From the NCBI RefSeq assembly GCF_011516635.5, contig NZ_CP096255.1, positions 8,009,501 through 8,073,500 of the forward strand: a stretch of DNA of 64,000 nucleotides, given 5' to 3'. The DNA comes from Bradyrhizobium barranii subsp. apii (GTDB lineage Bacteria > Pseudomonadota > Alphaproteobacteria > Rhizobiales > Xanthobacteraceae). This document shows positions 1 to 64,000 of the stretch, piece by piece. The notes under the pieces were generated by a model that was not told the DNA's origin, ran no database searches, and saw only the letters and a program-made list of their open reading frames with translations. Positions within the stretch are counted from its first letter, which is position 1, and each line of letters starts with the position of its first letter. The translations under genes were made by a program, and so were the position numbers.

Positions 1-539
1 CGCATGGCATTTCCCCATCCGGCTTCTCTGGGGAAACGAACCGTTGCACCGCCTCCGGGAAAACGGCCGTGCCTGTTCTCATCCTGACCGAACTCCGTGT
101 CTTCCGACGCTACGCGTATGTCCGCTACAAGGAAAAGCTCGTGCGCCATATTCCAGGTGTCGCCATGCACCGCGACAACCAGAGGCTTCGTGAGCGCTGG
201 CCTGGTCCGCACTAGAGGGTCGATGAAGCCGGGCCCATCCATCATCTTTTTTCCAGACTGAGCGAATGCCTTGTAGGCATCGACATCGACACCTCTGGAG
301 AAGCGGTCGCCATAGCCGAACAGAACCGCCGCACGGAGCGAGGGGTCCCGATCATACTCGTAGTATGCTCTCGCCAAGCTTTCTGTCGCATCCGGATCCA
401 GCCGGTTGTCGATGTAGGGCCGATTGATGCCAATCAGTACAATTTGGCCTCTGCGCTCGATGGTGATCTTCGTCTGCTGATCGTACGGGATGTCTGCCAT
501 AAGCCTGGACTGCGCGGCCTCGTCGGTTTGTGATGTCAT
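1..539 (-). CDS. Enoyl-CoA hydratase/isomerase (crotonase) family protein, 3' end beyond the left edge
   Basis: The reverse frame from the ATG at 539 is open to the window edge (179 codons). It begins MTSQTDEAAQ and has the crotonase-fold order: an ITIERRGQIVLIGINRP N-terminal strand, an LRAAVLFGYGDRFSRGVDVD segment where the first oxyanion-hole loop lies, then AVHGDTWNMAHELFLVADIR and FPGGGATVRF, the usual G-E-L-x-L-x-x-D-x-R and PGGG-T-R signatures of CoA-thioester hydratases and isomerases. A GGGAG Shine-Dalgarno sequence sits 8-9 bases before the ATG. The family binds acyl-CoA in the cytoplasm and does hydration, isomerisation or related chemistry; the exact reaction cannot be told. The C-terminal third lies outside the window. 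Confidence 0.85.
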   Translation of the reverse strand, partial: MTSQTDEAAQSRLMADIPYDQQTKITIERRGQIVLIGINRPYIDNRLDPDATESLARAYYEYDRDPSLRAAVLFGYGDRFSRGVDVDAYKAFAQSGKKMMDGPGFIDPLVRTRPALTKPLVVAVHGDTWNMAHELFLVADIRVASEDTEFGQDENRHGRFPGGGATVRFPREAGWGNAM

Positions 540-599
540 CGACTTGTCTCCCGATTTCTGGGCCTGCAACGCAACCGTCCCGAAAAGAACGGCCACTAC

Positions 600-881
600 T
601 CACCGCGATCGGTGCTGAAAGCTGTGGTGTTGAGCAACGCCAGGCATTGCCCCATAAGCCCTGTTGGCCCCATACCAGGGAGCCGCGCCGCCAGGGAGCT
701 CGAGGCCCATTCTGCCTGCTGGCGTCAACTCGCAGTCGTTCAATATATCCCTGTTGGGATATTGCGCCTGAAACGAAGCTGGATTTTGAGTCGCCCACGT
801 CGGGCACTGGGCACTTGCAGAGCTTATCGCGCCAATCGACATCATCGCTGCAATAATAATGGAAGTCCTGAATCCAATCAT
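600..881 (-). CDS. Small secreted protein, 93 aa, unknown function
   Basis: The frame starts MIGFRTSIIIAAMMS and has a clear Sec signal peptide (basic start, hydrophobic core to about residue 18, then small residues ending SASAQ), followed by a short mature part beginning CPTWATQNPAS. GGAG lies eight bases before the ATG (reverse strand). The mature region has two cysteines near its start (one in CPTW, one in NDCELTP) that could pair. No family is recognised. It is probably periplasmic. It stands alone between the crotonase gene and a repeat-bearing spacer. Confidence 0.6.
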   Translation of the reverse strand: MIGFRTSIIIAAMMSIGAISSASAQCPTWATQNPASFQAQYPNRDILNDCELTPAGRMGLELPGGAAPWYGANRAYGAMPGVAQHHSFQHRSR

Positions 882-1204
882 AATCGTACTCCGAACGGTT
901 GTTGTTTTCGTGCGGAGCGTTCGCGCTGGCTAGAATCGGCTGCTCTGTTGAAAGCGTTTCCTGCGAATTTTTTTGACAAGGATTAGTTAGGTATGCGCTT
1001 GGGAAAAGACACGCAGTGGAAAATCACAGCTGCGCGAACGGCAAATCGGCACGCTCACCATTGCGTGAGCCGCCCCCACATCCACGGATGTCTGACGTCG
1101 GGATTGCGGTGACAGTGCACTCAGTGAGTCCGGCCGTTTCACGGGTTCGAAGGCTCATGAACTAAGTGCACTGTCACCGTAATTGTGTCACCGCAATTGC
1201 GATC
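882..1204. other. Intergenic spacer with inverted repeat
   Basis: No convincing gene is seen here. The stretch holds the 1103-1183 inverted repeat and, next to it at 1186-1197, a third partial copy of the same motif (TGTCACCGCAAT). It separates the small secreted protein from the 3' end of the DUF2336 pseudogene. Confidence 0.5.
1103..1183. repeat. Inverted pair of a dispersed 19-bp repeat
   Basis: Left arm 1103-1121 reads ATTGCGGTGACAGTGCACT; right arm 1165-1183 reads AGTGCACTGTCACCGTAAT, its reverse complement at 18 of 19 positions. The arms enclose 43 bases. Further copies of the same motif lie at 2638, 8517 and 9201, so this is a repeat family rather than a single hairpin. It may be a non-autonomous element end or an extragenic palindromic repeat; nothing here encodes a transposase. 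Confidence 0.75.
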
Positions 1205-2355
1205 CTAGATCATGCGCCGAGGCTGCTGAGACGAGCCGCCGAAGACCTCCTCCTTCCGCGTTCGATAGATGGTGACGACCTCCCGGCACGCTTTGACATT
1301 CAACCGGTGGAAATCGATCTTCAATTGATCCAGCTCGCCAACGGTTATCCGGTAGTTGGCCGCGCCCAGGAACAGCAGCGCCATCGTGGTGGGCCATGAG
1401 AAATCGAGAGACTTGGCCAGGATCAACACCGTCTCGCGATCCTTCTCGATCAATGCCCGTTCCGCGACGTCTATTGGAAGCCCACAGAGCAACGACAGGG
1501 CAACGGTGGTCTCGTTGAACTTGAGAGAGTGAGCAAGTTCGAAGACCTTGTCTTCGGTCAATTCGCCTCGCTCGTGCAGTTTTGCCACCGTGCGCTTCGC
1601 CGTGAAGTAATCCTTCGACGCCGGGCCAAACCTGGCGTGAATGGCCCCGGTGACATCGACGACGACGCGATGGACCTGATGTTCGATATCCGGACGCTCC
1701 CTCTTCAGCTTTTGCCGCACCTCTTCAGAGGCTTTGGCGATCAACTGGTGGAAGAGATGTCGAGGAATATCCTTTCGAAGTCCCACCGACTCGGCGAGGA
1801 TCGAATCCCCTTCCGACCGCCGCACCAGGTGCAGAAATCCGGATTTGGAGAGACTAGCCCCGGCATTTGATGCGACCGAGGTTACGACCTCGGGAGATCC
1901 CCGCACCACCAGGACATCGGTGACCGCTTCCGGGACCGTCTGTCGCTTGGAGATTGCAAGCAAATGCTGCTGGCTCTTGTTCTTGGCACACGCAATCAAT
2001 GTCTCGGTGTCAAGGCGCTCCGACTGACTGAGAACCGGCCATGCGACATCAATGCAGTCGTCGCTTGCCATCTGCCGGGTCAACGCATAGGGCGCGTTTG
2101 AGCTGCATGCGAGCTTTCCTGCGAGCTTCGCCCGCGCGCTCGCTTCAATCTCCTGCGCGAGACGACCGATGACCTCACCGAAAGTCCAGATTGCTCCTCG
2201 GAATAAGTGCCGGCGATCAGGATGTCTGCCGCATGCCAGAGCGCCCGCAGACAACTCTCGGGATTTCCTCTCGCAACTGCTTCGTCCAACTCGGCCAGGA
2301 ATGACGTGATAGCAGCCATTGATGCGCTCGCAGTTTGAAAATGATCGAACGACAA
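1205..2355 (-). pseudogene. DUF2336 family protein, frameshifted
   Basis: Two reverse frames together give one DUF2336 protein. The 5' part (TTG start near 2355) reads ITSFLAELDEAVARGNPES to LIAGTYSEEQ; the 3' part in another frame reads IWTFGEVIGRLAQEIEASAR and runs to a stop at 1205. The join at about 2190-2193 needs one extra base (GAG GAG CAA ATC rather than GAGGAGCAATC) to restore the continuous SEEQIWTF that the helical-repeat family shows. The rest, including VANAPYAL-like, LDTETLIACAKNKSQQHLLAIS and AVTDVLVVRGSPEVV, is well conserved. DUF2336 proteins are common in Bradyrhizobium and of unknown function. A run-of-A length error would explain the shift equally well. Confidence 0.75.
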
Positions 2356-2709
2356 AAGCGGATTTCAAAGGAATGGGCGATGACACCACCCCAGACCTGA
2401 ACACGCGGTAAAATCATTCCCGCCGCCTCGGATCGGGCATAAGATCCGCCTAATCAGATCGATCGAATTTTAGGTATTGCCTGACCTGGAGGAGGCGGAC
2501 GCCGTCAACAACCCGCCCAACGCAGCTGCACCCGCGAGGTCACGCGTTCTGACCGGCAGCAGCCTCTGGCAAGCGAAAGATGACCTCAGCAGGGCCAGCA
2601 GCACAGCCCACCGAATGGTTCGGCTCACGCTTAAGGGATTACGGCGACAGTGCTACTGCGCGCCGTACTCGAATGGCTGCCATTGTAGCTGGAGGCGCGA
2701 CCGGCGTAA
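2356..2709. other. Intergenic spacer
   Basis: No coding frame with family-like composition or a Shine-Dalgarno sequence is seen here. It contains one more copy of the dispersed repeat at 2638-2653 and lies between the 5' end of the DUF2336 pseudogene and the 3' end of the TauE-like gene. Confidence 0.4.
2638..2653 (-). repeat. Copy of the dispersed ATTGCGGTGACAGTGC repeat
   Basis: Reads ATTACGGCGACAGTGC, 14 of 16 matching the left arm at 1103. It is a single copy without an obvious partner nearby. Confidence 0.45.
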
Positions 2710-3438
2710 CTACAATACCAGCAGCAGTCCCGAAACCAGCAAGATGCTGAGGATAATTCGCCGGAACAGCGCGTCATTGACGCAGCGAAAGACAAAAATC
2801 CCGAGCGCCGTTCCTGCAACGAGCGCCGGGATGCCGACGGCGAAGTCAACCAGGACCTTTGTCGACAGATCTCCTCGGATCAGCATGAGAACAAGTGCGA
2901 ATATCTGCATGGCAGCGATGAAGGGTTGAACCATTCCGCGCTGTTCGATTTTCGGCACGCCGTGGATGTCACACCATATGGTCGGTATTGCACCCGGCAT
3001 TGCCGTCAACCCGCCGACAAAGCCTCCGCTGAAGCCGATCAATGCATTACGTCCCGCATTCATCTGCAAGCGATGAGAGAGCACCGGCCGGAATAACGTG
3101 TAGGCCGCGTAGCAGGCGACGGCGAGACCAAAGCTCTCCCTGAAGATCCGGGCGTCTGCAGCTTGCAGCAACCACACGGCGATCGGAACGCCGAGCAATC
3201 CGCCGACGACCAGTCCCGAGCTCTGCTTCCAGCGGATGCTTTTTCTCAAGGCCCAAAGACCCGCGGCTTGCACGGTGATGCTGCAGGCCATCATCAGCGG
3301 GACCGCCTCCCGCGGCGGGAGAACGTGAAGGAGAATCGCGCCGGCCACCGCCGAAAAGGCAAAGCCCGCGAGGCCCGAGACGAAAGCGCCGCAAAATACG
3401 GCGATACTGAGCAGGCAAAACGACGCCATGTCGCCCAT
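2710..3438 (-). CDS. TauE/SafE family membrane permease (sulfite/organic anion exporter type)
   Basis: A 242-residue, strongly hydrophobic protein with about eight membrane segments and the two-fold internal symmetry of TauE/SafE (PF01925): an N-terminal GAFVSGLAGFAFSAVAGAIL block and a second FSGGFVGGLTAMPGAIPTIW block, each a G-x-x-x-G-rich re-entrant type segment. Family members move sulfite, sulfoacetate or other small anions across the inner membrane; the substrate is not predictable. An AGGAAGGG ribosome site precedes the ATG at 3438. Length fits the family. A short one-helix protein gene follows on the same strand upstream. Confidence 0.8.
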   Translation of the reverse strand: MGDMASFCLLSIAVFCGAFVSGLAGFAFSAVAGAILLHVLPPREAVPLMMACSITVQAAGLWALRKSIRWKQSSGLVVGGLLGVPIAVWLLQAADARIFRESFGLAVACYAAYTLFRPVLSHRLQMNAGRNALIGFSGGFVGGLTAMPGAIPTIWCDIHGVPKIEQRGMVQPFIAAMQIFALVLMLIRGDLSTKVLVDFAVGIPALVAGTALGIFVFRCVNDALFRRIILSILLVSGLLLVL

Positions 3439-3485
3439 GAGCTAACCCTTCCTGTCTGTCAAATCCTGGAATAGCGAGCTGGCGA

Positions 3486-3677
3486 TCAGTCCCCGGACGA
3501 CAGTCCGGGCGGCTCGGGCAGTGCCCCGGCATCGCTCTGGCGGGTCGACGTCAACATCGTGGCTGCAAGGATGTGAAAAATGACAACGCAGATGGCGCTC
3601 GTTGCGAGCAGCGTATTCTCGCCCGGCGCCGAAATCCGAAGCTTGCGTTCGGGCGACTTTTCACTGACCGGCATTGT
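3486..3677 (-). CDS. Small single-helix membrane protein, 63 aa
   Basis: The frame from the ATG at 3677 (MPVSEKSPERKLRISA) has a GGAGG ribosome site about eight bases upstream, which favours this start over an in-frame ATG 15 codons earlier. One hydrophobic helix (LLATSAICVVIFHILAATML, about residues 22-41) is followed by a polar, proline-rich tail. Function unknown. It lies 47 bases before the TauE-like gene in the same direction, so the two may be co-transcribed. Its 5' end overlaps the next frame upstream by 17 bases. Confidence 0.5.
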   Translation of the reverse strand, partial: TMPVSEKSPERKLRISAPGENTLLATSAICVVIFHILAATMLTSTRQSDAGALPEPPGLSSGD

Positions 3678-3996
3678 CTCGCCCTCCAACATCTGACCGA
3701 GAGGCAAACTGGGGCCACCCATTGTCGATCAGGTGGTGGTTCTGTCGAAGGGTGCGCTCTGCCTGCAGCCGTCGCGCATGGTGGAGCGCTTGAAGGAGGC
3801 GCCCAAACCAGCCTTCCTTTCGGGAAGACCCCGTGGAGGCGACAAACGAACTCGCTGAAATTGACGCATCGCCTCTGGGTGAAGCTCTGCCGTTAAACAA
3901 TGGTACGGAGGATGCCACGAGCGACTGAAACATCTTGTGAAGCAACAACCCATAGAACACGCGGGTGAGACGCCGTGCCTTATCTTCCAAGCGCAT
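3661..3996 (-). CDS. Hypothetical small basic protein, possibly a remnant
   Basis: The reverse frame from 3996 gives 111 residues. The stretch WFGRLLQALHHARRLQAER followed by TLRQNHHLID has the look of the short Arg/His-rich Bradyrhizobium proteins built around an ALHxxRRxQAxR helix, which is why it is listed. The N-terminal half is low in such character, so the true start may be downstream or the gene may be an in-frame fusion left by decay. An AAGGTG site precedes the ATG. No function can be offered. Confidence 0.35.
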   Translation of the reverse strand: MRLEDKARRLTRVFYGLLLHKMFQSLVASSVPLFNGRASPRGDASISASSFVASTGSSRKEGWFGRLLQALHHARRLQAERTLRQNHHLIDNGWPQFASRSDVGGRDNAGQ

Positions 3997-4179
3997 GACA
4001 CGAACACCTTGTGTGAGTGACCGGATACGGCTGGAAGTATCGAGCGGGACGCGGGGCCACGCTTTAAGGCGAGCTTAATTTGTTCTTATCGTTTCCTTGA
4101 TTCTGAAGGGTGTGCTTGCTTTCGGGCCCGCGTACCGGTTGAATATCCGCCTTGCGCGCGCACCTCCGAAGGCATTGTT

Positions 4180-7036
4180 TTGCTGTACCTATTTGACGAA
4201 TTTGTCCTCGACACCGACCGGCGGGAATTGCGCCGTGACGGACGTACGATCCCGTTGCAGCCTCAGGTCTTTGACATCCTCGAATATCTGATCCGCCACC
4301 GCGCCCGGGTGGTGACCAAGGACGATCTGATTAGTGCGATCTGGGGCGGTCGCATCGTCTCGGAGTCGGCGCTCACCACCCGCATCAACGCGGCCCGTAC
4401 CGGGATAGGCGATTCCGGCGAGGCGCAGCGGCTGATCAAGACTTTACCGCGCAAAGGCGTCCGCTTTATCGGCACGGTGCGGGAAGCGGCCAGGGAGGTC
4501 GAGAACGCGGTCGTACCTCTGAAAACCGAAATCTCCACCCTGGTGGTCGGCCGGACCCCCTCCTTCGCGACGATCGACCAGATGACGCGGCACGTCCTGT
4601 CCGGCAAACGGCAGATGGCTTTTGTCACTGGAGAAGCCGGGATCGGCAAGACGGCCTTCATCGCCAAGGCGCTCGAGCAGCTGACGGAGCAGGGCTTCGA
4701 TCAGCTCTATGGGCGCTGCACCGAACGGTTCGGAACCGACGAAGTCTTTCTGCCACTCATCGATGCGCTGGTGAGCCGTTATCGCGCAAGCGGTCCGGAA
4801 TTGATTTCGGCTGTTCGCGCCCACGCACCCACCTGGATCCTGCAATTGCCAGGCGTCATCGACGCATCGGAACGCGCGGCTTTCCAGGACGAAGTGTTCG
4901 GCGCGACGCGCGAGCGGTTCTCGAAGACCTGCACTGGAGCGACTTCGCGACACTCGACGTACTGTCTCGCTTCGCGCGCGGGAACGGCAAGGCACGTGTG
5001 CTGGTCCTCTGCTCCTATCGTCCGGCCGACAGTTCCGTCGGCGGGCATCCCATCCCTCGCCTGCACCGGGATCTCGAGATTCATGGATATTGCAGCGAAT
5101 TGCGCCTCGATCGGTTGTTGCGTCCGGAGGTCGAGCGTTACCTGGCATTGCGCTTCGGCGACGAGGAACTTGCCTCCAGCCTGTCAAAGCCGGTATTCGA
5201 GCGAACGCTGGGACATCCCCTGTTTGTTGCCACGCTGCTCAAGCACTTGATCGACCAGGAGTCGATCATCGAGATGGACGACGGATGGCGCCTGTCCTCA
5301 CAGGCGGCATTTGCGCAGGACCGCATTCCGGACAGCCTCGTGAACATGATCGGCCACGAGCTCGATCGCCTCACCGACAACGAGCGGCGTCTGCTCGACG
5401 TCGCCAGCGTTGCCGGCGAGGAATTTTCTGCGGCCCTCGTTGCGGCCGGTCTGTCCGACGATGCGATCGACGTCGAAAGGGACATCGAAGCGTCGATCCG
5501 GAAGGATCAAATCCTCGCTCGGTCAGGGGTTTCCGAGTGGCCCGATGGCACATATTCGGGCTGCTACGCTTTCCGTCACATTCTCTATCAGAACATCATC
5601 TACCAGAATCTGCCGCCGGGGCGCCGCGCACAAGCGCCTGGGCAAGAGGCTGGAGGAGGCCTATGCCGGCCGCACCCCTGAAATAGCGCCTGCGCTCGCA
5701 CTTCACTTTGAGCAGGGTCGCGACTTTCCGAGCGCGTTGCGTTACCTCCGGGAAGCGGCAAAGAACTCGACGAAACGCCTCGGCCACGCGGAGGCCGCAA
5801 GCTATCTCACCCGCGCGCTTGGCATACTCGATCGTTTCGATGCTGCCGACAAATTCTCGACCCGCGTCGCTCTTCTGCGGGAGCGAAGCTGGGCTCTTCG
5901 CTCGTGCGGCGACCTCGCCGGCTCCATCCGTGATCTGCGGGACATGATTGCCTGCGCCGAACAAGCGGGCGAGATCAAGCAACAGCTCAACGGCCTTACG
6001 GCTGTGAGCAGCCTCTGCTTGCGCGTGGATCGCCACGCCTGCCTTGAGGCCGCTGAAGATGTGCTGTCGCGAAGCCAGGCGCTGGCGGACGACACATTCA
6101 AGGCTCTGGTCCAGGGCAGCAGCGCGAGCGTCAACCTGTTCCTCAACGGCTGGCGCAAACAGGACGCCACGCTCTGCGACAGGGCGATCGAGCTGAGCGC
6201 GAATGCCACGAATTATGGCATCCTGATCAGGCGCAATGGAATATCGGGTATCGTCGATTGCTGGAGGTCGCGGTACCAGGAGTGCCGCCGCGCCGGCACG
6301 GAAGGCAAGCGGTTGGCCCGTCTCGCCGGCGACGTCTACACTTTTGTTCTGTTCAACGTTCTTGAGTCGATCGCGCTTATTCATCTGGGCGAGTGGCGCG
6401 AATTGCGACTTGAAATCACGGCCGGCCTCGAACTGGCCGTCAGGAACGCGAACGGCCCCAGCAGCGCATTGTGCCGGCTGACGCTTGCGTGGTTGCACGT
6501 CGAAGCGATGGACTTTGATGGAGCCCGTGAGCTCTGCGAAAGCGTCGACGATAGTCTGCTGGTCGGAGATCAGTCGACCTACTTCCACAAGCGGCGAATA
6601 TTACCTGCAGGTTGACGACTTTACGCAGGCTGAGAGCTGTGCGCGCCAGCTCCACGACTATGTGGCCACGGCTCCGGATCTCAATCACCTGGCCCAGGTC
6701 CACGGACTGCTCGCCCGTACTGCGCTTGCCATGGGCGATTCAGCGGAGGCTCGGTTGCAGCTGTCTCGCGCGCTGGAGATCGTCGACAGCGCCGACTTCC
6801 CGATTGCTTCCTGGCGGGTGTACCGCACGGCCGCCGAGATCTTCGCGAAGTACGGCGACGTCGACAGGGCGGCGGCGTATCGCATGCGATTTGTCGAGAC
6901 CGTCCGAAGGCTCGCGCAAAATTTCGAACCCGGGGATCGGCTGCACAAGAGCTTGCTCGCCATGTTGGCAACGCGAACAGCGCAACTGGAAGCAATGACC
7001 TCTCTGCCTTCGCGGCCCGACAGTGCACGCCATTGA
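4180..7036 (+). pseudogene. Winged-helix transcriptional regulator with AAA ATPase and TPR region, multiply frameshifted
   Basis: Start TTG at 4180 with AAGG seven bases upstream. Frame 1 carries an OmpR/PhoB-type winged helix (LDTDRRELRRDG to LPRKGVRFIG) and a P-loop, GEAGIGKTA. Near 4918 the frame jumps to VLEDLHWSDFATLDVLSRFA; the stretch that normally precedes this Walker B region is missing by roughly 15-20 residues, so this is a deletion and not only an indel. At about 5628 (PPGRRA to HKRLGKRLEEAY) and about 6591 (STYFHK to GEYYLQVDDF) single bases are lost. The remainder is TPR-like helices to the stop at 7036. Intact homologues are about 950 residues, single-chain cytoplasmic regulators. 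It is not expected to be functional as read. Confidence 0.8.
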
Positions 7037-7196
7037 CCCGATCCGCCTCGACACGCATGGCGGCCAGGTCTGCAATCTGCCGCTCAGTCGGCCGAAATGG
7101 CGCTAAACTGTGCGGCAAGTTGCGATGAAAATGGCCAAGCTACTCTGAGCTTCGCGCCGCGCGCCAATGCTTGCGAACGCCGGCGATGTCGGATGC

Positions 7197-7460
7197 TCAG
7201 CATATCATGGGATTATCCCCGTGGTCGCAAACCCCACCCGGTTGATCCGAGGGCACTGGCGCAAATGCGTGGTAGGCTGGCGCAGTGATCGATCGCTCGC
7301 CCTCGAAGCGAGAGCTCGCCTCCACGCCCTGTTCGATGTGCCGATCGCCGGTGCGGTGCTCACGCGCCTGGAGCGGCGTGCTGAAGATTGCGGTGACGAC
7401 CAGTCCGGTCAACAAGGCCTTGGACAGGACTGACGCGATGGGATTTTTGAATGGTATCAT
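7197..7460 (-). CDS. Small secreted protein, 87 aa, unknown function
   Basis: Begins MIPFKNPIASVLSKALLTG with a classic signal peptide: a lysine-containing start, a hydrophobic core LLTGLVVTAIFS and an LQA cleavage site near residue 32. The mature part is polar with a Cys pair close to the C terminus. AAAGGA stands about nine bases before the ATG at 7460. Genus-type exported protein of unknown role; probably periplasmic. It is transcribed divergently from the stress-protein gene at 7801. Confidence 0.55.
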   Translation of the reverse strand: MIPFKNPIASVLSKALLTGLVVTAIFSTPLQAREHRTGDRHIEQGVEASSRFEGERSITAPAYHAFAPVPSDQPGGVCDHGDNPMIC

Positions 7461-7800
7461 CGTGGTGGTTCCTTTCGTTTGGGGGATCCCCCGCGCGGCA
7501 AGAGATCCGATCCACCACCCTTAGACGTGCGTTGTCGCGCGCTTATTCCCAAGTCACAAAGTAGTTTCCGAGGCGCGTACAATCTTCTCGGACACGAGAC
7601 AGAGCTCTACGCCAGATTCGGTTGCCTGCATCGAACGTGAATAAAAGTTTAGTTAGCCGAGAACCGGACGCGTCCACGCGGTGCGAGGCGAGCCTTTCGC
7701 GGCTGTGACGGCGAGACCGAAAACGCGCATGGACCCACGGCGCGTATAAGACCATATTACCCAGGCATCACTTTGTTCGAAGAGCAAAGGATTGGTCGAA
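7461..7800. other. Divergent intergenic region
   Basis: This 340-base gap lies between the secreted protein (leftward) and the universal stress gene (rightward) and must hold both promoters. It is lower in G+C around 7635-7660. No gene, strong hairpin or dispersed repeat is evident in it. AAGGA before 7801 is the stress-gene ribosome site. Confidence 0.35.
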
Positions 7801-8260
7801 TGTACGCCAACATTCTCTTGAGCACGGACGGATCGGACGTCGCGCGAAAGGCGTTGAGCATGGCATTGCCCTGGCGAAAGCGTTGAACGCCAGGCTGACG
7901 ATCATCACGGTGACGGAAGCGCTGCCGGTCGACTATGGGAGCGGACACGCCTCGGGATGGATTCCGACGCAGGAGGAGGTTGACAGCTATGACGCAGCCT
8001 GCAAAGCCCGTGCAGGCAAAGTGCTCGATGAAGCGCGCGCCATGTCGGAGCAGATCGGCACGCCTGCGGAACTGCTGCACGTTCCGAATGCGCACCCGGC
8101 GACTGCGATCATTGAAACAGCAGAGTCGAGAGGCTGCGACTTGATCGTCATGGCCTCTCACGGGCGTCGCGGCCTCAGGAAGCTGTTTCTGGGCAGCCAG
8201 ACATCCGAGGTCCTGGTGTACGGAAGCGTGCCGGTGCTGGTCGTGCCGAAACCGGCATAG
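7801..8260 (+). pseudogene. Universal stress protein (UspA family), frameshifted near the 5' end
   Basis: From the ATG at 7801 (AAGGA eight bases upstream) the frame reads MYANILLSTDGSDVARKAL, the standard UspA first strand, then hits a stop. One base later the correct sequence resumes as HGIALAKALNARLTIITVTE and continues to the ATP-binding end LIVMASHGRRGLRKLFLGSQ, TSEVLVYGSVPVLVVP, stopping at 8260. A single missing base at about 7853-7858 accounts for this. Restored, the protein is about 153 residues with the G-2x-G-9x-G(S/T) nucleotide-binding pattern. UspA proteins aid survival under starvation or oxidative stress. Either a decayed gene or a base-call error. Confidence 0.75.
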
Positions 8261-8355
8261 TGCAGGGCTTACCCCACGCCACTCGGCTGTTCTGCTGGGC
8301 GAGCCCAACCGAAACAAGGCACCAATCGACCGATCTCACGCGGCAGGAGAATTTT

Positions 8356-8484
8356 ATGGTCAGTGAAAAAGGCCCGAACATCAAGAAGAAGCAGAAATGC
8401 AAAAATTGTGAAGGCAAAGGCTTGCTCAAGAAGGGCGAGAAGGTGGTGAAGTGCCAGCGCTGCAAGGGCACGGGGGTGCGGTGA
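8356..8484 (+). CDS. Tiny zinc-ribbon protein with two CxxCxGxG motifs, 42 aa
   Basis: The ATG at 8356 is preceded by AGGAG six to seven bases upstream. The 42-residue product is lysine-rich and carries CKNCEGKG and CQRCKGTG, the repeat found in the zinc-binding region of DnaJ; four cysteines could bind one zinc ion. The longer frame running back to 8260 lacks a ribosome site and overlaps the stress gene, so the short form is preferred. Function unknown; possibly nucleic-acid or unfolded-protein binding. Confidence 0.6.
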   Translation: MVSEKGPNIKKKQKCKNCEGKGLLKKGEKVVKCQRCKGTGVR

Positions 8485-8516
8485 TGTTGAGTTGATGACC
8501 GCTCTATTCCCGGGGG

Positions 8517-8535
8517 ATTGCGATGACAGTGCACT
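8517..8535 (-). repeat. Dispersed 19-bp repeat, left member of a flanking pair
   Basis: ATTGCGATGACAGTGCACT, 18 of 19 identical to the arm at 1103-1121. It faces an inverted copy at 9201-9216; together they bracket the DUF1697 gene. Confidence 0.7.
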
Positions 8536-8550
8536 TCCCAGCAATCGATT

Positions 8551-9117
8551 TTATTCTTGATCAGCGCGGCTGGATCGGGCCGAAGTAACGGCGTCACCGA
8601 TTCGCCTTAGCGTATTCGTGTTGCGCAACGTGCCGACGCCCTTCAGGCGCCCCGCGCCTAACGCCGAAAGCAAACGCGATCGCGCTGGATCTCCCGTAAA
8701 ATGGATCCAGAGATCGCCACCGGCGACGGCTATTCGTTCATCGCTGATATAGCGTGCCAGGGCGCTTTCGCCGCCTTTCGGGATTGGACTGCGCATCACG
8801 CGAACGGCGACCCTTTGCGGATCGGCGGTCGCTTCGGCACGAAACGGGTTTGCGCGTAGCAGGCGTCGCCACGCGTCAGCGTTGCGAACGATGATTGCGA
8901 CATGCTTGCCGAACCGCACGTTGAAGGCCGCTTCGAGATTTTCTTCCAACTCGAAAATCGACGCCTTGTCGCTGTCAAACGTCAGATTTCCCGTCGCGCC
9001 GACGGTTCTGGGGTCGTGGAGGCCGAGGCCTTGCGCCATGGCACGCAGCTCGGCCATCGCCAATCGCCGGCCGAGCGGGAGAACCACACTGTAAAGCAGG
9101 GCCACGTAGGTCGTCAT
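8551..9117 (-). CDS. DUF1697 family protein
   Basis: A 188-residue protein with the DUF1697 (PF08002) layout: TTYVALLYSVVLPLGRR at the N terminus where the family has the Y-x-A-L-L-R-G-I/V-N-V-G-G strand, then AELRAMAQGLGLHDPRTVGA and TGNLTFDS, and later FGKHVAIIVRNADAW. The first strand departs from consensus (Val-Leu-Pro for Ile-Asn-Val). The C-terminal half contains a SDERIAVAGGDLWIHFT segment typical of the family. These are small cytoplasmic alpha/beta proteins of unknown activity. The gene is bracketed by inverted copies of the 19-bp repeat, which suggests it arrived or was moved as a unit. Confidence 0.75.
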   Translation of the reverse strand: MTTYVALLYSVVLPLGRRLAMAELRAMAQGLGLHDPRTVGATGNLTFDSDKASIFELEENLEAAFNVRFGKHVAIIVRNADAWRRLLRANPFRAEATADPQRVAVRVMRSPIPKGGESALARYISDERIAVAGGDLWIHFTGDPARSRLLSALGAGRLKGVGTLRNTNTLRRIGDAVTSARSSRADQE

Positions 9118-9200
9118 CGTTGGATGGCTCTCGTTCTCGGTCGGCTATCCTGACCAGCATTATCTTTCACAAGGTCAAATATCTTACGGGGTGCAGTCAA

Positions 9201-9216
9201 GCACTGTCACCGCAAT
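9201..9216 (+). repeat. Dispersed repeat, right member of the pair flanking the DUF1697 gene
   Basis: GCACTGTCACCGCAAT, an exact match to 16 bases of the reverse complement of the 1103 arm, in inverted orientation to 8517-8535. Confidence 0.7.
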
Positions 9217-9287
9217 AGCCCGCACCATGAAGCCACTGGTATTCCGGCCGGCAACATTAAGCTTCGTGCAGTATTCTGGGCGATCCA

Positions 9288-9560
9288 TCACAGAAAGGTC
9301 ACGAGCTCATAAGCCAGCACGGCTCCGCCAAGACAGCGCCGCCATGGGTTCACCCCGCGGAAAATCTCGTCGAGGGCCCAAACGATGAGGCCGCCTTTGA
9401 ACACGATGTCCAGGGCAATAGCGGCAGTGCCCGGCGGCTGCCAGACCCAGCGCAGGATGCCGGCCACGATGACGACCCAGAGAACGAGGTTGGGGGCCTG
9501 GGCGATCGTGATGTCACCGGTTTCGCGATTCCGAAAGAACCATTGCAGGAACCTGGACAT
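9288..9560 (-). CDS. Small inner-membrane protein, 90 aa
   Basis: The product begins MSRFLQWFFRNRETGDITIA and has three hydrophobic stretches (about residues 25-41, 46-64 and 76-90), with the conserved-looking motif WALDEIFRGVNPWRRCLGG between the second and third. Similar short proteins with an NRxTGxITIAQxPN start and a G-V-N-P-x-R-R loop occur in several high-G+C bacteria; their role is unknown. It is alone, with a 170-base repeat-bearing spacer on one side. Confidence 0.65.
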   Translation of the reverse strand: MSRFLQWFFRNRETGDITIAQAPNLVLWVVIVAGILRWVWQPPGTAAIALDIVFKGGLIVWALDEIFRGVNPWRRCLGGAVLAYELVTFL

Positions 9561-9804
9561 GATCGCGCTCGCCTCTCCGATCGCGAGGATACTCGAATAC
9601 TCCGGGCGCCGCGATTGCGGCCGTCCCGATGTCTGCGATCGAGGGCCGCATCAGGTCTTTCGCGATTTCGGGAGATGACGACGGCAGCGCTCGATTGCTC
9701 GCCATCGACGGGCCGCCCGTGCGTCCCGGCGCATTGCGGCTGCTTCGGTGGAGCAGCCACATCGAACATTGGCGCCGTCGCCGGCGCCCATCATCGCTTG
9801 CCGC

Positions 9805-10071
9805 TCAATCCCGGCTGCGATGCAGCACGTGCCGTTGCTGCTGCGGCGCGTAGGCCCGCATCGGGTTGATACCGCAGCTCTCGTTGGTGCCGCTCGCGGT
9901 CGCGCGGCACTGCTCATAGGTGGAAAACTCGCAATTGCCGGGGTAGCCCGATTGGCGGCCCTGCAGGCAATAATTGTCCTGCACCTCGGTTGCGGACACG
10001 GCGGTAGAGGATGCCGCGACGGTCAGGGTGGAAACGGCCGCAAGGACGGCGATGGCAAGATGACGATGCAT
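9805..10071 (-). CDS. DUF3551 family small secreted protein
   Basis: Start at 10071 (MHRHLAIAVLAAVSTL) is chosen because GGGAG lies seven to eight bases upstream and a signal peptide follows immediately (cleavage near SATEVQD, about residue 27). The mature part has the DUF3551 (PF12071) pattern: NYCLQG, YPGNCEFSTYEQCRATASG, then CGINP, with four cysteines that likely form two disulfides. The family is expanded in Bradyrhizobium and has no known function. A longer in-frame reading to 10287 would fuse it to a copy of the sigma-factor tail (10206-10276) and is rejected. Confidence 0.75.
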   Translation of the reverse strand: MHRHLAIAVLAAVSTLTVAASSTAVSATEVQDNYCLQGRQSGYPGNCEFSTYEQCRATASGTNESCGINPMRAYAPQQQRHVLHRSRD

Positions 10072-10205
10072 GAGGGAACTCCCGTGTAGCGCTCGCTGGA
10101 TGCGAGAACTCTCGTGAGCTAACGCTTCAGATCTCGAATACTTCGCAGGCGGAGAGATTAAATCGCTGTTATGTGCCACGGGGGCGTGCACGCCCGTGCT
10201 CTGCT

Positions 10206-10276
10206 CCACCACGCACTCCGCACCATCGATAACGCAGGGTGCGTGACGAAAATCCCTGATGGTGGCGAGCTTGTCG
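10206..10276 (-). pseudogene. Detached duplicate of the 3' end of the ECF sigma-factor gene
   Basis: These 71 bases match 11003-11073 at 69 positions. Translated in reverse they give DKLATIRDFRHA and CVIDGAECVV, against DKLATIRDFRHA and YVIDGAECVV at the end of the sigma factor. Only the last 24 or so codons are present. The copy is about 0.8 kb from its source in the same orientation, with the DUF2867 gene between them. Confidence 0.8.
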
Positions 10277-10321
10277 CGACCCAGCACGTACCGAATTTGG
10301 TCCAGCCGGCGGCGCGCGACC

Positions 10322-10813
10322 TTACAGTTCAGCCGGCCAGCCCGATCGCTCGGCTCGACGCAAAGACGACTTTACGATCAGGCGATGGAAGGGCGCGATT
10401 CCCGCGATATAGGCCCGCCCTCCCAAATGATTGAAGGTCACGACCGTCGTGGCGACAAGTCGGCGGCACAAAGCGGACTCTTCAACCAAAACGGACAAAC
10501 GGAAGTCGAGATGGCGATCGTCCTCGCCAAGAATAATCTCATGACGACGCCGATCGTAGACCCGAAAGAAATCGATCCTGTCGGTCGCAACGTCATCGCG
10601 CAACTCAGACGATGTCTTAAGACCAACCCCCGCAACCAAAGTGTCCCTTAGAGCCACTAGCCAGCCAACCCACCGCGCCTGACCCATAAGCATATGGGTG
10701 GCGAGGCGCTCGGCGTCGCCCGTCGCATGGCTCGGCAGATCGATCGCGAATGCGTCAGCGAAGCCCGCCTTGGCGTAGAGCGGCTTGAGCACCGAACGCT
10801 GCGGCAAATCCAC
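10322..10813 (-). CDS. DUF2867 family protein
   Basis: 163 residues matching the DUF2867 (PF11066) layout: YAKAGFADAFAIDLPSHATG, a W-x-x-x-L-x-A-L-R-D segment (WVGWLVALRDTLVAGVGLKT), then IDFFRVYDRRRHEIILGEDD followed by RHLDFRLSVLV, and near the end LGGRAYIAGIAPFHRLIV. Members are often fused to, or encoded beside, NAD-binding epimerase-like proteins; their activity is unknown. It sits between the sigma-factor gene and a stray duplicate of the sigma 3' end, so this segment may be bounded by a duplication event. Confidence 0.7.
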   Translation of the reverse strand: MDLPQRSVLKPLYAKAGFADAFAIDLPSHATGDAERLATHMLMGQARWVGWLVALRDTLVAGVGLKTSSELRDDVATDRIDFFRVYDRRRHEIILGEDDRHLDFRLSVLVEESALCRRLVATTVVTFNHLGGRAYIAGIAPFHRLIVKSSLRRAERSGWPAEL

Positions 10814-10991
10814 TCGAGCAACGCGCCATAGATGTTCTGCCCGGACTGAATGGAAGCGAAGAGGCGGTGGAGACCAATAGCACCGGCGGGGCTCTCCAAC
10901 AAGCGGCGAGGCCCCCGGGCAAATCGATGCCCCCTCCCCACTCAGCGGTCATTGAAACTGAAGCGCGGACCACGCTGCCGGCCACGCCCAC

Positions 10992-11882
10992 TCACCCTCC
11001 ATCCACCACGCACTCCGCACCATCGATAACGTAGGCTGCGTGACGAAAATCCCTGATGGTGGCGAGCTTGTCGGCGGACCAGTTCAACAGCATGAAATAT
11101 TTCGCCCGCCCGTTCGGCTCGTTCGGATCGAACACCAGGATCGCGGGACGTCCTTCGACCTGCCCCGTCACCAGGTGCCAGTCGCTGATCTTCGAATAAT
11201 TGCCGAAATAGCGCGACACCTCGGCCTTGCCATTCAACCTGGTGCGGTTGACGAGTTCGAGCCTGACGTCATCGGCGATCATGGCGCGGATCGCGTCGAA
11301 GTCGCGGGCATTGAAATGGCCGACATAGGCGTTGAGCCGCGTGCGATCGGCCTCCGACAGGCCCGGCTGCGGCGCGTCGTCCGGCTCCCCGGCAAACTCA
11401 CGCAGCTGCGTGCGCCCGCGATGCAGCGCGGCCTTCACCGCCGGCAGGCTGAAATCCATGATGCCGCAGACCTCGGCAAGCGAGCAGCCGAGCACGTCCA
11501 TCAGGATCACGCTGGACCGCTGCGCCACCGGCAGCCGCATGAAGGTGCGCAGGCTGGTCGCAGCGATCTCGCGGCTTTCCACATCATCGAGCTGGTCGGC
11601 AATCATCTCCACCTCCTCAGCCGAATGAAGCGCCTCCTGCCGGTTGCGGCGGCGCAGGAAATCCAGCGCGGTGTTGTGCGCGATGCGGAACAGCCAGCCC
11701 TCCGTATTGACGACGGGCGTGACCGATTGCAGCGCTCCCATCGCCTTGATCAGCGCATCCTGCAGCACATCCTCACCGTCGATGACCGAGCCGACCATGC
11801 GCGCGCAGTAGCGATGCAGCTTCGGCCGCAACCGCGCCAGCAGCGCCTCGATATCGATGGTGGCCAGTGGCTCTGGCGCCAT
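10992..11882 (-). CDS. ECF-type RNA polymerase sigma factor with C-terminal SnoaL-like domain
   Basis: 296 residues. Residues about 15-85 are sigma region 2 (LHRYCARMVGSVIDGEDVLQ, then EGWLFRIAHNTALDFLRRRN); about 115-160 is region 4 (PVAQRSSVILMDVLGCSLAE, then a helix-turn-helix into LHRGRTQLREF). From about residue 175 to the end is a SnoaL/NTF2-like fold (LNAYVGHFNARDFDAIRAMI, LVNRTRLNGKAEVSRYFG). ECF groups with this tail (ECF41/ECF56-like) lack a classical anti-sigma and are thought to be self-regulated by the tail. It is preceded by a 102-residue ABM-like gene 20 bases upstream on the same strand, probably one operon. Its 3' end is duplicated at 10206. Confidence 0.85.
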   Translation of the reverse strand: MAPEPLATIDIEALLARLRPKLHRYCARMVGSVIDGEDVLQDALIKAMGALQSVTPVVNTEGWLFRIAHNTALDFLRRRNRQEALHSAEEVEMIADQLDDVESREIAATSLRTFMRLPVAQRSSVILMDVLGCSLAEVCGIMDFSLPAVKAALHRGRTQLREFAGEPDDAPQPGLSEADRTRLNAYVGHFNARDFDAIRAMIADDVRLELVNRTRLNGKAEVSRYFGNYSKISDWHLVTGQVEGRPAILVFDPNEPNGRAKYFMLLNWSADKLATIRDFRHAAYVIDGAECVVDGG

Positions 11883-11902
11883 TGCTCCTCCGCCTCGCCT
11901 GG

Positions 11903-12211
11903 TCAGGACTCGTCCAGCATACGGTAGTTGCCGACGATCCTCACATCACGAACCAGCGGCGGCTCGGCGCAGCGGTCGCGGATGCCGTCCTGGAACGCCT
12001 GAAACGCCCTCAGTTTCGGGATCGGGCTCGAGCCGTCCTCGGCCGCGGCCTCGACCAGATGGATGAAGGTGTCGTCCTCCAGCCGCAGCGTCAGATAGCG
12101 CACGCCGTCCGGCCCGGCCGCCTTCAATTCCGCAAATACGGCCGAAACCAGCTCGGCGTTCCTGTCGGCCAGCTCCGGCTTGGCCTTGTACCTGATCAAC
12201 GTCCTTTTCAT
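11903..12211 (-). CDS. Conserved small protein, ABM-like dimeric alpha/beta barrel type
   Basis: The start at 12211 (MKRTLIRYKAKPELADRNAE) has AAGGAGAG six bases upstream, better than longer in-frame options. 102 residues with a beta strand (TLIRYKAK), a helix (ADRNAELVSAVFAELKA), another strand pair (YLTLRLEDDTFIHLVEA), and a helix, as in small ferredoxin-like monooxygenase-type proteins; no catalytic residue can be assigned. It is 20 bases upstream of the sigma-factor gene and likely co-transcribed, which makes it a candidate partner or target of the sigma factor. Confidence 0.6.
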   Translation of the reverse strand: MKRTLIRYKAKPELADRNAELVSAVFAELKAAGPDGVRYLTLRLEDDTFIHLVEAAAEDGSSPIPKLRAFQAFQDGIRDRCAEPPLVRDVRIVGNYRMLDES

Positions 12212-12360
12212 CGCGCTCTCCTTGCTCATCTCTCGACCTGGCTCGCTCATCGCGCGCCATCTTTCCATTTCGGCATGACCTTCCCGGAAAACCGGTGCCC
12301 CGCTTTCCGGATCAAGCTCGCGTCAATGGCCGCATCATTCCCAAGGACGTTTGGCGGCCG

Positions 12361-12407
12361 GCGAAGGATGCGGCCGGGAAAAAAATATTTCCGGGCGCAT
12401 CCTTTGC
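12361..12407. promoter_or_regulatory. Strong hairpin in the divergent promoter region of the MFS gene
   Basis: GCGAAGGATGCG (12361-12372) pairs with CGCATCCTTTGC (12396-12407) at 11 of 12 positions plus a G-U pair, and the inner GCCGGGAAA/TTTCCGGG bases extend the stem around an A-rich loop. It ends 67 bases before the MFS start codon. It could be an operator, an attenuator or a transcript end for an upstream message; no T tract follows on the plus strand. Confidence 0.4.
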
Positions 12408-12474
12408 CCCTCCGGCCTCGTCTAGCCGGCAGAACGCGCCGCGACAGGGTGGCTCGACACACGGAGAGAGGGCG

Positions 12475-13881
12475 ATGCAGACCCCGACCAATCGCGCCGA
12501 GAAGAACTGGGTGCTTGGCGTCACCGCGCTGGCATCCTTCATGATGGCGCTGGACGCCATGATCATTACGACGGCATTCGCGACCATCCGCGCCGAATTC
12601 GGCAGCCCGGTCGAGACGCTGCATTGGACCGTCAACGCCTTCAACCTGACCTTTGCCGTGCTGCTCCTGACCGGCGCCGCGCTCGGCGACCGCTTCGGTC
12701 GCCGTCGCATGTTCGCGGCCGGGATCGCCCTGTTCGTCGTTGCGTCGGCGGCCTGTGCGCTCGCCGGCAATGCGACCGCGCTGATCGCCGCCCGCGCGCT
12801 GCAGGGCGCCGGCGCCGCTTTGGTGATGCCGCTGGCGATGGCGATCCTGAGCGGCACGTTCGGCCGCGAGGAGCGCGCCCGCGCGCTTGGCATTTTCGCC
12901 AGCATCACCGGCTGCGCGCTGATCATCGGCCCCGCCATCGGCGGCTTCATCACCGAACATTTCGGCTGGCGCTGGGTGTTCTGGATCAACCTGCCGATCG
13001 GTTTGATCGCGATCGCCCTGGTGCTGGCACGCTTGCGCGAAAGCTTCGGACCGGCTGCCGCATTGGACATCCCCGGACTGTCGCTCGTCGCCCTCGCGGC
13101 GCTCGCGCTGGTCTGGAGCCTGTTGCGCGGCAACGCCGTGGGGTGGGCGAGCGCCGAGGTCATGGGCACGCTGATGTCAGGCCTGGTGTTCACCGCCGGC
13201 TTCGTGCTCTGGGAATTGCGCGCGGCCGCGCCGATGGTGCCGATGCGGCTGTTTGCATCGCGCGCCCTCGCCTCCGGCATGTCCGCAAGCGTCCTGTTCT
13301 ACGCCGCGATGTATGGCGTCTTGTTCCTGCTGCCGCAGTTCCTGCAGACCACGCTGGGCTTCGACGCCTTCGGCGCCGGACTTCGCCTACTGCCCTGGAC
13401 CGCGACGCTGTTCGTCACCGCCCCGATCGCCGGCGCGGTCGTCAACAGGTTCGGTGAGCGGCCGCTGGTGGTGACGGGATTGCTGATGCAGGCGATCGGC
13501 CTTGGCTGGATCGCCGAGATCGTGAGACCCACGGTCGCCTACTCCGCTCTGGTCGCGCCGCTGGTGCTGGCCGGCGTCGGCGTCTCGATGGCGATGCCGG
13601 CAGCGCAGAACGCGATCCTGAGCTCGGTCGCGGTGGCCGAAATGGGCAAGGCGTCCGGCGTCTTCAACATGGGCCGCTTCCTCGGCGGCATGTTCGGCAT
13701 CGCAGCGCTGGTGGCGAACTTCTCGGCCAACGGCGGAGTCGATTCGGCCGCGCATTTCGAGCGCGGATTTGCCGCGGCGATGAGCCTCGCGGCAACGCTG
13801 TCGTTGGCCGGCGCGATCGCGGGGCTTTTCCTGCCGGCACGGCGACGGATCGCCAGCGCAGCCGCGCCGCAAGATGCGTGA
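12475..13881 (+). CDS. MFS drug-efflux transporter, DHA2 (EmrB/QacA) type
   Basis: The ATG at 12475 has GGAGAGAGG upstream; longer in-frame readings lack a ribosome site. 468 residues with about 13-14 membrane segments. Motif A is clear (GDRFGRRRMFAAG, about residues 77-89), motif C is GCALIIGPAIGGFI, and the N terminus has the DHA2 pattern ASFMMALDAMIITTAFATIR with the membrane Asp near residue 24. Proton-driven export of small hydrophobic compounds from the cytoplasm is the family role; substrate unknown. The gene diverges from the ABM-like/sigma-factor pair, sharing a 263-base region with a strong hairpin. Confidence 0.85.
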   Translation: MQTPTNRAEKNWVLGVTALASFMMALDAMIITTAFATIRAEFGSPVETLHWTVNAFNLTFAVLLLTGAALGDRFGRRRMFAAGIALFVVASAACALAGNATALIAARALQGAGAALVMPLAMAILSGTFGREERARALGIFASITGCALIIGPAIGGFITEHFGWRWVFWINLPIGLIAIALVLARLRESFGPAAALDIPGLSLVALAALALVWSLLRGNAVGWASAEVMGTLMSGLVFTAGFVLWELRAAAPMVPMRLFASRALASGMSASVLFYAAMYGVLFLLPQFLQTTLGFDAFGAGLRLLPWTATLFVTAPIAGAVVNRFGERPLVVTGLLMQAIGLGWIAEIVRPTVAYSALVAPLVLAGVGVSMAMPAAQNAILSSVAVAEMGKASGVFNMGRFLGGMFGIAALVANFSANGGVDSAAHFERGFAAAMSLAATLSLAGAIAGLFLPARRRIASAAAPQDA

Positions 13882-13978
13882 CGCTGACACAGGCACATGG
13901 CTGCGGTGACGTTGAGGTGGTGACCTCCCTCATGCCAAGGTAAGGGCCGCCAAGCCGTCAGCGGCGGATACCGCACCA

Positions 13979-14007
13979 TTCACTGTTCGTCCCACCCGAA
14001 CAGTGAA
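13979..14007. promoter_or_regulatory. Perfect 11-bp inverted repeat upstream of the SDR-DoxX pair
   Basis: TTCACTGTTCG (13979-13989) and CGAACAGTGAA (13997-14007) are exact reverse complements with a 7-base spacer, centred 86 bases before the SDR start codon. The position and symmetry suit a dimeric repressor or activator site; the TetR gene just downstream is one candidate ligand. The geometry (GTTC-N9-GAAC, inverted) is not the direct GTTC-N7-GTTC box of alphaproteobacterial LexA. Confidence 0.5.
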
Positions 14008-14078
14008 GCCAATTCCAGCGGGATTATCCAGCCAACCTCCCCGCCTATTATCTCCCCATCAAACAGGGAGACCCCACC

Positions 14079-14816
14079 ATGACCACCCAGCACCCACGCA
14101 CAGCCATCGTCACCGGCAGCTCGAAGGGCATTGGCGCGGCGGTCGCCGAGCGGCTGGCGCGGGACGGCCTCGCCGTCGTCGTCAACTATGCGAGCGGCGC
14201 TGCGCCGGCCGAGGCGCTGGTGGCGAAGATCAAGGCCGCCGGCGGAGCGGCGATTGCGGTCGAGGCCGACATCAGCAAGTTGGCCGACGTCCGCGCGCTG
14301 TTCGACGCGGCCGAGACGGCGTTCGGCGGCGTCGACGTGCTCGTCAACAATGCCGGGATCATGAAGGTCGCCCCATTGGCCCAGACCACCGACGAGGTGT
14401 GGGACCAGACCATCGCGATCAACCTCACCGGCACCTTCTATGCGCTGCGTGAAGCGGCGAAGCGGCTGCGCGAGGGCGGCCGGATCGTCAATTTCTCGAC
14501 CAGCGTGGTCGGGCTTTATCAGCCGACCTATGCGGCTTACGCCGCGACCAAGGCCGGCATCGAGGCGATCACCCACATCCTCTCGAAGGAGCTGGGCGTG
14601 AGGCGGATCACGGTCAACGCGATCGCGCCGGGCCCAGTCAACACCGAGCTGTTCCACAACGCCAACCAGCACGACATCTCGCCGATCATCGACCGGACGC
14701 CGCTCCATCGACTCGGCGAACCCGACGACATCGCGCGCGCGATCTCGTTCCTGGTCGGGCCCGATGGCGGCTGGATCAACGGCCAGATCCTGCGCGCCAA
14801 TGGCGGCATCATCTGA
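14079..14816 (+). CDS. SDR family NAD(P)-dependent oxidoreductase (FabG-like)
   Basis: 245 residues with all classical SDR landmarks: TGSSKGIG cofactor loop (12-19), NNAG (90-93), catalytic Ser about 142, and Y154-x-x-x-K158 in YAAYAATKAG. The C-terminal IAPGPVNTELF loop and GQILRANGGII end are also typical. Family members reduce ketones or oxidise alcohols in the cytoplasm using NAD(P)H; the acidic/basic cofactor determinant after beta-2 (NYAS) leans to NADP. It is 26 bases upstream of a DoxX gene and probably forms a two-gene operon with it. Confidence 0.9.
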   Translation: MTTQHPRTAIVTGSSKGIGAAVAERLARDGLAVVVNYASGAAPAEALVAKIKAAGGAAIAVEADISKLADVRALFDAAETAFGGVDVLVNNAGIMKVAPLAQTTDEVWDQTIAINLTGTFYALREAAKRLREGGRIVNFSTSVVGLYQPTYAAYAATKAGIEAITHILSKELGVRRITVNAIAPGPVNTELFHNANQHDISPIIDRTPLHRLGEPDDIARAISFLVGPDGGWINGQILRANGGII

Positions 14817-14842
14817 AGCCGCATCGTCTGGAGATCATGACC

Positions 14843-15340
14843 ATGAGCGATGCGATCACGGGCGGGGCCCCACGGCACAGCCCCGCGTCCCTGCTGTTGC
14901 CTAGCTTGCGAAATTTCTACGAGATCGCCAATCCCGTTTCCTATGCGTTTCTGCGCGTTGCCTTCGGATTGATCCTGTTCACGCACGGCTTGCCGAAATT
15001 GCTCGGCGAGTCCCACGGCGCCATGGCCAATCCGTTCGCGAGCTCCATCAATTTCATCACCAATTCATTGCATTTTCCGGCCCCGGTGGCGTTCGGCTAT
15101 TTCGTGATGCTGCTGGAAACCATCGGGGCCATCATGCTCGCCGCGGGGCTGTTCACCCGCCTCGTCGCGCCGATGGTCGCCGTGCAGATGGCGATGATCT
15201 GCCTGATCCATTATCCCAAATGGGCCTGGATCGATCGCGGCATGGAGTACCCGTTCCTGATGGGCCTCGTTGCCCTGCACATGTCGCTTCGGGGCGGCGG
15301 GCGATTTTCGGCGGACCGCTTGATTGGAGGGGAGCTTTGA
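14843..15340 (+). CDS. DoxX family membrane protein
   Basis: Two ATGs stand six bases apart (14837 and 14843); GGAG at 14830-14833 is only three bases from the first and nine from the second, so 14843 (MSDAITGGAP) is preferred, giving 165 residues. Four membrane helices with the DoxX signature FLRVAFGLILFTHGLPKLLG in the first and FVMLLETIGAIMLAAGLFTR in the second. DoxX proteins sit in the inner membrane and are linked to thiol stress or quinone handling, without a settled activity. Downstream partner of the SDR gene; converges with the TetR gene. Confidence 0.8.
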   Translation: MSDAITGGAPRHSPASLLLPSLRNFYEIANPVSYAFLRVAFGLILFTHGLPKLLGESHGAMANPFASSINFITNSLHFPAPVAFGYFVMLLETIGAIMLAAGLFTRLVAPMVAVQMAMICLIHYPKWAWIDRGMEYPFLMGLVALHMSLRGGGRFSADRLIGGEL

Positions 15341-15398
15341 AGGCGCGCCGGACGGCCCTGCCCGCTCCGGCCGCGCGAGGTCTTCACACCGCCGCCGT

Positions 15399-16067
15399 TC
15401 AATCCCCCCGCACACAACGCCACAGCAGATCGGCGATCTCAGCGCGGCGCTGCGCCCTCGCCTTTGGCGAGGACATGTCGAAGGCGAATTGCGCCTCGAA
15501 GGTGTGACGGTTGGCGACCGCGAAGAAGCTCAGCGCATTCAGCGTCATGTGCAGCTCGACCGGATCGATGCCGGGCCGGATCGCGCCGCAGGCCGCGCCG
15601 CGCTCCAGCACCTTGGCAATCTGGCTGATGCTCGGCTGCGTCATCTCCTTGAGCCTGCGGCTGATGGCCATGTGCCGTCCGCGATGGATGTTCTCGATGC
15701 TGACGAGGCGGACGAATTGCGGATGGGCCTGGTGGAAATCGAAGGTGAACTCGGCAAGCCGGCGGATCGCGGCCTCCGGCTCTAGCGCCTCGAGATGCAG
15801 ATCCTCCTCGGCGGCGCGCATCTCCGCATAGGCCATCTCCAGCACCGCGGTGAACAGCTCTTCCTTCGAGTTGAAATAGTAGAAAATCAGCCGCTTGGTG
15901 ATGTTGGCGCGGGCGGCGATGGCGTCGGTGTTGCCGCCGGACAAGCCGTTCTCGGCGAACTCCTCGAAGGCGATGTCGAGGATCTCCTGCCGCGTCCGCT
16001 CGCGGTCGCGCCGCTTGATTGGCACCGCCTTCGCCGCCCGGACGGGCTGCTTCTTCACACCTGGCAT
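15399..16067 (-). CDS. TetR family transcriptional regulator
   Basis: The helix-turn-helix is at the N terminus (RTRQEILDIAFEEFAENGLS, then ITKRLIFYYFNSKEELFTAV), followed by an all-helical ligand domain with FTFDFHQAHPQFVRLVSIEN. The start at 16067 (MPGVKKQPVRAAK) has AAGGG five bases upstream; an in-frame ATG at 16145 would add 26 residues but has no ribosome site. It diverges from the isomerase/ABC operon at 16.2 kb across a region with AT-rich palindromes, so local control of that operon, and perhaps of itself, is likely. Ligand unknown. Confidence 0.85.
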   Translation of the reverse strand: MPGVKKQPVRAAKAVPIKRRDRERTRQEILDIAFEEFAENGLSGGNTDAIAARANITKRLIFYYFNSKEELFTAVLEMAYAEMRAAEEDLHLEALEPEAAIRRLAEFTFDFHQAHPQFVRLVSIENIHRGRHMAISRRLKEMTQPSISQIAKVLERGAACGAIRPGIDPVELHMTLNALSFFAVANRHTFEAQFAFDMSSPKARAQRRAEIADLLWRCVRGD

Positions 16068-16148
16068 CTGGCCCTTCGGTCGTTCGCGGCGGCCGGTCGC
16101 GGCCTCGCCCTCCTCCATAGCGCAATCGTGGGCACTTGACATCAATTA

Positions 16149-16186
16149 TCCCACTGGGTAATTATCAATTAACCTATGGATTAATT
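16149..16186. promoter_or_regulatory. Candidate TetR operators between the regulator and the catabolic operon
   Basis: Two symmetric sites in AT-rich sequence: a CCCACTGGG core at 16151-16159, and AATTAA-N8-TTAATT at 16167-16186 with exact arms. They lie just before the GGGAGGAG ribosome site of the rightward operon, where a bound repressor would block transcription of both directions. Confidence 0.5.
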
Positions 16187-16202
16187 AGAAGGGAGGAGAC
16201 AC

Positions 16203-16274
16203 ATGCGCCTGATCGGCGACCGCCGCGCCAGCTCCCGACTGCCGCGATTGCCTGTGCAGGCGAGCAGGCCATGA
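16203..16274 (+). CDS. Short leader ORF, 23 codons, or misread 5' end of the isomerase gene
   Basis: An ATG at 16203 has the strongest ribosome site of the region (GGGAGGAG, six bases before). It encodes MRLIGDRRASSRLPRLPVQA plus three residues and ends in TGA overlapping the isomerase ATG (ATGA at 16271). It could be a translated leader that couples ribosomes onto the isomerase, or the true gene start separated from its body by an indel. The peptide is arginine-rich and resembles nothing known. Confidence 0.35.
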   Translation: MRLIGDRRASSRLPRLPVQASRP

Positions 16275-17104
16275 CCGCGCTCGGCCTTGCCCATCTCACC
16301 GCGTTGGAGCTTGCGCCCACGGCGCTGGTTGCCGAGGCGGCGCGAGCCGGGTTTGCAGCCGTCGCGCTACGCTTCATCCCGGCGACCAGCGACGGGCCGG
16401 CCTATCCGACGCAGGTCGGCACCGAGGCCCACCGAACGCTGAAGCGCGTGCTTGACGGCGAGGGCGTGCGGGTCAGCGACATCGAGCTGGTCCAGCTCAA
16501 GCCCGCCATCGACATCTCCTCGCTCGCAGGCTGTCTCGAAGCCGGCGCCGATCTCGGCGCCACAGCGATCATCGCTTCGGGCGACGATCCGGATCGATCC
16601 CGGCTCACCGCGCGTTTCGCCGAGCTCTGCCAGCTCGCCGCGTCGTTCGGACTGCGCGTCGACCTCGAATTCATGCGCTGGCGCGCGATCGGCAATTTGG
16701 CGCAGGCCGTGGCGGTCGTGCGCGACGCAGGGCAGACCAACGGCTCCATCCTGGTCGACGCGTTGCACCTGGCGCGCTCCGGCGGCCGGGCCGCCGACCT
16801 GATCCCGCTTCCCGACCATTGGCTTCGCGCCGCGCAACTCTGTGATGCCGTCGCCGAAACGCCGGCAACGGACGCGGCCATCATCTCCGAGGCGCGCGCG
16901 GGACGGCTGCCGCCCGGCGACGGCGCTCTGGCGCTCGGCGCACTGCTGGAGGCGCTGCCCGCCGACACCACCCTCAGCGTCGAGATGCCGTTGCCGGCAC
17001 TCGACGCGAGAGAGCGGATCGCCACGGCGTTCAACGCGACCAGGAACTTGCTCGAAGGCCATGCCCGCGGCGCCAGACGCCGCGACTGTCGCGGGTGGGC
17101 CTAA
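16271..17104 (+). CDS. Sugar phosphate isomerase/epimerase-like protein (xylose isomerase-type TIM barrel)
   Basis: 277 residues beginning MTALGLAHLTALELAPTALV, the expected first strand of an AP-endonuclease-2/xylose-isomerase barrel. Barrel features follow: GFAAVALRFIP, GVRVSDIELVQLKP, LGATAIIASGDDPD, LRVDLEFMRWRAIG and ILVDALHLARSGG, in which the Glu of VDLEF and the Asp-His of DALHL fit divalent-metal ligands. The family isomerises or dehydrates sugars, inositols and sugar acids. First full gene of the operon that continues with a MocA-like oxidoreductase and a polar-amino-acid ABC importer, so it probably works on the imported compound. Confidence 0.75.
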   Translation: MTALGLAHLTALELAPTALVAEAARAGFAAVALRFIPATSDGPAYPTQVGTEAHRTLKRVLDGEGVRVSDIELVQLKPAIDISSLAGCLEAGADLGATAIIASGDDPDRSRLTARFAELCQLAASFGLRVDLEFMRWRAIGNLAQAVAVVRDAGQTNGSILVDALHLARSGGRAADLIPLPDHWLRAAQLCDAVAETPATDAAIISEARAGRLPPGDGALALGALLEALPADTTLSVEMPLPALDARERIATAFNATRNLLEGHARGARRRDCRGWA

Positions 17105-17123
17105 ACCCAACGGAATGCACGAG

Positions 17124-18194
17124 ATGACAAAAATCAGGATTGGCGTGATCGGCGCAGGATTGATCGGGCGCAAGCATCTGCGCAGCTGGCCGAGCATGGC
17201 GACTACGAGCTCGCCGGCATCGCCGACGTCAACGCCGAGCAGGTCGCGGCCGAGCAGCCCGGCGCACGCGTCTTCGCGGATTACCGGAAGCTGCTCGACG
17301 AGGCGCGGCCCGAGGCCGTGATCATCGCATCGCCCAATCAGCTCCACGCCGAGAACGGCATCGCATGCGCGCGGGCCGGCATCCATATCCTGATCGAAAA
17401 GCCGGTCACCGATACTCTGGAGACCGCCGCCGGCCTGATCGCGGAGGTCCGCAAGGCCGGCATCCGGTCGCTGGTCGGGCATCACCGCCGCCATCATAGG
17501 CAGGTGAAGGCGCTCAAGGCGCTGCTTGGCGAGGGCCGTATCGGCGATGTCGTCGGCGTCTCGGCGATCTGGGCCACGCACAAGCCGACCGACTATTTCA
17601 AGGCGGCGCCTTGGCGGTCGCAGGCCGGTGGCGGGCCGATCCTGATCAATCTGATCCACGAGATCGACTTCCTGCGCTTTGGTCGGCGAGATCGTTGCCG
17701 TGGAGGCCATCGCCGCGAACCGGCAGCGCGGCTTCGCAGTCGAGGATACCGCCGCCGCGCTGCTCGAGTTCGAGAACGGCGCGCTCGGCACGTTCTTCCT
17801 CAGCGACTGCGCAGTGACGCCCTGGACGATGGAACAGGGTCTCGGCGAGGCGCCGGAGTTTCCGTTCAGCGGCCAGAGCAGCTACCGCCTGATGGGCCGC
17901 CGCGGCGCGATCGAATTTCCAAGCCTCGATCAATGGACGCAGGAAGGCGGCGCGCAGGACTGGAACAGGCCGATCCAGGCGCAGGCCAATCATGCGGCGT
18001 CGATCGATCCTTACGTCGCGCAGCTCGATCATTTCCGCGACGTGGTCCGGGACGCGACGCCATCGCTGCAACCGGTCGAGGACGGCGCGCGAAGCCTGCT
18101 GGTGACGCTCGCGATCGCAGAGGCCGCGACGGCGCGACGGCGCATCGACCTGCGCGAGCGCTACGCGGCGCTCGGTGAGCAGGCAACGACCTAG
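17124..18194 (+). pseudogene. Gfo/Idh/MocA family oxidoreductase, frameshifted twice
   Basis: Starts MTKIRIGVIGAGLIGRKHL (Rossmann GxGxxG at residues 10-15). At about 17162 one base is missing; the other frame then gives AQLAEHGDYELAGIADVNAE through PEAVIIASPNQLHAE and the cofactor/substrate motif HILIEKPVTD. At about 17678 the frame shifts again (LINLIHEIDFLRF to LVGEIVAVEAIAAN), through one extra base or two lost. The last part runs to ERYAALGEQATT at 18194. Restored, it is a normal-length (about 355 residues) NAD(P)-dependent sugar or inositol dehydrogenase with the EKP lysine. Everything except two indels is conserved, so sequence error is a real alternative to decay. Confidence 0.8.
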
Positions 18195-18237
18195 AGCACG
18201 GCTTTCACCGCCGTCGGACAGACGCGAACGGGCCAAG

Positions 18238-18281
18238 CCACGCCAAGAGGGCGGCCCGGCCACGCCAAGAGGGCGGCCCGG
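18238..18281 (+). repeat. Exact tandem duplication of 22 bp before the ABC operon
   Basis: The unit CCACGCCAAGAGGGCGGCCC plus GG occurs twice head to tail (18238-18259 and 18260-18281) immediately upstream of the GGAGGGAGGAG ribosome site of the permease gene. The gap between the oxidoreductase and the permease is therefore partly made by this duplication. Confidence 0.8.
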
Positions 18282-18294
18282 AGGGAGGAGCGAG

Positions 18295-18963
18295 GTGAAC
18301 TACAAGTTCGATTTCGGACCCGTGATCGAGGGCCTGCCGGAGCTGCTCTGGGGCTGTGCCGGCACGCTCGGCCTGGCGCTGTCGGGCATGGTGCTGGCGC
18401 TGATCATCGGGATCGGCGGCGTGCTGCTGCGCGATTCCCGGCTCGCGCCGCTGCGCTGGCTCGTCATCGCGTTCGTCGAGGCAATCCGCAACACGCCATT
18501 CCTCGGCCAGATCTACTTCGTCTTCTTCGCGCTGCCGATGGTCGGCATCCGCCTCGATCCCACGCTGACCGCGATCATCGCGCTCGGCGTCAACGGCGGC
18601 GCCTATGCGATCGAGATCATCCGCGGCGGCGTGCAGTCGATCAACAAGGGGCAGGTCGAGGCCGGACTGGCGCTCGGCCTGAGCCGGACGCTGATTTTTC
18701 GCCTGATCGTGCTGAAGCCGGCGCTGCGCGCGATTTTCCCGTCGCTGACCAGCCAGTTCATCATGCTGACGCTGACGACGAGCATCGCATCGGCGATCTC
18801 GGCCTATGAGCTGACCTCGGTCGGACAGGCGATCGAAACCAATACGTTCCGCAGCTTCGAGGTCTATGGCGTCGTCACGCTGCTCTATCTCGCGATGTCG
18901 TGGATGCTGATGCAGATGTTCGCGCGGATCAACGCGCGCTTCCTGCTCTATCCCGTGAAGTGA
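18295..18963 (+). CDS. Polar amino acid ABC transporter permease (HisM/GlnP family)
   Basis: GTG start at 18295 (VNYKFDFGPVIEGLPELLWG) preceded by GGAGGGAGGAG. 222 residues, about five membrane segments, with the family's N-terminal GCAGTLGLALSGMVLALIIG helix, the EAIRNTPFLGQIYFVFFALP loop and the coupling-helix sequence EAGLALGLSRTLIFRLIVLK that docks on the ATPase. It forms the inner-membrane channel with the next gene, nine bases downstream. The upstream start available in the same frame would include the 22-bp duplication and is rejected. Confidence 0.85.
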   Translation: MNYKFDFGPVIEGLPELLWGCAGTLGLALSGMVLALIIGIGGVLLRDSRLAPLRWLVIAFVEAIRNTPFLGQIYFVFFALPMVGIRLDPTLTAIIALGVNGGAYAIEIIRGGVQSINKGQVEAGLALGLSRTLIFRLIVLKPALRAIFPSLTSQFIMLTLTTSIASAISAYELTSVGQAIETNTFRSFEVYGVVTLLYLAMSWMLMQMFARINARFLLYPVK

Positions 18964-18972
18964 GGACGGCGC

Positions 18973-19614
18973 ATGGACAAGAACCAGTTCCTGTTCCTGC
19001 TCGGCGGCCTGAAATGGACGCTGGCGCTGTCCGCGATCGGCTTCGCGCTCGGCTCGGTCGCCGGCCTCAGCGTCGCGCTGGCGCGCACGTCGGGCCGGCG
19101 CTGGCTCGAACGCGGCGCGGCCGCCTACATCGCGCTGTTCCAGGGCACGCCGCTGCTGATGCAGCTGTTCGTCGTCTATTACGGCGTCGCGCTCGCCGGG
19201 CTGAAGCTCGATCCCTGGGTCTCCGTCTCGATCGGCTTCACCCTGCATGCCGGCGCCTTCCTCGGCGAGATCTGGCGCGGCTCGATCGAAGCCGTGCCGC
19301 GAGGCCAGGTCGAGGCCGCCAAGGCGCTCAGCCTCGGCTACCTCGACCGGATGAAGGACGTCGTGCTGCCGCAGGCGATCCGCATTTCGCTGCCCACGAC
19401 GATCGGGTTCCTGGTGCAGCTGATCAAGGGCACCTCGCTTGCCGCCATCATCGGCTTCACCGAGCTGATGCGCGCCGGGACCATCGTGTCAAACCAGAAC
19501 TTCAAGCCGCTGCTCGTGCTCGGTCTGGTCTGCGCGCTCTATTTCGCGCTGTGCTGGCCGCTTTCGCTCTATGGCGCGTGGCTGGAGCGGCGGCTCGTCA
19601 CCGCCGCACGATGA
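18973..19614 (+). CDS. Polar amino acid ABC transporter permease (HisQ family)
   Basis: 213 residues, second permease of the heterodimeric channel. It shows LGGLKWTLALSAIGFALGSV in helix 1, LFQGTPLLMQLFVVYYGVAL, and the EAA loop VEAAKALSLGYLDRMKDVVL. Related to but distinct from its neighbour (about one third identical by eye), as expected for HisQ/HisM-type pairs. Its gene begins nine bases after the first permease and ends just before the receptor gene, so the whole transporter is one transcription unit. Confidence 0.85.
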   Translation: MDKNQFLFLLGGLKWTLALSAIGFALGSVAGLSVALARTSGRRWLERGAAAYIALFQGTPLLMQLFVVYYGVALAGLKLDPWVSVSIGFTLHAGAFLGEIWRGSIEAVPRGQVEAAKALSLGYLDRMKDVVLPQAIRISLPTTIGFLVQLIKGTSLAAIIGFTELMRAGTIVSNQNFKPLLVLGLVCALYFALCWPLSLYGAWLERRLVTAAR

Positions 19615-19636
19615 GGAATTCAACACAGAGGAGGGA

Positions 19637-20482
19637 ATGATGACCAAGAGCATGACAACCCGGTTCAATCGCCGCCACATGCTGGCGCTCGGCGCCGGTG
19701 CGATCGCCTCGCCGTTCGTGCTGTCGCGCGCCGCCTACGCGGTGACGCCTTCGGAGATCAAGGCGCGGGGCAAGGTGCTGATCGGCATCCAGGGCGACAA
19801 TCCGCCCTTGGGGTTCGTCAATTCCACGGGCAAGCAGGAGGGCCTCGATGCCGATCTCTCCGAGCTGTTTGCAAAAGAGCTCGGCGTAGCCGCCGAATTC
19901 ATGCCGCTGGCCGTCGCCAATCGCATCCCGGCGCTGACGTCGGGGCGCGTCGACATCCTGTTCGCGACCATGGCGATGCTGCCGGAGCGCGCCAAGGCGG
20001 TGCAATTCTCAAAGCCCTATGGTGCCAACATCATCACCTTCATCGCGCCGAAGGAGATGGAGATCAAATCGCCGGCCGACATGGGCAAATATGTCATCGG
20101 TGTCGCGCGCGGCAGTGTGCAGGACACCGACGTGACCAAGGCGGCGCCTCCCGGCACCACCATCCGCCGCTTCGACGGCGATGCGCCGACCATGCAGGCG
20201 CTGCTGTCCGGGCAGGTGCAGGCGGTGGGCGGCAACATCTTCTACGTTCCGCGCCTCAACGAATCCAAACCCGGCGCTTACGAGAACAAGCTCGAATTCA
20301 CCAAACTCTATAACGGCGCCTGCACGCGGCTCGGCGAGAAGGAGATCAACGCCTTCGTCAACGGCTTCATCGACAAGATCATCGCCAGCGGCGAATGGGC
20401 CAGGATCTATCCGAAGTGGATGAACAACCCGCTGCCGGCCTTCCCCGACAGCATTCCCGGCATCCCCTTCACCGTCAGCTGA
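19637..20482 (+). CDS. Polar amino acid ABC transporter substrate-binding protein
   Basis: 281 residues. The N terminus has [20 protein letters not shown], a twin-arginine-like export signal ending RAAYA, so the receptor may be secreted folded by Tat. The mature part is a type II periplasmic binding protein (family 3): [57 protein letters not shown], and [26 protein letters not shown] is upstream; two ATGs are adjacent (19637 and 19640). The ligand is not predictable, but family 3 binds amino acids, opines and amino-sugar-like compounds. Confidence 0.85.
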
Positions 20483-20493
20483 GGGAGAGTGCC

Positions 20494-21267
20494 ATGTCGG
20501 TCACAGCCATGCCGGTCACAGCCACGGCGGACACGATGATCGCGATGCGTGGTGTCAACAAATGGTACAGCACCTACCAGGTGCTGACCGACATCAACCT
20601 GGCGGTCCGTGCAAGCGAGAAGATCGTCCTGTGCGGGCCTTCCGGATCGGGCAAATCCACCCTGATCCGCTGCATCAACGCGCTCGAGAACTACCAGAAG
20701 GGCGAGATCGTCGTCGACGGCGTGCATCTCGGCAGCCAAGGCAAGGCCATCGACGCGGTGCGCCGCGAGGTCGGCATGGTGTTCCAGCAATTCAACCTGT
20801 TCCCGCACATGACGGTGCTGGAGAACTGCACGCTTGCGCCGATCCGCTCTCGCGGCATTCCGCGCCTGGCGGCCGAGGAGACCGCGCGGCGGCTGCTCGA
20901 CCGTGTCAAGATCCTCAACCAGGCGGATAAATACCCGGCGCAATTGTCCGGCGGTCAGCAGCAGCGCGCGGCGATCGCGCGGGCGCTCTGCATGGAGCCG
21001 AAGGTGATGCTGTTCGACGAGCCGACCTCGGCGCTCGACCCGGAAATGGTCAAGGAGGTGCTCGACACCATGATCGGGCTTGCGACCGACGGCATGACCA
21101 TGATCTGCGTCACCCATGAAATGGGCTTCGCCCGGCAGGTCGCCGACCGCGTGATCTTCATGGCGGAGGGACGGATCGTCGAGGAGGCGGAGCCGGAAGT
21201 CTTCTTCAGGGCCCCGCAGCACGAGCGCACGAAAAAATTCCTCGGCGAGATTCTGCCGCATCATTGA
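20494..21267 (+). CDS. Polar amino acid ABC transporter ATP-binding protein (HisP/GlnQ family)
   Basis: 257 residues with complete ABC motifs: Walker A GPSGSGKS (48-55), Q-loop [11 protein letters not shown], signature LSGGQQQR, Walker B and D-loop [16 protein letters not shown]-loop CVTHEMGF. It follows the receptor gene by eleven bases and completes the importer 18295-21267. It hydrolyses ATP at the inner membrane to power uptake. Last gene of the operon; a cyclase gene converges on it. Confidence 0.9.
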
Positions 21268-21320
21268 AGCCGTGCCGGCGCGGCGCGAAGGCGGTCCGGT
21301 GTCCACCCTTGCCGGCCCCC

Positions 21321-22118
21321 TCACTCCTCCACCCGATACAACCTCCACCGCTCCGGCACACCCTTGAGCTGGTGCATGCCGTGATCCCTGAAGCTGATGG
21401 TCGATTGTGCCTTCAGCAAATCCTTGACCGCGCTCGAGACCAAGACTTCGCCGGCCCGCGCTTTCGCGGCGACGCGGGTGCCGATGTGGAAGGCGAGACC
21501 GACCATTTCGCCGCCGCTGACCGTGTACTCGCCCGCGTGCAGGCCGACCCTGATCTCGAGCCCCAGCGTGCGCACCGCCTTCTGGATTGCGGTCGCGCAA
21601 CTGATCCCGGCCGCCGGCGCCTTGAACGTCGCCAGCACGCCGTCGCCCGTCGTCGCGACTTCCTTTCCGCGCGAGCTCTTCAGCTCCTTGCGGACGGCCG
21701 CGTAATAATGGCCCATCACCTTGGTCCAGCGCGCATCGCCGAGCTTCGCGGCCTTGGCGGTGGAGCCGACGATATCGACGATCAGGATGGTGGCGAGCGC
21801 CCGCTTGAGATCGGTGCCGCGCTCGGCCGGGCGGCGCCGGAGCGCGATAGCTCCGGCCAGCGGCTCATAGCGATGGCTGCGGCGCCGCGCGATCGCGGCC
21901 TTTGCGTAATCCTGGGCACGCTGCGCCGTGCCGCACCGAACTGTCTTCTCCTGCGGCGAGCGCGTCCAGTAGACCTTGCGCCCGGCACCGGTGCCTTGGA
22001 CCTCCACGCCGCCCCACTTCAGGAAAACCGCCGAGCCGACGCGCCTGACACACCACGCCTTCGACGTGTATCCCGATACGTTCGACTGATGGACTCCGAT
22101 GCGAAGGAATTTTGGCAT
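21321..22118 (-). CDS. Class III adenylate/guanylate cyclase with N-terminal WGR-like domain
   Basis: From the ATG at 22118 the protein has 265 residues. Residues about 18-85 (AWCVRRVGSAVFLKWGGVEV, GRKVYWTRSPQEKTVRC) resemble a WGR-type nucleic-acid-binding module, with its strand-W-G pattern. Residues about 107-262 are a class III cyclase catalytic domain: metal aspartates D115 (ILIVDIVGST) and D159 (TTGDGVLATF), and LEIRVGLHAGE. It should make cAMP or cGMP from the triphosphate in the cytoplasm. The domain pairing suggests nucleic-acid-linked control of a cyclic-nucleotide signal. No good ribosome site is seen before 22118, so the start is uncertain. Confidence 0.75.
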   Translation of the reverse strand: MPKFLRIGVHQSNVSGYTSKAWCVRRVGSAVFLKWGGVEVQGTGAGRKVYWTRSPQEKTVRCGTAQRAQDYAKAAIARRRSHRYEPLAGAIALRRRPAERGTDLKRALATILIVDIVGSTAKAAKLGDARWTKVMGHYYAAVRKELKSSRGKEVATTGDGVLATFKAPAAGISCATAIQKAVRTLGLEIRVGLHAGEYTVSGGEMVGLAFHIGTRVAAKARAGEVLVSSAVKDLLKAQSTISFRDHGMHQLKGVPERWRLYRVEE

Positions 22119-22207
22119 GAACGCGCGGCCAGTCGAAGGAACGTTTGGGCGGACCTGCGACCAACGTATTCGCACATTCCTGCATTGGCAACAGGGCTCC
22201 TCGCACC

Positions 22208-22420
22208 CTACGCGCCTCTGCGAGCCTCCTGCTTGCCGATCGAGCAGCGCCACGCCGCGAGACGTTCGGCCGGATGCTGCGCCATCCATTCGGCAAGCTG
22301 CGGCGCTCCCATCAGACAGGACTGCATCGTCACGTCAGCGAAATCCGAGGTCGTGACGATCTGCTCGTGGCAATCTGTCGGCGACGAGAGGCTGCAGAGC
22401 ACGGCAATGATCTTGATCAT
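22208..22420 (-). CDS. Small cysteine-containing conserved protein, 70 aa
   Basis: The start at 22420 has AAGGAG about ten bases upstream. MIKIIAVLCSLSS is followed by DCHEQIVTTSDFADVTMQSC and LMGAPQLAEWMAQHPAERLA, AWRC, with three spaced cysteines after the first hydrophobic stretch. Similar short Cys-x-His-x-x-x...Cys...WxC proteins are scattered in rhizobia; role unknown, possibly exported. It is the last gene of a four-gene run of tiny reverse-strand genes starting at 23112; its ATG is one base past the stop of the gene before it. Confidence 0.6.
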   Translation of the reverse strand: MIKIIAVLCSLSSPTDCHEQIVTTSDFADVTMQSCLMGAPQLAEWMAQHPAERLAAWRCSIGKQEARRGA

Positions 22421-22421
22421 G

Positions 22422-22607
22422 TCACGAGAGCTCCTTCGACGTACTCGGGCTCTGCGTCGCCGCCCGAGTGGTCGACCGCGGCTCGACGGGCCGCTCGCCG
22501 TCGGGATCGGCCCGCGGAAACACGGCGTCATAGTTAGCGCGCGCTTCGCGGATCAGCCGCGCACGCTCGCGCTCGGCTCTTGTGACCAGTCGAACAACTT
22601 CGCCCAT
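22422..22607 (-). CDS. Small basic protein, 61 aa
   Basis: Starts MGEVVRLVTRAERERARLIR at 22607 with GGAG five bases upstream; then EARANYDAVFPRADPDGE and a low-complexity Ser/Thr tail. The charged N-terminal helix followed by NYDAVFPPADP-like sequence is a recurrent short Bradyrhizobium protein type. Cytoplasmic, of unknown function. Third member of the tiny-gene operon; its stop is one base from the next start, indicating translational coupling. Confidence 0.55.
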   Translation of the reverse strand: MGEVVRLVTRAERERARLIREARANYDAVFPRADPDGERPVEPRSTTRAATQSPSTSKELS

Positions 22608-22684
22608 ATCGGCTCCACGGGGTGGCAAGAGGAAACTGACCAGACGCCCCTGGTTGGGCGACCGGCTCACCGCGCAACCCGCAA

Positions 22685-22897
22685 TCACGGGTACGATTCG
22701 TATCGCGTGCCGGCCGAACGCGCCGATGACCTCGCCGCATCGACGCTTGATGCCTTTTCGGCGCGCCGCTGATAGTCATTGGCCAGCATCTCGAGACGGG
22801 TCGCGACCACGATGTCCGTCATGGTCCGGGCCGCGCGCAGCAGGCTCTGCGCCGTCTCGAGATATTCCTTTCCTCGTCGTGACATCTGCATGGTCAT
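22685..22897 (-). CDS. Small helical protein, 70 aa
   Basis: MTMQMSRRGKEYLETAQSLL followed by RAARTMTDIVVATRLEMLAN and DYQRRAEKASSVDAARSSAR: two amphipathic helices of the type often found in short Bradyrhizobium proteins (RRA-x-EY-x-x-x-A...DYERRAEKAS). GAGG is five bases before the ATG at 22897. Its start codon overlaps the stop of the zinc-ribbon gene before it (ATGA). Function unknown. Confidence 0.6.
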   Translation of the reverse strand: MTMQMSRRGKEYLETAQSLLRAARTMTDIVVATRLEMLANDYQRRAEKASSVDAARSSARSAGTRYESYP

Positions 22898-23112
22898 AGG
22901 CGCCTCGCGCGGTTTTCTGAAAACATGTCGACAACCGACGGAAATCGACCGAACCAGTCGCGCTCACCCTGCCGGCGCGTCGCCAAACGTTCGACGCACT
23001 TTTTCGAGCAAAGGGGCTTTCGCCAAGAGTAGTAGCGGACCAGGCCAAACTTGCCGTCGCACGCGGCACAGCGAGCGGTTCGACTTCCAGAAACTTGGGA
23101 ACAGTTTGGCAT
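22894..23112 (-). CDS. Small treble-clef/zinc-ribbon protein, 72 aa
   Basis: The frame from 23112 has GAGGAG eight bases upstream. The core CAACDGKFGLVRYYSWRKPL followed by CSKKCVERLATRR gives two Cys-x-x/xx-Cys knuckles about 18 residues apart, as in single zinc-finger proteins that meet nucleic acids or partner proteins. The C-terminal GRFPSVVDMFSENRARRL is basic. First gene of the four-gene small-protein operon. Function unknown. Confidence 0.65.
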   Translation of the reverse strand: MPNCSQVSGSRTARCAACDGKFGLVRYYSWRKPLCSKKCVERLATRRQGERDWFGRFPSVVDMFSENRARRL

Positions 23113-23599
23113 TGTCGTCTCCTCTTGTGGTCGCGTCCGATGTGTCGATCACCTTTTCTGTTGCATCGAGGCAGCCGCACCGACTGTCCTCGACCAAATC
23201 TTGCGGCACCAATCGCAACGCCGCCAGTGAAGCCAACCTAGGCGTCCTGCGCGAACATATCTTTCAACAACGCGTCCGATATTGCCCATAAGCACGACTT
23301 CCGTCGCGCGCAGGGGACGCACCCCGACGACTGCGCGTTTGCGCGATCGCCCGATTCCGGAACTGGATCGACGTCACGGCGACGCACGCATGCACCGTCA
23401 ATCACGGCACATCGAGGCCATGACGGGCGGCGATAGCGACCGTCGTTCGGAGATGCCGGGGTGTGCGGGACGATGGCCAGCTGGCCGTGGCCGATGAGGA
23501 TCTGGATTTCTCCGCCATGCCGCAATCGGCGGCGCGCGGGTCATCCGCAATCCTACGTCAGCGAGATTTCAACGGGCCGGCTGCGGCGAGCATCCCGCC
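23113..23599. other. Intergenic region with a cyclase-gene remnant
   Basis: About 490 bases without an intact gene. The left part probably holds the promoter of the small-protein operon. The right part (23430-23525) is a decayed piece of a nucleotide-cyclase gene. Nothing else is recognisable. Confidence 0.45.
23430..23525 (-). pseudogene. Degenerate fragment of a class III cyclase gene
   Basis: Reverse translation gives RHGGEIQILIGHGQLAIVP, plainly related to ARHGGEILKFIGDGLLAIFP at the metal site of the intact cyclase at 23600-24808, but with the metal Asp replaced by His and no conserved sequence on either side. It looks like the remains of a second copy lying directly beside the intact gene. 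Confidence 0.5.
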
Positions 23600-24808
23600 T
23601 CAGCCGTGAAACGCAAACAGCTCGATCGGATCGCTGAAGCCGCGCACCTCGTATTTGCCGACATGCTCGAGCTCGAACTCCCGCTCGACCAGTTCGGCGA
23701 AGGCGCGCGAGAGCAGCACCGGTCGTCCCAGCTGCTTTGTCAAGGCTTCGAGACGGGAGGCCATGTTGACGGCGGGACCGATGACGGTGAAGTCGAGCCG
23801 GCTGGACGATCCGATATTGCCGTACATGACGTCGCCGACGTGGACGCCGATGCCGTAGTTCAGCGGCGCGCGGCCGGTCCCGTTGTTCCGTTCGTTCAGC
23901 GCGGCCATAGCCTGCCGGGCTTCAGTCACGGCGCGCAGCAGGTTTGCGCAGGCGCCGGGCCCGCTGAGCGGGAAAATGGCGAGCAGGCCGTCGCCGATGA
24001 ATTTCAGGATTTCGCCGCCGTGCCGCGCGATCGGCTCCGACATCGCGTCGAAATAGTCGTTGAGGAGATCGATGACGTCGTCGCGCGGCCAGTTGTCCGA
24101 GATCTTCGTGAAGTCACGGAGGTCGCAGATCATGATCGCGGCACGCACCGTCGTGCCGGTGCCGCGCCGCGTGGCCCCGGCCAGGATGAGCTCGCCGGCA
24201 TGGGAGCCGACATAGGTCTCGAGCAGCGTTCGCGCCAGGCGGTTCTTGACGCGGATCTCGCTGACCAGCGCCAGCACCGGCAGCACGTTCTTGAGCGCAA
24301 CTAGATGCGCGTCGTCGAAGCCGCCGGGGCGATCGGTCGCGAAGGTGACGAGATGGCGCTTGCCGAGTGTGTGGTGGAGCGGCCAGGCGACGTAGTCGGT
24401 CAGACCTTTCGCGCGCATCTCGTCATAGACCGCGTGCCTGCGGCCGAGCGACGGATCGCCTTCGAGGTTCTCGCGGAGTTCGCTCGCACCGTCCAGCATT
24501 TCGCTGACAGGGCTGCCGATGAACTCGGATCGCTCGAGCACATCGAAGTCGACCCGCGAGATCTTCGCCTCGCGCATGCCATCCAACCACATGAAGGCGG
24601 CGCCGAGCCATTGCGGATGCTGGATCCGGACGTGCATCGTCGACCGCTTGAGCGGAATGCCCGCCTGCTGGAGGCGGATGCACATCTCGGCAAAGATGTT
24701 GTCGATGAAGCGCTCGTCGCTCGTGCCGTTGGTCAGCCAGTCGACGACGCCGTCGGACAGCGTGGTGGGGCGATTTTGGTCTGGCGCGGTCATACCCTGC
24801 CTGTTCAT
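23600..24808 (-). CDS. Class III adenylate/guanylate cyclase with N-terminal sensor region
   Basis: 402 residues. Residues about 1-215 form an N-terminal region (VVDWLTNGTSDERFIDNIFA, MHVRIQHPQWLGAAFMW, DYVAWPLHHTLGKRHLVTFA) of the type that accompanies many Bradyrhizobium cyclases, with a GAF-like feel. Residues about 222-400 are the catalytic domain: metal D229 in ICDLRDFTKISD, D273 in FIGDGLLAIFP, then VHVGDVMYGNIGSSSRLDFT and IGPAVNMASRLEAL. All catalytic features appear present, so it should make a cyclic nucleotide in response to a signal sensed by the N terminus. A decayed partial copy lies downstream. Confidence 0.88.
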   Translation of the reverse strand: MNRQGMTAPDQNRPTTLSDGVVDWLTNGTSDERFIDNIFAEMCIRLQQAGIPLKRSTMHVRIQHPQWLGAAFMWLDGMREAKISRVDFDVLERSEFIGSPVSEMLDGASELRENLEGDPSLGRRHAVYDEMRAKGLTDYVAWPLHHTLGKRHLVTFATDRPGGFDDAHLVALKNVLPVLALVSEIRVKNRLARTLLETYVGSHAGELILAGATRRGTGTTVRAAIMICDLRDFTKISDNWPRDDVIDLLNDYFDAMSEPIARHGGEILKFIGDGLLAIFPLSGPGACANLLRAVTEARQAMAALNERNNGTGRAPLNYGIGVHVGDVMYGNIGSSSRLDFTVIGPAVNMASRLEALTKQLGRPVLLSRAFAELVEREFELEHVGKYEVRGFSDPIELFAFHG

Positions 24809-24919
24809 ATCGTGCCTTGCGCGGCGGTCGGCATTGTCGGGGCAGATATCGTGTTCCGGCGCCGCGGCGTCAACCTAGCCATGTGCATGGATTGTGCGCA
24901 TCCGCCGGGCGGTTGCCAT

Positions 24920-25504
24920 CTAGCCGACGAGCTGAATCGAGCCCAGTACCGCCAGCCCTGAGACGAGTCCCAATCTGGACGCCTCGGTCAGCTCGACCTT
25001 CAGCGTGCTGCCGTCGGGAATGACAATATCCTCGCTATTGAGACGAATGCTGCATTCGCCGGAAACCGCGTAAACCAGGTGCGTGCCGGCGGACAAAGGC
25101 CGATCGCCGGGTTCCCTGAGTGCCAGCAGCTCGATCTCCGCCGCGCCGCGCCGGGCCATCAGGTTGACGACCTCGACCGGACCCGCCTCGAGCGCGGTCA
25201 CGACCTCCATCTCGCCGGTGAAGCGCACCGTCGTAAAAGGTTCACGCTCGTCGAAGTCCTGCGTGGGCGACTTCAGCACCAGCCCGCGTCCGCCGACGAC
25301 CATCTGCAGGCGGTCGATGCCGGGCATGTAGGAGAAGGGCGCCGGCGCCACGATCGGCGTGGAGGCAAAGCGCCAGAGCAGGCTGTCCCAATCCTTCGCC
25401 GGCGCGTCGGCGCGATGGGCATCCGCGATATCGGTGAAGATGCCGCCACCGTTCTTCCAGGGCGAACGGGTGTAGTCTTCGGACTTCAGCAGCGTGGTTT
25501 TCAT
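24920..25504 (-). CDS. HutD family cupin protein
   Basis: 194 residues matching HutD/Ves (PF05962): starts MKTTLLKSEDYTRSPWKNGG, the family's W-K-N-G-G signature, then RFASTPIVAPAPFSYMPGID and RLQMVVGGRGLVL, with two cupin-type halves. HutD is often found with histidine-utilisation genes and its role is unclear; there are no hut genes here, so the functional link is not established. It stands alone, with a compact GC hairpin upstream. Confidence 0.8.
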   Translation of the reverse strand: MKTTLLKSEDYTRSPWKNGGGIFTDIADAHRADAPAKDWDSLLWRFASTPIVAPAPFSYMPGIDRLQMVVGGRGLVLKSPTQDFDEREPFTTVRFTGEMEVVTALEAGPVEVVNLMARRGAAEIELLALREPGDRPLSAGTHLVYAVSGECSIRLNSEDIVIPDGSTLKVELTEASRLGLVSGLAVLGSIQLVG

Positions 25505-25542
25505 GTCTTGAACTTATCCGGGAAAGCATGTGGCCGAGATCG

Positions 25543-25561
25543 CCCGCGCATCATGCGCGGG
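25543..25561. terminator. Compact GC-rich hairpin between two reverse-strand genes
   Basis: CCCGCGCAT and ATGCGCGGG are exact reverse complements separated by one base. It lies 45 bases past the stop of the 171-residue hypothetical gene and upstream of the HutD-like gene. No T run follows, so it may act as a weak terminator or an mRNA stabiliser. Confidence 0.35.
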
Positions 25562-25605
25562 TTGGGCCGGCTTTGCCAACCGGTTTCACCAGCGATGAAC
25601 TGCCG

Positions 25606-26121
25606 TCACGCCTTGGCGTCGAGGTTCAGCCTGGTGCTCAACTCGTTGACGAGCGAATCCACGAACTGGTTCTGATAGGCCGAGATGCCGTTGAAATAGA
25701 CCGGGCCGCCGGACTGCACCAGCAGGCCGCCGCCGGACACTTCGGCATCCTTGGCGCCGCTCTCGGATTGAGTATCGAGCTTGCCCATGGCGTCGTCGAG
25801 CTGCGCGGCGGTCTTGTCGTCCATCTCGCCATTGGCCCGAAGCGTGGCGAGCAGCGCCTGGTAGGCGCCGGTGAGATCGGCTCCCGTCTCGGTCGTAGCG
25901 GAGAAGCTGCCGTTGGTCTTGCCGCTGTAGCTCTTGTAGGTCAGCGTCTCCGTGGTGGTGCCGTCGCTGTTGGTTCGATTGTCGAGCAACAGCTCGAACG
26001 CGCTGCCATAGGCGCCCGTCGTCAGCATGTTCGGATCGTTCGGATTCTTGTTCTTGCTCGCGCCTGTCTTGTCGGAGCCTGCGGTCCAGTTCGGCGGGAC
26101 GGTGTAGCTGACGTTGGTCAC
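25606..26121 (-). CDS. Hypothetical protein, 171 aa
   Basis: GTG at 26121 (VTNVSYTVPPNWTAGSDKTG) is preferred because AGGA stands eight bases upstream; the earlier ATG at 26154 adds eleven unrelated residues. The sequence is rich in Thr, Ser, Gly and Asn (KNKNPNDPNMLTTGAYGSAF, TLTYKSYSGKTNGSFSATTE) then helical at the C terminus (LVNELSTRLNLDAKA). There is no signal peptide. The composition recalls secreted or calcium-binding surface proteins and type I or III effectors, but no motif supports a specific call. Confidence 0.6.
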   Translation of the reverse strand: MTNVSYTVPPNWTAGSDKTGASKNKNPNDPNMLTTGAYGSAFELLLDNRTNSDGTTTETLTYKSYSGKTNGSFSATTETGADLTGAYQALLATLRANGEMDDKTAAQLDDAMGKLDTQSESGAKDAEVSGGGLLVQSGGPVYFNGISAYQNQFVDSLVNELSTRLNLDAKA

Positions 26122-26295
26122 GGCTTCATTCCTGTGATCATTGCGCGGAAACATTCAGCAATTTTTGTGCCCGCGAAGGCGCAGTTGATTTCCGTCGGCC
26201 TTCCTTGCCGTAGCGCGTTGAATTCGCACGACGCTGCAAAAATTGCCCGGCAGTTTCATCCCGTCGCGCGATTGTGCGGCGCTCGCGCCTCAGTT

Positions 26296-26400
26296 CGTAG
26301 CCCGGATGAAGCGCAACGCAATGCCGGGGCAGCTCGCGCGATGAGGCTGTGCTCCCGGATGACGCTTCGCTCCATCGGGCTTCGCGCGCCTCACTCTTTG
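26296..26400. repeat. Genus-type dispersed inverted repeat (TAGCCCGGATGAAGCG type)
   Basis: TAGCCCGGATGAAGCGCAAC begins at 26298 and a divergent inverted partner, GCTTCGCTCCATCGGGC, lies at 26364-26380. TAGCCCGGATG-A/G-AGCGCA sequences are a well-known dispersed family in Bradyrhizobium and Rhodopseudomonas genomes; here the element is decayed. It probably forms a cruciform or hairpin transcript. Confidence 0.5.
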
Positions 26401-26526
26401 TCAGGGGCATTGTCGGCCGTCAGCCTTCATGGCCGCACCAAAAGCCTTGCTGTCGAACTTGCCTATCTTCTCGGTGACGGATTTGACGAGATTTGGGGGG
26501 ACGGATCGCTTCCCCTTGCCCCCGCC
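26401..26526 (-). pseudogene. Possible 3' remnant of a lost gene
   Basis: The reverse frame SVPPNLVKSVTEKIGKFDSK, then AFGAAMKADGRQCP and a stop, has protein-like codon use and resembles the C-terminal helices of periplasmic receptors for branched amino acids. It is cut off upstream by an in-frame stop. Very short, so the assignment is weak. Confidence 0.25.
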
Positions 26527-26675
26527 GGCGGCAATTTAGGTCAGAAATCTACCCCTTTTGGGTACCTTGCACGAAGCTTGAAGCGCCGCATAATACAGAC
26601 ACTTATCCAAAGGTAACCCGCTCGCGCTTCGGCCAGGCAATTGCGTAACGCGCTCCTCTCAGTGGGAGAATTGCA

Positions 26676-26873
26676 ATGCCCGTGTTGGACTTGCCGTACT
26701 GGTTGATCATTGCAGGCTCCGCGTTGGTATTGGGCGGGCTCATTGGCTTAGGGGTCAGCCGCAACAGGCGGGTTGAGAGCGATCCCATTCTGCTCCCGGG
26801 CGATTTGACGGCATGGAGAGACGAGGGATCAGAGACCTCGGACCTTGCGGCTATCCGGGATTCGCACAGGTAG
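26676..26873 (+). CDS. Small single-helix membrane protein, 65 aa
   Basis: ATG at 26676 with GGGAGA seven bases upstream. One transmembrane helix (WLIIAGSALVLGGLIGLGVS, residues about 9-28) is followed by an R-rich stop-transfer NRRVES and a polar cytoplasmic tail. Unknown function. The next gene, in the same direction, begins 56 bases later and could be co-transcribed. Confidence 0.5.
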   Translation: MPVLDLPYWLIIAGSALVLGGLIGLGVSRNRRVESDPILLPGDLTAWRDEGSETSDLAAIRDSHR

Positions 26874-26928
26874 GCACTGACGGCTTGGGCCCGTGGCCCA
26901 TTCTGCGGAGCAAACTCTGGAGAGAGAC

Positions 26929-27228
26929 ATGACCCTGCACTTTACGCGCGTCGAGACTCCGGTGCATGAACTTGAAATCTGGATGGCGTGCAGCAGCGGA
27001 TTTTCGTTTGTGATCAGTAACGAAAGCCGCACCGGTCCTGGCCTTCACGGAAAGCCGGGCCTGGTTGCCTCATGGCGCCCCGTTGAAGAAAACAAGTCCG
27101 CAATCAAGCTTGGCGGCTCCCCCTTCAGTACCTTCGCCGAGGCCGAGAAGGCCTGCGAGGCGCTCCTGGAGGCACTTGAGCAGATGAGCGAATCGCAAAC
27201 TCCGACGACTGCGGTGACGCCGCAATAA
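26929..27228 (+). CDS. Hypothetical cytoplasmic protein, 99 aa
   Basis: The ATG at 26929 (MTLHFTRVETPVHELEIWMA) has GGAG seven bases upstream. The N-terminal half reads as antiparallel strands (ELEIWMACSSGFSFVISNES) and the C-terminal half as one helix (FAEAEKACEALLEALEQM). No recognised family and no signal peptide. Probably an ordinary small orphan protein; the ribosome site and codon use argue that it is real. Confidence 0.55.
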   Translation: MTLHFTRVETPVHELEIWMACSSGFSFVISNESRTGPGLHGKPGLVASWRPVEENKSAIKLGGSPFSTFAEAEKACEALLEALEQMSESQTPTTAVTPQ

Positions 27229-27287
27229 AGAGAGACCTCGGCTTCGTCGGGGCATCGAATTCCGCGCCGCCGGATTGTGCTGGCGCT

Positions 27288-28133
27288 TTACATCCCGCTC
27301 AGGCCGCTATCGACCGCGAGCGTCTGTGCGGTGACATAGACGCTTTCGTCCGACAGGAAGAACAACACGGCGTAGGCAATTTCCCATGCGGTGGCCTGCC
27401 GGCCGAAGGGGACGTGGCCCTTGCCGCGGCTGGGGCGGCCGGCGCCGGCTTCGCGGCTGTTGGGGGTGTCGACGAGGCCGGGATAGACGAGATTGGCGCG
27501 GATGCCGCGGCGCGATCCGAGATGGGCGATGTTGCGCATCAGGCCGCCGAGCGCGGCTTTTGAAGAATCATACGCCGCCATCTGCGATCCCGCTTTCAGC
27601 GCGGCGATCGAGGAGATGAAGACGATGGCGCCGCCATTGTCGAATTTCGGCATCGCTGCGCGGCAACAGAGCATGGGACCGCGAACGTTGACGTCGTAGA
27701 TCCTGTTCCACTCCTCGGGGCTGACGGCATCGAGCCCCGTCTTGCCGAAAGTGCCGATGTTCAGCACCATGCCGTCAAGGCCGCCCATCGCGCGATGCGC
27801 CTCCTCGATCATGCGCTGGACGTCAGGCTCCGACGTGACGTCGGCAGTGATGGCAAAGCCCTCGCCGCCTTCGTCGGTGATGTGCTTGACGGTCTGTTGT
27901 GCGGACGTCCGGTTGAGATCTGCCACCGCCACCTTCGCGCCCTCACGTGCGCACAAAATGCTCATGGCGCGGCCATTGCCGATTGGATCGGTGGCGGCGT
28001 CGAACACGCGCTGGCCGCCGCCGACGATCAGGATACGGCGTCCCTTCAGGCGTCCCCTGCCCGGCGCTTCGCCCAATGACTCCGCGCTTGGTGGACGGAC
28101 GTAACGCTCCGGCTTGCTATCGATTTCCGCCAT
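27288..28133 (-). CDS. SDR family oxidoreductase with extended N terminus
   Basis: 281 residues from the ATG at 28133. The cofactor loop is the atypical, longer form GGGQRVFDAATDPIGNGRA in place of TGxxxGIG, a recognisable SDR subgroup. LNIGTFGKTG replaces NNAG, the catalytic Ser lies in VFISSIAAL, and YDSSKAALGG is the Y-x-x-x-K motif. About 30 residues precede the fold. It should oxidise or reduce a small alcohol/ketone with NAD(P). It is the last gene of the TetR-CMD-SDR operon read leftward from 29371, which suggests a role in breaking down whatever the divergent receptor genes import. Confidence 0.85.
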   Translation of the reverse strand: MAEIDSKPERYVRPPSAESLGEAPGRGRLKGRRILIVGGGQRVFDAATDPIGNGRAMSILCAREGAKVAVADLNRTSAQQTVKHITDEGGEGFAITADVTSEPDVQRMIEEAHRAMGGLDGMVLNIGTFGKTGLDAVSPEEWNRIYDVNVRGPMLCCRAAMPKFDNGGAIVFISSIAALKAGSQMAAYDSSKAALGGLMRNIAHLGSRRGIRANLVYPGLVDTPNSREAGAGRPSRGKGHVPFGRQATAWEIAYAVLFFLSDESVYVTAQTLAVDSGLSGM

Positions 28134-28143
28134 CTCAGCCGCC

Positions 28144-28737
28144 CTACTTCTTGCCGCCGTCATAGACCTTCATGCCGGCCGCGGGATCGAGATCGGTTTC
28201 GGTTGCCTCGGTCAGGCGCGCCATCATCATATAGAAGCCGAGCGCAACGATGGATTCGACGATCTCCTGATCGCTGAAGTGTTTTCGCGCGGCAGCGAAG
28301 GTCGCCTCGGGCACGCGGACGTTCTCCACGATTTCGCGGCCGAATTTCAGCAAGGCTCGCTCCGCGTCGCTCAATGCGGCAGAGTCGTATTCGGTGCGTT
28401 CGACCGCATCGATCTGGCCTTGCGTGCAGCCGATGCCGAGCGCGATCGGAACATGCTGGCGCCATTCATAGGCGCCGCCCTCTAACTGGGCGGCCTGCAA
28501 GATCAAAAGCTCGCGGTTGACGGCTGAGAGCTTCTGCTTGTGCAGGATCGAATTGCCGAGCCGCATCGCCGGGATCATGTTGGCCTCGGCATGGGCCATC
28601 ATGCGGAAGATGTTGAGCTTGACCGGCATGCGGTCGAACGAGGCGCGGATATCGCCGCTCGTCGTCTCCGGATCAATCAGGGGCAGCCTTGCCACGCGTT
28701 TCTCCCTTGGGTTTTCGTTTCTTGTTGTCTTCGCCAT
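28144..28737 (-). CDS. Carboxymuconolactone decarboxylase (CMD) family protein
   Basis: 197 residues of helical CMD/AhpD fold: FRMMAHAEANMIPAMRLGNS, NRELLILQAAQLEGGAYEWR, with the E-x-x-x-E-W-x-x-H site and no C-x-x-C pair, so it is the decarboxylase/lactonase-like branch rather than the peroxidase branch. Close paralogues act on lactones or diverse hydroxy-acids, but the substrate here is unknown. The gene overlaps the TetR gene by 65 bases and is followed after ten bases by the SDR gene, so all three are one operon. Confidence 0.8.
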   Translation of the reverse strand: MAKTTRNENPREKRVARLPLIDPETTSGDIRASFDRMPVKLNIFRMMAHAEANMIPAMRLGNSILHKQKLSAVNRELLILQAAQLEGGAYEWRQHVPIALGIGCTQGQIDAVERTEYDSAALSDAERALLKFGREIVENVRVPEATFAAARKHFSDQEIVESIVALGFYMMMARLTEATETDLDPAAGMKVYDGGKK

Positions 28738-29371
28738 TGCCTGCCGCGATCAGCGACAGGAAAAAGGCGAGATAGCGGTCGATCGCCTCGATCACCTTCG
28801 GCCGCGGCGAAGGTGCTGCGCCCATCACGTAATGCTCGAGGCGGATGTAGATCAGGCCGGCCGCGAACAGCCGCGCGGTCTCGCGCGGATCGGGTGTCGA
28901 GACCAGGCCGGCGAGCGCAAAACCGCGAAAGTAATCCGTCATCATGCTCTGCTCGCGCGCGTAAAAATGGTCGGCGAATTTGGCGCGGATGCCGGGCACG
29001 CGGTTACGCTCGGCGGTGATTACTTTCTGGAACTGATGCTCCCGCGGATCAGACCATTGCTCGACGAGATCAAGCGCGAACTGGCGGCAAAACGCAGCGG
29101 GCTGGCGCGCCAGCTGCCTGTAGCGCGGCTCTTCCAATCGGCTCGCCGAACTGGCCGGGCCGTGCTCGGCCACGATCGCTTCCAGGATCGCGGCCTTGCC
29201 GGAGAAATGGTTGTAGAGGCTGCTTTCGCGAATGCCGACACGGCGCGCGAGCTCGCGCATCGAGGCGCCGCCATAGCCGCTCTGCGCGAACAGATTGAGC
29301 GCTTCGGAGAGGATGCGCTCGCGGGTCGTGGGCGCAGCCGCTTCCGCCGCGCTGGAGGTGTGGACAGCCAT
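28673..29371 (-). CDS. TetR family transcriptional regulator
   Basis: 232 residues with a textbook N-terminal helix-turn-helix (TTRERILSEALNLFAQSGYG, then MRELARRVGIRESSLYNHFS) and a helical ligand domain; the tail is Lys/Arg-rich (NKKRKPKGETRGKAAPD). It starts nine bases from a near-perfect 24-base palindrome at 29380, the likely site of autorepression and of control of the divergent receptor operon. The long 3' overlap (65 bases) with the CMD gene ties their translation. Ligand unknown, probably the imported substrate or its CoA-free product. Confidence 0.9.
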   Translation of the reverse strand: MAVHTSSAAEAAAPTTRERILSEALNLFAQSGYGGASMRELARRVGIRESSLYNHFSGKAAILEAIVAEHGPASSASRLEEPRYRQLARQPAAFCRQFALDLVEQWSDPREHQFQKVITAERNRVPGIRAKFADHFYAREQSMMTDYFRGFALAGLVSTPDPRETARLFAAGLIYIRLEHYVMGAAPSPRPKVIEAIDRYLAFFLSLIAAGNGEDNKKRKPKGETRGKAAPD

Positions 29372-29379
29372 GTGGCTTG

Positions 29380-29426
29380 ACTAACGAACGATCGTTCGCT
29401 AGTCAACCGTACGAACGATCGTTCGT
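29380..29426. promoter_or_regulatory. Twin TetR-type operators in the divergent promoter
   Basis: Two palindromes share the core CGAACGATCGTTCG. The first (29380-29403) is symmetric at 22 of 24 positions; the second, ACGAACGATCGTTCGT at 29411-29426, is a perfect 16-mer. Their centres are 27 bp apart. They lie nine bases from the TetR start codon and about 114 bases from the receptor gene start, the classic arrangement for a repressor controlling itself and a divergent operon. Confidence 0.8.
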
Positions 29427-29539
29427 TTCGCCAATCTGGCGGCAGCGGTCGCGGCCCCGCAAGTCCGCTTCGGGCGCTGTTCTCGCGTTTCAACTCCGCT
29501 CCAATGAGAGGCGGAGAGCAATTTTGGGGAGACGACCTC

Positions 29540-30751
29540 ATGGCGCGCTTTGCCCGCCTTCGCCTTCGTGCGGCCAGCATCCTGTTGCCGCTGCTCGCAG
29601 CCAGTGCCGTTCAGGCCCAAAGCGCGAAATACGATCCCGGCGCCGACGACAAGACCATCAAGATCGGCACCACCGCGCCGCTGAGCGGCCCAGTGTCCGC
29701 CTTCGCGCAGATCGCGAAATCGGCGGAGGCCTATTTCCGCAAGGTGAACGACGACGGCGGCGTCAACGGCCGGCGCATCCAGATGATCATCGCGGACGAT
29801 GCCTACAGCCCGCCGAAGACGGTGGAGCAGACCCGGCGGCTGGTCGAGAGCGAGGAAGTGCTGCTGATCTTCGGCGGTGTCGGCACGCCGACCAACAGCG
29901 CCGTGCACAAATATCTCAACGACCGCAAGGTGCCGCAGCTCTTCCTGGGTTCGGGCGCCGCGAAGTGGGACGATCCCAAGAGCTTTCCGTGGACCGTCGG
30001 CTGGCAGCCGACCTATCGCGACGAGGCGATCGCCTACGCCAAATATATTAAGGCGAGCCACGCCAATGCGAAGATCGGCGTGCTCTACCAGAACGACGAT
30101 CTCGGCAAGGATTATCTGAAGGCGCTGGAGGAAGGGCTCGGCAGCGGCGAAGCCATTGTCGCGCGCGCCGCCTACGAGACCTCGGCACCGACCGTCGACA
30201 CGCAGATCCTGCAACTGAAGACCGCCGGCGCTGACGTGGTGCTGGTAGCGGCAACGCCGAAATTTGCGGCGCAGGCGATCCGCAAGATCGGCGAGATCGG
30301 GTGGAAGCCCACGACCATCATCTCCAACGTCTCGGCCTCGATCAGCGGCGTGCTGGAGCCGGCCGGCAAGGACAATTCCACCGGCGTCATCTCCAGCCAG
30401 TATCTGAAGGATGCGACCGACCCGGCCTCGAAGGACGACGCGGGCTATAAGGAATGGCTGGCGTTCATGGACAAGTACCTGCCCGACGCCAACAAGAGCG
30501 ACTGGCTCAATGTCTACGGTTACACCATCGCGCAGACGCTGGTGACGGTGCTGAAGGCGTCCGGAAACGACCTCACCCGTGCCAATGTGATGAAGCAGGC
30601 CACGACGCTCAAGAACGTAAAGCTGCCGATGCTGATCAACGGCACCGCGGTGAACAATTCGCCCGAGCACTACACGCCGATGACGAGCCTCCAGCTCATC
30701 CGCTTCGACGGCACGCGCTGGGTGCCGTTCGGCGATCTCCTGAAGAACTGA
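29540..30751 (+). CDS. ABC transporter substrate-binding protein, branched-chain amino acid type (receptor 1)
   Basis: 403 residues from the ATG at 29540. Signal peptide LRLRAASILLPLLAASAVQA; mature part is a type I periplasmic binding protein (Peripla_BP_6): TIKIGTTAPLSGPVSAFAQI, YFRKVNDDGGVNGRRIQMII, VGWQPTYRDEAIAYAKYIKA, and ANAKIGVLYQNDDLGKDYLK. It has no permease or ATPase beside it, so it probably uses the Liv machinery elsewhere. First gene of the TetR-controlled rightward operon. Such orphan receptors in rhizobia often bind aromatic or xenobiotic acids; the ligand here is not inferable. Confidence 0.88.
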   Translation: MARFARLRLRAASILLPLLAASAVQAQSAKYDPGADDKTIKIGTTAPLSGPVSAFAQIAKSAEAYFRKVNDDGGVNGRRIQMIIADDAYSPPKTVEQTRRLVESEEVLLIFGGVGTPTNSAVHKYLNDRKVPQLFLGSGAAKWDDPKSFPWTVGWQPTYRDEAIAYAKYIKASHANAKIGVLYQNDDLGKDYLKALEEGLGSGEAIVARAAYETSAPTVDTQILQLKTAGADVVLVAATPKFAAQAIRKIGEIGWKPTTIISNVSASISGVLEPAGKDNSTGVISSQYLKDATDPASKDDAGYKEWLAFMDKYLPDANKSDWLNVYGYTIAQTLVTVLKASGNDLTRANVMKQATTLKNVKLPMLINGTAVNNSPEHYTPMTSLQLIRFDGTRWVPFGDLLKN

Positions 30752-30755
30752 GCCC

Positions 30756-31649
30756 ATGCGGCAGGTCAGGATCGGCAGCATGCGGATCGATCTCGTCAGC
30801 GAGATCCCTTCGCTCGCCTTCGACAAGACCTGGCTGTTCGCCAACGTCACCGACGCGGTGATCGCGGAGAACCGGAGCTGGCTCGATCATCGCTATATCG
30901 AGCCGGAGACCGGACGCTTCATCCTCAGCCACCACTCCTATCTCGTGCGCACGCCGCGCTGGACCGCCATCGTCGACACCTGCTGCGGCAATCACAAGCC
31001 GCGGCCGCGCGTGCCGGCGTGGAACAACCTCAACCAGCCTTATCTCGCAAACATGCGGGCGCTCGGTGTCGCCCCTGAAGAGGTCGACTTCGTGATGTGC
31101 ACGCATCTGCATGTCGACCACGTCGGCTGGAACACGCGCCTCGTGGACGGCCGCTGGGTGCCGACCTTCCCCAACGCGCGCTATCTGATGGGACGCGCCG
31201 AATATCGACACTTCGAAGCCGCGCACAATGCGGCGCCGAAGAACCCCGTGAACCACGGCTCGTTCGAGGATTCCGTACTGCCGGTGGTCGCGGCGGGCCT
31301 CGCCGAGTTCGTCGAGACCGATCATCGCCTGTTCGCCGATCGCGACGCAGGCTTACGCTTCGCGCCGGCACCGGGCCATACCGCCGGCAACATGCAGATC
31401 CACCTCAATGGCGGCCACGATCATGCGGTGATGTCGGGCGACGTCATCCACCATCCCATCCAGTGCGCCGCGCCGTGGCTGTCGAACGCCGCCGACGTCG
31501 ATCCGGCCGCCGCGGTCGCAACACGGATGGCGCTGCTGGAAGAACTTGCGGACACGCCGAGCTATCTGCTCACCGGCCATTTTCCGGCGCCGACTGCGGG
31601 TCGCGTGATCCGGCACGGCGACGCCTACAGATTTCGTTTCGAGGATTAG
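30756..31649 (+). CDS. MBL-fold metallo-hydrolase
   Basis: 297 residues with the metallo-beta-lactamase zinc motif CTHLHVDHVGWN (T116-H117-x-H119-x-D121-H122), GRAEYRHFEAAHN, the second-shell APAPGHTAGNMQIHL histidine and a MSGDVIHHPIQ Asp. The N-terminal FILSHHSYLVRTPRWTAIVD is characteristic of the lactonase-like subgroup (SLPs and AHL-lactonase relatives). It should hydrolyse a small ester, lactone or thioester. It begins five bases after the receptor gene and belongs to the same operon. Confidence 0.85.
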   Translation: MRQVRIGSMRIDLVSEIPSLAFDKTWLFANVTDAVIAENRSWLDHRYIEPETGRFILSHHSYLVRTPRWTAIVDTCCGNHKPRPRVPAWNNLNQPYLANMRALGVAPEEVDFVMCTHLHVDHVGWNTRLVDGRWVPTFPNARYLMGRAEYRHFEAAHNAAPKNPVNHGSFEDSVLPVVAAGLAEFVETDHRLFADRDAGLRFAPAPGHTAGNMQIHLNGGHDHAVMSGDVIHHPIQCAAPWLSNAADVDPAAAVATRMALLEELADTPSYLLTGHFPAPTAGRVIRHGDAYRFRFED

Positions 31650-31660
31650 GGGAAACCATC

Positions 31661-32629
31661 ATGAAGCTGCGCACCGTCACGCTGTCATTGCTCGCATTGC
31701 TGTCGGCGGCGCTGCCGGCACGCGCCGAGGATCCTGCCGCCTACCCCACCCACAAGATCAAAATGCTTCTGCCCTATGCGGCCGGCGGCGGCGGCGACGT
31801 GATCGGCCGCTTGCTCGCCGACAAGATGGGCAAGACGCTGGGACAGGGCGTCTATATCGAGAACCACACGGGTGCTGCCGGCACACTCGGCACGCAGATG
31901 GTCGCGGTGGCGCCGAACGACAGCTACACCATCACCGTCGGCGGCATGACCACGCATGTGCTGGCGCCCGCGATCTATCCAAAACTGCCCTACGATTCGA
32001 TCAAGGATTTTACGACGATCGGGCGTATCGGGACGTCCTCGATCATGCTGGTGGCGACCAGGGATTTTCCCGCCAATGACATCAAGAGCCTGATCGCGCT
32101 TTCCAAGAAGGGCGAGCCGATCCAGTACGGAAGCTGGGGCGTCGGCTCGACCGGACAATTCTGTGCGGAAATCCTGATGCAGCAGACCGGCATCAAGATG
32201 GATCACGTGCCGTTCAACGGCATCGCCAAACTCGCGGGCGACTTGCTTGGCGGCCACATCTCGCTTGCAACGCTGGACATGGCAACCGCAACGCCGCTGG
32301 TGAAGGACGGCTCTATCAAGGCGCTGGCCGCCTGCGGCGAGCGTTCGCCGAGCCTGCCTGACGTCGCAACCTACAAGGAACAGGGCGTGCCGTTCGACCG
32401 CAGCCTGTCCTGGGCGATGTATGGTCCCGCCGGCCTCGCTCCCCCGATCGCACAGAAATTGTCGGCGGCGTTGAAGGACGCGCTGGGCGATGCCGAGGTG
32501 AAGGAGAAACTTTTGGGGCTCGGCATCACGCCGCAATACGTGCCGGGCGACGAGCAGCGCGACATCAACGCCCGCGACATCGCGGCCTGGAAGCAGGTTG
32601 CCAAGGATGCAGGGATAGAGGTCAAGTGA
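31661..32629 (+). CDS. Bug-family tripartite tricarboxylate transporter receptor
   Basis: 322 residues from the ATG at 31661, which follows GGGGAAA. Signal peptide TVTLSLLALLSAALPARA; mature Bug fold: YPTHKIKMLLPYAAGGGGDV, GQGVYIENHTGAAGTLGTQM, and AEILMQQTGIKMDHVPFNGI. Bug proteins capture carboxylates in the periplasm and are usually many more numerous than the TctAB membrane parts; none are encoded here. With the preceding receptor it gives the operon two different periplasmic binding proteins, perhaps for two forms of the same acid substrate. Confidence 0.88.
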   Translation: MKLRTVTLSLLALLSAALPARAEDPAAYPTHKIKMLLPYAAGGGGDVIGRLLADKMGKTLGQGVYIENHTGAAGTLGTQMVAVAPNDSYTITVGGMTTHVLAPAIYPKLPYDSIKDFTTIGRIGTSSIMLVATRDFPANDIKSLIALSKKGEPIQYGSWGVGSTGQFCAEILMQQTGIKMDHVPFNGIAKLAGDLLGGHISLATLDMATATPLVKDGSIKALAACGERSPSLPDVATYKEQGVPFDRSLSWAMYGPAGLAPPIAQKLSAALKDALGDAEVKEKLLGLGITPQYVPGDEQRDINARDIAAWKQVAKDAGIEVK

Positions 32630-32660
32630 CGATCGCGAGCGATCAGAAGGGAGCGCGGGC

Positions 32661-33200
32661 ATGAGCCGCATTTTCGGCGCGGTGCGCCAGAACGGATACG
32701 TCGTGCGGGACATCCACGCCGCGATGAAGCACTGGATCGAGGTGATGGGCGTCGGCCCCTGGTACTACATGGACCGCGTCAAGACCGACTGGTTCCGCCA
32801 TCGCGGCCAGGACTCCGCGGTCGAGATGAGCATTGCGCTCGCCAATTCCGGCGATCTCCAGATCGAGCTGATCCAGCAGCGCAACGATGCGCCCTCGCTG
32901 TACAGGGAATTCCTCGACGCCGGCCACGAGGGCCTCCAGCACATGTCCTACTGGAGCCATGACTACCAGGCGCTCTACGACAAGGCGATCGGGCTCGGCT
33001 ACCGGATAGGCCATGAGGGCCAGATCGGCGGCGACAAGGGGCGCTTTGCCTATTTCGACACGCAGGCACACCCGGGCACGATTATCGAGATCTCCGACAT
33101 CAGCGGCACCAAGGGACCGTTCTTCGAGAAGGTCCGGCAGGCGGCGATGACCTGGGACGGGACGCGGCCGATCCGCGAGGTCGGCGGAGCGAAATCGTAA
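32661..33200 (+). CDS. VOC (glyoxalase/dioxygenase superfamily) protein
   Basis: 179 residues with a vicinal-oxygen-chelate fold: VVRDIHAAMKHWIEVMGVGP at the start, ELIQQRNDAPSLYREFLDAG, HEGLQHMSYWSHDYQALYDK and FAYFDTQAHPGTIIEISDIS. The HMSYW His and the IIEI Glu are in the places of metal ligands. The VOC group includes lactoylglutathione lyase, ring-cleaving dioxygenases and epimerases; the best guess is metal-dependent chemistry on the imported compound. Last gene of the operon begun at 29540. Confidence 0.82.
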   Translation: MSRIFGAVRQNGYVVRDIHAAMKHWIEVMGVGPWYYMDRVKTDWFRHRGQDSAVEMSIALANSGDLQIELIQQRNDAPSLYREFLDAGHEGLQHMSYWSHDYQALYDKAIGLGYRIGHEGQIGGDKGRFAYFDTQAHPGTIIEISDISGTKGPFFEKVRQAAMTWDGTRPIREVGGAKS

Positions 33201-33292
33201 GGGCCGTCGCAGGCGGGGTTCATCTCGCTGCCGGCGCGGTGGGCGGCAAACCATGCTATAGACCTCGTGTCCGAACCTTCAGCGAGGCAAGC

Positions 33293-34105
33293 ATGTCCAA
33301 CACTGACAAGGTTTTCGCCGGCTCGATTCCGAAAATCTACGACGAGTATCTCGTCCCGCTGATCTTTGCCCACTACGCCGCCGACATCGCGAAGCGTATC
33401 GCGGCTCTTTCCCCGTCGACGATACTGGAAACCGCGGCAGGTACCGGCGCCGTTACGCGGGCCGTGACCGCGGCGCTGCCTCCCGGCATCCGTTACGTCG
33501 CAACCGATCTCAACGAGCCGATGCTCGCGATCGCGGCGCAGCGCCAGGGTGAGGACCCGCGCATGACATGGCGTCAGGCGGATGCCACCGCCCTGCCCTT
33601 TGACGAAGCCGCGTTCGACGCGGTCTGCTGCCAGTTCGGCGTCATGTTCTTTCCCGACCGCGTCAAAGGCTTTGCCGAGGCAAAGCGGGTGTTGCGACCG
33701 GAAGGCACGTTCGTATTCAACGTCTGGGACCGCATCGAGGAAAACGTGTTCGCTGACGACGCCACCGCCGCGCTCGGAAAAATGTTTCCCGATGATCCGC
33801 CCCGTTTCATGGTGCGGACGCCGCATGGCTATCACGACAAGGCCATTATCAGAGCCGATCTGGAACAAGCGGGCTTCCGCCACATCTCGATCCAAACGCT
33901 TCCTGCGGTGAGCCGCGCGCCCACGCCCGAATATGTGGCGGTCGCGCTCTGCCAGGGTACGCCGCTGCGCAACGAGATCAAGGCCAGGGATGCCAGCAAG
34001 CTTCAGGCAGCGACCGACCTCGTCGCCGAGGCGCTCCGATCGCGCCATGGGTCCGGAGCGGTCGAAGGCAAGATTCAGGCGATCGTGATCGAGGCTCGGC
34101 CGTAG
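33293..34105 (+). CDS. Class I SAM-dependent methyltransferase
   Basis: 270 residues from the ATG at 33293. Motif I is LETAAGTGAVTRAVTAALPP, with post-I TDLNEPMLAIA, motif II-like DAVCCQFGVMFFPDRVKGFA, and motif III in RVLRPEGTFVFNVWDRI, the ubiE/menG-like layout of methyltransferases that act on small molecules. The start is supported by in-frame alignment to MSNTDKVFAGSIPKIYDEYL, the usual first helix. The substrate is unknown. It converges on the GlxA-type regulator gene at 34116. Confidence 0.85.
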   Translation: MSNTDKVFAGSIPKIYDEYLVPLIFAHYAADIAKRIAALSPSTILETAAGTGAVTRAVTAALPPGIRYVATDLNEPMLAIAAQRQGEDPRMTWRQADATALPFDEAAFDAVCCQFGVMFFPDRVKGFAEAKRVLRPEGTFVFNVWDRIEENVFADDATAALGKMFPDDPPRFMVRTPHGYHDKAIIRADLEQAGFRHISIQTLPAVSRAPTPEYVAVALCQGTPLRNEIKARDASKLQAATDLVAEALRSRHGSGAVEGKIQAIVIEARP

Positions 34106-34115
34106 GTGCGGACCC

Positions 34116-35081
34116 TCAGCGCAGGTTTGCGCGAAGCTCGCGCACGCCGCGTCCGAGCCGTTCCCGCAAGAGCGTCCGGAGCGTCGCGCCGTCCTCATAG
34201 CCGACCTCGGCGGCGATCGCATCGACGTCGAGACCGCTGCCATGCAGCAGCGACTGCGCGCGCTCGACTCGCAGATCCTGAAAGTAGGAGAGCGGAGACT
34301 TACCGAGCACCGACTCGCACCGGCGCTGCAAGGTGCGTGCGCTCGTCGCGAGCGCACTGGCGGCCTCCTGCAGCGAAAACCCTTGCTTGAGATGTTCGCG
34401 CGCCCAGCGCTCGAAACGCTGGATGAGCGGATCAGCCTGCGCGAGGTGATTGGGAATAATGAAAGGCGCTTGCAGGGAGCGCAGGTCGGCGAGCAGATAG
34501 CGCGACACGACGGCCGCGAGCTCGGGGCTCGCCTGGCGTATGAACCACAGCGCAAGATCGAGATGCCCCATCGCGGCGCCCGCCGTGACGACGCGGTCCG
34601 ATGTCACCAGCATGCGTGTCTCATCGAGACGAACATTGGGGTAGCGTTGGCGAAACAAGGGTGACAGCCACCACGTGGTGGTCGCGTCCCGTCCATCGAG
34701 CAGCCCCGCCTCCGCCAGCACGAAGGTACCGATGCAGGACGCGGCGATGCGCGCGCCCTCGGCGTACCAGGACTGGAGCTGTTTCACTGCCTCTCTGACA
34801 TCGCGCCGGTCGAGCGCCGGAATCAGCTGTTCCGGCCGGCTCGTATTCAACGCCGGCACGATGACCCAGTCCGGCTTCAGATCGGACGTTACCGATTTGA
34901 CGGGGATCGCGAAGCCCTGCCCGGATCGGACCTTCTTCCGCACGCCGACAATTGAGACATCGAAATGGGGCGCTCCGCCCGTTTGAGCGGCTGCGAAATT
35001 GTTGGCGATCGTGAACGCATCGAGCGTCACGGTCAGCCCGGTGTCCCAAAATCCCTCCAGGGCGAGCAATTGAATGCGCAT
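34116..35081 (-). CDS. GlxA family AraC-type transcriptional regulator
   Basis: 321 residues. Residues about 1-200 are a DJ-1/PfpI-like domain (MRIQLLALEGFWDTGLTVTL, AARIAASCIGTFVLAEAGLL) with Cys in the nucleophile-elbow position (ASCIGTF). Residues about 230-318 form an AraC DNA-binding domain with two helix-turn-helices (SLQEAASALATSARTLQRRC, then VDAIAAEVGYEDGATLRTLL). It may sense a reactive carbonyl or amine-like ligand. It diverges from the 35347 gene with 265 bases between, so regulation of that pair is plausible though no operator is evident. Confidence 0.85.
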   Translation of the reverse strand: MRIQLLALEGFWDTGLTVTLDAFTIANNFAAAQTGGAPHFDVSIVGVRKKVRSGQGFAIPVKSVTSDLKPDWVIVPALNTSRPEQLIPALDRRDVREAVKQLQSWYAEGARIAASCIGTFVLAEAGLLDGRDATTTWWLSPLFRQRYPNVRLDETRMLVTSDRVVTAGAAMGHLDLALWFIRQASPELAAVVSRYLLADLRSLQAPFIIPNHLAQADPLIQRFERWAREHLKQGFSLQEAASALATSARTLQRRCESVLGKSPLSYFQDLRVERAQSLLHGSGLDVDAIAAEVGYEDGATLRTLLRERLGRGVRELRANLR

Positions 35082-35346
35082 GGCGGAAACGCTCTCAAAG
35101 TTGTCGTTTACGACAATACCGTTCGAACGGAAGCAAGCCTAGCTTGCGATGCAACGGCAACCGGAACGAAGGCCTTCATCGCGATCGATAGATAAGGGCA
35201 ATCATCTGAATAAACAAAGCTATTCCAGATGTGCGCTCGAGGAAACGATGGCGTAAACGCATCTAAAAATGGCGCTTCTGCCAACATTGCAGGAGGTCCT
35301 GGATCCGATGCCGTCCACTGACAAGCAGCAATCCAAAGGAGCCAAC

Positions 35347-35640
35347 ATGAAAGTCATCGCCATCGGTAACATCGGCAAGGCACCGACACCCGAGCAGCGG
35401 CAGCAGATCATGCCGAGGGAAGTGCCGGCCACGCTCAAGCTCTATCTCGACGGGAAGATCGAGCAGTTCTGGTTTCGCCAGGACAAGCCAGGCGTGGTCT
35501 TCCTGATGAACGTCGAATCCCTCGAACAGGCCAAGGCGACCGTGGAAGCACTGCCGCTCGTCACCGACGGCTTCGCCACCTACGAGCTGATGCAGGTCGG
35601 TCCGCTCGCGCCGCTGGGCATGCTCATCCAGGGCAAGTGA
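35347..35640 (+). CDS. Small cytoplasmic protein of the muconolactone-isomerase/YCII-like superfamily, 97 aa
   Basis: The ATG at 35347 (MKVIAIGNIGKAPTPEQRQQ) has AGGAG six bases upstream, while upstream in-frame starts have none. The product has the sequence TLKLYLDGKIEQFWFRQDKP, FLMNVESLEQAKATVEALPL and TYELMQVGPLAPLGMLIQG, a ferredoxin-like dimeric barrel. The same core occurs in the exported paralogue at 35794. No catalytic residue can be named. Possibly controlled by the divergent GlxA-type regulator. Confidence 0.7.
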   Translation: MKVIAIGNIGKAPTPEQRQQIMPREVPATLKLYLDGKIEQFWFRQDKPGVVFLMNVESLEQAKATVEALPLVTDGFATYELMQVGPLAPLGMLIQGK

Positions 35641-35793
35641 CCACGCGTCAGATCGACACGCGACGCTTCCACCAACCTTCCGAACCGGCCCGCATCGCCG
35701 CCGTTCCACGGCGGCGATGCAACGTGCGGCAATCGCTGCCGGCGAAGCATGACTAAATGAAGAGCGCAAACCTCGTAATATGGAGGATTTCAA

Positions 35794-36198
35794 ATGAAGC
35801 TTACACTCGCTGCCGGTCTCCTGGCATTCGCCCTGTGCCTGACCTCCGCCGTCCCCGGACGCGCGCAGTCACCCACGCCACCGACACCGACCACCCGAAT
35901 TCTCGCGATCGGCACGGTAAACCCCGGCGCCGATGTCGCCGCTGCGCGCGCCGTCCTGCCGATGGAAGTGCGCGAGACGGTGAAGCTCTATCTCGATGGC
36001 AAAATCGACCAGTGGTACTCGCTGCAAAATCGTGTCGGCGTCGCGTTCATCCTGAACGTCACGGATATCGCGGCCGCTCATGACATGCTCGAAAAGCTGC
36101 CCCTGGGGCAGGCTCATCTCATGAGCTTCGAGCTGATCCCGCTTGGCCCGCTCAATCCGCTTCGGCAGTTGCAGGGCATGTCGACGGGTCCACAGTAG
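35794..36198 (+). CDS. Exported paralogue of the preceding small protein, 134 aa
   Basis: ATG at 35794 with GGAGG eight bases upstream. A signal peptide (LAAGLLAFALCLTSAVPGRA) is followed by TRILAIGTVNPGADVAAARA, TVKLYLDGKIDQWYSLQNRV, FILNVTDIAAAHDMLEKLPL and SFELIPLGPLNPLRQLQG. This matches the cytoplasmic neighbour segment by segment (LKLYLDGKIEQFW against VKLYLDGKIDQWY). The two probably arose by tandem duplication with one copy gaining an export signal. Function unknown. Confidence 0.75.
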   Translation: MKLTLAAGLLAFALCLTSAVPGRAQSPTPPTPTTRILAIGTVNPGADVAAARAVLPMEVRETVKLYLDGKIDQWYSLQNRVGVAFILNVTDIAAAHDMLEKLPLGQAHLMSFELIPLGPLNPLRQLQGMSTGPQ

Positions 36199-36291
36199 AC
36201 AGCCGGAATGCCCGTCGTCGGCGCCGCTGCGGTCGCCGACGACAGATATCTTCAGCTCAGGCGATGACGCGGCCCAGCGCGGCGCGCCGTC

Positions 36292-37854
36292 CTACCAGAA
36301 GCCCCGCTGCATCGGCTGCGCCGGCTGATAATACTGATACTGGCCGCGGCGGCGCGGATTGACGGGCTGCGGGTTCGGCTGCTGCTGGAAGAAGAAGCCG
36401 AAGCCGTTGCCGCCATTGCCCCAGCTGTCATCGCTTGCCATTTCCATCGGCGGCGGCGCGGTCGGCTTGCGGGTGATGAAGCCGCCCTGCGGATGATTGC
36501 TCAGCACCGCGACGAACTCGGTGCGGTAGTTGGTCTCGGCACTCAGCGGCTCGTCCGAAATCACGATCGACGAACGCGGCAATGCCGTCGGCCCGATGCG
36601 ATCCCAGACGTCCTGCGGAATGGTGATGCGATCGAGCGCGTCCTTGGCGTCGTCGCCGTTCTCGATCGTGACCACGCTCCAGCGCAGGCCGGTATCGGCC
36701 TTCGCCATCGCGGTGAAGATATGCGTGCCGAGCGGCTGGTCGGGACTGCGGATGGTGACGGGCACCTCGATGCTGGTGTCGAATACTTCGCCGCCGCCAT
36801 CCGGCGCCGGCTTGTGCGTGTTCCGCCGCACGTAGAGCTTCTGCGTCGCGCGGCTGATGTAAACGGACACCGGCTCAAGCGCGAGCTTGGCGTCGGTCGC
36901 AGCCGTCACGGCATCGGCCTTCCTGGTTGCCGCGACCTTTGCCGCCTCCTTGGTGGCGGCAACGGCGTCGCGCTTCGGCTGCGCGGCGGCCTTGGCGGCA
37001 TCGAGCGCCGATGCAGCGTCGGCGGCCTTGGTCGCAACCTTCTGCTTCAGCTCCTCGGCCTGCACCCGCGCCTGATCGGTCTTGGCGGCCGCGATCTTCT
37101 TGTCGGCGAAAGCGAGCTCGGCGTCGGCCTTGGTCTTCTGCTGTTCCAGCTTGCGCAGCGATGCGGGAAGCGACGCGGCCTCCTTCGCGGCCGCGGCCGC
37201 AGCCTTCTTGGCCTCGGCGGCAGCCTGGATCGCCTCCTCGGCTTCAGCGGAGAGCTTGTCGGACCGGTTCGGCACGGCCGCGATGGCCTCGCGCTTCGGC
37301 ACGAACAGCGAGGGATGAGTGAAATCGATCGGGGCCGCGTCGTTCGGCGAGATGATCACGCGCATGCCGATGTTGGTTTTGTCGAACAGGCCCTCGGCAA
37401 AGCCGAAGGGCATCCGCACGCAGCCGTGCGAAGCGGCATAGCCGGGCAGCGGCCCGCCATGCAGCGCGATGCCGTTCCAGGTGATGCGCTGCATGTTGGG
37501 CATCCAGGCATCGTCATACATGGTCGAGCGGTGGTCCTTGTCCTTCTCGACGATGGCGAAGACGCCGGCCGGCGTCTCGCGGCCGGTGGTGCCGGTGGAC
37601 ACCGGCGCGCGCAGGATCCAGCCGTCGGAATCGTAGAAAGTCACTTGCTGGCTCTTGATCGACACGATCGCCATGATCGGCTCGCCGGCCTCGCGCGGCG
37701 CCACCGCCTCGGCCGGCTGGCGGGCCTGCTTGGCCGCCTCGGCGCTTCCGCTCAGCGCCGTCAGGGCAACGGCCGTTGCGAGCGCAACAAGTCCGGGGGG
37801 CCGCCAACGCCGCATCGCCGTGGTGGATTGCGCCGTCGTCATCAGGTCTTTCAT
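36292..37854 (-). CDS. L,D-transpeptidase (YkuD family) with coiled-coil insert
   Basis: 520 residues. A signal peptide (WRPPGLVALATAVALTALSG) leads to a YkuD catalytic domain with IALHGGPLPGYAASHGCVRM (H132, H143 and catalytic C145 with R147). Residues about 205-320 are an Ala/Lys/Glu-rich coiled coil (KKAAAAAAKEAASLPASLRK), and a second YkuD-like strand-rich region (VSVYISRATQKLYVRRNTHK) follows. The C terminus is Pro/Gln/Gly-rich. The enzyme forms 3-3 peptidoglycan crosslinks or attaches proteins to the wall in the periplasm. Length is greater than the basic family because of the insert and second region. Confidence 0.88.
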   Translation of the reverse strand: MKDLMTTAQSTTAMRRWRPPGLVALATAVALTALSGSAEAAKQARQPAEAVAPREAGEPIMAIVSIKSQQVTFYDSDGWILRAPVSTGTTGRETPAGVFAIVEKDKDHRSTMYDDAWMPNMQRITWNGIALHGGPLPGYAASHGCVRMPFGFAEGLFDKTNIGMRVIISPNDAAPIDFTHPSLFVPKREAIAAVPNRSDKLSAEAEEAIQAAAEAKKAAAAAAKEAASLPASLRKLEQQKTKADAELAFADKKIAAAKTDQARVQAEELKQKVATKAADAASALDAAKAAAQPKRDAVAATKEAAKVAATRKADAVTAATDAKLALEPVSVYISRATQKLYVRRNTHKPAPDGGGEVFDTSIEVPVTIRSPDQPLGTHIFTAMAKADTGLRWSVVTIENGDDAKDALDRITIPQDVWDRIGPTALPRSSIVISDEPLSAETNYRTEFVAVLSNHPQGGFITRKPTAPPPMEMASDDSWGNGGNGFGFFFQQQPNPQPVNPRRRGQYQYYQPAQPMQRGFW

Positions 37855-38074
37855 GCCATTCCCCGGTCCAGTACCAGTCCGCGCCTTACGTCGATCACGT
37901 CAGATTGCGATCTTTGAATTAAGAATTCGCAGCCACCTTGCGTTCCGTATCCGGCAATATTCGGACCTATCAGGCGGCAAATCTCTCATATACGAGGGCT
38001 CGCGCGGGCGGAAGGTGGGCTGGGGCCGGAGCCGGCCCGGGGCTGGTCACGAATCGCTGCGGCACAATGTCCGG

Positions 38075-38293
38075 CTAGTGGGTTCGGCGCCCGATCAGCC
38101 GTGTCATTGCAGCGCCGAACAGGCCGAACAGCGCATACACCATGAGCGGCAGAGCGTGCGCGGCAGCCTGCCCGACCGGTTCGTGCTCCACGATTAGCAG
38201 GACCGCGAACACGGTCAGGCTCAGGAGGACGCAGATGAGAGCGGCAGCAAGGCCCAGCCTGCGCAGAACGAAGGCAAAGTCGGTGGTGGTCAT
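38075..38293 (-). CDS. Small two-helix membrane protein, 72 aa
   Basis: From 38293, with two hydrophobic segments (LGLAAALICVLLSLTVFAVL and LPLMVYALFGLFGAAMTRL) joined by a charged loop VEHEPVGQAAAHA, ending GRRTH. No strong ribosome site is visible before the ATG. The composition and codon pattern support a real gene. Function unknown; inner membrane. Confidence 0.5.
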   Translation of the reverse strand: MTTTDFAFVLRRLGLAAALICVLLSLTVFAVLLIVEHEPVGQAAAHALPLMVYALFGLFGAAMTRLIGRRTH

Positions 38294-38395
38294 GACCGCA
38301 TCCGGGGCGAAGATGAACAGACCTACGCTAGACCCGCCCGCGACAGCAGGATGTGACCGTCATCACAGAGATGCGGTTCCCGAACGCCGGCCGGC

Positions 38396-39589
38396 TCAGG
38401 ACGCGACCCCGACCGCCTTGCTATCCACCGCGGCCTGGATTTCCGCATCGCTCAGGCCCGCCTCGCGCAACACCTCACGCGAATGCTCGCCGAGGCGCGG
38501 CGCCATGCGATGGATGCCGGCCGGGCTTTCCGAGAATTTCGTCGCGGGCCGCGCCTGCCGGATCCGGCCTTCGGTCGGATGATCGATATCCGCAAACAAT
38601 GCGACGGCGGCGAGATGCGGCTGCTCGCCGATCTCGGTGAGCCGGGCGAAGGCGGTGTGCGGCACGTCCAGCCGCAGCAATAGCTCCTCCCATTCCGCGG
38701 TGGTGCGGGTCGGCCCGATCTCGCTCATGCGGTCATAGACCTTGTCGATGTTCTGGGAACGAAGCACGGGATCGCGCACCCCGAGCTCCTCGATCAGCTC
38801 GGGGCGGCCGACAGCCTCGAAGAAGGCGCACCAATTGTCTGCGGAGTAGGGCAGCATCGTCAGCCAGCCGTCCTTGGTCTGCACCGGGCGCCGGTTCTTC
38901 ATCCTCTTGTAGCCGGTCGGGCCGATCGGCGGGTCGAACGCGTGCCCGCCCAGCATCTCGATACTGTTGAAGCCGGCGATGGTTTCCAGCATGGGGACTT
39001 CGACCATCTGGCCCTGCCCGCTGCGCTCGCGCCGGAATAAGGCCGCGGACACCGCGCCGACCATCGCCATCGCGCAGATCTTGTCGCCTATCAGGCTCGG
39101 AACGAATTCCGGCTCCTCGTCCGATCCGATCGATGAAGCAAGGCCCGACGCGGCCTGGATGATCTCGTCGAAGGCGGGGCGCGCTGCCCACGGCCCGTCC
39201 TGGCCGAAGCCGGTCGCCGCGGCATAGATCAGGCGCGGATTGAGCTTTGCGCAGGCCTCATAGCCGAAGCCGAGGCGCGCCATCGCCGCGGGTCGCACAT
39301 TGGTGACGAGCGCATCGACTGTCGGGATCAGTTTTGCCAACGCCGCCTTGCCATCCGGATGCTTCAGATCGAGCGCGAGGCTGCGCTTGTTGCGGTTGAC
39401 GGCCATGAACTGGCCGCTCATGCCGCGATTCCGGAACACGCCGGTGTAGCGCCAGGTATCGCCCGCGGGCGGCTCGACCTTGATGACATCGGCGCCCCAG
39501 TCGCCGAGCATCTGCGCAGCGTAGGGGCCGAACAGCACGCTCGTCAGATCGAGAACGCGGATACCGCTGAGGGGGCCGGTCGGTGTCAT
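38396..39589 (-). CDS. CaiB/BaiF CoA-transferase family protein (class III)
   Basis: 397 residues with the class III CoA-transferase layout: SGIRVLDLTSVLFGPYAAQM at the N terminus, DVIKVEPPAGDTWRYTGVF, RNKRSLALDLKHPDGKAALA, FGQDGPWAARPAFDEIIQAA with the catalytic Asp in FDE, and SGLASSIGSDEEPEFVPSLI. It transfers CoA between acids, activating a carboxylate for catabolism. The gene lies downstream of the second receptor gene in the direction of transcription of the Liv system, with a stable hairpin between, which suggests the imported acid is activated here as its CoA ester. Confidence 0.88.
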   Translation of the reverse strand: MTPTGPLSGIRVLDLTSVLFGPYAAQMLGDWGADVIKVEPPAGDTWRYTGVFRNRGMSGQFMAVNRNKRSLALDLKHPDGKAALAKLIPTVDALVTNVRPAAMARLGFGYEACAKLNPRLIYAAATGFGQDGPWAARPAFDEIIQAASGLASSIGSDEEPEFVPSLIGDKICAMAMVGAVSAALFRRERSGQGQMVEVPMLETIAGFNSIEMLGGHAFDPPIGPTGYKRMKNRRPVQTKDGWLTMLPYSADNWCAFFEAVGRPELIEELGVRDPVLRSQNIDKVYDRMSEIGPTRTTAEWEELLLRLDVPHTAFARLTEIGEQPHLAAVALFADIDHPTEGRIRQARPATKFSESPAGIHRMAPRLGEHSREVLREAGLSDAEIQAAVDSKAVGVAS

Positions 39590-39635
39590 CGTCGTTTCAC
39601 TGTCGTTGGAGGAAGCAACTGCGGGACAAGACAGG

Positions 39636-39661
39636 CGGGCGGGCTGGTACCAGCCCGCCCG
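39636..39661. terminator. Perfect 26-bp palindrome between the receptor gene and the CoA-transferase gene
   Basis: The palindrome is symmetric about GGTACC at 39646-39651, with GC-rich arms to CGGGCGGGC / GCCCGCCCG. In RNA it is an 11-bp stem with a four-base loop. It is 16 bases after the receptor stop (reverse strand) and 47 before the next start. No T run follows, so it may lower read-through or protect the receptor message. Confidence 0.55.
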
Positions 39662-39677
39662 TCACATTGCGTCGATC

Positions 39678-40883
39678 CTATTCGCCGATCACGTCGCCGA
39701 ACAGCTCCCAGGATTTGCCGTTGAAGCGCGCCATCTGCAACTGCCGGATCGGCGTCACCTGCTCGGCTGAGGTGTTGAGCTTGATGCCCGGCAGCAGCAT
39801 CGGCAATTCGACGTCCTTGAACGACTGCGTCTGCTTCATCAAATTGGCGCGGGTGAGGTCGTTGCCGGCGCGCTGCAGCACCAGCTCCATGATCTGCGCC
39901 ATGGTGTAGCCGGTGACGTTGAAGACGTCGGCCGGATCGGCGCTCGAATTGTACGTCTTCATCCACTCGCGCCAGGCTTTCATGCCGGAATCATTCTCCC
40001 AGCGCGGATCACCGGGATCCTTCTGGAAAGCACCGGTGACGATGCCGACGGAATTGTCGAGCCCGGCCGGCACCAGCACGGAGCCGACGGAGTTGGAAAC
40101 GGCGGGAAGGATCATCTGCGGCTTCCAGCCGAGCTCGGCGATTTTCTTGATCGCTTGCGCTGCGAATTTCGGCGTGCACTCGTTGAAAACAACGTCAGCG
40201 CCGGCGGCCTTGAACTTGACGATCTGGGAGTCCACGGTCGGATCCGATGTCTCGTAGGTGGCCTCGGACACGATCTGGTTGACGTACTCCCCTAACCCTT
40301 CCTTGAAGCCGGCGAGATAGTCGCGCCCGGGATCTTCGTTCGGCGTGATGACGGCGATTTTGGCATTCGGCTTGTTTGCAAGAATCCACTTCGCATAGAT
40401 GCGGCCTTCGGTCCGGTAGGTCGGCTGCGAACCGGTGGTCCAGGGAAAATGCTGCGGATCGTTCCAGCGGCTGGCGCCGCTCGACGGGAACAGCTGCGGG
40501 ATCTTCTTGGCGTTGAGGTATTTCTGCGCGGCGATGTTGGGACCGGTGCCGAGCATCGAGAACATCGCCAGCACCTCGTCGCTCTCGGCGAGGCGGCGAA
40601 CCTGCTCGACCGTCTTCGACGGCGAATAACCGTCGTCCATGCTGAGCAGCTCGACCTTGCGGCCGTTGATGCCGCCCTTGTCGTTGAGCATCTTGAAATA
40701 GGCGATCTCGGCGCGGCCAATCGCGGAATAGGCGGAGGCCGGTCCCGAATAGGGCATGGTCTGCCCGAGCTTGATCGACGTGTCGGTCGCGCCGGTGTCG
40801 TAGTTTCCGGCCGCCGCGGCCGAAGCGGCGCCTAGCGCCGCAAGCAGAGCAACGACTCCACGGACCAGTTGTCTTCCCGGCAT
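39678..40883 (-). CDS. ABC transporter substrate-binding protein, branched-chain amino acid type (receptor 2)
   Basis: 401 residues from the ATG at 40883, chosen because AAGGAG is nine bases upstream whereas earlier in-frame ATGs overlap that site. Signal peptide LVRGVVALLAALGAASAAAA, then Peripla_BP_6 features: TSIKLGQTMPYSGPASAYSA, LNDKGGINGRKVELLSMDDG, KPNAKIAVITPNEDPGRDYL and FNECTPKFAAQAIKKIAELG. Sequence pattern is close to receptor 1 at 29540. It follows the LivF gene in the same direction and is probably an alternative receptor for that transporter, feeding the CoA-transferase downstream. Confidence 0.88.
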   Translation of the reverse strand: MPGRQLVRGVVALLAALGAASAAAAGNYDTGATDTSIKLGQTMPYSGPASAYSAIGRAEIAYFKMLNDKGGINGRKVELLSMDDGYSPSKTVEQVRRLAESDEVLAMFSMLGTGPNIAAQKYLNAKKIPQLFPSSGASRWNDPQHFPWTTGSQPTYRTEGRIYAKWILANKPNAKIAVITPNEDPGRDYLAGFKEGLGEYVNQIVSEATYETSDPTVDSQIVKFKAAGADVVFNECTPKFAAQAIKKIAELGWKPQMILPAVSNSVGSVLVPAGLDNSVGIVTGAFQKDPGDPRWENDSGMKAWREWMKTYNSSADPADVFNVTGYTMAQIMELVLQRAGNDLTRANLMKQTQSFKDVELPMLLPGIKLNTSAEQVTPIRQLQMARFNGKSWELFGDVIGE

Positions 40884-41104
40884 GCTCGGCATCTCCTTCC
40901 CAGGCAAGACGCATCGACGCGTGAGCTCACAGGCTGCCGCCGGCGCCCTCCACTTTCTTCTTGGTTTCCATCGGCCGCATCGATTGCGATGCCGGCGAGC
41001 GCGACGATACCCTGATTATGAAGCGTGAGATGTAGCGAAGAATTCAGATGCGTATGCGCGGCTTGCAGCCGTTCTATTTTACGCGCGCGTCACACGACAA
41101 TGTG

Positions 41105-41142
41105 AGCGTCAGACCTCGAGCCATGCGTCAGACTTCAAGCCA
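41105..41142 (-). repeat. Tandem 19-bp duplication at the 3' end of the LivF gene
   Basis: Read in reverse, TGGCTTGAAGTCTGACGCA (41142-41124) is followed directly by TGGCTCGAGGTCTGACGCT (41123-41105), 16 of 19 identical. Both encode Trp-Leu-Glu-Val-stop, so the true stop codon is followed by an exact echo of the protein's last four codons. Confidence 0.8.
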
Positions 41143-41823
41143 TTCCTGGCGCACGGCGGCATTGGCCTTGAGCTCGTCCGGCGTCCCCTCGAACACGACG
41201 CGGCCGTGACCCATGATGTAGACGCGCTTCGAGATCCGCATCGCGATCGAGAGCTTCTGCTCGACCAGCAGGATTGCGACGCCGGCCTGCGCGATGCGCG
41301 CAATGAGATCGCCGACCTGCTGCACGATGAGCGGGGCGAGACCCTCGGTCGGCTCGTCGATCATGATCAGGTCCGGATCGCCCATCAGCGTCCGGCAGGT
41401 GGTGAGCATCTGCTTTTCACCGCCCGACAGGACGCCCGCGGCCGTATCGGCACGCGCGGCGAGATTGGGGAACATCTCGAGCATATCCTCAAGCCGCCAT
41501 TTGCCGGGGCGGCGCGTGTCCTTGACGCCGAGCAGGAGGTTTTGGCGAACCGTCAGGCTCGGGAAGATATCGCGATGTTCAGGGACATAGCCGAGGCCGA
41601 GGTGCGCGATCTTGTAGCTGGGAAGGCCGGCGATGTCCTTGCCCTTGAAGCGGATCGTGCCTTGCGGCGCGACCTCGCCCATGATCGCCTTGACCGTGGT
41701 CGAGCGGCCGACACCGTTGCGGCCGAGCAGGCTCACGACCTCGCCCGCGGCGACGTCGAGGTCGACGCCCTGGAGGATGTGGCTCTTGCCGTAATAGGCG
41801 TGGAGATCCCTGACCTCGAGCAT
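41128..41823 (-). CDS. livF: Branched-chain amino acid-type ABC transporter ATP-binding protein, LivF, with Arg in Walker A
   Basis: 231 residues starting MLEVRDLHAYYGKSHILQGV. The Walker A motif reads GRNGVGRST (residues 34-42): the invariant P-loop lysine is Arg40 (codon CGC, unambiguous). The rest is normal: Q-loop region GYVPEHRDIFPSLTV, signature VLSGGEKQML, Walker B LIMIDEPTEGL, and an H-loop-like segment LLVEQKLSIAM. The start codon overlaps the LivG stop (TGATG). The substitution should weaken ATP binding or hydrolysis unless compensated by LivG in the heterodimer. Functional part of the Liv operon 46148-41128. Confidence 0.9.
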   Translation of the reverse strand: MLEVRDLHAYYGKSHILQGVDLDVAAGEVVSLLGRNGVGRSTTVKAIMGEVAPQGTIRFKGKDIAGLPSYKIAHLGLGYVPEHRDIFPSLTVRQNLLLGVKDTRRPGKWRLEDMLEMFPNLAARADTAAGVLSGGEKQMLTTCRTLMGDPDLIMIDEPTEGLAPLIVQQVGDLIARIAQAGVAILLVEQKLSIAMRISKRVYIMGHGRVVFEGTPDELKANAAVRQEWLEV

Positions 41824-42575
41824 CAATGCGCTTCCTCGCCGAGATAGGCTTCCTTGACCTTCGGATCGCGCCGGATCTCTTCCGGCGTGCCCGAGGCGAT
41901 GATGTGGCCGTAGACCAGCACGGAGATGCGGTCGGCAAGGCCGAATACGACGCTCATGTCGTGCTCGACGATGACCAGGGTCTTGCCCTCGGTCAGTCGC
42001 CGGATCAGCGACACCGCGCGGTCGGTTTCGGCGTGGCTCATGCCGGCGGTCGGCTCGTCGAGCATGACGACCGTGGCCCCGCTCGCGATGGTGATGCCGA
42101 TCTCGAGCTCGCGCTGCTCGGCGTAGGTCAGAAGTCCCGCCGGAACATCGCGCCGGTGCGTGAGATGGATGTCGTCCAGGATCTGAGCCGTGCGCTCGCG
42201 CACTTCCGGCAGGCTGTCGACGTTCTTCCAGAAAGCGTAGCGGTGCCCCGTCGCCCACAGCACGGCGCAGCGGACGTTCTCCCAGACCGACATGCGGGCG
42301 AACACGTTGGTGACCTGGAACGAGCGCGACAGGCCGCGCCGGTTGATCTCGAACGGCCGCAGGCCTGAGATCACATCGCCGTTCAGCTTCACCTCGCCCG
42401 AGGTCGGCTTGATGTGGCCGCTGATCAGATTGAACGTCGTGGATTTTCCGGCGCCGTTCGGGCCGATGACGGCGTGACGCTCGCCTTTCGCGACGCTGAG
42501 GTTGAGGTCGCGGATGATGCCGACATTGCCGAAGCGTTTTTCGACGGCGCGGACTTCGATGGCTGCTGCGCTCAT
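41823..42575 (-). CDS. livG: Branched-chain amino acid-type ABC transporter ATP-binding protein, LivG
   Basis: 250 residues with a canonical Walker A GPNGAGKS (38-45), Q-loop GLSRSFQVTNVFARMS, LLTYAEQRELEIGI in place of the usual LSxGQ signature (a common LivG variant), Walker B VVMLDEPTAGMSHAE and H-loop VIVEHDMSV. It pairs with LivF under the two permeases. Its ATG overlaps the LivM stop (ATGA) and its stop overlaps the LivF start, so translation of the three is coupled. This partner keeps the catalytic lysine, which may matter given the LivF substitution. Confidence 0.92.
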   Translation of the reverse strand: MSAAAIEVRAVEKRFGNVGIIRDLNLSVAKGERHAVIGPNGAGKSTTFNLISGHIKPTSGEVKLNGDVISGLRPFEINRRGLSRSFQVTNVFARMSVWENVRCAVLWATGHRYAFWKNVDSLPEVRERTAQILDDIHLTHRRDVPAGLLTYAEQRELEIGITIASGATVVMLDEPTAGMSHAETDRAVSLIRRLTEGKTLVIVEHDMSVVFGLADRISVLVYGHIIASGTPEEIRRDPKVKEAYLGEEAH

Positions 42576-43852
42576 GCCAGATACCCCCGGTCACGGGCGA
42601 CCGTCGCAGCCCTGTCCCACGCGTCCGCGATCCTCCGCCAGCTCAGCCGCGCGACGAACGCACCGCCGACGACGAGAACTGCTGCGGAAATCCACGTCAC
42701 CGGGGACTTCGCATTGAAGGGAATGCCGAACAGGTTGATCGGGTCGCCGCCGGAATAGCGCGCGAGCGTCTCGATGGTGAGGATGACGCCGCAGGCGAGC
42801 GCCAGGGTCGGCACAATAGCGACGAGATAGGACGGGATCACCGTCCAAAGCGTTCCGGCGCGAACCAGCGGCCGGTGCATCATCAACAGGCCGGCGATGC
42901 CGCCCGGCGCGAACATCACGATGCCGATGAAGATGATGCCGAAATAGAGCTGCCAGACGCTGGTGAGGCCTGTCAGCCCGAGCTGGAGATAGGTCACCAG
43001 GATCGCGCCGAGGATCGGCCCGAAGAAATAGGCGATGCCGCCGATGAAGGTGGAGAACAGCACCAGACCGGACTGGATCGCACCGAGCAGCGCGGAGTTC
43101 GCGATCTCGAAATTGATCGCGGTCAGGCCGCCGGCGACGCCCGCGAAGAACCCGGCAAAGCAATAGGCGAGATAGCGGACGACGTGAGGATCGTAGCCTA
43201 TGAACTGGACACGCTCGGGATTGTCGCGGACGGCATTGCTGATCCGTCCCAGCGGCGTCCGGGTCAGCGCGTACATCGCGATGGCTGACAGCACCAGCCA
43301 GAACGCGATGAGGTAATAGACCTGAACCTGGGGCCCGAACGACCAGCCGAACATCTTGGGCAGTGCCGTGCGATCCGTGGTGATGCCGGCTTCGCCGCCG
43401 AACACCGAGCGCAGGATCAGCGAGGACGACGCCACCAATTCGCCGATGCCGAGCGAGATCATCGCGAACACGGTGCCGGCGCGCTTGGTCATGACCCAGC
43501 CGATGATGACAGCGAAGACGAGACCACCGATCCCGCCGAACAGCGGAATGAACGGCAGCGGGATCGGCCAGCCGTGCGACACCACCGCATTCATCATGTG
43601 ACAGGCCGCGAAGCCGCCGAGGCCGTAATGCACGGCGTGACCGAACGACAGCAGGCCGGTCTGGCCGAGCAGGATGTTGTAGGAGAGCGCGAAAACGATC
43701 GCGATGCCGATCAGGCTGAAGGACGTCAGCGAGCCGCCGGAGGAGAAGATCAGCGGCAGGACGACCAGTGCGGCGATGCCGATCAGCCAGACGCCGTAGA
43801 AGCGCAGGCCGTCGCCGGCGGGCTTCGATGTCGAAATCGGTTTGGCGGTCAT
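42572..43852 (-). CDS. livM: Branched-chain amino acid-type ABC transporter permease, LivM
   Basis: 426 residues, about ten or more membrane segments, with LivM features: ALSYNILLGQTGLLSFGHAV, then HYGLGGFAACHMM, RTPLGRISNAVRDNPERVQF in the cytoplasmic coupling loop, and GGIAYFFGPILGAILVTYLQ. Longer than many LivM (about 320-350) by a C-terminal extension of extra helices. It forms the inner-membrane channel with LivH. Overlaps LivG at its 3' end and LivH at its 5' end by four bases each. Confidence 0.9.
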   Translation of the reverse strand: MTAKPISTSKPAGDGLRFYGVWLIGIAALVVLPLIFSSGGSLTSFSLIGIAIVFALSYNILLGQTGLLSFGHAVHYGLGGFAACHMMNAVVSHGWPIPLPFIPLFGGIGGLVFAVIIGWVMTKRAGTVFAMISLGIGELVASSSLILRSVFGGEAGITTDRTALPKMFGWSFGPQVQVYYLIAFWLVLSAIAMYALTRTPLGRISNAVRDNPERVQFIGYDPHVVRYLAYCFAGFFAGVAGGLTAINFEIANSALLGAIQSGLVLFSTFIGGIAYFFGPILGAILVTYLQLGLTGLTSVWQLYFGIIFIGIVMFAPGGIAGLLMMHRPLVRAGTLWTVIPSYLVAIVPTLALACGVILTIETLARYSGGDPINLFGIPFNAKSPVTWISAAVLVVGGAFVARLSWRRIADAWDRAATVARDRGYLA

Positions 43853-44796
43853 GACTCGCGCGTCCCCATCAGGCCCATGGGGCGAACGATCAGAATGAGC
43901 ACCAGCAGCATATAGGGAACGATCGGCGCGACCTGGGCGATCGTGACGTTCCAGATGTCAGTGAGAACGGACGGGCCAGCCGACGGATCGAGCGGGCCGA
44001 ACGCACTCGCCAGCGAGCCGTTCAGCGCCACCGCAAAGGTCTGCACCAGGCCGATGACGAGCGATGCGATGAAAGCGCCGGGCAAGGAGCCGAGGCCACC
44101 GAACACGATGACGACGAACAGGATGGGCCCGAGTGCCGCGGCCATGTCCGACTGCGTCACCAGGGCCGGACCGGCGATGACGCCGGCAATACCGGCGAGC
44201 GCGCTGCCGACGCCGAACACCACCATGAACACCCGCCCGACATTGTGGCCGAGATGCCCGACCATGTGCGGATGCGTCAGCGCCGCCTGCACGATCAGGC
44301 CGACGCGGGTGCGCTTGAGCACGACCAGCAGCGCCACGAAGATCACGACCGACACGGCCAGCATGAAGATCTTGTAGGCGGGATAGTTGGTCGAGAAGAT
44401 CGTGAAGGCCGGGAAGTCGAGCAACGACGGCACGCGGTAGTCGACCGGGCTCTTGCCCCAGATCATCGACACGATCTCTTCGATCGCAAAAGCCAGACCG
44501 AACGTCAGCAGCAATTCCGCGACATGGCCGTGCTTGTGGGTGTTGCGCAGGCCGTAGCGCTCTACCGCCATGCCGATGGCGCCGACCAGCAGCGGCGCCA
44601 GCACCAGCGCCGGCCAGAACCCGATCCACTTCGTGAGCTGGAAGCCGAAGAAGGCGCCAAGCATGTAGAAGCTGGCATGCGCGAAATTGAGCACGCCCAT
44701 CATGCTGAAGATGACGGTCAGCCCGCTCGACAGCAGGAAGAGCAGCATGCCGAACAGCACGCCGTTCAGGGTCGAAATGACAATGAGTTCAAGCAC
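43849..44796 (-). CDS. livH: Branched-chain amino acid-type ABC transporter permease, LivH
   Basis: 315 residues from a GTG at 44796 (VLELIVISTLNGVLFGMLLF); an ATG 17 codons earlier lacks membrane character and a good ribosome site. Eight or so membrane segments with the LivH motifs SSGLTVIFSMMGVLNFAHAS and GLAFAIEEIVSMIWGKSPVD, and a coupling loop THPHMVGHLGHNVGRVFMVV. It makes the channel with LivM. ATGA overlap with the LivM start. The receptor gene 46148-44916 precedes it in the operon after a 119-base gap. Confidence 0.88.
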   Translation of the reverse strand: MLELIVISTLNGVLFGMLLFLLSSGLTVIFSMMGVLNFAHASFYMLGAFFGFQLTKWIGFWPALVLAPLLVGAIGMAVERYGLRNTHKHGHVAELLLTFGLAFAIEEIVSMIWGKSPVDYRVPSLLDFPAFTIFSTNYPAYKIFMLAVSVVIFVALLVVLKRTRVGLIVQAALTHPHMVGHLGHNVGRVFMVVFGVGSALAGIAGVIAGPALVTQSDMAAALGPILFVVIVFGGLGSLPGAFIASLVIGLVQTFAVALNGSLASAFGPLDPSAGPSVLTDIWNVTIAQVAPIVPYMLLVLILIVRPMGLMGTRES

Positions 44797-44915
44797 AGCG
44801 CACTCGTCTCTCTCCGGGGCCTGATGGCCCCGGCGAACATCGCCCAATCAAGAATAGTCCGGCCACCGCCTTCCCGCGACCGATGTCGGCCGCGAGAAAA
44901 CGACGGATGTCGTGA

Positions 44916-46148
44916 TTACGGCCGCGCCATCTTGCAGGTCGTGGGGACCATGGCCTGCGCCGTGTCGACCTTGGAGACGAGGTGCCAGCCCCAGCCGGTG
45001 TTTTCCTCGTCGAACGGCTCATTCTCGGTCAGCTTGCCGAAGGAGGAAATGTAGATCGGCTGAAGGAACTGGTGGTCGTCCTTGCGCATGAGGCCGGTGC
45101 CGCCGTCCAGGACCTCGAACTTCAGATCCTCGAGCGCCGCCGCCACCTTCACCGGATCGATCGAGTTGGCCTTCTCGGCAGCCGCCTTGAACATGCGCAT
45201 CTCGTTGACCGCACGCGGGTACCAGAGCGACAGATTGACCTTGGCGCGGAACGCCTTCTCGTAATCCATCGCGACCTTGTTGCCGGAATTCGCAAAGCCT
45301 TCGGTGATCTGGAAGACCTGATGATCGAGACCGGTCTGCTTGACGGCAGTGGGGCCGCCGGCGCCGCCGGCATAATAGGTGTACCAGTTGACCTTCAGGC
45401 CGGCGTCAGCGGCAGCCTTGAGCAGCAGCGCGAAGTCCTGGCCCCAATTGCCGGTGACGACGCTGTCGGCGCCGGACGCCTTGATCTTGGCGATATAGGG
45501 CGAGAAATCGGTGACCTTCAGCAGCGGATGCAGCTCGTCGCCGACGATCTGGATGTCGGGCCGCTTGGCGCCGAGCATCTTGCGCGCGTCGGAGCGGACG
45601 GACTGACCGAACGAATAGTCCTGGTTGATCAGGTACACCTTTTTGATCGAGGCGGTGTCCTTCATGTAGTTGGTGAGCGCCTCCATCTTGATGTCGGAAC
45701 TCGCATCCCAGCGGAAATGCCAGTAGCTGCACTTCTCGTTGGTCAGGCTGGGATCGACGGCGGCGTAGTTGAAGTACAGCACTTCCTTGCCGGGATTGCG
45801 CGTGTTGTTCTTGGTGACGAAATCCGACAGCGCCGCGCCGACGGACGAGCCGTTGCCTTGCGTGATGTAGTGGACCCCGGCGTCGATCGCCTTCTGGGCC
45901 TGCACCAGGCTCTCCTGCGGATTGGTCTTGTTGTCGAGCGGCACGATCTCGATCTTGTGGCCGAGAATCCCGCCCTTGGCGTTGAGCTCGTCGGCCAGAT
46001 ACTGGAATGTCTTCAGACCACCCTCGCCGACGCTGGCACCACCGCCGGAGAGCGGATCGATGTAGCCGATCTTGAGGGTGTCCTCAGCCGACGCGGCATG
46101 ACCGAGCATCGGGGCGATCACGGCAATGGCCAAAGTGAGCTTGCGCAT
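44916..46148 (-). CDS. ABC transporter substrate-binding protein, branched-chain amino acid type (receptor 3, first gene of the Liv operon)
   Basis: 410 residues. Signal peptide KLTLAIAVIAPMLGHAASAE; mature Peripla_BP_6 fold: TLKIGYIDPLSGGGASVGEG, LADELNAKGGILGHKIEIVP, GVHYITQGNGSSVGAALSDF, IKKVYLINQDYSFGQSVRSD, and GADSVVTGNWGQDFALLLKA. GAGGAAA precedes the ATG. First gene of the reverse-strand Liv operon. Together with receptors at 29540 and 39678 it makes three such receptors in 17 kb and only one complete permease/ATPase set. Confidence 0.9.
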   Translation of the reverse strand: MRKLTLAIAVIAPMLGHAASAEDTLKIGYIDPLSGGGASVGEGGLKTFQYLADELNAKGGILGHKIEIVPLDNKTNPQESLVQAQKAIDAGVHYITQGNGSSVGAALSDFVTKNNTRNPGKEVLYFNYAAVDPSLTNEKCSYWHFRWDASSDIKMEALTNYMKDTASIKKVYLINQDYSFGQSVRSDARKMLGAKRPDIQIVGDELHPLLKVTDFSPYIAKIKASGADSVVTGNWGQDFALLLKAAADAGLKVNWYTYYAGGAGGPTAVKQTGLDHQVFQITEGFANSGNKVAMDYEKAFRAKVNLSLWYPRAVNEMRMFKAAAEKANSIDPVKVAAALEDLKFEVLDGGTGLMRKDDHQFLQPIYISSFGKLTENEPFDEENTGWGWHLVSKVDTAQAMVPTTCKMARP

Positions 46149-46393
46149 TTTTTCGTTTCCTCGCTGGCCATCGACTTTAGTCGATGGGCTTTTTGCGCAT
46201 GTTGCAGCGCAATTGCAGATCTCTAATGAGCAGAACGAACTTTGATTTTCAAGCTCGGCGAGACATGGCTCCGGCCATCGTTATGAAATGTGAAGGCGGC
46301 TACCCGTCTCGCCGGCAGCTTTCCGCGACGAGGAATAGAACGCAAGGGGAAACTGGCCTGCGCGGCACCCGACGACGCAGGTGTCGCAGCCGT

Positions 46394-47522
46394 CTACAGG
46401 CTGCGATAGTTCGCGATTCCCGACAGGTCTGGCGTGAATCCGAGCCCCGGTTCCTCGCCGAGGACGATCGTACCATCAGTGACATTGGCAACGGCACCGC
46501 AGAACCGGTCGCGCAGCGGATTGTCGTTGGCATCGACCTCGAGCCAGCCGTCGCCGCCGATGCCGGCCAGCAGATGCGCCGAGGCGAGCAGTCCGATGCC
46601 GCCGCCGAGATAATGCGGGCAGAACGTCTTGCCCGCCTTCAGAATGTCGCGCGCGACGCCGGCGCATGCGCTCAGCCCGCCCCATTTCGCGATGTCGGGC
46701 TGAACGACGCCGAGCAGGTCTTCGGCCAGGACGCCCTTGAATCCCTCGACACTCGAAATGTTCTCGCCCGCGGCAATCGGCGTTTTCGCGGCTGCCCGCA
46801 GCCGGCGCCATTCCTCGCGCGGCCGGTCGGCGCGGATGGGCTCCTCCAGCCATCGCAGATCGAACGCGGCCAACCGCGGCAGCATCTCCAGCGCCTGATC
46901 AACCGACCAGCCCTGATTGGCATCGGCGGCGAGCATGCCCGCACCGACGATCGCGCGCAGCGCGGCCAGATTGGAGAGATCGGTGTCTGCACCGAAGCCG
47001 ACCTTCAGCTTCAACGCGCGATGGCCACGCGTGAGCGCGGCTTCGGCCGTCTGCGCGGCGCCGCCCGGATTGATGCCGCTGGCATAGACCTTGATCCTGC
47101 GCGACTGCCCACCGAGAAGCCGCCACAGCGGCAAGCGCCGCCGACGCGCGGAGAGGTCCCACAGCGCGAGATCGATGCCCGAAACAGCCTGCGCGAACGG
47201 ACCGGGCTCGCCGCATTGAAGCGCCAGCACTTCGGTCCCCTTCGACAGGACCTCGAAAGCCTGGGCGGGACTGTCGAATCTGCGCCCGACAAGCCCCGGA
47301 GCCAGCACTTCATTGACAAGCCGGGCGCGGTGCTCGGCGCCCGGTGCAGGAAAGTTGGACCAGGCTTCGCCCCATCCCTCGACACCGTCCTCGTCGACTG
47401 CGCGAACGAAGACGGCCGGACGGTTGAGCATCTTGCCGAACGACGTCACCACCGGCGTCGCCCAAGGGATAGCGATAGCAGAACGCCTCGATCGAGCGGA
47501 TGGTGAAGCTGTCAGTCGTCAT
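46394..47522 (-). pseudogene. Enolase-superfamily acid-sugar dehydratase (mandelate racemase subgroup), frameshifted at the 5' end
   Basis: The reverse frame from 47522 gives MTTDSFTIRSIEAFCYRYPL, then a run of three G (reverse) at about 47461-47463 shifts the frame; the other frame carries TPVVTSFGKMLNRPAVFVRA on to a stop at 46394. Removing one G restores CYRYPLATPVVTSFGK, the capping domain. The barrel shows the MR-subgroup catalytic set: ALKLKVGFG (Lys-x-Lys), ADANQGW, LEEPI, AGENI and a CPHYLGGGIG histidine. These enzymes abstract an alpha-proton from a sugar acid and dehydrate it to a 2-keto-3-deoxy acid. Last gene of the sugar island. Homopolymer length error is a good alternative. Confidence 0.8.
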
Positions 47523-47570
47523 ATTACAGGTCCTGCGACCGAGGTGAGACCACGCGGGACCGTTACCATC

Positions 47571-48608
47571 TCAGTAGGCGCGCGCGAAGTCACCTTCCTG
47601 CTTGATATCAGCGAACACCGGGAAGCGCGCCTTCCACGCCGTGCCCTTGGCCGTGGTCAGCTGATTGAGCCGTTCCAGCACCCCGAGGCCATCCTTGCGC
47701 AGGCTGGCCGACACCGCTGCGCGATCCGGAAAGTTCTTCAGGACGGCATCCAGCCAGATGGTGCGGCCCGCCAGGAAGCCGCTTGCGCCTGCGGCATAGG
47801 AGTAGTCGAGCACGCGCTCGAACTTTTCAGGCGCAGCGCCGCCCGACAGCAACACCCAGGGGATGCTGCGTTCGCGGCAAATATCGCCGATCGCATCGAA
47901 CTCATTCTGCGCGGCCTTTGCTTCCGCGCTGCCGTCACGCGCCGGCAGGCTGTTGGCTGCAAGCGGGCTCTCCAGCTTGAGAAGATCGACGCCGTATTCA
48001 GGCTTTGCGAATTCGCGCACGCTGTCGATCACGAGGCCCGGGAGCTTGCCGGGCGATTCCACGTAATCGGCCGTGTGATTGGCGCTGCCGAGGAACGGGT
48101 AGACCAGCAACTCGAGCACGTACGGAATATCGTGACGGGCGCAGTCTTCGCCGATTTCGCGCACGAAACGCTTCTGGTGCTCGTTCACCGCGGCATCGGC
48201 GTCAGGCCGGTACCAGGCCAGCACCTTGACGGCGTCGCCGCCCATGGCGCGGATCTTCTCCACGCTCCAATTAGTGATCGCGCGCGACTTGCGGCCGCCC
48301 GCGGTTTCCTCAACGCGGTGCTCTTCCAGCGTCATGATCAGACCGCAGCGCGGCGGCAGCAGGTCGATCGCGGCAGGCACTGCGAAGTTCGGGTCGAACA
48401 GCATCGAGCTGCAATGCGGCGCGAGGTTCTCGACCAGGAGACGCTTGGCCGCCGTGACGTCGGAATATTCGACCTGGTCCCGCGTGATCCCCTTTGCCTT
48501 CGCAATGGCATCGAACAATGGCGGCCGCTGATCCAGCGCGACCATGCGAAAATGGCCATCCACGTCAGCAAGCCGTGCCAGGCCGCGGTTCTTTCCAATC
48601 GTTCTCAT
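47571..48608 (-). CDS. LacD-like class I aldolase (tagatose-bisphosphate/keto-deoxy-phosphosugar type)
   Basis: 345 residues starting MRTIGKNRGLARLADVDGHF, with the family's MVALDQRPPLFDAIA loop (residues 22-36), DAVKVLAWYRPDADAAVNEH (K128) and the putative Schiff-base lysine K211 in VDLLKLESPL. The YVLELLVYPFLGSANH strand is also typical. Relatives include tagatose-1,6-bisphosphate aldolase LacD and sulfofructose-phosphate aldolase YihT, and DUF2090 domains fused to sugar kinases. GAGG precedes the ATG, which overlaps the kinase stop (ATGA). Probably splits the phosphorylated sugar acid or ketose made by the kinase. Substrate unknown. Confidence 0.82.
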   Translation of the reverse strand: MRTIGKNRGLARLADVDGHFRMVALDQRPPLFDAIAKAKGITRDQVEYSDVTAAKRLLVENLAPHCSSMLFDPNFAVPAAIDLLPPRCGLIMTLEEHRVEETAGGRKSRAITNWSVEKIRAMGGDAVKVLAWYRPDADAAVNEHQKRFVREIGEDCARHDIPYVLELLVYPFLGSANHTADYVESPGKLPGLVIDSVREFAKPEYGVDLLKLESPLAANSLPARDGSAEAKAAQNEFDAIGDICRERSIPWVLLSGGAAPEKFERVLDYSYAAGASGFLAGRTIWLDAVLKNFPDRAAVSASLRKDGLGVLERLNQLTTAKGTAWKARFPVFADIKQEGDFARAY

Positions 48609-49564
48609 GGCTTCGTCCTCATGAATACAAGACACTCGTTGATATCGGGGATTCCGTTCCGGCCGCCAGCGCGGCGGCATTTCATGGCGGCCGTCGCCGC
48701 CGAAAACGCCATCGCGGCGCGCACGTCGAGGCTGGCGCCGATCGCGAGCGCATAGGCGCCGTGAAAGACGTCGCCCGCGCCTGTGGTGTCGACGACATCG
48801 ACGGCGTAGGCGGCCTGCTGGTGCAGCTGATCGTTCTCGTGCCAGCTCACGCCGCTCTCGCCGCGCGTGACGGCGATGACGCGGCAGCCGAAGCGCGCAA
48901 GGGCTGCGAGAGATTTATCTTCGGCCGAGCCGGCAAAGGCGGCGAGCGCGGGCTCGGAGAAGATGGCGTGATCGGTCAAGGGCAGCAGCCGTTCGAATAC
49001 CTCGGCATCGGCCATGTCGCCGTCGAGCACCGTCGGAATGCCGCGCGATCGCGCTTCCCGGAACAGCGTCGCAGCTCCCTCCACCCAGCGCGGATCGGCC
49101 AGCACGGAGGATGCGCGCGCGACGGCTTCGAGCGGAAGCCAGTCTGCGGTTTCCGGGTAAAGGCCACGGAAATTCACGATCTGCCGCTCGCCGCTGCTAT
49201 CGACGATAATCCCGGAGACCGACGAGCGGCCATCGGGAAACAGCCGGAAATTCTCGACATCGACGCCTTCGGCCGTGAAGGCCGATTTCATCTCGTGGCC
49301 AGCGGCATCATTCCCTGCCCGCCCCCAGAACGCGACGGACGCGCCGAGCTTCGCCACGGCCACGCTCGCATTGGCGGCCATGCCGCCGCCGAGCGTGCCG
49401 TACTCGACCGCCTTGATCTTCTCGCTTCCACCCGCGAACGGCCGATCGACGCGCCAGACCTGGTCGAGCGCGGACAGCCCGAGGCAGATCACGTGCACGG
49501 GCTTCGTGCCGGACGCGAGGTCGGCCAGCGCCGAGAGATCGCCGATGTTTGCCGACGCACTCAC
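48605..49564 (-). CDS. PfkB family carbohydrate kinase
   Basis: 319 residues with a ribokinase fold: GGGMAANASVAVAKLGASVA (the N-terminal substrate-loop glycines), GRAGNDAAGHEMKSAFTAEG, and the C-terminal anion hole DTTGAGD (259-265) with catalytic Asp265. It phosphorylates a sugar or keto-deoxy acid with ATP. Substrate residues cannot be read. Its stop overlaps the aldolase start and its start overlaps the end of the ABC ATPase gene, so the island genes are translationally coupled. The kinase-aldolase pairing mirrors keto-deoxy acid and tagatose-type routes. Confidence 0.88.
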   Translation of the reverse strand: MSASANIGDLSALADLASGTKPVHVICLGLSALDQVWRVDRPFAGGSEKIKAVEYGTLGGGMAANASVAVAKLGASVAFWGRAGNDAAGHEMKSAFTAEGVDVENFRLFPDGRSSVSGIIVDSSGERQIVNFRGLYPETADWLPLEAVARASSVLADPRWVEGAATLFREARSRGIPTVLDGDMADAEVFERLLPLTDHAIFSEPALAAFAGSAEDKSLAALARFGCRVIAVTRGESGVSWHENDQLHQQAAYAVDVVDTTGAGDVFHGAYALAIGASLDVRAAMAFSAATAAMKCRRAGGRNGIPDINECLVFMRTKP

Positions 49565-50634
49565 CGCAAGACCTGTCCGTTGGATGCAGCGAACAAATGC
49601 GTCTTGCCCGACTGTGGGCGCAGATTGATGCGATCACCAACCTTCGGCCGCAGCGCCGGATCGACCCGCGCGATGGCAGAGCCGCCGGCGAGATCGAAAT
49701 GGATCAGCGTGTCCGAGCCGAGCGGCTCGACCAGCTTGACGTTGATGGCGATGCCATCGGCGGCATCAGTGGCGATGGCAAAGTGTTCGGGGCGAATGCC
49801 CAGCACGGCGTTGCCGGCCTTGCTCAGGCAGCCAGCGGTCTCGCCGTCCAGCGGCACCACCGTTCCGCCTTGCGACAGGATCGCGCGCTCCTGACGCCAT
49901 TCGACCGGGAAGAAATTCATCGCGGGCGAGCCGATGAAGCCGGCGACGAACTAGTTGGCGGGCCGCTCGTAAACCGTCTCCGGTGTATCGTATTGCTGGA
50001 TCGTGCCGCTCTGGAGCACGACGATCCGGTCGGCCATGGTCATGGCCTCGATCTGGTCATGCGTCACGAAGACCATGGTGGTCTTCAGCTCCTGCGACAG
50101 CGCCTTGATCTCCGCCCGCACCTGCCCGCGCAGCTTCGCATCGAGATTGGAGAGCGGCTCGTCGAACAAAAAGGCCTTGGGATTGCGCACGATGGCGCGG
50201 CCCATGGCGACGCGCTGGCGCTGGCCGCCGGACAACTCCTTCGGCTTGCGGTCGAGATAGGGCTCGATGTGCAGCAGTGCGGCCGCACGCCTCACGCGGG
50301 CGTCGATCTCGGCCTTCGGTGTGCCTCTCAGCTCCAGCGCAAACGACATATTGTCGTAGACCCGCATGTGCGGGTAGAGCGCGTAATCCTGGAACACCAT
50401 CGCGATATCGCGCTGCGCAGCCTGGACGCCGTTGACGCGCTTGTCGCCGATGTAGAGATCGCCGGACGAAATCGGCTCGAGGCCGGCGATGATGCGCAAC
50501 AAGGTCGACTTGCCGCAGCCGGACGGGCCGACGAACACGACGAATTCGTGGTCCGCGATCTCAAGATTGAGATCGGGGATCACGGTGAAATTGCCGTAGC
50601 GCTTGGTGAGGTTGCGGATCGAGATCGAAGCCAT
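49561..50634 (-). pseudogene. Carbohydrate ABC transporter ATP-binding protein (UgpC/MalK type) with an in-frame stop
   Basis: The reverse frame from 50634 encodes [20 protein letters not shown], Walker [37 protein letters not shown] and [11 protein letters not shown], then a TAG at 49951-49953 in TVYERPAN-stop. The same frame continues FVAGFIGSPAMNFFPVEWRQ with the TOBE/MalK regulatory domain and ends at 49561. A TTG to TAG change (Leu, as in ERPANLFVAGFIG) would explain it. As read, only a 227-residue nucleotide-binding domain without its TOBE region is made. The importer it serves (permeases and receptor 51654-54733) is otherwise complete. Confidence 0.85.
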
Positions 50635-50640
50635 GATCGC

Positions 50641-51645
50641 TCAGTCCAGTGCCAGCACAGGCTTGATCAGCTCGCCCTTGGCGAAACGGGCGAAATTTTC
50701 CGGCAAAGCCTGCAGGCCGAACTCGCCGTCGACGAGGACGCGGTACTCGTGCTTGTACTTGCGCAGCAGTTCGACATTGGGCTCGAAATCCGAGACCGGG
50801 AAGTAGAAGGTCCGGATCATGTAGAAATCCTTGCGGCGGAAGACCTTGCCTTCCTCGATGGTCCAGGGCGCGGCGTTCTCGCCGACCAGCACCAGCGCGC
50901 CGCGCGGCAGGACCAGCTCGATGCCGAGGTTGCGCGCCGCATGGGCGCCGGAACATTCCATGATGAGGGCGAAGCGCTTCGAGGTATCTCCGACCGGGTG
51001 CGCCTTTGCGCCAAAGGACTGTGCGATCTTCAGCCGTGCCGCGTTGGGATCGGCAACGTGGATGTCGCCGTAGCCGAGCGCGCGGAGCACCAGCACGACG
51101 CCAAGGCCGACGGGCCCCGCCCCCATCACGAGGACCGGCCCCGCCTCATTCGGCGGCACGACGCGGCTGACGAAGCGCACGGCGTGGCCTGACGTGCCGA
51201 TGGTGTCGAGCAGCAGCGGCGCAAGGCTGTCCTCGATATCGTCAGGCACCGGCAGCAGGCAGTTCTCCGGCACCGGCACATATTCGGCATAGCCGCCCGG
51301 CCTGTTCCAGCCGATCAGGCTGGAGACTTCCAGGCACATCTGGGTATCGCCGCGCTTGCAAGCAGCGCAGTGACCGCAGTGCAAGGGGATATAGACGGCG
51401 CAGCGGCGGCCATGCAGGCGATGACCGGGCTGTTCGACGACACCAAAGATCTCATGGCCGGCGGTGAACTCGGCGCCCTTGTGCCAGAGCTTGAAGTCGG
51501 AGCCACACAGCGCTGTGCGCGAGACGCGGACGAGCACTTCACCTGGGCCGACATCGGGCATCGCGACGCGCTCGATGGTGATGCGGTCATTGCCGTGGAA
51601 GACCGCGGCCTGCATGATCGAATTCGGACGGGGCGACACGTTCAT
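50641..51645 (-). CDS. Zinc-dependent alcohol/polyol dehydrogenase (MDR family)
   Basis: 334 residues from 51645 (MNVSPRPNSIMQAAVFHGND); an ATG at 51615 is the other option. Catalytic zinc ligands C47, H64 and E65 (ALCGSDFKLW, TAGHEIFG); structural zinc Cys90, 93, 96 and 104 in HCGHCAACKRGDTQMC. The Rossmann motif is VLVMGAGPVGLGVVLVLRAL. It oxidises a sugar alcohol or sugar with NAD(P). Five bases separate it from the ATPase gene and eight from the permease. Related by order to sorbitol, threonine and L-galactonate-type dehydrogenases; the substrate cannot be fixed. Confidence 0.88.
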   Translation of the reverse strand: MNVSPRPNSIMQAAVFHGNDRITIERVAMPDVGPGEVLVRVSRTALCGSDFKLWHKGAEFTAGHEIFGVVEQPGHRLHGRRCAVYIPLHCGHCAACKRGDTQMCLEVSSLIGWNRPGGYAEYVPVPENCLLPVPDDIEDSLAPLLLDTIGTSGHAVRFVSRVVPPNEAGPVLVMGAGPVGLGVVLVLRALGYGDIHVADPNAARLKIAQSFGAKAHPVGDTSKRFALIMECSGAHAARNLGIELVLPRGALVLVGENAAPWTIEEGKVFRRKDFYMIRTFYFPVSDFEPNVELLRKYKHEYRVLVDGEFGLQALPENFARFAKGELIKPVLALD

Positions 51646-51653
51646 TTCGATAC

Positions 51654-52481
51654 CTAGCCTTTCACCGCACCGAGCGTCAGTCCGGACACCAGCCAGCGCT
51701 GAACCAGGGCCGCCAGCACCAGCGGCGGCAACGCGATCAGCGTCGCCGCAGCCATGAGGGCGCCCCATTGCGTCGAGCCTTCGCCGATGAAGTTGAAGGC
51801 CGCCGCGATCAGCGTCTTGGTGTCGCCGTTGGAGAGCACCAGCGCAAACAGGAAGTAGTTCCACGAGAACACGAAGGCGAGGATCGCCGAGACGGCGACG
51901 CCTGATGCCACCAGCGGCAGCGCGATGCGCCAGAGGATGCGCGTGACGCTGCACCCATCCACTTGCGCCGCCTCGAACACGCTGCGCGGAATGCCGTCGA
52001 AGGACGGCAGCAAAACCCAGATCACGATCGGCAGCGTGATGACGGCATGGCTGAGGATCAGCGCGGTGTAGGAGCCGATCATGGCGACCTGCCGGAACAT
52101 CACGTACCACGGCAGCAGGAACAACGTGCCGGGCGCCATGCGCGCGGCGAGCGTCAGGATGGCCGGCCACGAAATCCGCGTCCAGGAGACGGCGAAGGCA
52201 GCAGGAATTCCAAACAGCAGACCGAGTGCGGTCGAGCCAACGGTGACGATGAGACTGTTGAGCGCGTAGCTGAGGAACGGCGTGGTCCTGGTCAGCTCGA
52301 CATAATTTTCCAGCGTCGGCGAGAAGCTCAGCGTCGGCGGATAGGCGGTGACCTCGAACGACGGCTTGAACGAGGACAGCACCATCCAGACCGTCGGCGC
52401 CATGATGAGCACGCCGGCGAGCACGAGCTGCACCGTGTTGAGCCAGCGGATCCAGCGGTCGGTGTTGGCGGCATCGTTCAT
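51654..52481 (-). CDS. Carbohydrate ABC transporter permease, MalG type (CUT1)
   Basis: 275 residues, six membrane segments. Begins NTVQLVLAGVLIMAPTVWMV, with the conserved EAAxxDG coupling loop as EAAQVDGCSVTRILWRIALP (E and DG in place). The last segment has SWNYFLFALVLSNGDTKTLI, typical of MalG. It pairs with the permease gene upstream (52486-53370), whose stop is four bases away. Inner membrane channel of the sugar importer. Confidence 0.88.
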   Translation of the reverse strand: MNDAANTDRWIRWLNTVQLVLAGVLIMAPTVWMVLSSFKPSFEVTAYPPTLSFSPTLENYVELTRTTPFLSYALNSLIVTVGSTALGLLFGIPAAFAVSWTRISWPAILTLAARMAPGTLFLLPWYVMFRQVAMIGSYTALILSHAVITLPIVIWVLLPSFDGIPRSVFEAAQVDGCSVTRILWRIALPLVASGVAVSAILAFVFSWNYFLFALVLSNGDTKTLIAAAFNFIGEGSTQWGALMAAATLIALPPLVLAALVQRWLVSGLTLGAVKG

Positions 52482-52485
52482 GACA

Positions 52486-53370
52486 TCACCAGGCCACCGC
52501 GCCGCGCAGGCGATTGAAGGCGAGCACGGCGCCGAACACGATCGCCGTCAGCGTCAGCATCAGGGCGCTGGCATAGCCGATGTTGAAGAATTCGAAGCCG
52601 ACCCTGAAGCCGTAGATGTTGAGCGTGTTCGAGGCGTTGCCCGGGCCGCCCTGGGTCGTGATGTAGATGATGTCGAAGAAGCGCAGCAGATCGACGCTGC
52701 GCAGGATCGCCGCGGTGACGATGGTCGGCAGCAGCAGCGGCAGCGTGATGCGCTGGAAAGTCCGAAAAGGCGACGCGCCGTCGATCTGCGCGGCTTCATA
52801 GACGCTCGGCGGCAATGACTGTAGTCCGCCCAGCACGATCAGGGCGACATAGGGCGTCCACTGCCAGCTGTCGATCAGAGCCACGGTCGGAATGACCCAG
52901 GTCGGCGAGGCCAGCCAGTCCGACGGCGGCAGGCCGAACGACTGGAGGATATAGTTGGCAGCACCGAGCGACGGATCGAGGATCACCAGCCACATCATGC
53001 CCGCCACCACCGGCGGCATCATGAAGGGCGAGATGAACAACGAGCGCACGATGCCCGGCAGACGCTTGGCGTGCAGCACCAGCGCCAGCCAGACGCCGAA
53101 GACGAGTTGCAGCACCAGCGACAGCACGAACAGCGCAATGGTGATCCACAGCCCGTGCCAGAATTCGTAATCGGAGATCAGCTTCGAATAATTGGCGAGG
53201 CCCGCGAAGGACTGCTTGCCGGTCGAGGAGAAAGTCTGGAAGCCGAGCCAGATCGTATAGACGACCGGAAACGCGATCATCGCGACCGTGAGCACCACGG
53301 CCGGCGCCGAGAGCGCCGCCATCTCCAGCTTCTGCCGGTCCTGCGTGAGTGTCGCAGCCGTATCAGACAT
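52486..53370 (-). CDS. Carbohydrate ABC transporter permease, MalF type (CUT1)
   Basis: 294 residues from the ATG at 53370, chosen because GAGG lies about ten bases upstream and the reading from 53424 would include the intercistronic stem-loop. Six membrane segments and the EAA loop EAAQIDGASPFRTFQRITLP. The second half, DLLRFFDIIYITTQGGPGNA followed by SNTLNIYGFRVGFEFFNIGY, is typical of CUT1 permeases. Channel partner of the MalG-type protein. Confidence 0.88.
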   Translation of the reverse strand: MSDTAATLTQDRQKLEMAALSAPAVVLTVAMIAFPVVYTIWLGFQTFSSTGKQSFAGLANYSKLISDYEFWHGLWITIALFVLSLVLQLVFGVWLALVLHAKRLPGIVRSLFISPFMMPPVVAGMMWLVILDPSLGAANYILQSFGLPPSDWLASPTWVIPTVALIDSWQWTPYVALIVLGGLQSLPPSVYEAAQIDGASPFRTFQRITLPLLLPTIVTAAILRSVDLLRFFDIIYITTQGGPGNASNTLNIYGFRVGFEFFNIGYASALMLTLTAIVFGAVLAFNRLRGAVAW

Positions 53371-53396
53371 GCGTTCGTGTCCTCGATCGAGTTGGG

Positions 53397-53423
53397 TGCC
53401 GGCAGGCAGCAAGCCTGCCGGCA
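53397..53423. terminator. Stem-loop between receptor and permease genes
   Basis: TGCCGGCAGGC (53397-53407) and GCCTGCCGGCA (53413-53423) are exact complements with a 5-base loop. It lies nine bases after the receptor stop and 27 before the permease ATG. Stem-loops in this position in ABC operons typically raise receptor expression over the permeases. Confidence 0.6.
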
Positions 53424-53431
53424 TGAGGCCG

Positions 53432-54733
53432 TTAGTTCAGCGCGATCCGCGCATCCAGCGCCTTGTCGGCATCCCCGCAAGCCTGATCGACGGTCTTCTG
53501 CTTCAGGATCAGATCCTGCACCGCCTGCCCGATGAACTCGCGCGATTGCGGATTGGCGACGATGGGATAGCCGACCTCGGACGAGCCCTTGGTGGCGAGC
53601 ACGTCGAGCGCGGCCTGCCATTCCTTGCGGACCGGCTCCTCGTCGATCCACTTGCGATATTCAGGATCCTTGGCGACCGACGGGCGCGGCGGGGCAATGC
53701 CCTGAAGCGCCATCTTCTTCTGCACCTCTGGGCTGGTCGCCCATTGCACGAAGTACCAGGCCGCATCCGGCTGCTTGCTGTGCGAGGACACTGCCATGCC
53801 CCAGCCTATCGTGGTCGGCACCTGGCCGGCATCGCCCGCCGGGAACGGCAGCAGGCCGGTGTCCTTCAGGCGCGCGCCGCCTTCCATCACCGTACGCAAC
53901 TCATTCGACGACTCAAACGCCATCGCGGCGCGGCCGCCGCGGTAGAGCGCCGAAATCTGCTGGAAGCTGTAATTGACGACGCCAGGCGGTCCGAAATCGC
54001 GCAGCAACCGGCTATAGGTGTCGAGCGCTTCCTTGCCCTTGGCCGAACAGAGGTTCGACTTGCCGTTTGCGATATAACTGCCGCCGACATTGTGCAGCAT
54101 GTTGCTGAAGGTATAGGCAATCGCGGGCTTGAGGCCGCGCGAGACGAACGGCGTCACCGTGCTGTCGCAGCTCTTGATCTTCTCGGCCGCGGCCTCGACG
54201 TCCTTGATTGTCTTCGGCGCATCGATGCCGCACTTCTTGAAGATATCGGTGCGATAATAGAAGATCGGGCCTTCGAGGTTCATCGGCATGCTGGTCAGCT
54301 TGCCGCCGAAGGTCGCGGCCTTCAGCAGGGCCTGGCTCAATCCGCCGGGGTCGTATTCCCCTGCCACCTCGTTCTTGGCCATCGCAGTGAGATCGCCGTA
54401 CCAGCCGGCAGCGGCGAACTGCTCGCCCTCGCGCGAGGGCAGCGTCATGAACACGTCCACCTCGTCGCTGTTCGCATTCATGACGGTCACCAGACGCTGG
54501 CGCATCTGCTGTTCCTGATAGCCGTCGACCTTGAGGGTCATGCCGGTCAGCTTCTCGAAATCGGCCTTGTAAGTCAGCAGCGCCTGCGACACCGGATTGT
54601 TGTTGGCGAGAAAGGTGACGGTCTTGCCCTTGAACTTCATCCAGTCGAAATCGGCGGCTTGCGCCTGCGCGCTCACTGCAGCAATCGCGAGAACGGGCAA
54701 CGCGACGTGGGTCGCGAGCATCCTGGCCTTCAT
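53432..54733 (-). CDS. Carbohydrate ABC transporter substrate-binding protein (CUT1)
   Basis: 433 residues from 54733 (MKARMLATHVALPVLAIAAV) with GGAGGAG six bases upstream. Signal peptide cut near AQAADFD. Type I sugar-binding fold (SBP_bac_1): FLANNNPVSQALLTYKADFE, TLPSREGEQFAAAGWYGDLT, NLEGPIFYYRTDIFKKCGID, and AFESSNELRTVMEGGARLKD. It binds the imported sugar in the periplasm and delivers it to the two permeases. First gene of the island's importer; diverges from the LacI gene across a 192-base region with two candidate operators. The sugar is not predictable. Confidence 0.88.
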   Translation of the reverse strand: MKARMLATHVALPVLAIAAVSAQAQAADFDWMKFKGKTVTFLANNNPVSQALLTYKADFEKLTGMTLKVDGYQEQQMRQRLVTVMNANSDEVDVFMTLPSREGEQFAAAGWYGDLTAMAKNEVAGEYDPGGLSQALLKAATFGGKLTSMPMNLEGPIFYYRTDIFKKCGIDAPKTIKDVEAAAEKIKSCDSTVTPFVSRGLKPAIAYTFSNMLHNVGGSYIANGKSNLCSAKGKEALDTYSRLLRDFGPPGVVNYSFQQISALYRGGRAAMAFESSNELRTVMEGGARLKDTGLLPFPAGDAGQVPTTIGWGMAVSSHSKQPDAAWYFVQWATSPEVQKKMALQGIAPPRPSVAKDPEYRKWIDEEPVRKEWQAALDVLATKGSSEVGYPIVANPQSREFIGQAVQDLILKQKTVDQACGDADKALDARIALN

Positions 54734-54798
54734 CGAACTCTCCTCCCGGCTGGCCGCCTTAAGCTGGCGGACCATTTTGAACACGTTTGAGCAGTACT

Positions 54799-54812
54799 TG
54801 AAAACGGTTACA
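54799..54812. promoter_or_regulatory. Candidate LacI-family operator near the importer start
   Basis: TGAAAACGGTTACA, an imperfect palindrome around the central CG typical of LacI/GalR operators (5 of 7 arm positions pair). It is 66 bases upstream of the receptor gene start codon and may be where the divergent LacI-type protein represses the importer operon. Confidence 0.45.
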
Positions 54813-54910
54813 AAATAGACCTCGCATCCGCCGTGTCAAGCGATGGACAAGCCGCACAATCTGCGGCAGATTTGCGACATTTCCGCTACCATGCGGCTCG
54901 CTACGCCCGA

Positions 54911-54922
54911 TGTAACGTTATA
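54911..54922. promoter_or_regulatory. Candidate LacI-family operator overlapping the regulator's start
   Basis: TGTAACGTTATA, symmetric around AACGTT at all but one position. It ends four bases before the LacI ATG, so binding there would support autorepression. With the 54799 site it could form a repression loop. Confidence 0.45.
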
Positions 54923-54925
54923 TTC

Positions 54926-55966
54926 ATGAGACTGACCAACGCCAAGTCTGTGAAGCAGGGCATCCGCGCCGTGGCGGCCCGTGCCGGCGTCTCGACGGCG
55001 TCGGTCTCGCGCGCCCTCAACAACCCCGACGCGGTGAGCCCTTCCTTGCGGGCGCGTATCGAGCAGGCCATCGACGCGCTCGGCTACATCCCGCATGCGC
55101 CGGCGCGCATCCTGTCGTCACGACGCTCGCGCACGCTTGGCGCAATCGTTCCGACGATCGACAACACGATGTTCGCGCGCGGCATCGCCTCGCTGCAGCA
55201 ATACCTGTCGTCGGTCGGATACATGCTGTTTCTCACCACGAGCGGCTACGATCTCGACGTCGAATTGCAGCAGGCGCGCAATCTGATCAGCCGCGGTGTC
55301 GACGGCCTGGTGCTGCGCGGCGATTGCCATCACGATGGATTGCGCAAGCTGCTGGCGGACAATGCCGTACCGTTCATCAATGTCGGCATCTACCAGCCCG
55401 ACCGGCCCTATCCTTGCGTCGGCACCGACAACAAAGCCGCCGCCCATCGCGCCGCCGCGCATGTCATCGAGCTCGGCCACCGCCGCATCGGGATCGTCTC
55501 GGCGCTCCAGCGCAACAACGACCGCGCCAGCGCGCGCGTCGCCGGCTTTCGCCGCGCGCTGACGGAGAACGGGCTCGAATTGCCTTCGCAATGGCATGTC
55601 GAGGTGCCCTATACGCTGGACGACGCGCGCGAGGCGGCGCGCTATCTCCTGGGCCTCGAGGACCGCCCGACAGCCGTGGTGTGCGGCAACGACGTGATCG
55701 CCTACGGCGTGCTGCTCGAAGCCGAGCGCAGCGGCTTTTCGGTGCCGCGCGACCTGTCGGTGGTCGGCTTCGACGACCTCGACTGGAGCCGGCATTTGCG
55801 GCCGAGCCTGACCACGATCCACGTACCGACCGGAGAAACCTGGCAGCGCGCCGGTGAATATCTGGTGCGCAGCCTCGCCGGCGAGCAAACCATCATGCAT
55901 CGCGAGATCGACTTCTCGCTGGTCGTCCGCGAGTCGACGGCAGCGCCTCCGAAATCCCTGAAGTGA
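54926..55966 (+). CDS. LacI family transcriptional regulator
   Basis: 346 residues from the ATG at 54926. N-terminal LacI helix-turn-helix and hinge ([20 protein letters not shown], then [20 protein letters not shown]). Periplasmic-binding-protein-like effector domain follows ([60 protein letters not shown] and [20 protein letters not shown]). It diverges from the CUT1 importer and is followed by an SDR gene ten bases on. The sugar inducer is unknown, but it is the obvious candidate to control the whole 46.4-56.7 kb island. Confidence 0.9.
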
Positions 55967-55976
55967 GACACTCCCG

Positions 55977-56711
55977 ATGAATCCGAACTTTTCCCTCGCC
56001 CCCGGCTTCCATGCCGTCGTGATCGGCGGCGCCGGCGACATTGGTGCCGCCATCAGCAATCAATTCTGCGATCTGGGTGCGACAGTGACAGCAACGGGTG
56101 CGAACGAGGCGGACCTCTCGCGCACGTTGCTCAAACCGCGCGCGGGCCTCACGCTCGCAACGCTCGATGTCACCGATGACGAGGCCGTCACGTCCTTCGC
56201 CCGGAAACACAAGCGCGTCGACGCGCTGATCAACTGCGCCGGCATTCTCGCGCGCGACAAGGAATTCGAGATCGAGACCTTCATGAAGGTGCTCGACGTC
56301 AATCTCACCGGCACGTTCCGGACCTGCATGGCCTTTCATCCCCTGCTCGCGCAGCAGACGGGATCGATCGTCAACATCGCTTCGATGAACGCGACGCTGG
56401 CGCTGCCGCGGATTCCCGCCTATTGCGCCAGCAAGGGCGGCGTCGTGATGCTGACCAAGGCGCTGGCTTTGAAGTGGGCCGAAGAAGGCATCCGCGTCAA
56501 CGCGGTCGCGCCCGGCTATATCGAAACCGCGATCAACGCCGCCGGCCGCGGCGACCTCGCGCATTATCAGCGCATCGCCGATCGCACCGCCTTCAAGCGC
56601 TGGGGACAGCCGGAGGACATTGCCGGCGCCGTTGCCTTCCTCTGCATGCCGGCTTCGCAATATGCGACCGGCACCGTGGTTGCCGTGGATGGCGGCTTTC
56701 TGGCGGGGTAG
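55977..56711 (+). CDS. SDR family oxidoreductase in the sugar island
   Basis: 244 residues: cofactor loop [10 protein letters not shown] (17-26), CAG in place of NNAG ([11 protein letters not shown]), catalytic Ser136, Y149 and K153 ([10 protein letters not shown]), and a typical [11 protein letters not shown] end loop. The first-strand signature IGGAGDIG and the C-terminal AVDGGF are classical-SDR. It follows LacI by ten bases, so likely shares that transcript. In a sugar-acid pathway it would oxidise the sugar at C1 or a hydroxyl; which one is not clear. Complements the zinc dehydrogenase. Confidence 0.88.
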
Positions 56712-56721
56712 CGCGCGGGTT

Positions 56722-58158
56722 CTATACGCCCAGCGCCTTGCGGTTGAACGTCCGCAGGAAGCGCAGCGACAACGTCCGCACGTTCGCGACGTTGAGCAGC
56801 CAGGCCGCAGCGGCGTAAGCAACCCCGCCCGCGGAGCTGACGACCATCAACGCCACGATACCGGTACCACCGACTTGCATCCGCGCAATGAGGATGGCGC
56901 CCGCCATCGCCGCAGCCGAAGCCGCAACGCCGGCGAGGCGGTTGACGTCGAACGGCACGGGATGGGCGCGGTGCATCAGGGCGACGGCGACGACGAAGCC
57001 GAGTGCTTCGGTGGCGAGGGTGGCGAGCGCCGCGCCGTAAAGGCCGTAGCCGGCCACCAGCGCGAACATCAGCGCCACGCTCAGAACGAGCGTGAGGAAC
57101 GACTGCGCCGCCAGCATGAACGGCCGTTCGGCGAGCTGGAAGCTGATCTGCACATAGAATTGATTGGCGATGCCGAAGAAGCGCGCGAGCACCAGCGTGG
57201 GCAGCAGCGCCGACACGCCGGCGCGGAAATCAACGCCGACGAGCGTGCCCGCAACCTGGTCGGCCGCGAGCGCGAGCCAGACGGCGACGGGCGCGACGAC
57301 GACGAGCAGCAACTCGAGGCTCTCGCTCAGCCGCTCCCGCGTCGTCTCGCTGTTTTTCTCCGACAGCGACCGGAACACCAGCGGCACGGTCGCAGCGGCG
57401 ACGCTGGAGGCGATCATGACCATGAACTGGCGCGGCAGATCGGCGGCGACGCCGAAAATGCCGGCGGCGTCCTTGCCGAGCAGATAAGCGACGATGAGCC
57501 GGTCACAGGCCGAATAGACCGCAACGGACAATCCGGCCAGCGTCAGCGGCAGGCCGTAGCGCGCCAGCTGCATGAACTGGCTTCGCTCGAAGCGCGCGAT
57601 CTTCGTGCGGTCGCCGACGAGATTGAGAATGATGCCGGTGAGCGAGCCCAGGCCGAACGCGGCGAGCAATCCCAATCCACCCCAGCCGAGCCAGATGCCG
57701 AGCAGGCCAAAGCCGACGCTCGACACGCTGCGGACGATCGAGATCGCCGCGAACCTGTAGGGGCGCAATTTGGCGCGCTCGAATTCCTGACCGACATCGA
57801 CGGCATTGGCCATGATCGCCACGAACATGCTGGCGAGCAGAAGCTCGACACTGAGGTCGCTGCGGAACAGAATGACCAGCGGCGTGGTGGCGCAGAGGAC
57901 CGCGGCCGTCAGCCCGAAGGCGACCATCGCCGTGCCGCGAAAATCCACCTCCGCCGACATCGCCTGATAGCGGGACACCGACAGCTTGATCCAGGCGAAG
58001 AAGATCGCGCCCAATATGCCGGCAAGGCTGATGCCGACGACATAGACGCCGTACTCTGCCGGCGTCAGCAGCCGCGTGTAGGCCGTGACCGCGAAGAAGC
58101 CCACCGCTGCGGGCAGGATGTAGGCGACGAGATAAATCGAGAAATGGCGGTTCAGCAT
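56722..58158 (-). CDS. Oligosaccharide flippase-like membrane protein (Wzx/MVF superfamily)
   Basis: 478 residues, about 12-14 hydrophobic segments through its length, beginning SIYLVAYILPAAVGFFAVTA with the polysaccharide-export signature YTRLLTPAEYGVYVVGIS, where the start helix carries the conserved TRLLxPxEYGxY of Wzx proteins. Later segments include LIVAYLLGKDAAGIFGVAAD and FGIANQFYVQISFQLAERPF. It should flip a lipid-linked oligosaccharide across the inner membrane. Neighbours encode a GH10 glycanase and a glycosyltransferase-like protein, which fits surface-polysaccharide work. It ends ten bases from the SDR gene in convergent orientation. Confidence 0.82.
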   Translation of the reverse strand: MLNRHFSIYLVAYILPAAVGFFAVTAYTRLLTPAEYGVYVVGISLAGILGAIFFAWIKLSVSRYQAMSAEVDFRGTAMVAFGLTAAVLCATTPLVILFRSDLSVELLLASMFVAIMANAVDVGQEFERAKLRPYRFAAISIVRSVSSVGFGLLGIWLGWGGLGLLAAFGLGSLTGIILNLVGDRTKIARFERSQFMQLARYGLPLTLAGLSVAVYSACDRLIVAYLLGKDAAGIFGVAADLPRQFMVMIASSVAAATVPLVFRSLSEKNSETTRERLSESLELLLVVVAPVAVWLALAADQVAGTLVGVDFRAGVSALLPTLVLARFFGIANQFYVQISFQLAERPFMLAAQSFLTLVLSVALMFALVAGYGLYGAALATLATEALGFVVAVALMHRAHPVPFDVNRLAGVAASAAAMAGAILIARMQVGGTGIVALMVVSSAGGVAYAAAAWLLNVANVRTLSLRFLRTFNRKALGV

Positions 58159-58510
58159 GCGAGCACAGGACCGGCAACGGTGTTGCGATGGTGACGGCCG
58201 TTAATCAATGACCTTGGCGGGGCGAACGAACTGCGCCGCAGCATCTCTCAAGAGTGTCACATAAGTCTGCAGATCGGGCGGCGAATGAGGCTGGAAGGCC
58301 GCTTTCGCGCGTTAGCGTTAAATTTGCCCTTTCCCTGGGTGGTTCGAGCGATCACGTCACGAAACCCTGATCCAGACTGGAACAGCGATGCAGCGCCGCG
58401 CGCGTTGCGCACCGGACATCCGCAAAGGTTAACCCAACGACAGGAAACCCCGGCGTCGCAAGGCGCCGCTTGGTACGATGGCGCGTTGGTTCCAAAAGGA
58501 ACGTCCCACC
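58159..58510. other. Divergent intergenic region before the GH10 gene
   Basis: About 350 bases between the flippase gene (leftward) and the GH10 gene (rightward), with promoter regions for both. No separate gene, repeat or hairpin of note was seen. Confidence 0.35.
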
Positions 58511-59578
58511 GTGACCAGGCTCGACAGACGCGAATTTCTCCTCGGCGGCGCCGCAGCACTCGCGGCGGGGGCATCGGCGTCCGCCGCGCCGGCATCAAAA
58601 CTCGCGCAGCGCCGTCCGGGCTTTGGCGCTGCGGCGACGCTCTGGGACCTGCAAGCCGATCCCAGGCTCGGCGAAGCCATCAGCACCTATTGCACCCAGG
58701 TGGTGCCGGTGCTCGAGCTGAAATGGCCGATGCTGCGGCCGAACGCGCACACGTTCAACTTCGAGCGCGCCGACGCGATCCTGGATTTCGCCAGGGAGAA
58801 CGATCTGACGATGCGCGGCCACGCGCTCGCCTGGTATCACGACATTCCGGACTGGACCAAGCAGATCAAGGACACCAAGGGCGTCGAGCGCGCCTATGTC
58901 GACCACATCGGCACCGTCGTGTCCTATTACAAGGACAAGCTCACGTCGTGGGATGTCGTCAACGAGCCGATCCCGGACAATCCGAAGAAGGTCACCGACC
59001 GGCGCGACACGTTCTGGACGCAGCATCTGGGCAACCGCTGGATTCCGCTGGCCTTCCGCACGGCGGCCGCGGCCGATCCCTTCGTCAAGCTCGCGATCAA
59101 CGAATACGACATCGAGTCGGCGAAGGACTCGTTCATTGCCAAGCGCGCGGCGTACCGCAACCTGATCATGGACCTGCTCGACCAGGGCGTGCCGCTGCAC
59201 GCCGTAGGCCTGCAATCGCATCTGCATGCCGAGCTCGAGATCGACACGCATGGGCTCGCCGAATTCGTCACCGAGTTGCGCTCCTGGGGCCTCGAGGTGC
59301 TCGTCACCGAGCTCGATGTCGACGACCAGAAGCTGACGGGCAATCCGGCAGAGCGCGACGCCATCGTCGCCAAGCGCGTCGACGATCTCCTGACCGCGAT
59401 CTCGACCAGCGGCCCGGTGCGCTCGATCCTGACCTGGGGCCTCTCGGATCGCTATAGCTGGATCAACGGCACCTTCGCCCGCGCGGACAAGCAGCCGAAC
59501 CGCCCCTTGCCGCTCGACGGCGAGTTCAAGCCGAAGCCGTTCATGGACGTCATCAGCAAGTTCACGAGAGACGCCTGA
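58511..59578 (+). CDS. Exported GH10 glycanase (endo-1,4-beta-xylanase family) with Tat-type signal
   Basis: 355 residues from a GTG at 58511, preferred to the ATG at 58478 because AAGGAAC stands upstream and the protein then begins MTRLDRREFLLGGAAALAAG, a twin-arginine signal (RREFLLGG). The GH10 barrel has ELKWPMLRP, HALAWYHD, the acid/base Glu152 in WDVVNEP and the nucleophile Glu267 in VTELDVDD, both present. GH10 enzymes cleave xylan or related beta-1,4 glycans in the periplasm or outside. Placement beside a Wzx flippase and a GT-like gene suggests a role in surface-polysaccharide turnover rather than only plant-wall attack. Confidence 0.9.
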   Translation: MTRLDRREFLLGGAAALAAGASASAAPASKLAQRRPGFGAAATLWDLQADPRLGEAISTYCTQVVPVLELKWPMLRPNAHTFNFERADAILDFARENDLTMRGHALAWYHDIPDWTKQIKDTKGVERAYVDHIGTVVSYYKDKLTSWDVVNEPIPDNPKKVTDRRDTFWTQHLGNRWIPLAFRTAAAADPFVKLAINEYDIESAKDSFIAKRAAYRNLIMDLLDQGVPLHAVGLQSHLHAELEIDTHGLAEFVTELRSWGLEVLVTELDVDDQKLTGNPAERDAIVAKRVDDLLTAISTSGPVRSILTWGLSDRYSWINGTFARADKQPNRPLPLDGEFKPKPFMDVISKFTRDA

Positions 59579-59587
59579 GACGCGGCC

Positions 59588-60541
59588 TTAGCGCGTCTTC
59601 GCCGGCACTTCGAATTCGGCCGCATCACCCATATCTTCAGGAGACAGGCTCGGGCTGCGTCGATCACGCGAGCTGAGGCGGAACACGTCGCGGATGTCGT
59701 CGATCGAGGTCGACGAATAGGACTGGATGCAGAGCGCGACCTGTTCGGGCGAGGCCGCGCGCATCATCGCTTCGATGGCCGGACGGTCGAGGGGCGTATC
59801 ATCCCAATGCGAGACGGCGATGCTGTCCTCGGTGACCCGATGGGTGGCCAGATGCGCCGGAGAGTTCGCGACGAAGTGTCCGTACATCAGATACTCCGAG
59901 AACTTCTTCTTCCGGCACAACGCCAGAACCCAGTTCAATCCCGTTGCCGACTTGATGGCGTCGGTCATCGCGCGCGCGGTGTCCTTGTCCCAGACCAGCG
60001 CGTTGCCGACATAGTCGTCGGCGGGGAAGGACCGGTCCTTGATGCCGAGCAACTGATCGACTGTGCGCAGCCACAGCCCATGCAACGGGTGGTCAGCGCC
60101 GATGTCCTTCGGGGTGACGAACAGCGGCGTCTTCTCTCCGCCGGCATATTGGCCGACGTCGAATTCGCGGAAGAACAGATTGTCCGAATCCAGGATGCAG
60201 ACGCGCTGCTCGGATGCGTTGAGCACGCCGGCGATTTTCAGGATCTGCTGGATGTGCCAACCATGCACCGGCGACGACAGCAGCGACAGCCAGACCCGGC
60301 GCTTGCTGAGGAACTGAAGCGCCGGCGGCAGCGCCCACAGCCATTTCGGCAGATAATTCGAGGCCGGAACGATGACGCGCTTGTCGGACGCGAACCGCGC
60401 GAACAGCGGTACGTCCTCATCGTTAACGAGAACATAATGCCGCGTGTATCCCGAGAGCCAGGTGTCGATGCTCTCGCTGAGCAGCGAAAAGCGTTCGATA
60501 TCCTTGGCGTAGCTGGCGGTCAGCAGGGCAACGGAATGCAT
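59588..60541 (-). CDS. DUF6492 family, glycosyltransferase-like protein
   Basis: 317 residues from the ATG at 60541 (MHSVALLTASYAKDIERFSL); a TTG 24 bases upstream is possible. The sequence has a GT-A-like start (ALLTASYAKDIERF), a DxD in CILDSDNLFFREF, and DDYVGNALVWDKDTARAMTD in the middle. Such proteins are assigned to DUF6492 and are thought to be glycosyltransferase-like enzymes of surface-polysaccharide loci. The C terminus is polar and Ser-rich. Gene direction opposes GH10 and it is separated by nine bases from it. Confidence 0.7.
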   Translation of the reverse strand: MHSVALLTASYAKDIERFSLLSESIDTWLSGYTRHYVLVNDEDVPLFARFASDKRVIVPASNYLPKWLWALPPALQFLSKRRVWLSLLSSPVHGWHIQQILKIAGVLNASEQRVCILDSDNLFFREFDVGQYAGGEKTPLFVTPKDIGADHPLHGLWLRTVDQLLGIKDRSFPADDYVGNALVWDKDTARAMTDAIKSATGLNWVLALCRKKKFSEYLMYGHFVANSPAHLATHRVTEDSIAVSHWDDTPLDRPAIEAMMRAASPEQVALCIQSYSSTSIDDIRDVFRLSSRDRRSPSLSPEDMGDAAEFEVPAKTR

Positions 60542-60636
60542 GGAGCGCGCTCGAATGGCCATCAAGCCGCACTCATAGCCGCGCCGCGAGATGCTGGAAA
60601 CTCACAAACGGAATCAAGGTAAAACGAAACCAAGCA

Positions 60637-61431
60637 TTAGCCATCCGACGGCAGCCCCTGCTCGATGCCACGAAAACGCAGTGGCGCCAGCGCGGCGGCG
60701 CGCTGCCACCAGTCGGCGACGCGGTCGTCGAGTGCGGTCACGCCGCGACCCCGGCCGGGGAAGATCCGGATCTGCTGCACCGCCTCGGCCTCGAACCCCC
60801 TGCCCTTGCGCGTGATCTTGAGGGCGGCGCCCTCGCGGTCGCGCTGGGTCAGCGGCGCCAGGAGGCGGCCGCGCGGGCGGAGCGACTGAAGCCAGAGCGA
60901 ATGCGGGTGCGGGAAGCCGGCATGAACGATGATCACGTCGGCCGGCTCGCCGATCTCGTCGCATCCATCGCCATGCACGACCTCGACATTGCGATAGGGG
61001 CGAAGGTAGTTCGCGGCACGCGCCGCAAGCCGCCCGTCGCATTCGATTGCATGCACCCTGCCTTTGGGCCCCACGATCTTCGACAAGACCGCCGAAAAAT
61101 AGCCGAGACCGCAGCCGATCTGGACCACGCGGTCCTTCTCCCCGACGTCGAGCAGATCGATGAAGTGCGCCCACAGGCTCGGCAGCCCGGTGTCGAGCTT
61201 GCGGCGCGCATCGATCGCCACCAGCACATTGTCGTAGAGATGAACGGGATCGGCATCCGGCGTCAGCCGGTAGCCGCGCGCCGCCTCGCTCTCGATGCGC
61301 CAGGGTCCCTTCGCCAGAAAATCCTCGCGCGGGATGGCGGCGAGCGCTTCGAGCAGGCGTGGCGAGGCGATCCGCTCTCGCTTCGCAATCAACTCGACGT
61401 AGCGCGCACGCGCGGCGGCAAGATCGCTCAT
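60637..61431 (-). CDS. Protein-L-isoaspartate O-methyltransferase-like SAM enzyme
   Basis: 264 residues. The PCMT-type N-terminal region (RARYVELIAKRERIASPRLL, EALAAIPREDFLAKGPW) is followed by motif I VVQIGCGLGYFSAVLSKIVG, VHAIECDGRLAARAANYLRP and ADVIIVHAGFPHPHSLWLQS. The start overlaps the stop of the right-edge ATPase gene by four bases (ATGA), so the two may be translated together. Whether it repairs isoaspartyl residues or methylates another target is not certain because motif II departs from the family. Confidence 0.78.
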   Translation of the reverse strand: MSDLAAARARYVELIAKRERIASPRLLEALAAIPREDFLAKGPWRIESEAARGYRLTPDADPVHLYDNVLVAIDARRKLDTGLPSLWAHFIDLLDVGEKDRVVQIGCGLGYFSAVLSKIVGPKGRVHAIECDGRLAARAANYLRPYRNVEVVHGDGCDEIGEPADVIIVHAGFPHPHSLWLQSLRPRGRLLAPLTQRDREGAALKITRKGRGFEAEAVQQIRIFPGRGRGVTALDDRVADWWQRAAALAPLRFRGIEQGLPSDG

Positions 61432-64000
61432 TTCATCGCATCGGCCTGTTCAAGGACGGGCACGTCTCCGCCGAGCTCGCTGAGGAGCTGCATCGCCTGC
61501 TTCAGGTCCGGGGTATAAAAGCCCTCGCTGAACTTGCCGACGATCGGCAAAAGCAGGAGGCTTGCGTGCTCGCGCTTGCCGGCTTGGTGCGACAGGCGCG
61601 CAAGGCTGACGGCGGTCCGAAGCTCCCATGACAGCGCGCCCTGCTTGCGCGCGGTCTCCAGCGACAGGGCGAACAGGTCCTCGGCCTCCTGCACCGATGC
61701 CGGATCACCGTCCGACATCGTGATCTCGCCCTGCAGCCGATAGACCTCGGCGAGATAGGAGTGATCGCCGGTCCGTCTCGCGGTCGCGAGCGCGCCGTCC
61801 AGCGCGCGCAAGGCGGCATCGCGCATCCCGACCTTGGCATAGGCTTCCGCAAGCAGGCAGCGGAACCAGCAGCCGGCGAGCCAGGAATCCATCGCCTCGT
61901 ATTCGTCGAGGCCGAGGCGCATCTGGCTGAGACCTTCGTCGGCCTCGCCGAGCTGGGCCAGCGCCCAGCCGCGTAGGATCGCCGCCTGCTGCTTCCAGTG
62001 CAGGAAATTGTGCTCGGTGGCGATGATCATGGCGCGGTTGGCGTGGTCGCGCGTACCCTCGACGTCGCGCAAATGCTGGCACAGATAGGCGCCGAACACG
62101 AGCGCGAAGGCGAGCGTGAAGGGATGACGGATCTTCTCGGCATTCGCGATCGCCTGCTCGCTGTGCTGGCGCGCCGCGTCGGGCCGGCCGAGGAACCAGA
62201 GGAGATAGCCGAGATAGGACAGCGAAACGACGCCGGGATCGGTACCGTGCCGCTCCATCAGATCGGAGTGCAGATCGGGACTGTAGAGGTTGATGCAGCG
62301 GTGCAGATGGTGCTGGGAGGCGGCAAAACGGCCGCGATAGAGCATCGTCATCGCGATCGAGCGGTGCGCCTCGATCAGATAGCCGGTCTGCTGCGCCGGC
62401 TGCGTGCGCTCGTTCAGCCGTTCGCGCTTGGCGAACTTCAACAGCTCGACGCTGAGATCGTGCGCGCGGCTGAGATCGGCACGGATGAAATGGCAGACCC
62501 AGAGCCCACGCGTGGCGGCGAAGGCCTTCTCGTCGTCGTCGAGCTGTTGACCGAGCTCGAGTGCGCGGATGTAGTTCTCCTCGACCTCCTGCACGGCGTA
62601 GCCCTTGGCGGCAATCAATGCGTTGCCGAGCGCGATGCGCAGCTCCAGCTCCATCTCGTCGGCGCCCTGCATGCGTGCATTGGCCTGCACGACGCTCAAG
62701 CCCCGGCGCAAATGCCCGATCGCCTCCAGATTGGCGCCGCTCTTGGCCGCCTGCTTGCCGGCCTTGAGCCAGAAGCTGGCGGCGCCCTCGCTCTGGCCGG
62801 ATTCGGTGAGGTGATGGGCGAGCAGTTCCGGTTCGCGCTCGGTCTTCTCCGGATACATCTCGGCGAGCACCTGCGCGATCCGCGAATGCAGCTTGCGCCG
62901 CTCACTGTGCAGCAGGCTGTCGTGCGCGGCGTTCTGGATCATCACATGCTTGAAGGAGTAGAGCGCGCCGGGCGGATGGCCGCGGCGCATGATCAACCCG
63001 GCCTCCTCCAGATGATTGAGCGCGGCCTCGATCTGCTCCGCCGGCGTATTGGCGACCGCGTGCAGCGTCTCGTAGGAGAACTCGCGACCGATGGTGGCGC
63101 CGATCTGCGCGATGCGCTTGAACGGCCCCATCCGGTCCAGCCGCGCCATCAGCGAGTCGGTGAGGGTCGCCGGGATCGCGAGCTGCCGCCATGGGCCCGA
63201 CAGCACGTAGCGCCCGTGCCGCTCGGTCAGGAGGTTGGATTCGAGAACGGTCTTGGTCAGCTCTTCCAGGAACAGCGGCACGCCGTCGGTCTTGACGATG
63301 ATCTCCTCGACCACCTCCTTGGGAAGCTCGCGGCCCGCGACGCGCTCGACCAGTGTCGTGCGCAGCTGCCGGCTCAGGCGGTTCAGCACCAGCGTGGTGA
63401 TGTGCGAATGCGCGTTCCAGCTCGGCTGGAATTCGGAGCGCGCGGTGATGATGACAAGGACCGGCTGGTTCTGCACCCGGGCGACGAGGAGGTCGATCAC
63501 CTCGCGGGAGGTCGGGTCGATCCAGTGCAGATCCTCAAGCGCGATCACCAGCGGCATGTCGCGCGCAAGGCCGAGGAAATGATTGACCAGCGCCGCGACG
63601 GTCGCATCCTTCTGCTGCTGCGGCGACAGATCGAGCGGCGGATAGCGGTCTCCGGTCGGGATCGACAGCAGCGCGGCAAACAGCGGCGTGACCTGCTCGA
63701 TGTCGCCATGGGCGGCGGCGATCGCGGTCTCCAGACCCGCCAGCGACGTCGCGGATGGATCCTCGCGGTCGAGGCCGAGCGAGAATTTGAGCTGCTCGGA
63801 GAACGGATAGAATGCCGTGGAGGTGTAGTAGGGCGAGCACTGGAACGAGACGTGTCCATGGCGGTCGCCCGCGATCCGATCGAAGATCTCCTGGATGATG
63901 CGCGACTTGCCGATGCCGGGCTCGCCGAACTTGACCACGACCTGGCCGTCGCCGTCCTTGACCTGCTGCCAGCGCCCCATCAGCAGCGCGATCTCCTCCT
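61428..64000 (-). CDS. AAA ATPase with TPR repeats, 5' end beyond the right edge
   Basis: The reverse frame is open past the right edge (EEIALLMGRWQQVKDGDG is in frame before the first internal Met). The fragment carries a P-loop FGEPGIGKSR, sensor/Walker B IALEDLHWIDPTSREVIDLL, winged-helix-like region, and many TPR-like helices (for example RLRQALELG-type repeats in LRIALGNALIAAKGYAVQEV) to AVLEQADAMK. Homologues usually have an adenylate-cyclase domain at the missing N terminus. It likely integrates a signal through the ATPase/TPR body. The same architecture occurs in the frameshifted gene at 4180 with a winged-helix DNA-binding head. Confidence 0.82.
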   Translation of the reverse strand, partial: EEIALLMGRWQQVKDGDGQVVVKFGEPGIGKSRIIQEIFDRIAGDRHGHVSFQCSPYYTSTAFYPFSEQLKFSLGLDREDPSATSLAGLETAIAAAHGDIEQVTPLFAALLSIPTGDRYPPLDLSPQQQKDATVAALVNHFLGLARDMPLVIALEDLHWIDPTSREVIDLLVARVQNQPVLVIITARSEFQPSWNAHSHITTLVLNRLSRQLRTTLVERVAGRELPKEVVEEIIVKTDGVPLFLEELTKTVLESNLLTERHGRYVLSGPWRQLAIPATLTDSLMARLDRMGPFKRIAQIGATIGREFSYETLHAVANTPAEQIEAALNHLEEAGLIMRRGHPPGALYSFKHVMIQNAAHDSLLHSERRKLHSRIAQVLAEMYPEKTEREPELLAHHLTESGQSEGAASFWLKAGKQAAKSGANLEAIGHLRRGLSVVQANARMQGADEMELELRIALGNALIAAKGYAVQEVEENYIRALELGQQLDDDEKAFAATRGLWVCHFIRADLSRAHDLSVELLKFAKRERLNERTQPAQQTGYLIEAHRSIAMTMLYRGRFAASQHHLHRCINLYSPDLHSDLMERHGTDPGVVSLSYLGYLLWFLGRPDAARQHSEQAIANAEKIRHPFTLAFALVFGAYLCQHLRDVEGTRDHANRAMIIATEHNFLHWKQQAAILRGWALAQLGEADEGLSQMRLGLDEYEAMDSWLAGCWFRCLLAEAYAKVGMRDAALRALDGALATARRTGDHSYLAEVYRLQGEITMSDGDPASVQEAEDLFALSLETARKQGALSWELRTAVSLARLSHQAGKREHASLLLLPIVGKFSEGFYTPDLKQAMQLLSELGGDVPVLEQADAMK

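Follow-up and report, generated by a model that had tools for sequence, protein, structure and literature searches.

In Tn10, the repressor gene tetR and its target tetA are divergent and have separate, overlapping promoters with two palindromic operators of near-equal standing; the target encodes a resistance pump. QacR, also of the TetR family, binds as two dimers to one palindromic operator. In Enterobacter lignolyticus, the TetR-family gene eilR is divergent from its target eilA, with two palindromic operators between the genes (PMC6127294, in excerpt). The operator eilO is a 24-bp motif of two 11-bp inverted halves 2 bp apart, and the two operators lie 36 bp from each other, start to start (PMC6127294, in excerpt). 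Furthermore, symmetric bidirectional promoters, described by Warman, Grainger and colleagues, are widespread; they share a symmetric -10 element, and their starts are 7-25 bp apart, most often 18 (PMC10268837, in excerpt). The bidirectional acrR-acrA promoter is repressed in both directions by a TetR-family protein (PMC12825309, in excerpt).

The locus of Bradyrhizobium barranii subsp. apii described here has two palindromes (site 1 and site 2) between a tetR-family gene and a divergent operon. It resembles tetR-tetA of Tn10 in the divergent genes, the (predicted) overlapping promoters and the two palindromes, and differs from it in the separateness of the promoters, the equality of the operators and the kind of target. 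With QacR it would share a palindrome bound by a TetR-family protein, the binding of two dimers at site 1 being a candidate reading. As the excerpts describe EilR-eilA, one operator is embedded in both promoters and the other is nearer to the target gene, which is also how the Bradyrhizobium locus appears to be built. However, the operator sequence of EilR-eilA is another one and its target is an efflux pump, whereas in Bradyrhizobium the outer arms of the palindrome themselves seem to serve as the promoter elements, and site 2 is armless. EilR-eilA is an experimental precedent for the layout, the Bradyrhizobium version being unusually compact and its principle familiar. With the promoters of Warman, Grainger and colleagues, as excerpted, the locus would share one short, nearly symmetric element driving divergent transcription, but its own predicted starts are separated by ~41 bp, with each predicted -35 element overlapping the -10 opposite.

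Genes flanking the control region

The window (the whole stretch analysed, 64,000 bp) covers positions 8,009,501-8,073,500 of the main contig of a 10.58-Mb genome in three contigs. The sequence-only reading of this DNA had placed TetR-CMD-SDR to the left of the palindromes and two classes of solute-binding protein, a metallo-beta-lactamase-fold (MBL) hydrolase and a VOC protein to the right; domain matches bear out this gene order. The features are, in window coordinates:

27288..28163, minus strand: SDR oxidoreductase, third gene of the leftward operon (family match)
28144..28737, minus strand: CMD-family protein, second gene of the leftward operon; the ORF overlaps the end of tetR, and the true start may be further in
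28673..29371, minus strand: TetR/AcrR-family regulator, 232 aa, TetR_N and TetR_C_7 (AefR-like) by domain matches
29377..29406, no strand: site 1, 30-bp palindrome TTGACTAACGAACGATCGTTCGCTAGTCAA, 14 of 15 pairs symmetric and one mismatched
29385..29398, no strand: core of site 1, CGAACGATCGTTCG, putative TetR recognition sequence; seen as ACGAACGATCGTTCGT beside the TetR of another family (genome G715, see below)
29411..29426, no strand: site 2, ACGAACGATCGTTCGT, 16-bp symmetry, outer arms absent; putative auxiliary operator at the predicted rightward start
29378..29406, minus strand: predicted tetR promoter, -35 TTGACT (29406-29401), 17-bp spacer, -10 TAGTCA (29383-29378), predicted start at the A of the ATG (29371)
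29377..29405, plus strand: predicted rightward promoter, -35 TTGACT (29377-29382), 17-bp spacer, -10 TAGTCA (29400-29405), predicted start near 29411-29412
29540..30751, plus strand: SBP1, Peripla_BP_6 solute-binding protein; the ORF opens at 29504
30756..31649, plus strand: MBL hydrolase, lactonase/organophosphate-hydrolase-like by sequence
31661..32629, plus strand: TctC (Bug-type) solute-binding protein
32661..33200, plus strand: VOC-family protein (Glyoxalase_4), 78% identical to the VOC protein of G715

For SBP1, the start at 29540 is preferred because of GGGGAGA upstream and an N-terminus that looks like a signal peptide by eye. The regulator matches PF00440 at its N-terminus (E 5.9e-15, 55.2 bits, cut-off 24) and PF14246 (TetR_C_7, AefR-like) at its C-terminus (E 5e-8, 33.4 bits, cut-off 22). 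All 15 named NCBIfam TetR equivalogs listed (ScbR, AcrR, RutR, AcuR, KstR etc.) were below their cut-offs, the best being ScbR_bind_reg (41.5 vs 150 bits). An AlphaFold run with a 7-row alignment gave a poor model (mean pLDDT 60.5, pTM 0.45).

Two palindromes at a single locus

The core CGAACGATCGTTCG occurs exactly at 29385-29398 and at 29412-29425, 27 bp apart from start to start. The pair of palindromes with identical cores reported by the sequence-only reading is thus confirmed, and instead of the many random copies that this reading had named as evidence against it, the genome (10,580,853 bases, three contigs) contains just these two exact copies, both in the tetR/SBP1 intergenic region. 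The segment given for them (29380-29426) was right in that both palindromes are real, but its left edge truncates site 1, the symmetry of which extends over 29377-29406 with the layout TTGACTA-N-CGAACG-NN-CGTTCG-N-TAGTCAA. First- and second-order Markov models trained on the window predict 0.31 and 0.68 exact core copies per genome, respectively; a single chance copy would therefore be unremarkable, whereas a pair 27 bp apart in one divergent intergenic region is not. Within the window, CGAACGATCGTTCG with up to three mismatches was found 8 times vs a shuffle mean of 9.0, i.e., without excess, and the exact copies alone stand out. No 30-bp palindrome with fewer than one mismatched pair was detected in the window scan; one further palindrome with a single mismatched pair, the GC-rich GGCGGGCGGGCTGGTACCAGCCCGCCCGTC, is located at 39634-39663. 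Searches for the core and seven other strings revealed no mention in the open-access literature, which omits most subscription journals.

Six further places in the whole genome match CGAACGATCGTTCG with one mismatch. A wider regulon was considered as well, but the 16-bp pattern with up to two mismatches had 61 forward vs 82 reversed-control matches in this genome; as there is no excess over the control, no regulon is claimed. Of the five non-locus places listed with one mismatch, three (L090, L093, L095) are inside ORFs of at least 360 codons; for the other two (L091, L094) the longest covering ORFs have 98 and 48 codons. L094 directly follows an ORF resembling an aspartyl protease (by eye). 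Near L091 (G000:C1, around 4711327), there is a cluster of GAACG/CGTTC-like inverted repeats that resembles the operator without matching it, outside any ORF longer than 98 codons.

Occurrence of the palindrome follows that of tetR

A tetR orthologue (E <= 1e-40) was found in 51 of 146 genomes of the genus, and the 30-bp pattern of site 1 (up to three mismatches) is present in the identical set of 51; the remaining 95 genomes have neither at the thresholds used. Among the matches listed, every 30-bp pattern adjoins tetR and has no mismatch at the specified positions. It occurs once in 49 of the 51 genomes and twice in the other two (G108 and G138), both copies being at the locus. In these two, the module of site 1 and site 2 is tandemly duplicated upstream of tetR (L053 in G108, L058 in G138). 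At the level of the order, TetR (E <= 1e-30) was detected in 7 of 397 genomes, all of the same genus, and at that of the class the 30-bp pattern was found in 2 of 385, both Bradyrhizobium; plasmids yielded no homologue of the window TetR at E <= 1e-20. The same genome has ten other TetR matches, 22-40% identical; in the 350 bp upstream of each, the palindrome of sites 1 and 2 was absent among the best three palindromes, with scattered half-sites at some.

For conservation, 61 homologous loci were found in named genomes (57 titled Bradyrhizobium). Sixty rows were compared, namely the window and 59 loci; L164, where the contig begins inside the gene, and L168, a Sphingomonadales MAG locus matching at 40% over 59 residues, were excluded. 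The tree, and the column counts made on its rows, comprise 59 rows (L164 and L167 left out). The named loci and those of the genus genomes (G handles) are largely from the same strains and were not summed.

The arms TTGACTA-N16-TAGTCAA are intact in all 60 rows, and the 14 arm columns show no change in the 59 tree rows. Two of the 12 core columns changed once each (column 10 in L157, column 21 in L119); the variable columns of site 1 are column 8 (3 changes), column 23 (9 changes) and the two centre columns (1 and 3 changes). By comparison, fourfold-degenerate third positions of tetR have on average 5.8 changes and 7% of them are unchanged (68 columns); conservation of the arms is thus far above that of neutral sites. 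Absence of change is not rare at constrained sites, however, as 70% of the first and second codon positions of tetR are unchanged, with a mean of 1.0 change (454 columns).

The same core beside a related regulator outside the genus

Throughout the phylum, exact ACGAACGNNCGTTCGT was found in 9 of 299 genomes: four at this locus in the genus and five with single matches elsewhere. The 16-bp pattern as such is not enriched outside the genus, since the reversed control matched 13 genomes vs these 5 others. One of the five, G715, belongs to the same class but to another order and family, and here the core, letter for letter that of site 2, stands between a leftward VOC gene and a rightward tetR. 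The encoded regulator is 43% identical to the window TetR over 196 columns. Downstream of it, G715 encodes an MBL-fold protein (23% identical to the window MBL over 201 columns) and, further on, SnoaL-like and SDR-like genes (by eye). At the other four outside matches, no TetR was recognised by eye among the ORFs listed.

The distance from the end of the 14-bp core to the tetR ATG is 13 nt both at site 1 of the window and in G715. The flanks in G715 read TTGCCTT-core-TAGCAAC vs TTGACTA and TAGTCAA in Bradyrhizobium; both strands retain TTG where the -35 would lie, and the -10 of tetR retains TA. Because the core is kept beside a TetR of 43% identity, whereas the arms have drifted but still have TTG and TA, the core is best read as the TetR-binding site and the arms as promoter, a division that rests on one outside genome, G715. 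Relatives of its regulator are scarce: at E <= 1e-20, a search of 240 genomes of the class yielded G715-type TetR in two (G715 and the genome of the window) and one of 180 genomes of the order of G715 in a single case (G715 itself), and plasmid records contained none at E <= 1e-15.

Co-occurrence with tetR, confinement to one locus and retention of the core in G715 support the proposal of the sequence-only reading that the palindromes are operators of the adjacent TetR serving both directions; from these data we infer control of both operons by this regulator. The sites, which had been regarded as a pair, are both likely TetR operators but not equivalent. Site 1 is larger and near-invariant, and it is probably the primary operator as well as a two-way promoter, while site 2, missing or degraded in 11 of 60 rows, appears auxiliary.

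Site 1 as a putative two-way promoter

On each strand, the arms read TTGACT-N17-TAGTCA, so that the -35 of one predicted promoter overlaps the -10 of the other. This motif scores 7/12 (TTGACT 5/6; TAGTCA 2/6 vs TATAAT) at 17-bp spacing, and the T at -7 is absent. When intergenic hexamer pairs spaced 16-18 bp apart are compared, no pair scores above the palindrome in 58 of 60 rows for the rightward and in 52 of 60 for the leftward direction. A strict sigma-70 scan of 27000-35500 returned no promoter vs a shuffle mean of 1.4. The published Bradyrhizobium consensus is TTG-N16-18-TATA, and in the same paper two promoter types are both absent at 67% of the mapped start sites (PMC4842269, in excerpt). 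In six rows (L110, L137, L139, L142, L146, L161), the first rightward start codon follows site 1 at a distance of just 54-62 nt, which leaves little room for another rightward promoter. The arms are best read as putative overlapping -35/-10 elements of a two-way promoter, though with a weak -10.

The predicted rightward leader of the window has no more structure than shuffles (z -0.48); in its minimum-energy fold, site 2 forms a 6-bp stem at the 5' end. A stem-loop of the type CTCCGC...GCGGAG is located just before the Shine-Dalgarno (SD) sequence of the first rightward gene (window 29480-29540), and a fixed expression for it matched 47 of 60 rows. Its last pair varies in a compensatory manner (CTCCGCC/GGCGGAG, CTCCGCT/AGCGGAG, CTCCGCG/CGCGGAG). 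In the leader of the window itself, the CTCCGC...GCGGAG hairpin is not part of the minimum-energy fold.

On the other side, the gap between the palindrome and the tetR ATG is 6 nt in 30 rows, 5 in 26 and 4 in 3; in L166, where the codon listed first is not a start codon, counting from the ATG that follows gives a gap of 6 nt. All 26 rows with a 5-nt gap have an in-frame stop inside the palindrome, and the start there is consequently the near ATG, or an ATG two codons upstream in L155, L156 and L159. In rows with a 6-nt gap the start is less certain, as the far end of the palindrome offers an in-frame TTG in many of them. SD-like tetramers are absent within 18 nt of the tetR ATG in 53 of 60 rows; the other seven have AAGG 4 nt before it (L166 counted to its ATG), a possible weak SD. 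If TTGACT-N17-TAGTCA is the promoter, the predicted first base of the transcript is the A of the ATG or its neighbour. The distance of 4-6 nt from the palindrome to the tetR start thus suggests that the tetR mRNA is leaderless or nearly so. The map of transcription starts of B. japonicum USDA 110 includes 320 leaderless transcripts (PMC4842269, in excerpt).

Site 2 and the SBP1-MBL genes

The distance between the sites is 27 bp in 45 rows, 26 bp in 3 and 23 bp in 1. The sequence-only reading had suggested that two dimers might lie on roughly opposite faces of the helix; the 27 bp of the window do correspond to 2.57 turns (at 10.5 bp per turn), but strict helical phasing is not conserved, given the spacings of 26 and 23 bp. 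Intact site 2 (CGAACGNNCGTTCG) is absent in 11 of 60 rows, some of which keep a degraded remnant (e.g., L118, L125). In all 49 rows carrying it, its flanks are unlike the arms of site 1, with at most 4 and 5 of 7 bases matching.

Site 2 is intact in all 40 tree rows with SBP1 and in 8 of the 19 without it (59 tree rows); in other words, it is missing or degraded in 0 of 40 vs 11 of 19. MBL always accompanies SBP1. On a quick tree with six informative pairs, the independent site 2/SBP1 comparisons gave ~6 pairs in favour of the association and none against it (median p 0.03, range 0.03-0.06). The presence of SBP1 has changed at least 15 times on the tree and that of site 2 at least 10 times. 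The association could partly reflect deletions that removed both.

One supported clade has SBP1-MBL in 10 of its 11 rows, with the rightward TctC absent from the stretch compared. In 16 rows without SBP1-MBL, TctC comes first, and it has an SBP1-like MA... start in 15 of them (MARF in 8), which suggests that internal deletions put TctC behind the leader and start codon of SBP1. The rows with such a start are L110, L118, L120, L125, L126, L131, L134, L135, L137, L140, L145, L146, L147, L158 and L161.

From its place at the predicted start of the rightward transcript, site 2 would interfere above all with initiation in that direction. Engineered EilR promoters were more tightly repressed, and gave higher induced output, when a second operator lay at the start site (PMC6127294, in excerpt).

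Proposed mechanism and alternatives

We consider it probable that the 47-bp segment controls a local TetR divergon that responds to a substrate, in which both sites act as operators and site 1 lies in two overlapping promoters. A TetR dimer would bind the 16-bp core ACGAACGATCGTTCGT. At site 1, this core would sit in the 17-bp spacer of two fully overlapping promoters, so that one bound dimer would shut off tetR-CMD-SDR and SBP1-MBL-TctC-VOC together; two polymerases would exclude each other there, and the tetR message would have little or no leader. Site 2, which would span roughly +1 to +16 of the rightward transcript and lie upstream of the -35 of tetR, would add repression mainly of the rightward operon. 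TetR would be released by a ligand, perhaps a substrate of the encoded enzymes that is of the lactone or carboxylate type. A wider proposal, towards which we do not quite lean, is that site 1 unites operator and symmetric promoter in one 30-bp element between a leaderless tetR and a catabolic operon, with obligatory exclusion of polymerases, that it is distinct from the shared -10 class, and that site 2 is a removable, direction-specific add-on.

The arms could instead belong to the binding site, with two TetR dimers bound cooperatively to the 30-bp site 1, as known for QacR, and one to site 2. Such binding would suit arms that are unaltered in every one of the 60 rows, a stricter conservation than a weak promoter would seem to call for, and that stay so where the core has changed (L119, L157); the poor -10 of the promoter reading points the same way. 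It sits badly with a site 2 that is armless in every row carrying it, with the identical core of G715, whose different arms yet retain the -35-like TTG on both strands, and with arms correctly placed for promoters on both sides, and we regard it as a serious but on the whole unlikely alternative. We give less credit to the idea that site 2 is functionless, i.e., a duplicate of the core kept by chance and lost when neighbouring DNA was deleted. Indeed, all 11 rows without an intact copy also lack SBP1-MBL, several of them have a shortened stretch behind site 1, and tandem copying of the region has happened (L053, L058); nevertheless, site 2 is intact wherever the tree rows have SBP1, though bases between and after the sites vary, and 8 rows without SBP1 keep it.

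A palindrome does not by itself reveal which protein binds it, and another regulator, or a nucleoid or replication factor, might use the two sites, the adjacent TetR being incidental. This would leave unexplained the match with the presence and absence of tetR across 146 genomes, the single locus per genome and the recurrence of the core next to a diverged TetR homologue of another family, and we think it highly improbable. Finally, chance palindromes in a GC-rich genome can practically be dismissed: the Markov expectation allows for an exact core copy, but not for a pair 27 bp apart in one intergenic region that is conserved in 51 of 146 genus genomes and the core of which recurs beside an outside homologue; conservation contradicts a chance origin.

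If the reading of site 1 as operator and two-way promoter is true, it would represent a class of bidirectional promoter distinct from the shared -10 type. The locus offers a well-defined TetR operator that seems confined to one place in the genome and exists in natural variants (with or without an intact site 2, spacings of 27, 26 and 23 bp, tandem doubling, altered arms in a distant homologue), a series suited to the study of the interplay between symmetric promoter, repressor site and polymerase competition. A TetR subfamily is, moreover, connected here with a set of genes (VOC, SDR, MBL-fold hydrolase) found again in another family.

Possible substrates

Six solved structures are related to MBL at E <= 1e-10; among them are organophosphorus hydrolases, methyl parathion hydrolase and a reconstructed lactonase ancestor, which does no more than hint that the substrate is an ester or a lactone. 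Close relatives of VOC (E <= 1e-60) were found in 3 of 100 phylum genomes, namely G715 and two of the genus, and distant ones (48-54% identical) on 21 plasmid records. Six of these 21 plasmid loci were inspected; five are in LacI-controlled operons with RuBisCO-like and transporter genes and one is in another cluster, and the substrate is thus not named by these neighbourhoods. The loci L193, L194, L195, L197 and L198 are from Azospirillum, Pseudosulfitobacter, Comamonadaceae, Neorhizobium and Paracoccus, respectively. Their VOC genes have as neighbours genes for LacI, a TRAP transporter (annotated as ABC in L197), a RuBisCO-like protein and a member of the four-carbon acid sugar kinase family (hypothetical in L197), which may be a hint at sugar-acid-like substrates.
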